Below are positions 1 through 38,570 of a DNA stretch of 38,570 nucleotides, in pieces. Within the stretch, counting starts at the first letter, position 1, and each line of letters opens with the position of its first letter. Below the pieces are notes generated by a model. The model saw only the letters and a list, made by a program, of their open reading frames with translations. It did not search any database and was not told the DNA's origin. Location of the stretch: assembly GCA_031271295.1 (NCBI GenBank), contig JAISVZ010000086.1:1-38570 (forward strand). The letters are read 5' to 3'. The position numbers were made by a program, and so were the translations under genes. The DNA comes from Clostridiales bacterium. GTDB taxonomy: Bacteria; Bacillota; Clostridia; Lachnospirales; WQUN01.

Positions 1-155
1 ACTTGCTAAAGGGCGCTTATCTTGCAAGGATGCTGTAGTTACGCTTCCCAAGAATATTTGGCAATGTATAAATTCACGTAACCCTTTTGCTTCCTGCAAA
101 GAACACACCCGATTATTTATGCGCTTCTTTCGCTGCCTGCAAAAAACACGCTGCC

Positions 156-396
156 GGGCTTCGGCGCGGGTTATATTGCACAGCATGATTGTGCCGCGCG
201 GCGGGGAAACAATTTTCGCCGTCAAAAAAATAATCACTGCGATACACTAATGGCGAAAATTGGTTCACCAGAGCAGCGAGAAGAATATTTTTGAGCGCAC
301 CGCAAAAATAGCCCCTTTACTAACTTTGGTGCGCTCAAAAATGTTCTGAAGCGTCAGGCGGCACATTGCTGGGCGATATAATTTGCGCCGAAGCCC
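156..396 (-). repeat. Structured core of repeat copy A
   Basis: Bounded by GGGCTTCGGCG (156-166) and its exact reverse complement CGCCGAAGCCC (386-396). Inside are the two side hairpins: GGCGAAAATTG paired with CAATTTTCGCC, and TTTTTGAGCGC paired with GCGCTCAAAAA. The hairpin-B loop is the attagtgtatcgcag type shared with the 8050-9524 element. Confidence 0.75.
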
Positions 397-512
397 TCCT
401 GCAACCCCCTGCAACAGCCACTCAAAGTGCGGGCAATACTTACGCCAAAGCCTCTGCAACCCTTGCCGGATAGCTGCGCGAAGAACGGGTAAAGATAACG
501 GCTTGCTATTTA

Positions 513-540
513 GAATGATGACAAAAAAATGTCATCATTC
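513..540. repeat. Perfect 11-bp inverted repeat, A6 loop
   Basis: GAATGATGACA, six A, TGTCATCATTC. The same palindrome occurs at 37799-37826 in the opposite half copy. It is absent from the two complete elements. It could act as a hairpin in RNA or as a binding site. Confidence 0.7.
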
Positions 541-634
541 CGGAAAAAGAATAGCGCCACCTTTTTATTCAAAGGCGGCGCTTTGCGTTTACTTAACGCC
601 TTACGTCATTTAAAACACCGCGCTAACGGACGCA

Positions 635-1804
635 TTATTCATTAAACCCTTCCGCCAACGCCGCAAGAGCCGCCGCAAGCACGCTTCTTGCGCAGGCAAA
701 ATTTATTCGCTGAAAACCTTCCCCCTCTGTGCCGAACATTGTTCCGGAATCCAGCCATAAATTCGCTTTATGTGTAATCACATCGTCAAGCTCCTTTTGC
801 GGCATATTAAGACCTTTAAAATTAAACCACGCCAAATAGGTTCCTTCCGGCTTGATAAGTTTTACCCGCGGCATGTTTTCGCGCAGAAAATTATTTATAA
901 ACGCGGCGTTACCCGACAAATAATTTAAAAGAGCATCAAGCCAAGGCGCGCCGTATTTGTACGCGGCAACGCACGCGGCAAGCCCTAATGTATTTAGCTG
1001 GCTGTAACCGGTTCTTAAAACCGCGCCTATAAATTTCTCTCTTAATTTCCTATCCGGAATAAAAATATTTGATACCTGAAGCCCCGCCAAATTGAAGGTT
1101 TTACTCGGCGCGGTGCACACAACGCTGTTTTGCTCAAAACCTTCGCAGGCCTGAGTGAAAACGGTATGCTTGTGAGGCGCGTATACGAAATCGCAGTGAA
1201 TTTCGTCCGATACCACAATACAGTTGTGTTTTAAGCAAATATCGCCGATCTTTTTAATTTCGTCCCTCGTCCAAACCCTGCCCACCGGGTTGTGCGGGCT
1301 GCAAAATATAAAAAGCTTAACTTTTTCCGCTATAATTTTTTGCTCAAAATCCTCAAAATCTATGCGGTAAGCTCCGTTTTCATAAATCAGCGAATTACTT
1401 ACAACCTTTCTTCCGTTGGCCATAATACTGCCGAAAAACGGATAATAAACCGGCCTTTGAATAAGAACCGCATCTCCTTTTTCGGTAAAGCTGTTTATTG
1501 CCGCCGATATCGCAAAAACAATACCCGGCGTTTTAACAAGCCACCCTTCGTTAAACTTATAGCCAAAGCGGCTGTCAAACCAATTAAAAACCGCTTCAAA
1601 ATAATCGCCTTTGGTTTCCGTATAGCCAAAAATACCGTGCTCGCAGCATTTAACAAGCGCATCGGTAACTTCCCCAGGCGTGCGAAAATCCATATCCGCA
1701 ACCCACAGCGGCAGTATTCCCTCCGGTTTGCCGCGCTGGGACGCAAAATCGTATTTTAAAGAATTTGTGTTGTACCGGTTAATTACCTCATCAAAATTGT
1801 ACAT
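635..1804 (-). CDS. patB: PatB/MalY family PLP-dependent C-S lyase (cystathionine beta-lyase type)
   Basis: A fold-type I PLP enzyme of 389 residues, the usual length for the PatB/MalY group. These enzymes cleave the C-S bond of cystathionine to give homocysteine, pyruvate and ammonia. Visible landmarks are LPLWVADMDF near the N-terminus, SPHNPVGRVW around residue 170, SDEIHCDF around residue 200, and APSKTFNLAGLQ around residue 235, which carries the lysine expected to bind PLP. The start ATG has GGAGGGCTGA just upstream. It lies 80 bp downstream of a MetI-like gene on the same strand, so the pair probably forms a two-step transsulfuration operon for methionine. Some PatB/MalY proteins also act as aminotransferases or regulators, so the exact substrate is inferred. 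Confidence 0.88.
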   Translation of the reverse strand: MYNFDEVINRYNTNSLKYDFASQRGKPEGILPLWVADMDFRTPGEVTDALVKCCEHGIFGYTETKGDYFEAVFNWFDSRFGYKFNEGWLVKTPGIVFAISAAINSFTEKGDAVLIQRPVYYPFFGSIMANGRKVVSNSLIYENGAYRIDFEDFEQKIIAEKVKLFIFCSPHNPVGRVWTRDEIKKIGDICLKHNCIVVSDEIHCDFVYAPHKHTVFTQACEGFEQNSVVCTAPSKTFNLAGLQVSNIFIPDRKLREKFIGAVLRTGYSQLNTLGLAACVAAYKYGAPWLDALLNYLSGNAAFINNFLRENMPRVKLIKPEGTYLAWFNFKGLNMPQKELDDVITHKANLWLDSGTMFGTEGEGFQRINFACARSVLAAALAALAEGFNE

Positions 1805-1884
1805 TTCAGCCCTCCGCCATCTGCAAAAGCCGTGTATATAAATCCGGTTCTTTTACCCTATATTCGCTTACGCCGATTAAGGGC

Positions 1885-3021
1885 TTAACACTCCAAAGCC
1901 TGGCGCAAGTCCTCAATTAAATCCTCGGCATTTTCAATTCCTACGGAAAGGCGCAGCAGAGAGTCGTTAATTCCTCGTCCTTCCTTTTCCTTAGCCGGAA
2001 CATCCGCGTGGGTTTGCAGTGTGGGGTATGTAATAAGTGTTTCAACTCCGCCCAAGCTCTCGGCGAACATTATAAGCTTTACCCTTTCCAAAACCCGCCG
2101 CGCGGTCTCGGCGGTATCAACCTCAAAAGATATCATCGCGCCGAACCCCGAAGCCTGCTTTATCGAAATTTCATATTCCGGGTGGGTTTTAAGCCCGGTA
2201 TAATAAACCGCGCTTACATTATCCCGCGTTAAAAGCCAATTCGCAATTACCGCCGCGTTTGCCTGCGCCTTTTCCATTCTAAGCGCCAAGGTTTTTATTC
2301 CCCTTATTATTAAAAAACTGTCGAAAGGAGCAAGGCACGCGCCGGTTGTTTTAAAAATAAACCTTAGCTTTTCAGCAATATCAGGGCTTTTAACCGCCAA
2401 AAAACCCGCCAAGGTATCGTTGTGGCCTCCCAAATACTTTGTGCCGCTGTGAAGCACTATATCCGCGCCCAAATTCAGCGGTTTTTGAAAATACGGCGTT
2501 AAAAAAGTGTTGTCCGCAATAAGCAAAATATCCTTATCCCTTAAAATTTCCGCAACGGAGCTTATATCGGTAACGCGCATCATAGGGTTTGTGGGCGTTT
2601 CAATAAACACCGCCCTGGTGTTTTCATTTATAGCGTCTTTTATTTCGCCAATATTGCAGGTGTTTATGTACTGCACATTTATACCGTTCTTTTTTGAAAT
2701 ATTTTCGAAAAGGCGAATAGAGCCGCCGTATAAATCGTCCGTGGCTATAATGTGGCTTCCCGGAGAAAAAAGTTCCATAACCGCGGATACCGCCGCCATT
2801 CCGGTTGAAAAGGCAAGGGTATCCGCCGCGCCTTCAAGCATAGAAACAAGGTTTTCAAGCGCCTCCCTGGTTGGGTTTTGCAAACGCGAATAATCGTACC
2901 CGGTGCTTGAGTTAACTCCTAAATGGGAAAACGTTGCGGCTTGGTAAATTGGCACCGCCGCCGCGCCAGTCGTGTTGTTTTTATCCTTCGCGCCGTGTAC
3001 GCACGCTGTTTCGGCTTTCAT
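1885..3021 (-). CDS. metI: Cystathionine gamma-synthase / gamma-lyase family PLP enzyme
   Basis: Cys/Met-metabolism PLP enzyme of 378 residues. Landmarks are STGYDYSRLQNPTR, ETPTNPMMRVTD, the PLP-lysine segment HSGTKYLGGHNDTLAG, and FAESLGGVETLITYPTLQTH near the C-terminus. From memory these resemble Bacillus MetI, which makes cystathionine from O-acylhomoserine and cysteine. Family members can instead be gamma-lyases or O-acetylhomoserine sulfhydrylases, and sequence alone does not separate them. I chose the ATG at 3021 over an in-frame start 17 codons upstream, because TTGGAGGAATTTTT directly precedes it and MKAETACVHGAK is a normal family N-terminus. It is followed on the same strand by the PatB/MalY gene, which would use its product. 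Confidence 0.85.
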   Translation of the reverse strand: MKAETACVHGAKDKNNTTGAAAVPIYQAATFSHLGVNSSTGYDYSRLQNPTREALENLVSMLEGAADTLAFSTGMAAVSAVMELFSPGSHIIATDDLYGGSIRLFENISKKNGINVQYINTCNIGEIKDAINENTRAVFIETPTNPMMRVTDISSVAEILRDKDILLIADNTFLTPYFQKPLNLGADIVLHSGTKYLGGHNDTLAGFLAVKSPDIAEKLRFIFKTTGACLAPFDSFLIIRGIKTLALRMEKAQANAAVIANWLLTRDNVSAVYYTGLKTHPEYEISIKQASGFGAMISFEVDTAETARRVLERVKLIMFAESLGGVETLITYPTLQTHADVPAKEKEGRGINDSLLRLSVGIENAEDLIEDLRQALEC

Positions 3022-3127
3022 AAAAATTCCTCCAATCAAAATTAAACCCCGGAAATTCTTCGAACCGCGCAAAAGGCATCAAGCTTGCGTTATGCATATT
3101 TGCGCACAAGTTTCGTAAATTCCAGCT

Positions 3128-3157
3128 ATTGTATCACAACAAAGCGTAAAATTACAA
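3128..3157 (-). promoter_or_regulatory. Promoter of the metI-patB pair
   Basis: Minus-strand TTGTAA (-35, 3152-3157), 18-bp spacer, TACAAT (-10, 3128-3133). The start codon lies about 100 bases downstream. I see no SAM riboswitch or T-box in the leader. Confidence 0.55.
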
Positions 3158-3417
3158 TCCCTATTTAACAGATATGATAAATCGCAATCGCCGCGGCGTG
3201 TAGCTAAAAATTTTTGGTATTTTCGCCCGGAGGTTGCGTGTCGCCTTTGAATAATAAGCTGACATAATTTCATTTCCGCATATAGCAATTTGGATGTGTG
3301 CCGCGGAGAACTAAACGCTTATATTACCCATACTTTTGCGTGGAATTCGGCAAGGGTACAGGAAGCTTCGGCGCAGAAGTTACCCGCACTTGCATGGCTG
3401 TCCGGCAAGGGTATAGA

Positions 3418-3662
3418 GGGGCTTCGGCGCAAATTATATCGCACAGCAATGTGCCACCTAACGCTTCAGAACATTTTTGAGCGCTCCAAGTTTATAAAGA
3501 GTTCTATGTATTGCAGTGCGCTCAAAAATATTCTTCTCGCTGCTCTGGTGAACCAATTTTCGCCAATTAGTTATGCGCAGAGATTATGTATTGCGGCGGC
3601 GAAAATTGTTTCCCCGCCGCGTGGCACAATCATGCTGTGCGATATAATTCACGCCGAAGCCC
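3418..3662 (+). repeat. Structured core of repeat arm B
   Basis: GGGCTTCGGCG at 3418-3428 pairs with CGCCGAAGCCC at 3652-3662. The basal stem continues through ATTATATCGCACAGCA and GTGCCAC. Side hairpins are TTTTTGAGCGC/GCGCTCAAAAA and CCAATTTTCGCC/GGCGAAAATTG, with an aattagttatgcgcag-type loop. Confidence 0.75.
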
Positions 3663-3956
3663 GGCAGCGTGTTCTTTGCAGGCGGCAAAAGGAGTGCAGA
3701 AGCCATCGGGCGTTTTCTTTATAGGCGGCAAAAAGCGTGCGCGAAACTACATATCTACGCAAACCTTAGCGCTTTATGGCTTAGGAACGCGTTATTATTG
3801 CCCAGTATATTAGAGGTACAGTACAGTAACAGCTGTTACTGCTCCACTAATTAAATTTCTCCGCTTAATAAGTGCTATCGTTACCGAAATACTAATTTAT
3901 TTACAGCGCTTGGTAATTTTAACCGTTAACACAATTACAATGGGCACAATTATGCC

Positions 3957-4004
3957 GCCATGATAGTAGTACGGCAAATAATAATTACGCCATGATAGTA
4001 GTAC
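3957..4004 (+). repeat. 16-bp direct repeat in the element centre
   Basis: GCCATGATAGTAGTAC at 3957-3972 and again at 3989-4004, 32 bases apart. It lies in the unique AT-rich centre between arms B and C. Confidence 0.8.
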
Positions 4005-4169
4005 CACCGCCAAATAATTGTTCCGCAATAATAATTTACCGCCAAAATAATCGCTCCGCCATATGCACTATTCGCAAGCCTATAGGGACGCTATAACAGT
4101 GTTTCCCCGAATACCCGGCAACGTACAAATTTCCGCACACCTTTTATCGCCTGCAAAGAACATGCTGAT

Positions 4170-4411
4170 GGCTTCGGCGTGAATTATATTGCACAGCATG
4201 ATTGTGCCACGCGGCGGGGAAACAATTTTCGCCGTCGCAATACTAATCTCTGTGCATAACTAATTGGCGAAAATTGGTTCACCAGAGCAGCGAGAAGAAT
4301 ATTTTTGAGCGCACTGCAATACATAGAACCCTTTATAAACTTGGTGCGCTCAAAAATGTTCTGAAGCGTTAGGTGGCACATTGCTGTGCGATATAATTTG
4401 CGCCGAAGCCC
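4170..4411 (-). repeat. Structured core of repeat arm C
   Basis: Reverse-complement counterpart of 3418-3662. It begins GGCTTCGGCG at 4170 and ends CGCCGAAGCCC near 4411, with the same two side hairpins. The leading G of the 11-base stem is T here, giving one weaker outer base pair. Confidence 0.75.
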
Positions 4412-4652
4412 CCCTATACCCCTTGCCGGACAGCCACGCGAGTGCGGGTAACTTCTGCGCCGAAGCCCCTGTAACCCCTGCTGAATTTGGCGCAAAAGCG
4501 CGGGTAGTTTTCAATGTTTATTTCTCCACAGCGTACATCCAAATTGCTATCTACGGAAAATGAAAATGACACCTTATTATTCAAAGGCGATACACAACCT
4601 CGGATCAAAAATATCAATAATTTTTATCTGCATCCCATCGCCGCAAATACGT

Positions 4653-4681
4653 TTGCTTAACATGCTCCGCTGTGATAGAAT
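4653..4681 (+). promoter_or_regulatory. Likely promoter of the MATE gene
   Basis: TTGCTT (4653-4658), 17-bp spacer, TAGAAT (4676-4681), about 90 bases before the start. A second TATAAT at 4728-4733 is a possible alternative -10 but has a poor -35. Confidence 0.45.
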
Positions 4682-4770
4682 AACAAAACTTGAAATTTGA
4701 AATATTCAGTTGCCTGCAAATAACCTCTATAATATTCAAGGCAATAGTTTATGAAAGCGGGGAAATTAAG

Positions 4771-6183
4771 TTGGATTCGGATATGAGAAACAATCTTTTA
4801 GAGGGCAGCGTGCTTAAAAAACTAACGCTGTTCGCAATACCTTTTTTGGCGTCGAATGTGGTGCAGTCGCTTTACAATGTGGCCGATATGCTTATTGTGG
4901 GAAATTTCGGCGGAACGGTTACTAAAACCGGCGAAATAATTACTAAAACGGCGAGTATGTCCGGCGTTAACATTGGCGGGCAGGTAACGTTTATACTTAC
5001 AAACGCAGTGGTTGGGCTTTGCGTTGGCGCAACCGTGCTTGTTGGGCAGTACATAGGCTCTAAAAACGAAGACGCCTTGCGCAAGGTAATTGCCACAATT
5101 ATGACTCTTCTTCCGGCAATCGCGGTATTTTTAACCGCCGTGATGCTAATTTTCAGGCATCCTCTTTTGCAGCTTATAAAAACCCCGGCAGAATCCTACA
5201 GCGAAGCGGACAGCTACCTTACGGTAACAACTCTTGGGCTGTTTTTCATATTCGGCTATAACGCGCTTGCCGCAATTCTTCGCGGTATGGGGGATTCCAA
5301 ACATCCGTTTTATTTCGTGCTGGCGGCGTGTATTACCAACGTTTTGCTGGATTTGCTTTTTTGCGCGGTATTTAAATGGGGCGCGTTCGGCGCGGCGCTT
5401 GCAACGGTAATATCCCAGGCAATGAGTATGGGGCTTTGTATTATTTATATGATTTTAAACAAATTCCAGTTCGACTTTAAGCTTTCATCCTTTAAAATTG
5501 ATAAAGAGCAGCTTAAACTGATTTTGAAAATCGGCACGCCCACATGTGTTGCCAACAGCATTGTAAGCGGCTCGTTTCTGTTTTTAACAACAATCGTTAA
5601 TAATATTGGTGTTTCGGCGTCTGCGGCGGTTGGCGCGGCGGCTAAGTTTAACAGCTTTGCGTTTATGCCGCTTATTGCAATATCGTCCTCGGTATCGGCA
5701 ATGAGCGCGCAGTCTATCGGGGCGAACAATTTAAAACGCGCCGTTCAGGCTTGCCAAATAGGTTCGGCGTTTTGTTTCGCAATTATGGTTGTATTTTTCG
5801 CGTTTGTTCAAATTTTTCCGGAAAGCATAATTGCTATTTTCGTTAACAATGACGAGGTTATAGCCTACGGCACGCTGTATCTTAGAGCAATGAGCTACGA
5901 CTTTTTGCTCGTACCGTTTACGTTTTGCATTAACGGCCTGCTTATTGGCGGCGGGCATACAATGCTATCCTTGGTAAGCAATATGGTTTCGTCTATAATT
6001 TTGCGCGCGCCTCTTTGTTACTTATTCGGTGTTTTAATGCAAATGGGGATAACCGGGGTTGGCATGGGCATTCCGATTGCATCGCTGGGAACGCTGATAA
6101 TTATGGTTGGGTATATGTTAACCGGAAAGTGGAAGCACAACGCAGCGCAAAGCGGCGCTGCTTCGGGCGAGATTAGTATGTAA
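4771..6183 (+). CDS. MATE family multidrug/cation exporter
   Basis: Integral membrane protein of about 470 residues with the usual 12 hydrophobic segments of the MATE family, which exports drugs or metabolites by Na+ or H+ antiport. The N-terminal half has LTLFAIPFLASNVVQSLYNVAD and VGATVLVGQYIGSKN. The second half starts near KIGTPTCVANSIVSG and has AMSAQSIGANN. The reading frame extends upstream to 4690, but I place the start at the TTG at 4771 (LDSDMRNNLLEGS) because GCGGGGAA lies 8-11 bases upstream. ATG 4783 is an alternative. The gene is monocistronic, with a repeat element upstream and a strong terminator downstream. The substrate cannot be read from sequence. Confidence 0.9.
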   Translation: MDSDMRNNLLEGSVLKKLTLFAIPFLASNVVQSLYNVADMLIVGNFGGTVTKTGEIITKTASMSGVNIGGQVTFILTNAVVGLCVGATVLVGQYIGSKNEDALRKVIATIMTLLPAIAVFLTAVMLIFRHPLLQLIKTPAESYSEADSYLTVTTLGLFFIFGYNALAAILRGMGDSKHPFYFVLAACITNVLLDLLFCAVFKWGAFGAALATVISQAMSMGLCIIYMILNKFQFDFKLSSFKIDKEQLKLILKIGTPTCVANSIVSGSFLFLTTIVNNIGVSASAAVGAAAKFNSFAFMPLIAISSSVSAMSAQSIGANNLKRAVQACQIGSAFCFAIMVVFFAFVQIFPESIIAIFVNNDEVIAYGTLYLRAMSYDFLLVPFTFCINGLLIGGGHTMLSLVSNMVSSIILRAPLCYLFGVLMQMGITGVGMGIPIASLGTLIIMVGYMLTGKWKHNAAQSGAASGEISM

Positions 6184-6230
6184 GGCGTGCGGTTGTATAT
6201 AACGGATATGCTAATTGGTGGCGGTAAATA

Positions 6231-6278
6231 ATAAAAGCGAAGAGCGGGCGCAAAATTGCGCCCGCTCTTCGCTTTTAT
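6231..6278. terminator. Bidirectional hairpin terminator
   Basis: A 23-bp perfect stem around a 2-base centre. The arms begin ATAAAAGCGAAGAGCGGGCG, giving A/T-rich tails on both sides. It lies between the convergent MATE gene (end 6183) and the sigma-factor gene (end 6312) and can serve both. Confidence 0.9.
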
Positions 6279-6311
6279 GAAGCCGTTACCGCCAAAGAAG
6301 CGGGCTATTTT

Positions 6312-7928
6312 TTACTCCGCCGTTACCGCCAAGGCGGTAAGCGATTTTTGCTGATCCTTTGCAGGCAGTTTCAGCTTGCCCGAATCCGTAAGATTTTTTA
6401 AGCAGTGCATAATAAACCACCCGTCGCAATGAAACATGTGCTGCAAACCGTACATTTGAACCTTTTTCAAATGCGGCGGCGTGGAATCTATAACCGCTTT
6501 TATTAAAGGTTCTTTTAATTCTTCAAGCTCTTTGCGGTATTTCGTTATTACGGCGTTTCCGATATTTAGAAGGCGGTTTTTCGCCTCCCGTCCCTTTATC
6601 CACACAATTTGCAGCTTAATAATTTCGTCTGCGGGTAAGCCTTCGTGTTTAAGGTACCCTCGGCTAATTAAATGCGTGAGTTCATCTTTTGATAATTCAA
6701 CTTCGCTGAAATAATTGGACAGCAGAGTATAATCCCTCATTATTGAATGCCCATAATCGTCTACGCGGCGGCTTGACCATTCGGTATCAATAAGCCAAAG
6801 CGTAAAATCATCGTTTCCGTTCCAACAAGGGCCGGACATGTTTTTTATGCTGCTCCAATACATCGGCGGCGGCACGGTATCCGGCGGGCTAACTGAGCAG
6901 ACGCAAATATTTTGCGCTCCGTCGGGACGGATTGTTGCGGCCTCTTCAAAGGAAACCGTGCGCGAAATACCGTCCTCGTCGCTCAGGGCGGCAACATATG
7001 GGAATAACGCCCATAACGCAAAGTTCATGTCGCCGCGCGGGCAAATAATACCGTCTTCCCCCAACTTAACATTGCTGCTCAGTTCATTAAACAGTTCCGG
7101 CGCGATAAGCTTTGCCGCCCTTTGATAGGTTTCATCATGCAAACGGTTAATTTCGGCGGTTGGCTCATCTATTAAACAGTTAGAGATATATTTTTTCCCC
7201 GTGCGCGTTAAAAAGCAATTATCCGCAAGATAATCCGCCTCGCTTTCCACATAAACCGGCGACACGCCGAGAAAATCCGCAATTTCGTTAACCGTTAAAG
7301 CCTCTGTGCGAACGGCGTATAAAATGTTTTGAGATAAGGACGAACGCAAAAAGTTGCCGTTGTGTCCCTTAGTTCCCGTTGAACCGTTATTCCCGATAAT
7401 GTCAAAACTTATCGGGTTAAATTTTAATTCGCTGTTAGTTCTCATTGTATCCATACTCCTTTTCAAATTGGTTTTTGCCTCACTAAGATGCCACTTAACC
7501 ATAGAAAGCGAAATGCCAAGCTTATCCGCAATTTCCTTCTGCTTCATGTTTTCGTAGTAAAACATAATTATAACCTGCCGCTCCGTTTTCGAAAGATACG
7601 CTATTTGTTTCTGCAAGCGTTTTTCCGTTTCACGCCTTTCATAAGAGCTTTGCACATCAAAATCATCGGGAATATCGTCGGTTATTATGCCGTAGCCGCT
7701 TCTCGCTTTTTTGCGGTAATAGTTCGAGAGCATATTGTGCGCCGCCGTCCAGCAATACCGTTTCGCGTCTTGTAAATTATTAATACGCGGCAGGGTTCGC
7801 AAAAGACGCAAAATAATTTCCTGCGTTAAATCCTGCGCATCCTCCGGGGTAGCGCAGCCTTTACGCGCATAGGCAAAAATAGGTTTCAGCAGGCTAAGCG
7901 CAAAATCCTCGGCTTGTTTTGATGTCAT
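6312..7928 (-). CDS. Sigma-70 family (ECF-like) sigma factor with large C-terminal domain
   Basis: A 538-residue protein. The first ~165 residues are an ECF-type sigma factor. Region 2 contains TPEDAQDLTQEIILRLLR and DAKRYCWTAAHNMLSNYYRKK. Region 4 contains LSKTERQVIIMFYYENMKQK followed by the helix-turn-helix IADKLGISLSMVKWHLSEAK. After it comes a ~350-residue extension with a second helix-turn-helix-like segment (LTVNEIADFLGVSPVYVESE) and a C-terminal helical part. The extension has no family I can name. I use the ATG at 7928 (AAGGAGAACCACTTGCC upstream) rather than an in-frame start at 8063, which falls inside the repeat element. No anti-sigma gene is adjacent, so the extension may itself control activity. 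That is inference. Confidence 0.82.
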   Translation of the reverse strand: MTSKQAEDFALSLLKPIFAYARKGCATPEDAQDLTQEIILRLLRTLPRINNLQDAKRYCWTAAHNMLSNYYRKKARSGYGIITDDIPDDFDVQSSYERRETEKRLQKQIAYLSKTERQVIIMFYYENMKQKEIADKLGISLSMVKWHLSEAKTNLKRSMDTMRTNSELKFNPISFDIIGNNGSTGTKGHNGNFLRSSLSQNILYAVRTEALTVNEIADFLGVSPVYVESEADYLADNCFLTRTGKKYISNCLIDEPTAEINRLHDETYQRAAKLIAPELFNELSSNVKLGEDGIICPRGDMNFALWALFPYVAALSDEDGISRTVSFEEAATIRPDGAQNICVCSVSPPDTVPPPMYWSSIKNMSGPCWNGNDDFTLWLIDTEWSSRRVDDYGHSIMRDYTLLSNYFSEVELSKDELTHLISRGYLKHEGLPADEIIKLQIVWIKGREAKNRLLNIGNAVITKYRKELEELKEPLIKAVIDSTPPHLKKVQMYGLQHMFHCDGWFIMHCLKNLTDSGKLKLPAKDQQKSLTALAVTAE

Positions 7929-8207
7929 GGCAAGTGGTTCTCCTTCCTGAAATTTTGTAAGCTTACACCTATACAGACACCGCAAAATTGAAAAGGATAG
8001 GGAATTTTGCAAGAATAATAACCTGTTTTTTGGCTTTGCGCAATGAAGGTTGCTACTGTTCACACTCCCGCCGAAGACGCTACTTCGATAATTTCTACAG
8101 CTTTGAATAATAAGCTGTCATTTTCATTTTCCGCAGCATACAATTTGGCGGTTCTTACCGGAGTAATTTACCCTCGCTTTTGTAGGCTGTCCGGCAGGGG
8201 TATAGGG

Positions 8208-8449
8208 GGGCTTCGGCGCAGATTATATCGCACAGCAATGTGCCACCTAACGCTTCAGAACATTTTTGAACGCTCCAAGTTTATAAAGGGTTCTATGTAT
8301 TGCAGTGCGCTCAAAAATATTCTTCTCGCTGCTCTGGGGAACCAATTTTCGCCATTAGTGTATCGCAGAGATTATTTTTTTGACGGCGAAAATTGTTTCC
8401 CCGCCGCGTGGCACAATCATACTGTGCGATATAATTCACGCCGAAGCCC
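8208..8449 (+). repeat. Structured core of repeat arm D
   Basis: Basal stem: GGGCTTCGGCG 8208-8218 with 8439-8449 (11 bp), ATTATATCGCACAG 8222-8235 with 8422-8435 (14 bp), GTGCCAC 8240-8246 with 8408-8414 (7 bp). Side hairpin A: 8263-8273 with 8307-8317, with one mismatch from the A at 8270. Side hairpin B: GGGGAACCAATTTTCGCC 8336-8353 with 8385-8402 (17 of 18 pair). Confidence 0.8.
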
Positions 8450-8909
8450 GCCAGCATGTTCTTTGCAGGCAGCAGGGCTTGTGCGCAAAGCCCAGCGTAT
8501 TCTTTGCAGGAAGCAAGGGTGTGTGCAAAGCCCCATGAATACGCATATTGTAGATACCCCGCGTATTCACAAGTTGAAGCAGTGCAGAATTAGCGAACGC
8601 GTTATTATTTACCAACGTATTTGCGCCGCTATGCGTTTGCTACGTGCGGCAATATTTACGCCGCTATGCACACTTGCCTCGTAAGGCATATTCACGCCGC
8701 AGGAATAATTATACCGCCAAAATATACTAATGCAGATATCCGGAGAAATGCGAATTGCCGCTCTTGGAATTTCTTGATGCGCCGCCCACAATATTCGCGC
8801 GCATGGTCGGAACAATAAAATTTGCGGTAAATGTTTCTTTTCGCGCGTATAACCGCACTGCCATAATAACGCTGTACACAAATTTGCAAGGCTGCTGTAA
8901 TTACGAATA

Positions 8910-9012
8910 CCCAAATATTCGGCAGCGTACAAATTCCGCACACACCCAAATATTTGCCAACGTGCAATTTCCGCTCACCCAAATATTCGGCAACGTACAA
9001 ATTCCGCACACA
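8910..9012 (-). repeat. Three tandem ~34-bp units in arm E
   Basis: Units begin CCCAAATATTCGGCAGCG near 8910, CCCAAATATTTGCCAACG near 8945 and CCCAAATATTCGGCAACG near 8978. Each continues with a TACAAATTCCGCACAC-like stretch. Single diverged units occur at the same place in copies A, C and F. There is no spacer sequence, so this is not CRISPR. Confidence 0.8.
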
Positions 9013-9040
9013 CTCTGCCGCCTGCAAAGAACACGCTGGC

Positions 9041-9282
9041 GGGCTTCGGCGTGAATTATATCGCACAGCATGATTGTGCCACGCGGCGGGGAAACAATTT
9101 TCGCCGTCAAAAAGATAATCTCTGCGATACACTAATGGCGAAAATTGGTTCCCCAGAGCAGCGAGAAGAATATTTTTGAGCGCACTGCAATACATAGAAC
9201 CCTTTATAAACTTGGAGCGCTCAAAAATGTTCTGAAGCGTTAGGTGGCACATTGCTGTGCGATATAATTTGCGCCGAAGCCC
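9041..9282 (-). repeat. Structured core of repeat arm E
   Basis: GGGCTTCGGCG 9041-9051 pairs with CGCCGAAGCCC 9272-9282. It is nearly identical to arm D (8208-8449) in reverse complement, and the hairpin-A stem TTTTTGAGCGC/GCGCTCAAAAA is perfect here. Confidence 0.8.
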
Positions 9283-9547
9283 CCTGTACCCCTGCCGGAT
9301 AGCCATGCGAGTGCGGGTAATTTCTGCGCCGAAGCCCCCTATACCCCTGCTGAATTTGGCGCAAAAGTGTGGGTAATAAAAACAAACAGTATTTTGCGGT
9401 GTTTAGTTCTCCGCGGCGTACGCCCAAATTGCTATATTTCGGAAATAAAATTATGCCGCCTTATTATTCAAAGGCGTAGTAATTTATAGAAGAAACTTCT
9501 TCGGCGAAGTGTGAACAGTAACTGACGGTTAAAGTATGGATTTCAAT

Positions 9548-9576
9548 TTGCAAAACCGACGCAAACGAAGTAAAAT
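9548..9576 (+). promoter_or_regulatory. Promoter of galK-galE
   Basis: TTGCAA (9548-9553), 17-bp spacer, TAAAAT (9571-9576), 56 bases before the galK ATG and just outside the palindromic element. Confidence 0.5.
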
Positions 9577-9631
9577 ACCACACAGGCCATTAATTCAGCT
9601 AAAACGCAATTATAACGAGGTGAATATCACA

Positions 9632-10753
9632 ATGCACCGCAGAATCTTTTCCGCGCCGGGGCGCGTAGAAATAGGCGGCAACCATACCGACCACCAACAC
9701 GGCAGAGTGCTTGCCGCAGCCATAAACCTGCACACAAAATGTTACGCAAAACCGAACGGCACAAATATTGTAAAAATAAATTCCGACGGCTTTGGTGAAA
9801 GCGCGGCAAACCTTGAAAGTTTAGCCGTAAACCCCGAAGAGTACGGAAAAACGTCCGCGCTTATTCGCGGCGTGGCGGCGTGGTTTAACTCTCACGGATA
9901 CAAAACCGGAGGGTTCGACGCCGAGGTTTATTCGGATGTTCCCGGCGGCGCGGGCTTATCGAGTTCGGCCGCGTTCGAGGTTATGATAGGCAATGTTTTC
10001 AAATATCTTTTCGAATCCGATGTTTCCGCGCTTGATATCGCAATTGCCGGTCAGTACGCGGAAAACGTTTATTTCGGCAAACCCTGCGGTTTGATGGACC
10101 AAACCGCGTCAAGCTTCGGCGGTTTGTGTATGATAGATTTTTTAAACCCGGATTTGCCGCAGGTAACCGCGATAGAGGCGGATTTTACCGGGTATTCCAT
10201 ATGCGTTGTAAAAACCGGCACTTCTCACGAGGATTTAACCGCGGATTACGCCTTAATTCCGGACGAAATGAAAAGCGCCGCTAAGTTTTTCGGCGAAGAA
10301 TACCTGCGCGATGTGGATGCGCAAACATTTTACGGCAGCATTGGGCAAATGAAAAGTATAAGCGACAGAGCGAAACTTCGGGCGTTTCATTTTTTCGGGG
10401 AGAACGAACGCGTTTTAAAGCAGGCGCAAGCGCTTAAAAACGGAGATATGCGCGAGTTTTTCAGCTTGGTTAAACAATCCGGGTTTTCGTCTTTTATGTA
10501 TCTGCAAAACATATACAGCGCGTCAAACCCCAAGCGGCAGGAACTTGCGCTGGCGCTGGCGCTTTCGGATAAAATTCTAAACGGAACCGGCGCGTACAGG
10601 GTACACGGAGGCGGTTTCGGGGGAACAATTTTGGCGTTTGTGCCCGATAAGTTAAAAGATGAGTACGAAAAAACCATGAACGGCGTATTTGGCGCAAAAT
10701 CGTGTATTTTTCTAAGCGTAAGAAAAGAAGGCGGAGTGGAGGTTGTTTTGTAA
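9632..10753 (+). CDS. galK: Galactokinase
   Basis: GHMP-superfamily kinase of 373 residues that phosphorylates galactose at C1 using ATP, the entry step of the Leloir pathway in the cytoplasm. Landmarks are SAPGRVEIGGNHTDHQHGRV at residues 6-25 (galactokinase signature), the phosphate-binding loop PGGAGLSSSAAFEVM, CGLMDQTASSFGG, and VHGGGFGGTILAF near the C-terminus. The open frame reaches 9536, but the ATG at 9632 has ACGAGGTGAAT at proper spacing and gives the usual N-terminus. The stop codon overlaps the galE start (TAATG), so the two are translationally coupled. No galT is present nearby. Confidence 0.93.
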   Translation: MHRRIFSAPGRVEIGGNHTDHQHGRVLAAAINLHTKCYAKPNGTNIVKINSDGFGESAANLESLAVNPEEYGKTSALIRGVAAWFNSHGYKTGGFDAEVYSDVPGGAGLSSSAAFEVMIGNVFKYLFESDVSALDIAIAGQYAENVYFGKPCGLMDQTASSFGGLCMIDFLNPDLPQVTAIEADFTGYSICVVKTGTSHEDLTADYALIPDEMKSAAKFFGEEYLRDVDAQTFYGSIGQMKSISDRAKLRAFHFFGENERVLKQAQALKNGDMREFFSLVKQSGFSSFMYLQNIYSASNPKRQELALALALSDKILNGTGAYRVHGGGFGGTILAFVPDKLKDEYEKTMNGVFGAKSCIFLSVRKEGGVEVVL

Positions 10754-11766
10754 TGGGTATAGAGAAGGCGAAAATTTTGGTTACCGGCGGCGCGGGATAC
10801 ATAGGCAGCCATACCGTATTGGAGCTAATAAGTAACGGATACGGCGTTGTTGTATGCGATAATTTTACAAACAGCAAACCGGACGCCGTTAGCCGCGTTA
10901 AAAAGCTGGCAAATCGCGATTTTCCGTTTTACAACACGGATGTTCGGGATGAAGGCGGTATACAAAAAATTTTTTCGGAGCAAAAAATAGGATGCGTTAT
11001 ACATTTCGCCGGGCTTAAAGCCGTTGGCGAATCCGTTAAAATTCCGCTTGACTATTACGCCAACAACCTTAATTCCACTCTTGTTTTGCTGAAAGTTATG
11101 GAAAAGTTCGGCGCGAATAACTTTATATTTTCGTCAAGCGCAACCGTTTATTCGGGCGTAAACGAAATGCCTTTAACTGAAAATTCGGTAACCGGCAATT
11201 GCACAAACCCCTACGGGTGGACAAAATACATGCTGGAACAAATTTTAAGGGACGCGGCGGCGGCAAACAAAAACCTGCGCGTGTGCCTGCTTCGCTACTT
11301 TAACCCGATAGGCGCGCACGAAAGCGGGCAAATTGGCGAGGACCCGAAGGATATACCCAACAATTTAATGCCGTTAGTTGCGCAAACCGCTGCGGGCAAA
11401 CGCGGCGTTCTAAACATTTACGGCACGGATTACAACACTGCCGACGGCACGTGCATAAGAGATTATATTCACGTATCGGATTTGGCGGCCGGGCATGTTT
11501 TGGCGGTTAAATATTTGGAAAACCACGCGGGCGTAAGCGTATTTAATTTGGGAACCGGCAAGGGTACAAGCGTTTTGGAATTTATAAAGGCGTTTGAGGG
11601 CGCAACCGGCGTTAAAATTAAAACGAATACCGCCCCGCGCAGAGCGGGCGATTTGCCGGTAAGTTACGCGCACACCCAAAAAGCGAAGGATGAGCTTGGG
11701 TTTGCGGCAAAAAAAAGCATAGAAGATGCCTGCGCGGATACATGGAGATGGCAAAGCGGGCTGTAA
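10753..11766 (+). CDS. galE: UDP-glucose 4-epimerase
   Basis: Extended short-chain dehydrogenase of 337 residues that interconverts UDP-glucose and UDP-galactose with bound NAD. The NAD-binding motif is VTGGAGYIGSHTVLELI at about residues 11-27. The catalytic Ser/Thr region is FSSSATVYSG and the Tyr-Lys pair is in NPYGWTKYM. LRYFNPIGAH and GTCIRDYIHV are further GalE landmarks. The ATG at 10753 overlaps the galK stop by one base, with GGAGG 9 bases upstream. It supplies UDP-galactose for surface glycans and completes galactose use with galK. Confidence 0.94.
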   Translation: MGIEKAKILVTGGAGYIGSHTVLELISNGYGVVVCDNFTNSKPDAVSRVKKLANRDFPFYNTDVRDEGGIQKIFSEQKIGCVIHFAGLKAVGESVKIPLDYYANNLNSTLVLLKVMEKFGANNFIFSSSATVYSGVNEMPLTENSVTGNCTNPYGWTKYMLEQILRDAAAANKNLRVCLLRYFNPIGAHESGQIGEDPKDIPNNLMPLVAQTAAGKRGVLNIYGTDYNTADGTCIRDYIHVSDLAAGHVLAVKYLENHAGVSVFNLGTGKGTSVLEFIKAFEGATGVKIKTNTAPRRAGDLPVSYAHTQKAKDELGFAAKKSIEDACADTWRWQSGL

Positions 11767-11773
11767 AAACTTG

Positions 11774-11802
11774 TTGTCCGCCGGGTTGTACTGTGATATT
11801 AT
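11774..11802 (+). promoter_or_regulatory. Promoter of the toxin-antitoxin pair
   Basis: TTGTCC (11774-11779), 17-bp spacer, TATTAT (11797-11802), about 90 bases before the antitoxin ATG. Confidence 0.45.
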
Positions 11803-11894
11803 TGTTATTGAAGGATTTTACATGTGCGCTCACAATTTCAATGCGTGTTTAGAAATGGCTGAAATTGAAAAATGCGGACGGCAAGGAGGTAAGA

Positions 11895-12164
11895 ATGGTA
11901 CAAACATATCAAGGTTATTTTCGAGAGGACGGTCGTTTTGTTTCAGACAGTTTGCAGATAAAAATACCCGCGAAGCGTCGCACAGTCATTAGTGTTTTTG
12001 AAGATGAAATTGCGGAAGCCAAAACGCGATCTCAAAGACAATCAGAAGCACTTGACACATTTCTTAAAGAAATCAAGGCAGTTACTAACGAAACGATAAC
12101 TGATGACGACTATGCTGATTTAGAAAATAACCGTGTTAATTTTAGAAGGGAACTAAATTTATGA
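11895..12164 (+). CDS. VapB-type antitoxin (putative)
   Basis: Small 89-residue protein. The N-terminus MVQTYQGYFREDGRFVSDSL followed by KIPAKRR is a pattern I associate with antitoxins encoded next to PIN toxins in Firmicutes. It is expected to bind its operator and mask the toxin through the acidic C-terminal half. The ATG at 11895 has the strong site AAGGAGGTAAGA. Its end overlaps the toxin start by 4 bases (ATGA), the classic arrangement of a coupled toxin-antitoxin pair. Function is inferred mainly from that arrangement. Confidence 0.75.
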   Translation: MVQTYQGYFREDGRFVSDSLQIKIPAKRRTVISVFEDEIAEAKTRSQRQSEALDTFLKEIKAVTNETITDDDYADLENNRVNFRRELNL

Positions 12165-12565
12165 CTACCTACGCACTTGACAGTAATATTATCTCGTATA
12201 TTATTAGAGAAAACGGTGACGTTATAACGCGGTATCATGAAGAAACAGGCTTAGGCAACGAGTTGATAATACCGCCCGTTGTTTATTACGAAGTTCAGCG
12301 TTGGTTATTGGCAAAAAGTTTATATTCAAAAAAGCGTGCATTTGATAATTTTTGCCAAAATGTCGAGGTAGGGAATTTCGATTTTGCGGTATGGAATAAA
12401 GCATCTGAAATTTATGCGGATTTATGTAAGCAAGGAAAGTTAGCCGATGATGCCGATATATTTATTGCCGCCTTTTGCTTAGTAAACGGTTACACGTTAG
12501 TTACTAACAATGTACGGCATTTTGAAAATATATCAGGACTAAATATAGTAAACTGGAAAAACTGA
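12161..12565 (+). CDS. vapC: VapC-type PIN-domain ribonuclease toxin
   Basis: PIN-domain protein of 134 residues, the usual toxin length. The acidic residues for metal binding are visible in YALDSNIISYI (Asp near residue 7), VVYYEVQRWL (Glu near residue 44) and KLADDADIFIAAFC (Asp cluster near residue 97). A TNNVRHFENI segment follows, as in VapC. These enzymes cleave RNA, often tRNA, when the antitoxin is lost. The gene looks AT-richer than its neighbours (about 36% GC over its first 80 bases, counted by hand), which fits acquisition by transfer. A terminator follows immediately. Confidence 0.85.
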   Translation: MTTYALDSNIISYIIRENGDVITRYHEETGLGNELIIPPVVYYEVQRWLLAKSLYSKKRAFDNFCQNVEVGNFDFAVWNKASEIYADLCKQGKLADDADIFIAAFCLVNGYTLVTNNVRHFENISGLNIVNWKN

Positions 12566-12610
12566 AAAAAAGCCCGCCGCAGAAAACTCAGTACGCGGCA
12601 GGCTTTTTTA
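12564..12610. terminator. Bidirectional terminator between vapC and the alcohol dehydrogenase
   Basis: AAAAAAAGCCCGCCGC pairs with GCGGCAGGCTTTTTT around a 14-base loop. A-rich and T-rich flanks let it work for both convergent genes. Confidence 0.85.
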
Positions 12611-12624
12611 TTTCGTTTAAATTT

Positions 12625-13803
12625 TTATTTCGCGATTTTAAAAATCTCCACAACATCTTGCCACTTCAATTTTTTTACGCCGCCAAGCGGGCTTTCGTTT
12701 CCGTAAAATGCTCTTGTTGCCCTTTTGGCCATTTCCTCGAAATCTTTTTCATAAATTCCTATGTCCGTAAGGGTTTGCGCCAAGCCTATCCTTTTATAAA
12801 AGTCGCTTAGCTTGGTTATGGCGTCTAACACGAAAGCTTCAGGGTCCCTTAAACCGCCTTCAACACCCATAACGTTTTTCGCAAACTGCACGAACATATT
12901 TAAATTGTCCTTATAAACATACTTCATCCACGCCGGGGTTAAAACAGCAAGCCCCGCTCCGTGGGCAACATCGTTTTTCGCGGAAAGTTCGTGTTCCATT
13001 CCGTGGCACGCCCATTCCTGACCTCTTCCTACACCGAGCAGGTCGTTATGGGCAACTGTTCCGCCGAAACCAACCTGGCACCACGCGTCGTAATCCTGCG
13101 GGTTGTCGTAAACTTTTACGGCGTTTTTCATTATGGTTCTAAGTACGGATTCGCACATGCCGTCAATAAGGTCCGTATCCGGCGTATCTGTGAAATACCT
13201 TTCGAAAATATGGCTCATCATATCCGCAACGCCGTTTGCTATTTGGTTTTTCGGCAAGGTGAAGAAAAATTCCGGGTTAATAATGGAGAATACCGGGCGG
13301 GTTAAATTGTTGTTGCAGCCGCGTTTCATACCGTTTTCTTCGTTGGATATAACCGAGGAGTTGCTCGTTTCGCTGCCCGCCGCGGGTATTGTTAAAATTG
13401 TGGCAACAGGCATCGTTTTTGTAACCATTATGGATTTTTCGTAAATTTCCCAAACATCGCCTTCGTAGTAAATGCCCATAGACATTGCTTTTGCGGAATC
13501 TATCGTGCTTCCGCCGCCAACCGCCAAAATAAAATCAACGTTTTCCTTTTTAATAAGTTCTATTCCGCTTCTAACAAGAGGCACTCTGGGGTTTGGCTGC
13601 GCTCCGGCAAGCTCCACAAAATCCACTCCGTTTTCTTTAAGCGACGTAATAACCTCGTCGTACAAACCGCTTTTTTTAATTGAGCTGCCGCCGTAATGAA
13701 AAAGAACTTTTTTCGCCAACGGCTTTAACAGCTCGCCAACCCTTTTTTGCTCTCCTTTTCCGAAAATTACACGCGTGCGGTTGCTGAAATCAAAATTGTA
13801 CAT
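12625..13803 (-). CDS. Iron-containing alcohol dehydrogenase (butanol dehydrogenase type)
   Basis: Group III, iron-dependent alcohol dehydrogenase of 392 residues, NAD(P)H-linked and cytoplasmic. In fermenters this type reduces butyraldehyde or related aldehydes. The NAD site is AVGGGSTIDSAKAM near residue 95. Metal ligands are in NGVADMMSHIFERYF (Asp and His near residue 195) and HGMEHELS...DVAHGAGLAVLTPAWMKY. The N-terminus MYNFDFSNRTRVIFGKG matches the YqdH/BdhA-like subgroup. The ATG at 13803 is preceded by AAAGGGGAGAATTAAA. An upstream in-frame start at 13827 has no better site. It appears monocistronic. The true substrate is not determinable. Confidence 0.9.
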   Translation of the reverse strand: MYNFDFSNRTRVIFGKGEQKRVGELLKPLAKKVLFHYGGSSIKKSGLYDEVITSLKENGVDFVELAGAQPNPRVPLVRSGIELIKKENVDFILAVGGGSTIDSAKAMSMGIYYEGDVWEIYEKSIMVTKTMPVATILTIPAAGSETSNSSVISNEENGMKRGCNNNLTRPVFSIINPEFFFTLPKNQIANGVADMMSHIFERYFTDTPDTDLIDGMCESVLRTIMKNAVKVYDNPQDYDAWCQVGFGGTVAHNDLLGVGRGQEWACHGMEHELSAKNDVAHGAGLAVLTPAWMKYVYKDNLNMFVQFAKNVMGVEGGLRDPEAFVLDAITKLSDFYKRIGLAQTLTDIGIYEKDFEEMAKRATRAFYGNESPLGGVKKLKWQDVVEIFKIAK

Positions 13804-13900
13804 TTTAATTCTCCCCTTTAAAATCATAATTTTTGTAAATCTTGTTTATTATGCACAACTTGAGGCAATAAAGCAAGTACTTTAACAGACGTAAAATACG

Positions 13901-13920
13901 TTTTTAAATTGGAATCAGTA
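13901..13920 (-). repeat. Half copy of the ~101-bp MITE-like hairpin
   Basis: Minus-strand TACTGATTCCAATTTAAAAA, the terminal repeat of the element at 33592-33708, directly abutting the stop codon of the HAD gene (TGA then TAC). The remainder of the element is missing. Confidence 0.65.
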
Positions 13921-14577
13921 TCACCCAATTGCCGTTATACTTAAAAGATCCTCCGGAGTACGCGCGATATACTTAGCTCCGCTGTTTAAAAGCTCCTCTT
14001 CGGTGCGAAACCCCCACAAAGCGCCCGCGGAAACACATCCGGAATTTGCGGCGGTTTGCATATCAACAGCCGTATCCCCAACAAACAGCGTTTGCGAAGG
14101 TTCCGCGCCCAAAATCCGCAAAGTGTCAAAGACGATATCCGGCGCGGGTTTTTGTGCCCTTGTGCTTTTGCTGCCAAGGCATGTGTCAAATAAGCTGTTT
14201 CCGAAAAAATTTTGGATTATAACCTTCGATATATCCTCCGGTTTGTTCGTAACCACCGCAAGCTTAATACCGGCTTCGCGCAGCTTTAAAAGAGTTTGCG
14301 TAATTCCGGAATACGGTTTGGTTTTGTCGAACGAATGCCGCTCATAATACGGTAAATATATTTCCAGCAGGCTCTCTATTTCGCTTTGCGTTCTTTTTCC
14401 TTCCGGAAGCACCCGCTCCATAAGCTTAAACACCCCGTCCCCCACGAAGTATTTATATTTTTCGGTTTCGTGAACGGGATAATTTAGTTTTTTCAGCGCG
14501 TAATTGGCGCTGTCGGCCAAATCGTCAAGCGAGTTTATAAGCGTGCCGTCCAAATCGAACAGAATTGCTTTATACAT
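13921..14577 (-). CDS. HAD-family phosphatase (phosphoglycolate phosphatase-like)
   Basis: HAD hydrolase of 218 residues. Motif I is LFDLDGTLINS at about residues 6-16, with the nucleophilic Asp. Motif II is VVTNKP, the motif III lysine is in RAQKPAPD, and motif IV is FVGDTAVDMQTAA. A helical cap lies between motifs I and II, as in Gph/PpaX proteins. The ATG at 14577 has AAGGAGCTCAAAAT upstream. A longer frame to 14673 overlaps the FkbM-GT2 gene and is unlikely. It is the last gene of the sugar operon, 13 bp after the glycosyltransferase. It could dephosphorylate a sugar phosphate or simply repair phosphoglycolate. The stop codon abuts a partial MITE-like repeat. Confidence 0.85.
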   Translation of the reverse strand: MYKAILFDLDGTLINSLDDLADSANYALKKLNYPVHETEKYKYFVGDGVFKLMERVLPEGKRTQSEIESLLEIYLPYYERHSFDKTKPYSGITQTLLKLREAGIKLAVVTNKPEDISKVIIQNFFGNSLFDTCLGSKSTRAQKPAPDIVFDTLRILGAEPSQTLFVGDTAVDMQTAANSGCVSAGALWGFRTEEELLNSGAKYIARTPEDLLSITAIG

Positions 14578-14590
14578 ATTTTGAGCTCCT

Positions 14591-16753
14591 TTATTCGCTA
14601 TCGCCTCTAACGCCCAGCGCTTCGTAACTCTTGAATAAATGCACAGTTTTAATAAACGGCACCTCTTTTTCAAAAACCTTATTGCTGTAGGACGCGATTA
14701 TTAAAAGATTTACCTTAAAAAAACCGTATGCTTGTTTTAAGCTGATAACCGGTATTTTTTTGTTAAAATTAAGAGCGCGCGTAAATTCGTCTGTGCTTTT
14801 AGCCGCAAAAATAAGGCATTTTATTTTTTCAAAGCATTGCGGTTTTTTAGAATGCAAATAATTTAAGTACGAAAGAGCAAGGCCGAAATCAACCACTACA
14901 ACCGCGGTTGTATATTCCGGGCTTAGAATATAATCCCTTGTTCTGTCAAACAGCATCGACAACAAAATGTCCTTAAATACCTCACTGACACATGTTTTAA
15001 GCTCAAGCGCGTAAAAATCCTCCCGCGTAAAACCGTAGGTTTCGTTTAGAGTTCTAATAAAATCCGCATTGCCGCGCCGCTTAAATAACATTCTTTTGGC
15101 AATAGCTTTATGAATATAGTCTTTATGCCTCAGATGCAGCAAAAATTGTTCGCACATCATTTCCTCTTTGCTCAGTTCCCCCTTTTTGATTAAATCCACC
15201 GAAAAAGCCTCGTAGAACAAATCCGGCGGCAAACCGTCGAAAAACTCGTCATAAAGCAGTTCCATTTCGTTTTGATGAAGTATATACGCCTTAGGGTCCT
15301 TAGAGCTGGAAATGTTTTCGCCGTGCCATCTGTAATACGTAAGCTTATCCTGAATAACATATATGGACTTAATTCTTATCAGTTGTAACCAGCAGTAAAA
15401 ATCTACGGAGTAATTTAACAGTTTTGTCTCAGATATAAATTTTGAGTACAAATCCCTATAAACTAATACCGAAGGCAAGCATAAGCAATTGCCGCTCATA
15501 AAAAAAATATTTAACAATTGTGCCCGCGTGGTATTCGGAGCGTTAAAAACACCGTATAAATATGGGTTTTGTATTATTTCGCCCGTTTCATCCACTACAT
15601 TGATATGAGTAAAAACCGCTCCAATATCCATGTCGCTTTCCAGTATTTCCACCTGTCTTGCCAATTTAGACGGCTCCCAAAAATCGTCCGAGCCTAAAAC
15701 AGCGCAATACTTTCCGGATGCCATTGATATACAAAATTCCCCGTTTGCTACCGCGCCGATATTCTCATTAAAAAAATTGGTTTTTATTCGTTTGTCGTTA
15801 AATGAACGTATTATTTCCCGGCTTCCGTCCGTTGAGGCGTTATCTGAAATTATCAGTTCAATATTTTCATATGTTTGGGCTAAAACGCTGCTAATAGCCT
15901 TGCCTATGTATTTCGCGTGGTTATATGAGGTTAGTATCACGCTAATGAGCGGGATTTCAAGCATATGCTTAAACAATTCTAAATGGTTGGAGTGCAAAAA
16001 TATAAAATTAGTATCAACCGTATTTTCCGTTACGCTGCTAATAGGGTATAATTTGCACATCGTACCTATGGTATAGCAAGAGTAACCAAGGTTTGAAAAC
16101 AGCATTAGTATGTCGTTCGGGTGATAACCGAATTTTGCCGACCATTTTCGCAGCATCTCAGTAAAAACTACCGGCTTATCTGTTTCCAATGTTTTAAGGC
16201 CGCCTTTAAATACAAAAATCTCGGCGCCTTCCACATCGCACTTTATAAAACCTACTTTAATCCCGGCTTTTTCAACGTAACCATCCATTGTCGTTACCTT
16301 GCTCATGATTTTTTTGGATTCGTCAATACCTCTGATATTTTGAATTGAGGTTGCTCCGCTTTCTTCGCTGTTAAAATAAAAGCCTAAAACATCATCTCGT
16401 TCATAAAGGCCGAACGGATTCAACCGCATGTTGCCGCCGCTAAGCTCCGCGTTTTCCTTTAGCCTCTCAAATGTGGCGGGCATAGGTTCGAACGCGTGAA
16501 TATCTGCCTTTGGAAGCCACGCGCTGTAACACAGGGAATAATAGCCTGCGTTTGCGCCAATATCTAATATTGATATATTTTGCCCAAGCAAAGACAGAAT
16601 ACGAAACATTATTTCAGTTTCTTTCTTCTCATAGCATCCCGTATTGCTGATAATATTCGCTACCTCGGTTGCGTTGGCGTAAAGACGCATTTTTACATGA
16701 TTTCCGCCCGGAATTTCAAAAGATAATATATCGCTAATTGAATTCACCTCCAA
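14591..16753 (-). CDS. FkbM-type methyltransferase fused to a family 2 glycosyltransferase
   Basis: A 720-residue fusion. Residues ~45-255 are an FkbM-like SAM methyltransferase, with the SAM motif ILDIGANAGYYSL near residue 62 and IKCDVEGAEIFVFKGG. Residues ~268-480 are a GT-A glycosyltransferase: PLISVILTSYNHAKYIG, ISDNASTDGS, and the metal-site region CAVLGSDDFWEPSKLA. The last ~230 residues match nothing I recognise, but VVVVDFGLALSYLNYL looks Rossmann-like. It probably adds and methylates a sugar on a surface glycan. The start is unclear. The TTG at 16753 lacks a ribosome site, whereas GGAGGTG lies inside the frame 6 bases before an in-frame ATT (16738), and the first ATG is 21 codons in. 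It follows the SDR by 15 bp in the operon. Confidence 0.82.
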   Translation of the reverse strand: MEVNSISDILSFEIPGGNHVKMRLYANATEVANIISNTGCYEKKETEIMFRILSLLGQNISILDIGANAGYYSLCYSAWLPKADIHAFEPMPATFERLKENAELSGGNMRLNPFGLYERDDVLGFYFNSEESGATSIQNIRGIDESKKIMSKVTTMDGYVEKAGIKVGFIKCDVEGAEIFVFKGGLKTLETDKPVVFTEMLRKWSAKFGYHPNDILMLFSNLGYSCYTIGTMCKLYPISSVTENTVDTNFIFLHSNHLELFKHMLEIPLISVILTSYNHAKYIGKAISSVLAQTYENIELIISDNASTDGSREIIRSFNDKRIKTNFFNENIGAVANGEFCISMASGKYCAVLGSDDFWEPSKLARQVEILESDMDIGAVFTHINVVDETGEIIQNPYLYGVFNAPNTTRAQLLNIFFMSGNCLCLPSVLVYRDLYSKFISETKLLNYSVDFYCWLQLIRIKSIYVIQDKLTYYRWHGENISSSKDPKAYILHQNEMELLYDEFFDGLPPDLFYEAFSVDLIKKGELSKEEMMCEQFLLHLRHKDYIHKAIAKRMLFKRRGNADFIRTLNETYGFTREDFYALELKTCVSEVFKDILLSMLFDRTRDYILSPEYTTAVVVVDFGLALSYLNYLHSKKPQCFEKIKCLIFAAKSTDEFTRALNFNKKIPVISLKQAYGFFKVNLLIIASYSNKVFEKEVPFIKTVHLFKSYEALGVRGDSE

Positions 16754-16768
16754 CTTATACCACTTACG

Positions 16769-17806
16769 TCATTCGGCAAAGTATTTTAAAACTCTCGAAA
16801 ACCCTTCTTCAATATTTACATCAAACGCAAAGCCCAAACTTCTAAGCTTTTCGCTTGAAAAAACCGACGTTCCGGAATTTTTATCCTGTAAATACGTATC
16901 TGTTTCGGGGCGTTTGCGGTATGTAAACCCTACTCCGGCAAGCTTTGAAATAATTCCGCCAAGTTCATTTATAGAAACGGTCTGCTCTTCGTTGCACACA
17001 TTGTACGCTTCGCCCGCTTTACCTTCAAGCGTCAGGCGCAAATATGCGGCCGCCGCATCCGTAATATAGCAAAACGAACGCTTGGATAAACCGTCGCTTT
17101 TAATAACAATATCCTGCTTGCTTACAGCATTTTTTACAAACGAAGCGAAAACGCGCGGGTCGTTTTCAATATCCGCAGTAGGGCCGTAAGTATGCGCAAT
17201 ACGCGCAATTACCGCCTGTACGCCCTTTTGTTTACAGTACGCCGCGCAAAGCGTTTCCCCCGCCCGCTTACTTTCGTCGTAGCAACTGTGCGGGTTTAAA
17301 GTATCTATTACGCCAAAGTCGTTTTCCGTACGTAATTTATTTTCGCCGTATTTGCCGTATACGCCGCATGTGCTGAAATACAAAAGCCTTGCATTATTGC
17401 GGTGCGCAAGTTCAAGCAGGTTATGGGTTCCAATTAAATTCGGAAGCATCACATCCACGGGCACAACGGTGTAATACTGCGGGGAAGCAAAGCCGGCGGC
17501 GTGTATTATATAATCGCAGTATGCGCAAGCAGGTTCGCACACGGATTGAGTTAACCGCGTTATATCGCTTGTATGCGCACCGAAGCGCTCTTTAAGTTTT
17601 TTGTCGCTGCGCGAAAGAGAAATAATGTTTATTTTATATCCATGAATTTTATTGAGGTAAAGCAAAAAATACACCATGTAAGAGGCAAGCATTCCGTATG
17701 CTCCCGAAATAAGAACCGTCTTTCCTCTTAAGGGAGAATAATCACCTTTCGCAAAAATTCTCTCCATATCTTCATATATAATTTTGCTTTGCAAAAAATC
17801 AACCAT
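16769..17806 (-). CDS. NAD-dependent epimerase/dehydratase/reductase (extended SDR)
   Basis: Extended SDR of 345 residues acting on nucleotide sugars. The cofactor loop is ISGAYGMLASYM near residue 34 (GxxGxxA form). The active-site region has FSTCGVYGKYG, and the Tyr-Lys pair is in CYDESKRAGE. IARIAHTYGP and RSFCYITDAA are typical of dTDP/UDP/CDP-sugar enzymes. It lies downstream of a YerE-like ThDP enzyme, so the best contextual guess is the YerF-type reductase that finishes a branched CDP-3,6-dideoxyhexose. An epimerase or a paratose-synthase-type role is equally compatible with sequence. The ATG at 17806 has GGAG 7 bases upstream, inside a run of eight G (17816-17823). Confidence 0.8.
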   Translation of the reverse strand: MVDFLQSKIIYEDMERIFAKGDYSPLRGKTVLISGAYGMLASYMVYFLLYLNKIHGYKINIISLSRSDKKLKERFGAHTSDITRLTQSVCEPACAYCDYIIHAAGFASPQYYTVVPVDVMLPNLIGTHNLLELAHRNNARLLYFSTCGVYGKYGENKLRTENDFGVIDTLNPHSCYDESKRAGETLCAAYCKQKGVQAVIARIAHTYGPTADIENDPRVFASFVKNAVSKQDIVIKSDGLSKRSFCYITDAAAAYLRLTLEGKAGEAYNVCNEEQTVSINELGGIISKLAGVGFTYRKRPETDTYLQDKNSGTSVFSSEKLRSLGFAFDVNIEEGFSRVLKYFAE

Positions 17807-17852
17807 TCTGTTACTCCCCCCCCTTTTACAAAAACGCAAAGTTTCCGCTTTA

Positions 17853-17953
17853 TACTAATTCCAATTTAAAAAGTTGAAGCCAAGCCACTAAAATCGCCGT
17901 GATTTTCGGCGTTTTTGGGGCACCGGTTTCAAACTTTTTAACAGAATTAGTAT
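17853..17953 (+). mobile_element. MITE-like hairpin element, copy 1
   Basis: 101 bp. Ends are TACTAATTCCAATTTAAAAA and the complement of TACTAATTCTGTTAAAAA. The centre is the hairpin CGCCGTGATTTTCGGCG followed by TTTTT. It is inserted in the sugar operon between the ThDP gene and the SDR, and its T-tract points against the direction of transcription. Copies are at 29567-29668 and 33592-33708. Confidence 0.8.
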
Positions 17954-17961
17954 TATACTAA

Positions 17962-19764
17962 TTACTGCATATCAATAATCATGTTCTCCCTTAGCTCTTC
18001 CCTGCTTAAAAACGGAGCAAGGTCTTCAAGCGGCGGGCTTGTTAGGGTTCCGTCCGGCTCTTTTTTTGTGGCGCTTTTAGGTTCGAAAACCTGTTCGGCG
18101 GTAACAAATACCTCGGCAATCACCGCGCCCGTTTTTTCAAGAACTTCGGATAGGAAAGCGTTTAAATCACCGTTTTTGGAGCATTTAAAATAAGGTATTC
18201 CATAAGCGAGGGCAATTTTGCCCATATCCGGAAAGCTTAAATCTGCGCTTGCGTAGCCAATACCCGTGAAGCGCCCTTCGAAAAGATTTTCTTGTGTTTG
18301 GCGTATGGAATGGTACCCGCCGTTGTTGATTACAAATATTTTTACGGGCATATTGTGGTGCTTTATAGTTTGCAATTCCTGCAAGTTCATTTGTATACTG
18401 CCATCGCCTGTTACACATATTACTTCCGTTTCGCAAGCGAGGTGTGCGCCAATTGCGGCCGGTAAGTCGTATCCCATGCTTGCCGCGCCGGAATTTATAA
18501 TAAAACGGCTGTTTTCCTTAATTACATAAGCGTGGCTTCCAACCACGCAGGCGGAACCGTTTCCAACCACGGTTACCTTGCCCTCCGGCAGACGCAAGCT
18601 TAATTCTTTGATAAAAGCGTATACATTCAGCTCTTCACCGCTGTAATGCTTAGCTTCAACAACAGGGTATTTGTTTTTCCAAAAAGCGCATTTTAACCGC
18701 CATTCAGTTTTACTATCATTCGTCTTTTCGGTTACCGGCCGGTTTTTTGCGAGCTTTTCCAATAAATCCTTCGCGTCGCACCAAATGGCTTCATCTACAT
18801 GAAGTGTAGGCTTTTTCATTTCGTCACGGTCGGCGTCGCACATAATAACCTTGGCCGCTCTTGCCCACGTTTTCCACGTATAGCCAACCTGACGAATGCT
18901 TAGCCTGTTGCCTACGGCAATTATAAGGTCGCTGTTTTGTACGGCAAAATTACCCGCCCTGTCGCCCATCATGCCTGCGCGTCCAACATAAAGCGGGTGT
19001 TTGTCGTAAATTAAATCAATGGCGTTCCATGTTGTAACAACAGGTATATTAAGCGCATCAACGGCATTTAAAAAAGCGGAACGCGCATTCGCAATGTTAA
19101 CGCCGTTTCCGGCATACAAAACCGGCCGCTTTGCGCCGCGCAAACTCTCTAAAATCATTTCCGCGCTTTGCTTCGAAACAGCCGGGGGCGTATTAATTTC
19201 GGTTTTATCAAAGCCGTCTAAACTGCCGGTTTCAATGTACGCGCCCTGCACATTTAAAGGAATATCCAGCCAACACGGCCCCGGCCGCCCTGATTGCGCA
19301 ATATAAAGCGCTTTTTCCAAGCAGTATTTTATCTTCTTGGGCTCAGTAATCATTTCGCAATACTTGGTCATACATTGCGCAGCTTTCGTTATGTCAAACT
19401 CCTGATCTCCCAAAGCCCGAATATCCAAGCCGGAGCTTCTCGCGGTTGTATCATAACGAACCTGCCCGGATATAATAAGCATTGGTATAGAATCAAGCCA
19501 GCCGCCCACAACTCCCGTTAAAGCGTTTGTTCCGCCGGGGCCGGTGGTTACGCAAACAAGCGCAATTTTATTGTTTATTCGCGCATAGCTCTCCGCCGCA
19601 ATTGCGCACGCCTGTTCATGGTGGTTATACACAACGTTTAATCCGGGTGCTTTTCCTATGCTGTCATTTAAATGAATAGCGCCCCCGCCTGTTATGGAAA
19701 ACACATGGCTTACACCGTTAGCGGATAAAAAATCCGCAATATAATCCGATACCTTAACTTTCAT
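17962..19764 (-). CDS. ThDP-dependent enzyme, acetolactate-synthase fold (YerE-like)
   Basis: A 600-residue enzyme with the three-domain acetolactate-synthase layout. The catalytic Glu is in YNHHEQACAIAAESYAR (residue 50). The middle domain has VLYAGNGVN and GMMGDRAGNFAV. The ThDP/metal motif GDGSIQMNLQ ends in VINN. True acetolactate synthases occur in ilv operons. This one sits directly after rfbFGH, as YerE does in Yersinia, where it adds a two-carbon acetyl unit from pyruvate to a CDP-3,6-dideoxy-4-hexulose on the way to yersiniose A. That role is inference from context. The ATG at 19764 has AAGGGATGAT upstream. The stop is followed by a MITE-like element. Confidence 0.82.
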   Translation of the reverse strand: MKVKVSDYIADFLSANGVSHVFSITGGGAIHLNDSIGKAPGLNVVYNHHEQACAIAAESYARINNKIALVCVTTGPGGTNALTGVVGGWLDSIPMLIISGQVRYDTTARSSGLDIRALGDQEFDITKAAQCMTKYCEMITEPKKIKYCLEKALYIAQSGRPGPCWLDIPLNVQGAYIETGSLDGFDKTEINTPPAVSKQSAEMILESLRGAKRPVLYAGNGVNIANARSAFLNAVDALNIPVVTTWNAIDLIYDKHPLYVGRAGMMGDRAGNFAVQNSDLIIAVGNRLSIRQVGYTWKTWARAAKVIMCDADRDEMKKPTLHVDEAIWCDAKDLLEKLAKNRPVTEKTNDSKTEWRLKCAFWKNKYPVVEAKHYSGEELNVYAFIKELSLRLPEGKVTVVGNGSACVVGSHAYVIKENSRFIINSGAASMGYDLPAAIGAHLACETEVICVTGDGSIQMNLQELQTIKHHNMPVKIFVINNGGYHSIRQTQENLFEGRFTGIGYASADLSFPDMGKIALAYGIPYFKCSKNGDLNAFLSEVLEKTGAVIAEVFVTAEQVFEPKSATKKEPDGTLTSPPLEDLAPFLSREELRENMIIDMQ

Positions 19765-19783
19765 TTTTTATCATCCCTTCGGC

Positions 19784-21121
19784 TTATACTTTCGTAAACC
19801 CCTTAACAACCTTCCCTATATACCCTATCATCTCGTCCGTCATGCCGGGGTAAACGCCAATCCAGAAAGACCTTTCCATAGCGGCGTCGGTATTTTCCAA
19901 TTTGCCGCTAACGCGGTAAATATTATCGCTTCCCCGTATATCGTCAAAGCACGGGTGTTTGGTGAAATTTCCGGCAAACAGGTTCCGGGTTTGAATTCCG
20001 TTTTGCTCTAAATGTTCAACAAACTTGCCTCTGGAAATTTTCGCGTTTTCTCTTAGCGTTAACAAAAAACCGAACCAGCTTGGGTTTGAATTCTCCTGCG
20101 CCTTTGGCAAAATAAAAATATCCTCAAACTCACTCATTATTTCCCTAAGCTTGTTCCAGTTATCCCGCCGCGCCTTTATAAATTCCGGCAGTTTTTTAAG
20201 CTGCGCTGCGCCAATCGCCGCCTGAATATCCGTTGCTTTAAGGTTGTACCCGAAATGGGAATATACATACTTATGGTCGTACCCTATGGGCAGTTCGCCG
20301 AATTTTTGGGAAAAGCGCTTCGCGCAGGTATTATCCTTTCCGGGCGGGCATGAGCAGTCCCTCCCCCAATCCCTGAACGATTCTACAATTTGCATAAGCA
20401 GAGCATTATTTGTATACACCGCGCCGCCCTCGCCCATTGTAATATGGTGCGGCGGGTAAAAGCTGGATGTGGCGATATCGCCGATTGTGCCTGTATAGCG
20501 CCAACTGCCGCCGTAAAAATACTCCGAGCCGAGCGCGTCGCAGTTATCCTCTATTAGCCAAAGCCCGTGACGTTCGCAAAAGCTTTTAACGTATTCAATG
20601 TTAAAGGGGTTGCCGAGAGTATGCGCCAAAATAACCGCGCGGGTTTTGGGCGACAAGGCGTTTTCCATAAGTTCGGTATTTATATTGTATGAGGGAATAT
20701 CGATATCCACAAAAACGGGAATTGCTCCATATTGAATTATGGGGCTTATGGTGGTGGGAAAACCGGCGGCAACCGTAATTACCTCGTCTCCTTTTTTTAC
20801 GCGCCTCTCGCCCAAAAGCGGGGAAGTTAGCGCCATAAACGCAAGCAGGTTTGCGGACGAGCCGGAATTTGTAAGTGAGCAGTATTTGGTATGTAAAAAA
20901 TCGCGGAGGTTTCTCTCGAACGTATCGGCAAAATGCCCGGCGGTAAGCCAGAATTCCAGCGAAGCTTCAACGGCGGCGGCAAGCTCTTGCTCGTTAAAAA
21001 CACGCCCGGCGTAAGGAATTCGGTTTCCTTCGCGGTACTCGCCGTAGGGCTTGTGTTCAAGTTCATAATAACGTTTGGTTAAAAGCAGAATTTGTTCCTT
21101 TATTTCAGAAGCGGTTTCCAT
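19784..21121 (-). CDS. rfbH: CDP-4-keto-6-deoxyglucose 3-dehydratase (E1), PMP/iron-sulfur enzyme
   Basis: DegT/DnrJ/EryC1-fold protein of 445 residues. The usual PLP lysine is replaced by histidine in SFYPPHHITMGEGGAVY (His225-226), the hallmark of the PMP-dependent C3 dehydratases. The three cysteines in DCSCPPGKDNTCAKR (256, 258, 266; C-x-C-x7-C) and Cys194 in EDNCDALGSEY match the [2Fe-2S] ligands described for E1 of Yersinia. It removes the C3 hydroxyl of CDP-4-keto-6-deoxyglucose. In known pathways E1 needs a separate flavin/iron-sulfur reductase (E3, DdhD). No such gene is in this window. The ATG has GAGGATTTT upstream, and the gene sits 15 bp after rfbG. Confidence 0.93.
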   Translation of the reverse strand: METASEIKEQILLLTKRYYELEHKPYGEYREGNRIPYAGRVFNEQELAAAVEASLEFWLTAGHFADTFERNLRDFLHTKYCSLTNSGSSANLLAFMALTSPLLGERRVKKGDEVITVAAGFPTTISPIIQYGAIPVFVDIDIPSYNINTELMENALSPKTRAVILAHTLGNPFNIEYVKSFCERHGLWLIEDNCDALGSEYFYGGSWRYTGTIGDIATSSFYPPHHITMGEGGAVYTNNALLMQIVESFRDWGRDCSCPPGKDNTCAKRFSQKFGELPIGYDHKYVYSHFGYNLKATDIQAAIGAAQLKKLPEFIKARRDNWNKLREIMSEFEDIFILPKAQENSNPSWFGFLLTLRENAKISRGKFVEHLEQNGIQTRNLFAGNFTKHPCFDDIRGSDNIYRVSGKLENTDAAMERSFWIGVYPGMTDEMIGYIGKVVKGFTKV

Positions 21122-21136
21122 AAAATCCTCATTTAA

Positions 21137-22192
21137 TCATGAATTGTATTTTGCAATCTGATTCCGGCATATATTATACACATCGTTTTCCCTGTAGCCT
21201 TTGTACCAATCCAAGGTTAGTTCTATTGCTTCCTCTAAAGTTAAGCGCGTTTTATACCCCAACTTAACCCTTGCCTTTGCCGCGTCTAAAAAAAGCAACG
21301 CCGCTTCGTGCGGGGCGTTTTTATCGGAAATATCTTTTATGCTTCCCGCGCCGTAGTTTTTAACCACAAGCTGTGCCGCTTCGCAAACTGTTTTCATGGA
21401 ATCAGCATTTGGGCCGAAGTTCCACGCTCCGCTGTATTCGCGCGGGTTTTCGCGCATTTTTTCCGCCAAAAGCAAGTAGCCGCTTAAAGGTTCCAGCACA
21501 TGCTGCCACGGCCTTACCGAATTTGGGCAACGCAAACGTATTTCCCTGCCCGCCTCCAACGCGCGAATGCAATCCGGAATAAGGCGGCCGTCCGACCAAT
21601 CCCCGCCGCCTATAACGTTGCCGGCGCGAACTGTGGAAACGGATTTTTTGTGGGTTTCGTATTTATCAACATTTAAAAAAGAATTGCGGTATGAAGCAAC
21701 AAGCAGTTCCGCGCAGGCTTTGCTTGAAGAATACATGTCGTAGCCGCCCAACCGGTCGGTTTCGCGGTACCCCCAAATTTGTTCCTTATTTTCGTAGCAT
21801 TTATCGGTTGTTACTATTATCAGTTCCCGCACGTAACTTGCCATTTTTACGTTTTCCAGCACGCTCAGCGTACCCATAACGTTAACGTCGTAGGTTTCCC
21901 ACGGGTATTCGTAAGCATAACGAACCAACGGCTGTGCCGCCAAATGAAAAACAATTTCGGGTTTACGCTGCGCGAATGTGGACGCGAGCAGTTCCGTATC
22001 CCTTATATCGCCTATTACGTGGTATACCTTATCCCTCAAATTAGCAAGCGCAAAGTTATCCCGTTCTGTTTTATGTTCCAAGCTGTAACCGGTAACGTTT
22101 GCGCCCAATTCAAGCAGCATTACGGTAAGCCACGAACCTTTAAACCCGGTGTGCCCGGTTATCAGCACATTTTTACCCTTAAAAAAACTCAT
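21137..22192 (-). CDS. rfbG: CDP-glucose 4,6-dehydratase
   Basis: Extended SDR of 351 residues that converts CDP-glucose to CDP-4-keto-6-deoxyglucose using bound NAD. Landmarks are ITGHTGFKGSWLTVMLLELG at residues 11-30 (the FKGSW form is typical of RfbG), HLAAQPLVRYAYEYP, VTTDKCYENKE, the Tyr-Lys pair in YDMYSSSKACAE, and RAGNVIGGGDWSDGRLIPD. The ribosome site (GTGGTGAAAAC) is weak, but the gene starts 6 bp after rfbF ends, so coupling is likely. It is the second step of the CDP-deoxyhexose operon. Confidence 0.94.
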   Translation of the reverse strand: MSFFKGKNVLITGHTGFKGSWLTVMLLELGANVTGYSLEHKTERDNFALANLRDKVYHVIGDIRDTELLASTFAQRKPEIVFHLAAQPLVRYAYEYPWETYDVNVMGTLSVLENVKMASYVRELIIVTTDKCYENKEQIWGYRETDRLGGYDMYSSSKACAELLVASYRNSFLNVDKYETHKKSVSTVRAGNVIGGGDWSDGRLIPDCIRALEAGREIRLRCPNSVRPWQHVLEPLSGYLLLAEKMRENPREYSGAWNFGPNADSMKTVCEAAQLVVKNYGAGSIKDISDKNAPHEAALLFLDAAKARVKLGYKTRLTLEEAIELTLDWYKGYRENDVYNICRNQIAKYNS

Positions 22193-22198
22193 ATGTTT

Positions 22199-22972
22199 TC
22201 ACCACTTTATCCACGGAGCTTTATCGTTTTCTATTAATTCCTCAAGCAGTATGCGGTCTCTCATAGTGTCCATACACTGCCAAAAACCGTTATGCCTATA
22301 GGCGAACATACCGCCGTCCTCCGCTATTTTTTCAAACGCTTCGCGTTCTAAAACGGTTTCGTCGTTATACAGGTATTTAAAAATTGAAGGTTCGAAAACC
22401 ATAAAACCCCCGCTTATCCAACCGCCGTCCTCTTTGCTTTTTTCCGCGAATGTGCTAATTTTGCCGCCATCTTCAATTTCTAAAACTCCAAACCTTCCCC
22501 CCGGCTGAACCGAGGTTATAGTCGCCGTTTTTTTGTGCTTTTTGTGAAACGAAATTAGTTCGTTAATATCAACATCGCTCACACCGTCGCCGTAGGTTGC
22601 CAAAAATGTTTCGTTATGTACAAAATTCTGTATGCGTTTAATGCGCCCGCCGGTCATGGTGTTAAGCCCGGTATCCACAATTGTAACGCGCCACGATTCC
22701 GCCACGTTGTTATGAACGGTAATTTCGTTTTTGCGCGAAAAATCGAAGGTAATATCGCTGCGGTGAAGGTAGTAGTTAGCGAAAAACTCCTTTATTATTT
22801 GCGCCTTGTAACCGGCGCAAATAATAAAATCGTTAATATTAAAACATGAATAATACTTCATTATGTGCCAAAGAATAGGCATTCCGCCAATTTCAATCAT
22901 CGGTTTCGGTTTTAAATGACTCTGTTCCGAAATACGCGTACCAAAGCCGCCCGCTAAAATTACCGCCTTCAC
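22199..22972 (-). CDS. rfbF: Glucose-1-phosphate cytidylyltransferase
   Basis: Nucleotidyltransferase of 257 residues making CDP-glucose from CTP and glucose-1-phosphate, the first committed step of CDP-6-deoxyhexose synthesis. The N-terminus KAVILAGGFGTRISEQSHLK followed by PKPMIEIGG is the family signature. FLATYGDGVSDVDI carries the catalytic Asp, and GFWQCMDTMRDRILLEELI ends the protein as in RfbF. I place the start at the GTG at 22972, giving the normal M-KAVILAGG. An in-frame GTG at 22984 is also possible, since the AGGGGA site fits neither perfectly. It is the first gene of the operon, with a promoter about 40 bases upstream. Confidence 0.93.
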   Translation of the reverse strand: MKAVILAGGFGTRISEQSHLKPKPMIEIGGMPILWHIMKYYSCFNINDFIICAGYKAQIIKEFFANYYLHRSDITFDFSRKNEITVHNNVAESWRVTIVDTGLNTMTGGRIKRIQNFVHNETFLATYGDGVSDVDINELISFHKKHKKTATITSVQPGGRFGVLEIEDGGKISTFAEKSKEDGGWISGGFMVFEPSIFKYLYNDETVLEREAFEKIAEDGGMFAYRHNGFWQCMDTMRDRILLEELIENDKAPWIKW

Positions 22973-23014
22973 TGAAAACAGCACATCCCCTGCTTTTTAT
23001 TTTGCGCCTTCATT

Positions 23015-23044
23015 ATAATAGCACATTATTCCTGCCATATACAA
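23015..23044 (-). promoter_or_regulatory. Promoter of the CDP-sugar operon
   Basis: Minus-strand TTGTAT (-35, 23039-23044), 18-bp spacer, TATTAT (-10, 23015-23020). A perfect TATAAT overlaps it three bases downstream (23012-23017). It lies in the 79-bp gap between rfbF and the potD stop codon. Confidence 0.5.
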
Positions 23045-23051
23045 CCTTATA

Positions 23052-24113
23052 CTAATTGGACGCCGCCAAAACTTCCGTCCACGCCTTGTCGTACTCTTCA
23101 ATAAAACTTCCCAAATCGAAAAACATTTCGCAATTTGCCAAGGATTCTTCGCTTGGCCAATATGTTGGGTCGTTTTTCATATCTTCCGGAATTAGTTCCA
23201 AAGCTCCGCTGTTGGGCGTTGAAAACCCGATATATTCCGTGTTTTTAGCCGCTATGGCAGGGTCGCACAAAAAGTTTATAAATTTTTCGGCGTTTTCCTT
23301 ATTTTTTGCGCCCTTGGGAATTACAATGCCGTCCATCCAAATGTTTGTGCCTTCCTTGGGCACGGCGTATGCCAAGCTTTCGTTTTCGCCGATAGAAAAC
23401 ATTGCGTCGCCGGAATACACAACCGCCATAGCGCCTTCGCCGCCTATCATTTTATCCTTCACAGGGTCGCCAAGGTATGCCTGAACAAGCGGTTTTTGCT
23501 TAATAAGTTCCATCTTCGCAAGCGTGAGCTCGTTTAAGTCAGTTGTGTTTAAACTGAAACCCAGCCTTTTAAGCGAGGTTGCCAAAGCGTCGCGCTGGCT
23601 GTCGTACATGAATATTTGCCCCGCATACTTCTCATCCCATAAAATATCCCACGAATCCACCGGTTCGGTTACCATTTCCGTATTGTAGAGTATTCCAACC
23701 GTACCCCACATGTAGGTTACAAAATATTCGTTGTCAGTGTCGAAGTGCATACCTTTAAACCTGTCCGCGATATACTTGTAATTGGGGATGTTATCGAAAT
23801 TTATTTTTTCAAGCATACCCTCGTTTTTCATTTTTTCGAACATATAATCCGACGGAACCGCAATATCGTAGGACGCGCTGCCCGGCTTTAATTTCGTGTA
23901 CATTGTTTCGTTGGAATCGAAAGTGTCGTAAATTACTTTAATGCCTGTTTGCGCTTCGAACTCGGTTAAAATTTCAGTATCGATATAGTCCCCCCAGTTG
24001 TAAACGTACAGTTCGTTTTTGCCGCCCGAACAAGAGGATACCGCAAAAGACAATATTAAAACCAAAACTGCGCTTAAAACCCTTTTAAATACCGCTAAAT
24101 TCAATGAAACCAT
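23052..24113 (-). CDS. potD: Spermidine/putrescine-binding lipoprotein
   Basis: Extracellular solute-binding protein of about 353 residues that delivers polyamines to PotABC. It has a lipoprotein signal: a basic start (FKR), a hydrophobic stretch VLSAVLVLILSFA, then the lipobox AVSSC, so it should be anchored to the outer face of the membrane. ELYVYNWGDYIDTEILTEFE and DIAVPSDYMFEKM are PotD landmarks. The start is ambiguous: AAGGGA touches the ATG at 24113, and the TTG at 24104 is better spaced and gives a cleaner signal peptide. It is the last gene of the pot operon. Confidence 0.92.
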   Translation of the reverse strand: MVSLNLAVFKRVLSAVLVLILSFAVSSCSGGKNELYVYNWGDYIDTEILTEFEAQTGIKVIYDTFDSNETMYTKLKPGSASYDIAVPSDYMFEKMKNEGMLEKINFDNIPNYKYIADRFKGMHFDTDNEYFVTYMWGTVGILYNTEMVTEPVDSWDILWDEKYAGQIFMYDSQRDALATSLKRLGFSLNTTDLNELTLAKMELIKQKPLVQAYLGDPVKDKMIGGEGAMAVVYSGDAMFSIGENESLAYAVPKEGTNIWMDGIVIPKGAKNKENAEKFINFLCDPAIAAKNTEYIGFSTPNSGALELIPEDMKNDPTYWPSEESLANCEMFFDLGSFIEEYDKAWTEVLAASN

Positions 24114-24137
24114 TCCCTTCAAATTTTATATTTTATT

Positions 24138-24926
24138 TCAGTGCTTCAATTTTTCAGAATCCATTCTGTTAACCAAATAAAGAAGTATCATAACCACCGC
24201 AAAAATTAACGTTGACAGGGCGTTTATTTTTGGGTTTACGCCCCGCCTTGCCATAGAATAAATAATTATGGACAAATTGCTGACGCCCGCGCCGGTTGTA
24301 AAAAAACTTATAATAAAATCGTCTATTGAAAGGGTAAAGGCCAAAATCATACCGCTTACAATAGCCGGTGTAATTTCGGGCAAAATAACCTTAAAAAACG
24401 CCGCCGCCGGGGTTGCCCCCAAATCCAGCGCGGCTTCGTACATATTTTTATCAAGCTGCTTAAGCTTTGGCAGAACCGATAAAATTACATACGGAATATT
24501 AAAGGTTATATGCGCCAAAAGTATTGTTGTAAAACCCAAACCGCCGCGCCCTATCATGTTGAAGGCAAAAATGAACAAAATCATCAGCGAAACGCCTGTA
24601 ACAATATCCGGGTTTAAAACCGGAAGGTTGTTTATTCCTAAAATTACCCGTTTGGGCAGCTTTTTCATAGCGTTTATTCCTATTGCCGACGCGGTGCCTA
24701 AAAACGTTGCTATAACCGCGGATAAAACCGCCAGCACTATTGTGTTCCACAATGCCTGCATAATTTGCCTGTCGCGGAAAAGCTCCGCGTACCAGCCAAA
24801 GGTAAACCCGCCCCAGTTGCCTCTGGATTTGGAAACGTTAAAGGAATAAACCATAAGCACAAAAATAGGCGCGTATAAAAACAAAAGTATAAGAGCTAAA
24901 TACAGGCGCTTAACAAACCTTCTCAC
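24138..24926 (-). CDS. potC: Spermidine/putrescine ABC transporter permease
   Basis: Membrane permease of 262 residues with about six hydrophobic segments. The ABC-contact loop is EAALDLGATPAAAFFKVILPEI (the EAA motif), around residue 165. The N-terminus LILLFLYAPIFVLMVYSFN and the downstream DDFIISFFTTG are typical of PotC. It forms the channel with PotB and is driven by PotA. The first four bases overlap the potB stop, indicating coupled translation. Confidence 0.93.
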   Translation of the reverse strand: MRRFVKRLYLALILLFLYAPIFVLMVYSFNVSKSRGNWGGFTFGWYAELFRDRQIMQALWNTIVLAVLSAVIATFLGTASAIGINAMKKLPKRVILGINNLPVLNPDIVTGVSLMILFIFAFNMIGRGGLGFTTILLAHITFNIPYVILSVLPKLKQLDKNMYEAALDLGATPAAAFFKVILPEITPAIVSGMILAFTLSIDDFIISFFTTGAGVSNLSIIIYSMARRGVNPKINALSTLIFAVVMILLYLVNRMDSEKLKH

Positions 24927-25744
24927 AATACCGCGCCCCCCTCGTCCCGCTCCGCAACGGAAAATATGCCTATAGTAATAACTATTATTATCATTAGAAT
25001 AACCGATAATGCCGAGCCGAAATGCCAGTTGTATACGTTTAGGAACTGATCCTCAATTAAGTTGCCTATAAGCACCACCTGTTTGCCGCCCAAAAGGTTG
25101 GAAATAATAAAAGCGGTTACCGCAGGCATAAAAACCATGGTTATACCCGAAATAACGCCGGGAACGCTTAACGGAAACACAACGCGCAAAAACACGTTTA
25201 TTCCGTTTGCCCCCAAATCCTGCGCCGCCTCCACCAAGCTTAAATCCGTTTTTTTAAGAATTGTGTGTATAGGCAAAATCATAAACGGCAGGAAGTTATA
25301 AACCATACCCAAAATTACCGCGCCTTCATTATATAACAGGTTAAGCTTCGGCAAGCCCGCGGAGGCTAAAACCGAATTTATTATTCCGTTTTGCTCAAGT
25401 ATTGTAAGCCACGCGTATGTTCGAAGCAAAAAGTTCATCCACATAGGTACTATTATTAAAAACAAAATTATATCGCGTGTTCCCGTTTTGCGCTGCGCCA
25501 CAATGTACGCAACCGGATACCCTAAAACCAGGCATATAACGGTGCAAAAAAACGCCAGCCTGATTGAGCGCCACATAACGCCCAAATATATGGGTTCAAA
25601 CGCGCGCGCAAAGTTTTCAAGCGTAAATACCATGCCGCCGCTTTCGGTTTTGGTAAACGCGTAATAAAACACGAGAATTACCGGAATTATAATAAAAATT
25701 GCCATCCATACAATGTATGGGTACGCGGGGGTTTTACTCCTCAT
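24923..25744 (-). CDS. potB: Spermidine/putrescine ABC transporter permease
   Basis: Membrane permease of 273 residues with about six hydrophobic segments. The EAA loop is [20 protein letters not shown] near residue 190. [21 protein letters not shown] is a PotB landmark. It overlaps potC by four bases downstream and potA by eleven upstream, so the transporter genes are one transcript. Confidence 0.93.
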
Positions 25745-26804
25745 TTAAAACCTCCCCCTCCGGCTTTGCATCCTTTTTCATTATGTGAATTTCGTCCGGG
25801 CCGATAAATAAACCAACATTTTCGCCGGGTTTGGACATTTTCGTTGAATGAATTTTCCAAACAAAACCCGCAGCCTGAACCAGCATTTCGTAATGTACGC
25901 CCTTAAAGGTTGTGTTTAATACGGTTCCTTTTAGCTGCCCTTCGCTTTCATTTGTAATTTTTATATCCTCCGGGCGTATTACAACATCCACGCCGCTCAT
26001 TTGCCCAAAACCCGCGTCTACACATTTAAACTTTGCGCCGGCAAATTCCGCCAAATAATCCTCGCGCATTATTCCTTCAATTATATTGCTCTCGCCGATA
26101 AAATCCGCAATAAAGGCGTTTTTAGGTTCGTTGTAAATATCCTCCGGAGCGCCTATTTGCCCAATTACGCCGTTATTCATAACCGCTATTGTATCGGACA
26201 TGGTAAGCGCCTCTTCCTGGTCGTGGGTAACGTAAACGAAGGTTATGCCAAGCTTTTGCTGCATATTTTTAAGTTCTATCTGCATTTCCTTGCGCAGCTT
26301 TAAATCCAGCGCGCCAAGCGGTTCGTCTAAGAGCAAAACCTCCGGTTCGTTAACAAGCGCGCGGGCAATGGCTATTCTTTGCTGCTGCCCGCCCGAAAGC
26401 GACGAGACGGGGCGCTTTTCAAACCCTTTAAGGTTTACAAGCTTTAGCATACCCTCCACTTTTTCTTTTATAACATTTTCGCGCATTTTTTTAATTCTAA
26501 GCCCAAAGGCGATATTATCCGCAACGTTTAAATGAGGGAAAAGCGCGTACCTTTGAAACACCGTGTTTACGCGGCGTTTATACGGCGGCAGGTTTAAAAT
26601 ACTTTCCCCGTCGAAGAGTAAATCCCCCTTTGTGGGGTATTCAAAGCCGGCAATTATGCGCAGTGTGGTGGTTTTACCGCAGCCGGACGGCCCTAATAGC
26701 GTTAGAAATTCGTTTTTATTAATATACAGGCTTATATTGTGAAGAACCGTTACATCATTAAACTTTTTGGTAACGTTTACAAGGTCAATCAGCCGTTTTG
26801 CCAA
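25734..26804 (-). CDS. potA: Spermidine/putrescine ABC transporter ATPase
   Basis: ABC ATPase of 356 residues. Walker A is GPSGCGKTT near residue 38, the signature is [15 protein letters not shown], Walker B is [12 protein letters not shown], and the switch His is in [10 protein letters not shown]-terminal TOBE-like domain includes VVIRPEDI. It powers polyamine uptake through PotBC. The frame opens further upstream (26822), but AAGGAGG there sits 8 bases before the TTG at 26804, which gives [15 protein letters not shown], a normal PotA start. It follows the XRE regulator by about 33 bp. Confidence 0.93.
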
Positions 26805-26837
26805 AGCTTTGCCCTCCTTCAAAACAAAAATTCCAAA

Positions 26838-27380
26838 TCAAAAATTTGGCGGCGCGCAAACCCAGATAACCCCGGCATCTTGCGCCGCTGACGCGTTTTC
26901 AATAAAGTGCTCCGAATTCGCCTTATAATAAAAGCTTTCCCCTTTTTTTGCCTTGTAACGCACATCCCCTATATTTAAAACAATTTTACCCGAAAGCACA
27001 TAGCCGAAAACCTCGCACTCGTTGGGGTACTGCAAAGATGAGCGCCCGTTTGGCTTAAGCGTTAAAAATATAGGCTCCATTTTATTTTTCTGCGCGTTGG
27101 GGATTATCCACGTTACCTGAGATTTTAAATCGTCGTTTGCGCTTACAAAAAAATCCTCACCGCCGAAAACTATTTTTTCCGCCTGCGTTTCGTTGAAAAA
27201 ATCCTTGAGGTTGGTGCCGAGAGATTCGAGAATATCCACAAGCGTTGCGATAGAAGGCGATGTTAAATCGCGTTCAAGCTGAGAAATAAACCCTTTGGAC
27301 AATTCGCACCTGTGGGCAAGTTCCTCCTGCGTTAAATTCATTTGAATTCTTAACCGTTTTATTTTTTCTCCGATTTCCAT
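26838..27380 (-). CDS. XRE-family regulator with C-terminal cupin domain
   Basis: A 180-residue regulator. An N-terminal helix-turn-helix (EKIKRLRIQMNLTQEELAHR, then LSKGFISQLERDLTSPSIATL) is followed by a cupin domain (SLQYPNECEVFGYVLSGKIV, GESFYYKANSEHFIEN). PuuR-like proteins of this architecture sense polyamines or related metabolites. It is the first gene of the pot operon and most likely its autoregulated repressor. An operator-like repeat overlaps the expected transcription start (27451-27477). Only a weak ribosome site (GTGAG) precedes the ATG. Confidence 0.88.
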   Translation of the reverse strand: MEIGEKIKRLRIQMNLTQEELAHRCELSKGFISQLERDLTSPSIATLVDILESLGTNLKDFFNETQAEKIVFGGEDFFVSANDDLKSQVTWIIPNAQKNKMEPIFLTLKPNGRSSLQYPNECEVFGYVLSGKIVLNIGDVRYKAKKGESFYYKANSEHFIENASAAQDAGVIWVCAPPNF

Positions 27381-27450
27381 GTTTTTAGCTCACTTTGCCG
27401 ATGTTATGCACCGTTTAAATTTTTTTGAAACATTTTGCGTTTCGGGTTAC

Positions 27451-27477
27451 TAAACTTTTTGTTTAATAGAACTAAAC
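27451..27477. promoter_or_regulatory. Operator-like repeat of the pot operon
   Basis: TAAAC-N5-GTTTA-N7-TAAAC: two overlapping inverted repeats sharing the central GTTTA. It lies about 7-33 bases downstream of the predicted start from the promoter at 27491-27519, a repressor-type position. Confidence 0.5.
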
Positions 27478-27490
27478 CGAAAACAAACAC

Positions 27491-27519
27491 ATTTAATCAT
27501 AAATTTATTTTTGTGTCAA
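27491..27519 (-). promoter_or_regulatory. Promoter of the XRE-potABCD operon
   Basis: Minus-strand TTGACA (27514-27519), 17-bp spacer, TTAAAT (27491-27496). This is a consensus -35 with ideal spacing. The leader to the regulator ATG is about 105 bases. Confidence 0.7.
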
Positions 27520-27640
27520 CAGTTATTTTGAAGATGTGCGCGCGCTGGAGATAAACAGGAGAAAAGGTATAAACGTTTGAAGCCGCTCGCTCTATTATGG
27601 TTTTGTTAGCAAAATAAAACCGGAAAGGAGTGATTAAAGT

Positions 27641-28090
27641 ATGAACGAAAAAACCGTAAAGGCCGGAGCGGCCGGAATAAGCGCCTTACTGGCGTATTTG
27701 GGCCAAATTTTTACACCGCTGTTTTTTATTATGATAGCGTTTGAAGTTTTAGACTATATAACGGGTATTACAGCGGCAGTTAAAAAGGAAGGCGGGTTAT
27801 CAAGCACAGAGGCGCTGTGGGGTTTTGTTAAAAAGGCGTGTTACTTCATAGCGGTGGGCGTGGCTTTTTTATTCGACTACGCCATTGTGGAAACTGCGGC
27901 AAGCATAGGAATTGAATATAACATGCAGCCGGTGTTCGGAACGCTCTCTATTTGTTACTTGCTATCTACCGAGGGCATATCCATTGTTGAAAACTTGGAA
28001 ACATTAGGAGTTAGAGTGCCGTTTCTCACCTCTTCGCTGAAAGCGTACCGGGATAAGGCAAATTCGGCGCAAAAGAAAGCGAGTTCATGA
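27641..28090 (+). CDS. Phage-type holin family protein, standing alone
   Basis: A 149-residue protein with about three hydrophobic segments (GISALLAYLGQIFTPLFFIM, ACYFIAVGVAFLFDYAIVET, VFGTLSICYLLSTEGISIVE) and the FEVLDYITGITAA signature of the phage holin / toxin-secretion holin family. It has a charged C-terminal tail. Such proteins open the membrane for endolysins, or for toxin export as TcdE does. No endolysin, phage gene or toxin is next to it, so it is either a prophage relic or a domesticated gene. A strong site GGAAAGGAGTGATTAAAGT precedes the ATG, and a clean terminator follows, so it looks like an intact monocistronic unit. Confidence 0.85.
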   Translation: MNEKTVKAGAAGISALLAYLGQIFTPLFFIMIAFEVLDYITGITAAVKKEGGLSSTEALWGFVKKACYFIAVGVAFLFDYAIVETAASIGIEYNMQPVFGTLSICYLLSTEGISIVENLETLGVRVPFLTSSLKAYRDKANSAQKKASS

Positions 28091-28096
28091 ATAGGC

Positions 28097-28145
28097 CAAA
28101 AAAACGCTCCAAGCTAAAACAAGCTTGAAGCGTTTTTTTTATTTT
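28097..28145 (+). terminator. Rho-independent terminator of the holin gene
   Basis: AACGCTCCAAGCT pairs with AAGCTTGAAGCGTT (one mismatch), followed by eight T. Confidence 0.88.
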
Positions 28146-28222
28146 TGTGGCTTTAAACATCCGTGTGTGATATTCTATCGCAAGAAATAAAGAAACAACA
28201 GCGCAAAACGAGAGGAAAACCC

Positions 28223-29566
28223 ATGAAAAACACAAACAGTATAAACGCAAAGCTCCACAGCGAAACTGCGGCAAAAGAAAGCGCCGCTTACATGAGCGCC
28301 AAAACAATTGCCGCGGAAACCTTAGGCTGCAAGGTTAACGCCTGCGACACTCAGGCAATGCTTGAATTATTTATAAAGGAAGGCTACCGAGCCGTGGATT
28401 TTTCACAGCCGGCGGATGTATATTTAATTAACACATGCTCCGTTACGAATATCGGAGATAAAAAATCCCGCCAAATGATACGGCGGGCTAAGAAGCAAAA
28501 CCCCGCCGCAATTGTTGTGGCGGCAGGCTGTTATGCGCAAACTAACCCCGCCGAAGCTTCCGCAACCGGCGCGGACATTTTAATAGGCAATACCGAACGC
28601 GCAAACGCGGTATATTACGTTAAAGAATTTGAACGCGAAAAAACGGCGCGAAAAACCGTTTCGCAAATTACGGACGAACGTATTTTTGAGGAACTGCAAA
28701 TTGAAAATTTGAACGGGCATACAAGGGGCTACGTTAAAATTCAGGACGGCTGCGATAATTTTTGTTCTTACTGCATTGTGCCGTACGCAAGGGGACGGGC
28801 GCGAAGCAGGAAAATTCAGGACTGCGTTTCGCAGTGCAAACGGCTTGCGGAAAACGGCTTTACAGAAATTGTATTATCCGGTATTAATATTGCCTCTTAC
28901 GGCAAGGATTTAGAAAACGAAACCCTAACCGGTTTAATTGCGGCCATTCACGATATACCGGGAATTAAACGCATAAGGTTTAGCTCCGCAGACCCAAGGC
29001 TTATGACAAACAGTTTTATCGGGTTTTTAAAAACTCTTCCGAAAATATGCGATTTTTTTCACTTATCCCTGCAAAGCGGGTGCGATAAAACGCTGCTTCG
29101 CATGAACCGTAAGTACGATACCGCCCTTTACGCGAGTACCGCCGAATCCATAAGGAGTTTTTACCCGGACGCGGCAATTACAACGGATATAATAGTTGGC
29201 TTTCCCGGCGAAACCGAAAAGGATTTTCGCGACAGTTACGATTTTTGCGGCAAAATGCGTTTTGCTAAAATTCATGTGTTCCCGTTTTCCGCAAAAAAGG
29301 GTACCGCCGCATGTTCAATGGAAGGGCAAGTACCGTATGCCGAAAAGAAAAAACGCGAAGAGGCGATGCTTATTTTGGCGCAAAACCTACGCGGCGGATT
29401 TTTGGATGAAAACGCGGGAAAAATAAAAAGTGTCCTCTTTGAAAAGGAGGAAAACGGATTTTTAAGCGGATATACCGAAAACTATATATCGGTTAAAACG
29501 GAGAATTGCGCGGCCAAGGTAAATACCGTTAAAAATGTACTCCTTAAAAGACATATGATAAGCTAA
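28223..29566 (+). CDS. mtaB: tRNA t6A37 methylthiotransferase MtaB
   Basis: Radical-SAM methylthiotransferase of 447 residues that turns t6A37 of tRNA into ms2t6A. N-terminal cluster cysteines are in TLGCKVNACDTQ, NTCSVTN and AGCYAQTNP. The radical-SAM motif is DGCDNFCSYCIVPYARG (CxxxCxxC). The C-terminus is TRAM-like (NGFLSGYTENYISVK). KVNACDTQ separates it from MiaB/RimO. The N-terminus is ~33 residues longer than usual. An internal ATG (MSAKTIAAETLGCK) could be the true start, but the ATG at 28223 has AGAGGAAAACCC upstream. The stop codon TAA runs directly into a MITE-like hairpin. Confidence 0.92.
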   Translation: MKNTNSINAKLHSETAAKESAAYMSAKTIAAETLGCKVNACDTQAMLELFIKEGYRAVDFSQPADVYLINTCSVTNIGDKKSRQMIRRAKKQNPAAIVVAAGCYAQTNPAEASATGADILIGNTERANAVYYVKEFEREKTARKTVSQITDERIFEELQIENLNGHTRGYVKIQDGCDNFCSYCIVPYARGRARSRKIQDCVSQCKRLAENGFTEIVLSGINIASYGKDLENETLTGLIAAIHDIPGIKRIRFSSADPRLMTNSFIGFLKTLPKICDFFHLSLQSGCDKTLLRMNRKYDTALYASTAESIRSFYPDAAITTDIIVGFPGETEKDFRDSYDFCGKMRFAKIHVFPFSAKKGTAACSMEGQVPYAEKKKREEAMLILAQNLRGGFLDENAGKIKSVLFEKEENGFLSGYTENYISVKTENCAAKVNTVKNVLLKRHMIS

Positions 29567-29668
29567 TACTAATTCCAATTTAAAAAGATGAAGCCAAGCC
29601 TCCAAAATCGCCGTGATCTTCGGCGTTTTTGGAGCGCCGGTTTCAAACTTTTTAAACAGAATTAGTAT
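29567..29668 (+). mobile_element. MITE-like hairpin element, copy 2
   Basis: 102 bp starting at the base after the mtaB stop. It has the same ends as copy 1, and the central hairpin CGCCGTGATCTTCGGCG then TTTTT is in the sense direction of mtaB, as a terminator would be. The flank CCAAAA/TTTTGG extends the stem. Confidence 0.82.
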
Positions 29669-29702
29669 GAGATAAGTAAGCGCAGGGAGTTTGATATATG
29701 CC

Positions 29703-30263
29703 ATGCCTGAAAAATTATTTTTTTGTTTTGTTTTGCTTTGCTTTTTTATTTCTTTAAAAAAACGCGCATGGGAAGATAAACGCGACGCTTTTCTTTTGCG
29801 TTTGGCAATGGCGGCCACGGTAATGGCGGATTTTATGATGATTGTTGCAGGAAACAACAAAGCCGGTTTGGTTTTTTTCTGCATAGCCCAGCTTGTATAT
29901 GCCGTGCGCTTTAAGGGAATAAAAAAAGCCGCTAAAACCTTTGTTTTGGCGGCGCTTGTTTTTGGCGTTTCCGCTTTGGCGGCGTTTCGCTTTATGCCAT
30001 ATTTTTACGCGGAGGCACATATGGCTTTATTTTACGCGGTGTGCATTTTATCTGCGGTATCCGGCAGTTTCGCAGCGTATAAAAAGCGCCCGTCTCGGAA
30101 AAAAGCAATTGCTTTTTCGGGAATGGCGCTCTTTTTATTGTGCGATATTAACGTTGCGCTGTTTAATTTGTTTCATGGCATCGTTTTCAGAGTTATGATT
30201 TGGGTTTTTTATTTGCCGTCGCAAATTTTGCTTTCACTGAGCGCGCAAACGCGCAATGAGTAA
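29703..30263 (+). CDS. YhhN-family membrane protein (lysoplasmalogenase-like)
   Basis: A 186-residue protein, largely hydrophobic, with roughly seven membrane segments. The pattern AMAATVMADFMMIV ... FFCIAQLVYAVRF and, later, SGMALFLLCDINVALFNL resembles the YhhN/TMEM86 family, whose animal member hydrolyses lysoplasmalogen. In anaerobes that make plasmalogens such an activity is plausible, but this is a family-level guess. The start is uncertain: AGGGAG is 12 bases before the ATG at 29703 and too close to the in-frame TTG at 29691. It lies just after MITE copy 2. Confidence 0.65.
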   Translation: MPEKLFFCFVLLCFFISLKKRAWEDKRDAFLLRLAMAATVMADFMMIVAGNNKAGLVFFCIAQLVYAVRFKGIKKAAKTFVLAALVFGVSALAAFRFMPYFYAEAHMALFYAVCILSAVSGSFAAYKKRPSRKKAIAFSGMALFLLCDINVALFNLFHGIVFRVMIWVFYLPSQILLSLSAQTRNE

Positions 30264-30306
30264 GCGCGGAGCGGTAATTAAGCCAAACCAAGAAAAGCCA
30301 AAGGGT

Positions 30307-31689
30307 TTAACCCGCCGACCCAAGTATAATAACGATATCGTATTTTTCGTCTATTCCGGGGTCCGCTAAAACGACGGATTCTTCAAACACCTTTGCCAGT
30401 TCCGTATAATCGCCGTCGGTTTTAACCATAATCCTTGTTTTTGCCGATTTGTCGCCGTAGTAGTTGCCCACATTTATTACGTTAAAGCCGTAGCCGCGAA
30501 GTTTCTCGCTGACATCCGCCGCGTAGCCTTCAATATCCGCTCCGTTAAGAACCTGTATTCTCATTTTTTTGATATCGGTAGGTTCGGGCGGAGTTTGCGG
30601 TTCCTCGTCCGTACCCTCTTCCGCCGGCGCGGGCGTTTCTTTGAAAAATATTTCGTCCACCAATTTCTTTGTTTCCTCTTCGTCCATAATAAAGTAAGAC
30701 GCCTCGTTTATTGTGGAATCCGTACCCGGCAGCGTGTAGGTTGAAAAACTGCCCTCGGTTAAATCCCCTATATATTTAACGTATTTCGGCACATCCGCAA
30801 TGGTGAAGTTCGTTTGCACATAACTTATTATGGTTGAGGCGAAGCTCGGAGCGTTTTGAATTATAGTTTCCTTGTTCAGCACCTGTTCAAAAAAGAGCTT
30901 CATAAAGGCTTGCTGCATTTCAATTCGCTGCAAATCGCCGCGCGGGTATGTGTTGCGGTAACGCACAACGCCCTCCGCCATTTCGCCGTTTAAAAGCTGC
31001 ATTCCCTCCGGTACGGAAATAACGAGGTTTTGCCCCGGTGTTGGGTCCTCGTAGTAAAAACCGCCCGCGGGTACTTCCATCCAAATTCCGCCCACCGCGT
31101 CCACAATATTGCGGAACGCGTCGAGGCTGACTTCCGCGTTGTAATCAATAGGCACGCCAAGCAGTTCTTCAATTTGGTTTTCCAAAAACAGCATTCCGCT
31201 TTCCTTGCCCGCGTACGAATGCACGGCGTTCATTTTCATTACTCCGCTTGGCGGCACGTATTTGCCCGCCTCCTGCAATTTCGCAACATTTTCCTCCGAC
31301 ATTTTTGTGTAAGTATCCCTTGGTATGGAAACAAGCGAAACCGTTTTTGCGTTCGAATCGAAACAGCCTACCAAAATAACGTCCGTAAGCATGTTAAACG
31401 CGTCGGTTCCCGCTATAAGAAAGTTCGTTTTTACGGGAGTATCCGCCGAAGGGTTTGTTATTACCGTTCCGGATTCCGTAACCTGCGTGCCGGACGGGTT
31501 AGAATCCGTAACGGGCAGGGACGGTTCGGGAGTTATAACATTTCCCTTTGAAAGCCATGAATACGCAAAAAGCCCGACAATTAAAAAAACGGAGAAACAG
31601 CCGATAATTATAAGTACCAAGCGGATATATACGGAGAATAAGTTTTTACTGTTGCCCTCCGGGGTATCTTGTTTTTTTTGTTTCAACAA
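30307..31689 (-). CDS. LytR-CpsA-Psr (LCP) cell-wall glycopolymer ligase
   Basis: About 460 residues: a short basic cytoplasmic tail, one membrane helix (IRLVLIIIGCFSVFLIVGLFA, split here as IRLVLIIIGC and FSVFLIVGLF), a Pro/Thr/Ser linker, then the extracellular LCP domain. LCP landmarks are TDVILVGCFDSNAKTVSLVS, PRDTY, and the Arg-rich YRNTYPRGDLQRIEMQQAF. The C-terminus has a LytR_C domain (MRIQVLNGADIEGYA). LCP proteins transfer lipid-linked glycopolymers such as teichoic acid or capsule onto peptidoglycan. AAGGAG precedes several TTG codons, and spacing favours 31689 or 31686 over 31695. It may attach the glycan made by the rfb-type operon, but it is not linked to it in the map. Confidence 0.9.
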   Translation of the reverse strand: MLKQKKQDTPEGNSKNLFSVYIRLVLIIIGCFSVFLIVGLFAYSWLSKGNVITPEPSLPVTDSNPSGTQVTESGTVITNPSADTPVKTNFLIAGTDAFNMLTDVILVGCFDSNAKTVSLVSIPRDTYTKMSEENVAKLQEAGKYVPPSGVMKMNAVHSYAGKESGMLFLENQIEELLGVPIDYNAEVSLDAFRNIVDAVGGIWMEVPAGGFYYEDPTPGQNLVISVPEGMQLLNGEMAEGVVRYRNTYPRGDLQRIEMQQAFMKLFFEQVLNKETIIQNAPSFASTIISYVQTNFTIADVPKYVKYIGDLTEGSFSTYTLPGTDSTINEASYFIMDEEETKKLVDEIFFKETPAPAEEGTDEEPQTPPEPTDIKKMRIQVLNGADIEGYAADVSEKLRGYGFNVINVGNYYGDKSAKTRIMVKTDGDYTELAKVFEESVVLADPGIDEKYDIVIILGSAG

Positions 31690-31791
31690 CGCCAACTCCT
31701 TATTTTTGTGCTTTAGAAATCAATAATACTCCAAAAGCTGTTATGAATCAAGAGTTCACGCAAAGATATATCCGAAACTTAAAAATATTAA

Positions 31792-31820
31792 TTGACAATA
31801 TGAAAATTTATTGTTAGAAT
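31792..31820 (+). promoter_or_regulatory. Strong promoter of tRNA-Trp
   Basis: TTGACA (31792-31797), 17-bp spacer, TAGAAT (31815-31820), about 58 bases before the mature tRNA. The leader contains an AGAGCTT/AAGCTCT inverted repeat. Confidence 0.75.
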
Positions 31821-31878
31821 CTCCTTGCTTGCAAAGAGCTTACGTATAACTTGTGAGGTTTAAAAAAGCTCTAAGTTT

Positions 31879-31949
31879 AGGGGTATGATGTAATGGTAAC
31901 ATGCCGGTCTCCAAAACCGTTCTTGAGGGTTCAAGTCCTTCTACCCCTG
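31879..31949 (+). tRNA. trnW: tRNA-Trp (CCA anticodon)
   Basis: 71 nt. The acceptor stem is AGGGGTA with TACCCCT, the D arm is ATGTAATGGTAACAT, and the anticodon loop is CTCCAAA with CCA at 31911-31913. The T arm is GAGGGTTCAAGTCCTTC, and the discriminator base is G. The 3' CCA is not encoded. The lowest anticodon-stem pair looks mismatched (C-T). Confidence 0.93.
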
Positions 31950-31961
31950 TCGCAAAAGAAA

Positions 31962-32010
31962 ATAAGTGCCAAAACCGGAACACTTCGGATTTATGGCACT
32001 TTTCTAATTT
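31962..32010 (+). terminator. Hairpin after tRNA-Trp
   Basis: AAGTGCCA (31964-31971) pairs with TGGCACTT (31994-32001). Inside is a CCG/CGG mini-stem, and TTTCTAATTTT follows. It likely ends the tRNA transcript or attenuates the following transporter gene. Confidence 0.6.
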
Positions 32011-32026
32011 TAAGAGGTGGTTTAAA

Positions 32027-32935
32027 TTGCCAAAAACATCACGGCGAATAAGAAATATTGTTATTTCGGCTGTTTTTTTAAGTATTGCGCTATCTTTAAA
32101 GCTCTTCTTCTCGTTAGACTCAATCCCGCTTTTTGGGGAAAACGGAATGCGTATCGGCGTTTCAAGTACGTTTTCCGCAATGCCCGCAATTTTATTCGGC
32201 CCTCTTTACGGAGCGGTAACCTCGGCACTGCTTGATATTCTTGGTTTTATAATAAAACCTACGGGCAGCTTTTTGCCCTACCTTACCGCCTCCGCCGCGC
32301 TTGGCGGGTTTTTGCGCGGCTTTTTGTGGAACATTTTAAAAAACAAAAACGAAAAAAATATCCGTTTAACTCTTTTCATAATTGCGCTAACGGCGCTTTT
32401 CCTGGGCTTGTTAAATATCTTCTTCCTTAACGACGACGGTATTACTCCCATGTTTTACGCCAACGCAAACGCCTCGGTTGTACCCGATTTAAGCCAAATG
32501 CATTATATCAGTTCCGTGCTTATAAGAAGAACGATTAACTCCTCGGACCCGGCGGGTTCAATTTCAATGTATATTACCGTAGCAACGGCCGGGCTTATTG
32601 GGTTTGCGTTGTTTTGCATTGTTTTGCTTGCCGCCGATTTAATGTTTTCCAAACGGATTTCCCGCTTGGCAAGCAGTTCCGGCGGGAAAACTTACGCGGT
32701 TCAAATTTTATCGGCAATGCTCATATCCGGCTTTACCGTTACAACCTTAAACACCGTTTCCCTGCGCGAATTTTTATACGAATCGTGGCAGCTCCTGCCT
32801 TTTTCGGTTGTTTGGATGCCGCGCGTTATAGAGGAAATTGTAATGTCGGTGGTAAACTCGTACTTTATAATTACCCTTTATATGATTGCGAAAAAAACGG
32901 GGCTTGTTCCCGAAAAAAAAGGAACCGAAAAGTAA
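32027..32935 (+). CDS. ECF transporter S component, FolT-like
   Basis: A 302-residue membrane protein. The N-terminal half matches the substrate-binding S components of energy-coupling-factor vitamin transporters, most like the folate group: RRIRNIVISAVFLSIALSL, STFSAMPAILFGPLYGAVTS and DILGFIIKPTGSFLPYLTAS. S components are usually 170-220 residues. This one is longer, with an inserted loop (NDDGITPMFYANANASVVPD) and extra C-terminal segments. The start is the TTG at 32027, with AAGAGGTGG upstream. A frame that reaches back through the tRNA is discarded. No EcfA or EcfT gene is nearby, so it would share a module encoded elsewhere. I see no THF riboswitch before it. Confidence 0.82.
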   Translation: MPKTSRRIRNIVISAVFLSIALSLKLFFSLDSIPLFGENGMRIGVSSTFSAMPAILFGPLYGAVTSALLDILGFIIKPTGSFLPYLTASAALGGFLRGFLWNILKNKNEKNIRLTLFIIALTALFLGLLNIFFLNDDGITPMFYANANASVVPDLSQMHYISSVLIRRTINSSDPAGSISMYITVATAGLIGFALFCIVLLAADLMFSKRISRLASSSGGKTYAVQILSAMLISGFTVTTLNTVSLREFLYESWQLLPFSVVWMPRVIEEIVMSVVNSYFIITLYMIAKKTGLVPEKKGTEK

Positions 32936-32956
32936 CTCTTGCCGGTTCCTTTATAT
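32918..32956. terminator. Bidirectional terminator overlapping the S-component stop
   Basis: AAAGGAACCG (32918-32927) pairs with CGGTTCCTTT (32943-32952). A-rich flank on the left, TATATATTA on the right. It sits between convergent genes ending at 32935 and 32958, and the stem includes the last codons of the S-component gene. Confidence 0.8.
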
Positions 32957-32957
32957 A

Positions 32958-33497
32958 TTACATCATTCTGCCGCAAAACAAACAAAATTTATCGTTTGCG
33001 TCGTTCTGCTTGCCGCACGCCCTGCACACCTTCACCGGTTTATCTTCAATGTGCTCCTGCCGCGTTTCGGCTTCCGGCATATATTCATCCGCCAAACCCG
33101 GCGCTTTATGCGCTGAAACTGTATCTTCCCCGGTAAGATCCGCCGCGCCGCTTGCCCTATACCCGCACTTTGAGCAAAATTCCGCGTCCTTATCCATTTG
33201 AGCCAAGCATTTCGGGCAGGTTTTAACTCCTTTAATTGTTTCAAGCTGCTGGCGCAGTTTCTGTATTTTATCCTCCTGCTTAACAACCTCTAAATATTTT
33301 TCGTCAAACACCTTGCCGAGCGACCCTCCGTATTGGTATATTTCCGCAACCTTTTTCCCGATATCGGTGTAAATTGCTTTTAACTTGTCCTCCTCGGCGG
33401 ATAAGCTAAAGGATATTTTTGTGGTTTTTAACATTTCGCCGGACGTTTTCGCAATCGTGCTGGTTATTTTCATAATGCTTTCTTTTATATCGCTCAT
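32958..33497 (-). CDS. Double zinc-ribbon protein with coiled coil
   Basis: A 179-residue protein of unknown role. Residues ~1-85 are helical, and a stretch around YLEVVKQEDKIQKLRQQLET looks like a coiled coil. Two zinc ribbons follow: CPKCLAQMDKDAEFCSKCG (about 92-110) and, at the C-terminus, CRACGKQNDANDKFCLFCG. They are joined by an acidic, disordered-looking linker. Such small zinc-ribbon proteins are common in Clostridia without known function. The ATG at 33497 has AAAGGCGAG upstream and gives MSDIKESIMKITSTIAK. An in-frame extension to 33647 would run into the neighbouring MITE-like repeat and is rejected. Confidence 0.8.
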   Translation of the reverse strand: MSDIKESIMKITSTIAKTSGEMLKTTKISFSLSAEEDKLKAIYTDIGKKVAEIYQYGGSLGKVFDEKYLEVVKQEDKIQKLRQQLETIKGVKTCPKCLAQMDKDAEFCSKCGYRASGAADLTGEDTVSAHKAPGLADEYMPEAETRQEHIEDKPVKVCRACGKQNDANDKFCLFCGRMM

Positions 33498-33591
33498 AAT
33501 AACCGCTCGCCTTTCTAAAAAAGTATATCTTTCTATAATGTTATATACGAAGTTACAGTATCCCGGTCTTAATAATTTACCGCTCCAATTC

Positions 33592-33708
33592 ATACTAATT
33601 CTGTTTAAAAAGTTTGAAACCGTCGCCCCAAAAACGCCGAAAATCACGGCGATTTTGGGGGCTTGGCTTGGCTTGGCTTGGCTTCAACTTTTTAAATTGG
33701 AATCAGTA
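33592..33708 (-). mobile_element. MITE-like hairpin element, copy 3, with expanded pentamer
   Basis: 117 bp, reading on the minus strand from the manA stop (TGA then TACTGATTCC). The hairpin CGCCGTGATTTTCGGCG plus TTTTT is in the sense direction of manA. It is 15 bp longer than the other copies because GGCTT (AAGCC on the coding strand) is repeated near 33661-33684. Confidence 0.82.
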
Positions 33709-34704
33709 TCAGCAAAACGCGGAAGCGGTTAAAAACTTGCCGCCGCCCGTTATGGCGCACTCATCTAAATACGCAGGCATAAAAACCGAATCCCCCGGTT
33801 TTACGTTAAGCATAGCGCCGTCGCCCCAGCTTATTTGCGCACTGCCCTTAACGCATATATATATACTGAAAAACTCTTTATTGCCGGATATTATAAAACT
33901 TTTGCCCGAATCCTTTTGCAAATCCAGCATATTAATTGAAAAATATTTGTTTTTTATGCATTCGCGGATATTGCCTGCCGAACAAGAGCCGCCGTTCGCG
34001 GAGGGTATAACCTTTGCCGTGCTGAGTTTTCCGGAAAAATCTATAACATCCAATGATTTTTCAATATGAAGTTCCCGCTTTTCGCCGTTTAGCCCCACGC
34101 GGTTATAATCGTACACCCTGTATGTAATGTCGGAATTTTGCTGAACCTCCGCAAGCACAATCCCCTTGCCGATGGCGTGTATAAGCCCTGCCGGAATATT
34201 TATAATATCCCCCTCGGTTACGGGCATTTTATTAAGGCAATCCGTTGCGGTTCCGTTTTCAATTGCCCCTTGAAACATTTCTTTGGTAACGCCGCCCTTT
34301 AGCCCAACAATTAAGTAACTTTCCGGCTCCGCGGATAAAATATACCACATTTCGTTTTTACCGCGCGGGTAGTTTTCCTTTTCGCGGGCGTAATCGTCGC
34401 CCGGATGAACCTGCACGGACAAAAAATCCCTCGCGTCTATAAGCTTTACAAGCAGAGGAAAATCCGAAAAGTTTTTAAAGTTTTCCCCCAAAAACCCCCG
34501 GACGTTTTTATTTATTACCGATAAAAAGGTTTCCCCACTGTACTCGCCGTTTTTAACAATACTCATTTCGTCTTTGCGGCAGGAAATATCCCAGCTTTCC
34601 CCCGTATGCGCATACGGTGAGGTGCGGCCGTAAATATTGTTCAGCTTTTCCCCGCCCCAAACCATTTCCTTATAAATAGATTCAAATACCAACGGATAAT
34701 ACAT
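33709..34704 (-). CDS. manA: Mannose-6-phosphate isomerase, class I
   Basis: Zinc-dependent cupin isomerase of 331 residues interconverting mannose-6-phosphate and fructose-6-phosphate. Zinc ligands are visible in SVQVHPGDDYA and KNEMWYIL, and in PAGLIHAIGKGIVLAEVQQN. SDITYRVYDYNRVG is a further family landmark. The N-terminus VFESIYKEMVWGGEKL matches Firmicute ManA. AAGGATGGAAGT precedes the ATG. It lies 20 bp after an unknown gene in a two-gene operon and would supply mannose-6-phosphate for glycan precursors. The stop codon abuts MITE copy 3. Confidence 0.93.
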   Translation of the reverse strand: MYYPLVFESIYKEMVWGGEKLNNIYGRTSPYAHTGESWDISCRKDEMSIVKNGEYSGETFLSVINKNVRGFLGENFKNFSDFPLLVKLIDARDFLSVQVHPGDDYAREKENYPRGKNEMWYILSAEPESYLIVGLKGGVTKEMFQGAIENGTATDCLNKMPVTEGDIINIPAGLIHAIGKGIVLAEVQQNSDITYRVYDYNRVGLNGEKRELHIEKSLDVIDFSGKLSTAKVIPSANGGSCSAGNIRECIKNKYFSINMLDLQKDSGKSFIISGNKEFFSIYICVKGSAQISWGDGAMLNVKPGDSVFMPAYLDECAITGGGKFLTASAFC

Positions 34705-34724
34705 ACTTCCATCCTTCCCCCGGC

Positions 34725-35885
34725 TTATTCCGCCGCCCTTACGCTTAAGGCAATATCCGCGCCGCAGATGCTTGTTTCGCCGTTTATATCTTTTAACACA
34801 ATGTGCTTGCCGTTCGAGTATATGATATAGCCGTCGCCTATACAGTAATCCAATACTCCCTTTTTAATTACCTCAACCGCGCCGTTTTCATTTATTGAAA
34901 CAAGTTCCCAGCTCTTTGGCGCAACGCCGGGGAATTTTTCGCCCGACGAGGCGTTTTCGCGCATCGTTTTTTCCGCGTTAATAAGGTTTCCTTCAATAAA
35001 AAGTTCCTTATCGCTCTTTTTTTGAATTTTGGTGGGGTTTGCTCCCGCCGTTTTACCTGTCATGGATTCCCCGCTGTAGCGCTGGGTAAAAAAGTTTAAA
35101 AACCCGCCGACAGCCTTTAGCAGCTTTACCGGCATAAGCAGAATATCGCCGGGCGTAAGCGCGGAAGAATCCGGAGTTTTGCCGCGCCTTATGCAGTATA
35201 ATTTGCCGTCCTTTTCGGCGGGTTTTATAAAATCGTACTTTTCATCGGATAAAACTTCGCCAAGTTCGCCCGTGGACAGGTTTAAACGTATTATTTCGTA
35301 TTTTCCCGCGCCCTTATAATTCCCGCGTTCATCGAAGGAAAGCCCCGCGCTCGCGTAATATATAATATCCGGGTTATCCTGAGAAAAGGCCGGCCAAGCG
35401 TCAACCGAATCCCCCTCGGTGAGGATATCGAACGAGGAGCCGTCCTCGGAGAAAACCGCTATGTGCTTATCTATTGAATCCTCCGAAACGGACGCCGCAA
35501 TTTTTTTAGCGGTTTGCGAATACCCAATTTCGTGGATTTTAATTCCCTCTTTTCTGATTATGTAACTCTCCGGGTCGTCCTTTTGGGCAATATCCTTGGT
35601 ATACAGGCCGCCCACTGTTCCAAGGTTTGCGGAATATATAAGCTTTTCGCCGCTTAAGCAAACCGACGTTACACCAGCAAACTGGTTTTCCTCGCCGCCC
35701 GCCAATAAAAACATACCGCCCATAAACGGAGAGTTTTCATTTTTACTTTTCCATTCCTTCTTTTTTTCTATCTCTCTTACGTTGCGCTTATATTTTTTTA
35801 CCGCCTCGCTTGAAAAGGCTTCCGGTTTGCCGCCGCTTACCGCTCTGAAAATATCGCCGCCGGAAATATAAAAAACTTCTTTCAA
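34725..35885 (-). CDS. Unknown protein with beta-propeller-like repeats
   Basis: A 386-residue soluble protein I do not recognise. There is no signal peptide. Several stretches look like WD/TolB-type blades: GYSQTAKKIAASVSEDS, AWPAFSQDNPDIIYYAS, DFIKPAEKDGKLYCIRR and GDGYIIYSNGKHIVLKDING. The first ~60 residues include a basic segment (KKYKRNVREIEKKKEWKSKN). A TTG start with GGGAGGCGG upstream fits. It is the first gene of an operon with manA, which may point to sugar or envelope metabolism, but no function is claimed. Confidence 0.7.
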   Translation of the reverse strand: MKEVFYISGGDIFRAVSGGKPEAFSSEAVKKYKRNVREIEKKKEWKSKNENSPFMGGMFLLAGGEENQFAGVTSVCLSGEKLIYSANLGTVGGLYTKDIAQKDDPESYIIRKEGIKIHEIGYSQTAKKIAASVSEDSIDKHIAVFSEDGSSFDILTEGDSVDAWPAFSQDNPDIIYYASAGLSFDERGNYKGAGKYEIIRLNLSTGELGEVLSDEKYDFIKPAEKDGKLYCIRRGKTPDSSALTPGDILLMPVKLLKAVGGFLNFFTQRYSGESMTGKTAGANPTKIQKKSDKELFIEGNLINAEKTMRENASSGEKFPGVAPKSWELVSINENGAVEVIKKGVLDYCIGDGYIIYSNGKHIVLKDINGETSICGADIALSVRAAE

Positions 35886-35963
35886 AACAACCGCCTCCCA
35901 ATCCTTGTTAGTTTTACTGTTTCATATTATGCCAAAAAAAAAACCAAAATACAATTGCGGGCA

Positions 35964-36023
35964 GCCGCGCGGTTTTGGATGCGCAAAGCGACGCGCGGCA
36001 TTTGGATATGCAAGGAACGCGCA
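35964..36023. repeat. Inverted and direct repeats in the intergenic region
   Basis: GCCGCGCG (35964-35971) and CGCGCGGC (35992-35999) form an 8-bp inverted repeat. Overlapping it, TTTGGATGCGCAA (from about 35974) and TTTGGATATGCAA (from about 36001) start two ~23-bp degenerate direct repeats. The interval 35886-36120 otherwise holds only a TATAAT at 36082-36087, the likely -10 of the next gene. Confidence 0.55.
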
Positions 36024-36120
36024 TTTTACCGAATTTTTTTAAATTATTATGAGTGTACATAATTTTTCATTTTAAAGCCAATATAATATCATCCTAAAAT
36101 AAAGACTGGAGATAGTACAA

Positions 36121-36750
36121 ATGAGAAATTATCCCGAAACACTTTTAGACCCCGAAAGCTGCGCGGTTTTAATTATAGACCACGAGCCGCAGATGTATTT
36201 CGGAGTGGAGAGCCACACCAGAACATCAATTGAAAATAACGCCGCTGCGCTTGCGAAAGCGGCGCAGTTATTCGGCGTTCCGTGCATTTTAACCACCGTT
36301 GAAGCAAAAACCTTTTCCGGTTTTTTGTATTCGAAAATTCAGCAGGTTTACCCAAAGGCAGTACCGATAGACCGCACAAGCATAAACTCATGGGAGGACG
36401 CGAACCTTAAAAAAGCGGTTACAGCTACAAACCGGAAAAAAATTGTTATTGCCGGTTTATGGACGGAAGCGTGCGTAACCTTCCCCGCGCTATGCATGAA
36501 AAAAGACGGCTATGACGTTTATGTAGCCTCCGACGCGTGCGGCGGCGCAAGCAAGGAAACTCACGATATGGCAATGCAGCGTATGATTCAGGCGGGCGTA
36601 AAACCCATGACCTGGATGCAGGTTATGCTTGAATGGCAAAGGGATTGGAACAACAAGGACACTTATAACGGCGTTATGACAATTGTTAAAGACCACGGCG
36701 GAGCGTACGGCCTTGGAGTAGAATATGTTGAAACAATGCTAACGAAATAG
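36121..36750 (+). CDS. Isochorismatase-like cysteine hydrolase (YcaC group)
   Basis: Cysteine hydrolase of 209 residues. The catalytic Asp is in VLIIDHEPQMYFG (residue 20), and the nucleophilic Cys in IAGLWTEACVTFPAL (near residue 117). PIDRTSINSWEDANLKKAV and SDACGGASKETHDMA resemble YcaC-type proteins rather than true isochorismatases. An Arg occupies the RTSIN position near the catalytic Lys region. Substrates of this group are mostly unknown. The ATG has GGAGATAGTACAA upstream. It appears monocistronic. Confidence 0.86.
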   Translation: MRNYPETLLDPESCAVLIIDHEPQMYFGVESHTRTSIENNAAALAKAAQLFGVPCILTTVEAKTFSGFLYSKIQQVYPKAVPIDRTSINSWEDANLKKAVTATNRKKIVIAGLWTEACVTFPALCMKKDGYDVYVASDACGGASKETHDMAMQRMIQAGVKPMTWMQVMLEWQRDWNNKDTYNGVMTIVKDHGGAYGLGVEYVETMLTK

Positions 36751-36780
36751 AGGATACGCGAATACCCGCGCGGCAACTTT

Positions 36781-36873
36781 CCTGCAAGGGTTGCGGGAGG
36801 CTTCGGCGCAAAAGCTGCCCGCGCCTTACGCAGTAATCCTGCAAATGCGCGGGAGGCTTCGGCGCAAAGCGCG
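36781..36873 (+). repeat. Two tandem units of the GGCTTCGGCGCA repeat
   Basis: GCGGGAGGCTTCGGCGCAAA occurs at 36793-36812 and 36849-36868, 56 bases apart, each after CCTGCAA. The same ~55-bp unit is tandemly repeated in arms B, C and E of the large elements, but here there is no core. It occupies the gap between the hydrolase and the acetyltransferase. Confidence 0.75.
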
Positions 36874-36880
36874 TAAATAT

Positions 36881-37618
36881 TCAAACTTTCACCCGGTATA
36901 GGTATGAGTAGACCGGTTTGTAGCCGAGCTTCGCGTACATATTTATTGCCGCGCTGTTGCTTTTTTCAACTTGCAAATACGATGTGTGCGCCGTTTTTTT
37001 CGCGGCAGCCAAAAGAGCCTCGCATACCTTTGCGCCGTACCCTTTTCTGCGCTCGTCCATGTCCATAACAACATTCATTATCCCCGCGTATCCGCGCTCA
37101 ATTACCGCCGCGCCGCACGATACCGTTTTGCCGCCCGATATTATACGGGCGCATATAACGGTATTGTTTACGTTTGCGAATATCCTCCGCGCCGCGCACA
37201 TTTTCGTTTGGTCGGTTAAACGGCTTAAAGCGAAAAAGGCGTTTTGCCACTCCCTATCCGCATAATCGGAAAAAACGGCGCTGCCGTGCGGTTCAAAATT
37301 AGCGCCGCTAAGGTCTGTTTCCATAACATTTGTTGGCGTAAAGACAGCATAGCCTTTTTCTTCAAGAATACCGTCCAAATTTTCGCATGTGTTTTCGGTA
37401 ATTTTGAAAACCACCGGCAAGTTTCGGGCGGTATATCTTTTTTCGCACTCGGCTATTTTTTCGGCAATATTCAGCGTTGACGGGTACAAAATATTTACGG
37501 AGTTTGCTCTTCTGGTGTAACCGTCCGCGTACCTCAGCGCCCAGCCGTCGTAAAATTCGGTTTGCAGCGCCGGGTGGGCGTTTAGCGAAAGTTCTTCGTA
37601 AGATTTAAATTTTTCCAT
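36881..37618 (-). CDS. GNAT family N-acetyltransferase
   Basis: A 245-residue acetyltransferase. The acetyl-CoA loop is DERRKGYGAKVCEALL near residue 190, followed by YLQVEKSNSAAINMYAKLGYKPVY, the usual GNAT ending. The N-terminal ~110 residues (TEFYDGWALRYADGYTRRAN) form an additional domain often seen in two-domain GNATs. The substrate is unknown. The ATG at 37618 has AAAGGAGAAAAGA upstream. The longer frame to 37705 lacks a site. Confidence 0.88.
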   Translation of the reverse strand: MEKFKSYEELSLNAHPALQTEFYDGWALRYADGYTRRANSVNILYPSTLNIAEKIAECEKRYTARNLPVVFKITENTCENLDGILEEKGYAVFTPTNVMETDLSGANFEPHGSAVFSDYADREWQNAFFALSRLTDQTKMCAARRIFANVNNTVICARIISGGKTVSCGAAVIERGYAGIMNVVMDMDERRKGYGAKVCEALLAAAKKTAHTSYLQVEKSNSAAINMYAKLGYKPVYSYLYRVKV

Positions 37619-37798
37619 TCTTTTCTCCTTTCCTATTTGAAGTAAAACATAATTTAGTATATCATGGCATTGTTTGGATGAAAACATCAACCTGATGGGC
37701 GGCATAAAGTAAGCGGCAACTGTTACTGTTCACATTCTATCTAAAGAATAATTATATTGCAGCGACTTAGAGTACTAAGGCGGGAATTTCTTTTTCCG

Positions 37799-37826
37799 GA
37801 ATGATGACATTTTTTTGTCATCATTC
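37799..37826. repeat. Perfect 11-bp inverted repeat, T6 loop
   Basis: Same palindrome as 513-540, read on the other strand: GAATGATGACA, six T, TGTCATCATTC. Confidence 0.7.
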
Positions 37827-37944
37827 TAAATAGCAAGCTGTTATCTTTACCCGTTCTTCGCGTAGCTATCCGGCAAGGGTTGCAGAGGCTTTGGCGTATG
37901 TATTACCCGCGATTTTTGCGGCTGTTCTATAAGGGGTTGCAGGA

Positions 37945-38189
37945 GGGCTTCGGCGCAAATTATATCGCCCAGCAATGTGCCACCTGACGCTTCAGAACAT
38001 TTTTGAGCGCACCAAGTTAATAAAGAGTTTTATGTTAACGCAGTGCGCTCAAAAATATTCGTCTCGCTGCTCTGGTGAACCAATTTTCGCCAATTAGTTA
38101 TGCGCAGAGATGGCGTATTGCGGCGGCGAAAATTGTTTCCCCGCCGCGTGGCACAATCATGCTGTTCGATATAACCCGCGCCGAAGCCC
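37945..38189 (+). repeat. Structured core of repeat copy F
   Basis: GGGCTTCGGCG 37945-37955 pairs with CGCCGAAGCCC 38179-38189. The two side hairpins are retained. The middle basal stem has two mismatches (ATCGCCCAG against CTGTTCGAT). The hairpin-B loop is of the aattagttatgcgcag type. Confidence 0.75.
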
Positions 38190-38542
38190 GGCAGCATGTT
38201 CTTTACAGGCGGCGAAAGGAGCGCGTAAATACTCGGGTGTGTTCTTTGCAGGAAGCAAAAGGTTTACGAGAATTTATACATTGCCAAATATTCTTGGGAA
38301 GCGTAACTACAGCATCCTTGCAGATAAGTGAATGGCGTAATTATGTCCAAGCGATTAATTTTCTAACGTTGCCTTTATTAATACGCGTAAAGTGTTATAG
38401 CGCGGTAAGAATATTATTTCGGTTCTGACGTTGGTAGATATAAATCAAAGTCGCAAAATAAGCGCCCTTTAGCAAGTAACAAGTACCGCAAACACTGAAC
38501 AATATAAATATTTAGCGCTGCTTCTATTTGAGCTCATGGAAT

Positions 38543-38570
38543 AATTAGTGACATATATATGTCACTAATT
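38543..38570. repeat. 28-bp perfect palindrome at the window end
   Basis: A self-complementary sequence centred at 38556/38557 with the form ATTAG-TGACA-TATATA-TGTCA-CTAAT. It shares TGACA-N6-TGTCA with the palindromes at 513-540 and 37799-37826. The window stops at its last base. Confidence 0.75.

What the first reader, a model, noticed from the sequence alone, without database searches (positions are those of the whole stretch)
3208..4622. Family of giant (~1.4 kb) non-coding palindromic elements
Two intergenic regions (3208-4622 and 8050-9524) are each a long inverted repeat with ~600-bp arms and a different AT-rich centre. Two further half copies lie at the window ends. They carry conserved outer motifs (GCCTTTGAATAATAAG; TACTGTTCACAC), tandem GGCTTCGGCG units and a structured core, but no transposase and no credible gene. 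Typical MITEs are far smaller. The end GTAAGCGGCAACTG at 37709 starts with GTAA, as IS66-family ends do, so a transposon derivative is possible but untested.
Basis: partly seen in the sequence, partly recalled or inferred. Interest (0 to 1): 0.8.

Follow-up and report, generated by a model that had tools for sequence, protein, structure and literature searches.

The report
Giant foldback transposons with folded core
The window holds members of a large family of gene-free jumping DNA elements, unusually big and mirror-symmetric, whose arms each carry a 245-base segment that has been kept foldable on one DNA strand only, which suggests that a folded RNA or single-stranded DNA matters for how these elements spread.

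Summary
Window 3195-4636 and 8052-9522 are two complete, gene-free elements of 1442 and 1471 bp. Each is an inverted repeat with ~440-520-bp arms, 88% alike, around a 429- or 513-bp centre. Half copies sit at both contig ends. They belong to a family with ~50 full cores in this genome. They are mobile elements. Two kinds of terminal inverted repeat occur: type A GTTACTGTTCACAC and type B GGGTGCAGCTAAAAATTATTGG. Both complete window copies carry 8-bp target duplications (ATCGCCGC 8/8; TGAAGGTT/TGACGGTT 7/8), and so do further copies. The type A end matches, 14 of 14 bases, the outer ends of a 1775-bp IS4-family transposase element in another genome of the order, so the parent is probably IS4-family, not IS66. 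The suspected 'IS66-like' end at 37709 is host DNA; the real end is 37722. The unusual part is the 245-nt core, one per arm in opposite orientation. It folds into a long branched stem, and changes on the inner branches of the copy tree keep pairing on one strand only (20 keep, 0 A·C, 2 mismatches), while single-copy changes are random. The fold was therefore selected while the element spread, as RNA or ssDNA. No homologue of the core was found elsewhere.

The parts
3195..4636 (.). Element 1 (1442 bp), type B ends, two inverted cores
   Evidence: 8-bp target duplication on both sides, arms 445 of 504 aligned bases alike
3187..3194 (.). Target duplication ATCGCCGC, left of element 1
   Evidence: 8 of 8 with 4637-4644
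4637..4644 (.). Target duplication ATCGCCGC, right of element 1
3195..3217 (+). Type B terminal inverted repeat (GGCGTGTAGCTAAAAATTTTTGG)
   Evidence: 33 genome matches against 4 for the reversed-pattern control
4614..4636 (-). Type B terminal inverted repeat (GGGATGCAGATAAAAATTATTGA)
3418..3662 (-). Structured core, left arm of element 1; folding strand is minus (points outward)
4170..4412 (+). Structured core, right arm of element 1; folding strand is plus (points outward)
3702..4130 (.). Centre of element 1, 41.0% GC, unlike the centre of element 2
8052..9522 (.). Element 2 (1471 bp), type A ends, two inverted cores
   Evidence: target duplication 7 of 8; arms 384 of 436 aligned bases alike
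8044..8051 (.). Target duplication TGAAGGTT, left of element 2
9523..9530 (.). Target duplication TGACGGTT, right of element 2
8052..8065 (+). Type A terminal inverted repeat GCTACTGTTCACAC
   Evidence: 72 genome matches at up to 1 mismatch, 0 in the reversed-pattern control
9509..9522 (-). Type A terminal inverted repeat GTTACTGTTCACAC
8207..8449 (-). Structured core, left arm of element 2
9041..9283 (+). Structured core, right arm of element 2
1..577 (.). Half copy cut by the left contig end; its outer end is degraded
156..396 (+). Structured core of the left half copy
37722..38570 (.). Half copy cut by the right contig end; type A end at 37722-37735 (GTTACTGTTCACAT)
37945..38189 (-). Structured core of the right half copy
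36777..36866 (.). Small relic holding only the outer-arm tandem unit (..GGCTTCGGCGCAAA..) between two convergent genes
   Evidence: direct-repeat family D12; sequence

Best explanation
These are non-autonomous DNA transposons of a foldback-like, giant-MITE build. Shown: short terminal inverted repeats, 8-bp target duplications, many copies with different flanking genes, no gene inside, two inverted arms with tandem sub-repeats and changing centres. Inferred: a DDE transposase acting in trans recognises the ends and moves them by cut-and-paste. For type A ends the best candidate is an IS4-family transposase; the enzyme for type B ends is unknown. Shown: each arm carries a 245-nt core whose branched fold has been preserved on one strand, in the lineages that spread, and not after insertion. 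Inferred: a folded single strand, either an RNA transcribed outward or a single-stranded DNA stage, helps the element spread, for example as a binding site for the transposase or a host factor. That last step is the least certain.
For: Type A end: 72 genome matches against 0 for the reversed control; five type A pairs with 7 or 8 of 8 bases duplicated: window 8052-9522, L054, L117, L118, L121 (P about 4e-14 for five of 16 candidate pairs listed, calculated). Type B: window element 1 8 of 8, L064 7 of 8. Exact type A ends on both sides of a 1775-bp element with a 449-aa open frame, NCBIfam IS4_1 144 bits against a cut-off of 115. A second such element, 55% alike in protein, has GTTACTGTTCAC on both sides. 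A relict of that IS end (GTTACTGTTCACAC..CAATGTCATTAAGTTAAGG) lies in this genome at C116. Unrelated 133-147-bp MITEs with these ends and exact 8-bp duplications occur in other genomes of the order. Fold: 99.3% of pair cells are standard pairs against 37-49% when slid. Stems vary 2.7%, junctions 3.5%, apical loops 16-22%. Changes shared by several copies: 14 keep pairing, 0 A·C, 1 other; single-copy changes: 7 keep, 10 A·C, 11 other (Fisher P 1.8e-5). Inner tree branches: 20 keep, 0 A·C, 2 mismatch. Loop mutation rates show no strand bias that would mimic this: 41.9 against 41.8 per 1000.
Against: No intact autonomous partner with these ends was found in this genome, which is a 220-contig, 94% complete assembly. 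The two IS4-type elements themselves lack an 8-bp duplication, and known IS4-subgroup ends (-AATR..) would begin 15-18 bases further in. About half of the plausible type A pairs show no target duplication. Transcription of the core is not shown, and no convincing promoter was found. Classical two-sided covariation is weak: one pair only, and 31 of 500 shuffles reach the covariation score. Some shuffling of arms between copies makes tree-based counts approximate.
Confidence: 0.75

Rival explanations
1. Ordinary dead MITEs: the core is a palindrome inherited from one master copy and has no role of its own.
For: MITEs often fold stably (review PMC10969869); single-copy changes look neutral.
Against: Shared and inner-branch changes keep pairing on one strand only, 20 to 0, and junctions are as conserved as stems while apical loops vary freely. 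A passive palindrome would not do this.
Confidence: 0.2
2. IS66-family (ISBst12 clade) derivatives.
For: ISBst12-clade elements have GTAACTATTCAG-type ends and exact 8-bp duplications; an IS66 transposase with GTAACTATTCAGTAG ends lies in this genome on C162.
Against: The elements start GTTACTG, not GTAA, and match ISBst12-type ends at only 10 of 11 bases; IS4-transposase elements match 14 of 14.
Confidence: 0.15
3. The core is a host-useful RNA gene or mRNA leader, copied and dispersed because it helps the cell.
For: Strong, strand-specific fold pointing outward to neighbouring genes.
Against: Single-copy changes are random with respect to pairing; neighbouring genes and their orientations vary; no homologue in any other genome searched.
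Confidence: 0.1
4. REPIN-like single-strand mobility: the pair of inverted cores is the moving unit and a single-strand (HUH/RAYT-type) enzyme moves it.
For: Cores occur as inverted doublets with fixed orientation, and strand-specific selection fits ssDNA; REPINs also behave as doublets with conserved hairpins (PMC3116915).
Against: Terminal inverted repeats with 8-bp duplications mark DDE-type insertion. RAYT genes were not looked for.
Confidence: 0.1

Closest known systems
Foldback and Galileo elements of eukaryotes
   Same: Long inverted arms with tandem sub-repeats, variable centres, many gene-free copies; in Galileo the arm repeats bind the transposase (PMC3688188).
   Different: Bacterial; no sequence relation shown; arms carry a folded core under strand-specific selection.
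Bacterial MITEs, e.g. BrickBuilt of Porphyromonas gingivalis
   Same: Non-coding, intergenic, terminal repeats, restricted to one species; BrickBuilt also holds a tandem repeat (PMC4596501).
   Different: About 1.4 kb with two inverted 245-nt cores and two alternative kinds of end.
IS4-family insertion sequences (1775-bp element L215)
   Same: Exact GTTACTGTTCACAC outer ends; target duplications in the IS4 family are 7-13 bp (PMC2266710), here 8.
   Different: No transposase; no interior similarity seen; the IS has an extra CAATGTCATTTACTTAAG just inside the end.
IS66 family, ISBst12 clade
   Same: 8-bp duplication; end alike at 10 of 11 bases.
   Different: Starts GTTA, not GTAA; no transposase.
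REPINs
   Same: Two inverted structured repeats as a unit; fold kept by selection on the mobile unit (PMC3116915).
   Different: Far larger; has terminal repeats and 8-bp duplications.

Membership tests
Bacterial MITE (non-autonomous DNA transposon) | Terminal inverted repeats | tested here: met
   Type A 72 genome matches against 0 control; type B 33 against 4
Bacterial MITE (non-autonomous DNA transposon) | Target-site duplication | tested here: met
   8 bp at both window copies and at five further elements
Bacterial MITE (non-autonomous DNA transposon) | No coding capacity | tested here: met
   The two longest ORFs in element 2 match nothing in Pfam
Bacterial MITE (non-autonomous DNA transposon) | Small size, usually a few hundred bp | tested here: not met
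   1442 and 1471 bp, though 91-464-bp relatives with the same ends exist
IS4-family derivative | Ends shared with an IS4-transposase element | tested here: met
   14 of 14 at both ends of L215; GTTACTGTTCAC at both ends of L219
IS4-family derivative | Partner transposase carries the IS4 signature and the YREK motif | tested here: met
   NF033592 144 bits over cut-off 115; Y-2-R-3-E-6-K readable in YHLRWSQETAYRDLK
IS4-family derivative | Target duplication of 7-13 bp | tested here: met
   8 bp for the elements; not seen at the IS copies themselves
IS4-family derivative | Intact autonomous copy in the same genome | tested here: inconclusive
IS66 family | Ends begin GTAA | tested here: not met
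   Ends are GTTACTG; the GTAA at 37709 lies outside the element
IS66 family | 8-bp target duplication | tested here: met
Foldback element | Long inverted arms built of sub-repeats with variable centres | tested here: met
Foldback element | Common descent with eukaryotic foldback elements | not tested
   No such comparison was made; resemblance is in form only
Known RNA family (Rfam 15) | Match at the curated gathering score | tested here: not met
   Only a tRNA in the window; sub-threshold hits on 3150-4700 are microRNA models
REPIN | Partner RAYT (Y1) transposase | not tested
   -

The most novel reading that the evidence does not exclude
The 245-nt core is a new kind of mobile-element RNA or ssDNA: a folded single strand that a DDE-transposase element needs in cis to spread, present as an inverted pair in every complete element.
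Probability: 0.3. Interest if true: 0.85.

Novelty: new variant of a known kind. Interest (0 to 1): 0.58.

Why it matters
Cut-and-paste transposons are thought to need only double-stranded ends. A gene-free element family whose only strongly conserved interior is a fold kept on one strand, and kept in the lineages that multiply but not in resident copies, suggests an unrecognised single-stranded step, or a structural passenger, in bacterial transposition. It is also a clear bacterial counterpart in form of eukaryotic foldback elements. With about fifty copies in one genome it allows statistical and experimental tests.

Tried and rejected
IS66 as parent was first favoured from the 8-bp duplications and GTAACTATTCAG ends of ISBst12-clade relatives, then downgraded when IS4-transposase elements with exact ends turned up. 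The 20-base core pattern in about 85,000 genomes gave one hit (Floccifex porci), and the covariance model finds nothing there. Viral contigs, plasmids and phages: none. Covariance-model hits in three family genomes are unrelated hairpins; the best (40.7 bits) scores on a long stem only. Order (246 genomes) and class (391 genomes): none. The outer hairpin CCTTTGAATAATAAG was tested for covariation and fails. Recent arm duplication or general gene conversion between arms: only the two window elements have mutual best-matching arms, the other eight pairs do not. Ribosomal or Rfam RNAs: none. Promoters inside the core: matches near the shuffle expectation.

Full report
What is there. The window is a whole contig (C207) of a 3.69-Mb, 220-contig assembly. 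Two intergenic stretches are complete elements: 3195-4636 (1442 bp) and 8052-9522 (1471 bp). Half copies are cut by the two contig ends (1-577 and 37722-38570). Arms are about 507 bp and 437-521 bp, with 445 of 504 and 384 of 436 aligned bases alike. The centres, 429 and 513 bp, differ from each other. Only the first centre is A+T-richer than the window. Elsewhere in the genome the same core occurs about 50 times in full, plus fragments. At complete loci the two cores always lie in the same relative orientation, left copy plus and right copy minus. Many contigs end inside the element (contig lengths), which is expected of a high-copy repeat. Flanking genes differ from place to place and show no fixed orientation, so these are not assembly artefacts.

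Anatomy. From the outside in: a terminal inverted repeat, a small palindrome around CCTTTGAATAATAAG, a stretch with tandem units that end in GGCTTCGGCG, the 245-nt core, then inner tandem units (GCATGTTCTTTGCAGG..) and a centre that differs between elements. Two types of end occur on the same interior. Type A is GTTACTGTTCACAC: 72 matches in the genome at one mismatch or less, 0 for the reversed control pattern. Type B is GGGTGCAGCTAAAAATTATTGG: 33 matches against 4 for the control, allowing three mismatches.

Mobility. Five type A pairs in this genome are flanked by 8-bp duplications with 7 or 8 of 8 bases equal: window 8052-9522 (TGAAGGTT/TGACGGTT), L054 (AGTAGAAC), L117 (GAAAAATA/GAAAAACA), L118 (GATTTTTT, a 91-bp mini-element) and L121 (GTTCATAG). 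By chance one pair in 2600 would do so. Type B pairs do the same: window element 1 (ATCGCCGC, 8 of 8) and L064 (CCCTTGTA/CCCTCGTA, 7 of 8). The other plausible type A pairs, about half, show none, as expected if old or recombined. In other genomes of the order the type A end also frames unrelated MITEs of 133-147 bp with exact 8-bp duplications (ACAGAAGT, GGTTTCTG, GTGAAGAT, ATCTGACA, TTCTAAAC).

Parent. ISBst12-clade IS66 elements from plasmids of Planococcus, Geobacillus (ISGka4), Anoxybacillus and Candidatus Chlorohelix carry ends such as GTAACTATTCAG and exact 8-bp duplications, and one such transposase with ends GTAACTATTCAGTAG is in this genome on C162. That matches type A at 10 of 11 bases. 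A scan of 392 genomes of the order then turned up a 1775-bp element in genome G714 with the exact 14-base type A end on both sides and a 449-aa open frame that NCBIfam calls an IS4-family transposase (144 bits, cut-off 115). The YREK signature of the IS4 family (PMC2266710) can be read in it. A second IS4-type element in G082, 55% alike in protein, has GTTACTGTTCAC on both sides. Inside the end both carry CAATGTCATTTACTTAAG, and this genome keeps a relict of that arrangement on C116. An IS4-type transposase is therefore the better parent for type A. Two cautions: the IS copies themselves show no 8-bp duplication, and the published IS4-subgroup ends would start at the inner CAATG. The enzyme for type B ends is unknown.

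The core. Forty-eight cores were aligned on the strand that points outward. The consensus fold is a long stem with a three-way branch and two arms. On that strand the fold of window copy 1 has z = -12.7, on the other -7.85. Stems vary by 2.7%, junctions and internal loops by 3.5%, the two apical loops by 16-22%. Nearly all stem changes are one-sided between Watson-Crick and G·U, which on the opposite strand would be A·C. I used this as a strand test. Changes shared by two or more copies: 14 keep pairing on this strand, none makes A·C, one is another mismatch. Single-copy changes: 7 keep, 10 make A·C, 11 other (Fisher P = 1.8e-5). Counted on a tree, inner branches: 20 keep, 0 A·C, 2 mismatch; terminal branches: 44, 10 and 12. 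Mutation rates in the free loops show no strand bias that would mimic this (C>T plus A>G 41.9, G>A plus T>C 41.8 per 1000). Cruciform extrusion of double-stranded DNA would not prefer one strand. Reading: while the element spread, a single strand had to fold; once a copy is resident, nothing holds the fold. Limits: two-sided covariation is present at one pair only and the tool's shuffle control is not passed strongly (31 of 500). Transcription is not shown, and promoter-like matches are near the shuffle expectation.

Distribution. The core is absent from 37 other genomes of the family by DNA; by covariance model nothing convincing was found in the family (the best hit is an unrelated hairpin), nor in 246 genomes of the order or 391 of the class. 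It is also absent from plasmids, phages and viral contigs. The single hit of a 20-base pattern in about 85,000 species genomes is not a core. The genus has no other held genome. The family is thus known only here, as MITEs often are. It is not in Rfam.

Mechanism and rank. Best supported: a foldback-like, giant non-autonomous transposon, mobilised in trans by a DDE transposase (IS4-type for type A ends), whose arms carry a fold needed as RNA or ssDNA for efficient spread. The transposon part is shown by end sequences and target duplications; the fold's selection is shown statistically; what the fold does is inference. In form it resembles eukaryotic foldback elements, where arm repeats bind the transposase (Galileo, PMC3688188), and REPINs, where an inverted doublet is the mobile unit (PMC3116915); it is not filed as a member of either. 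Known kind, new variant.

Noticed in passing
window 17852-17941, 29566-29655, 33592-33681: A second, unrelated palindromic repeat family (about 110 bp, ends ATACTAATTC..GAATTAGTAT) with three copies in the window.
   Followed up: no
window 36777-36866: Two outer-arm tandem units (GGCTTCGGCGCAAA) alone between two convergent genes, without core or ends.
   Followed up: no
L058, L121, L035 and L054 centres: A shared centre module with the perfect palindrome TTAGTGACATATATATGTCACTAA; other centres share AAATAGAATGATAGAATGATAGAAAT. Centres seem to be exchanged as modules.
   Followed up: partly
window 37808-37826, 513-531; L057, L059, L062: A mini-palindrome GAATGATGACATTTTTTTGTCATCATTC sits at the same place in the outer arm of some copies only.
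   Followed up: no
L038 (C110): A type B end lies about 30-50 bp inside a type A end, as if one kind of element had inserted into or replaced the end of the other.
   Followed up: no
G702, G720, G750, G666 (L193, L212, L199, L194): Different short MITE families with the same GTTACTGTTCACAC ends in other genomes of the order.
   Followed up: partly
L116 (C162) 1376-2828: A complete single-ORF IS66 (ISBst12-type) element without a target duplication, on a 3-kb contig.
   Followed up: partly
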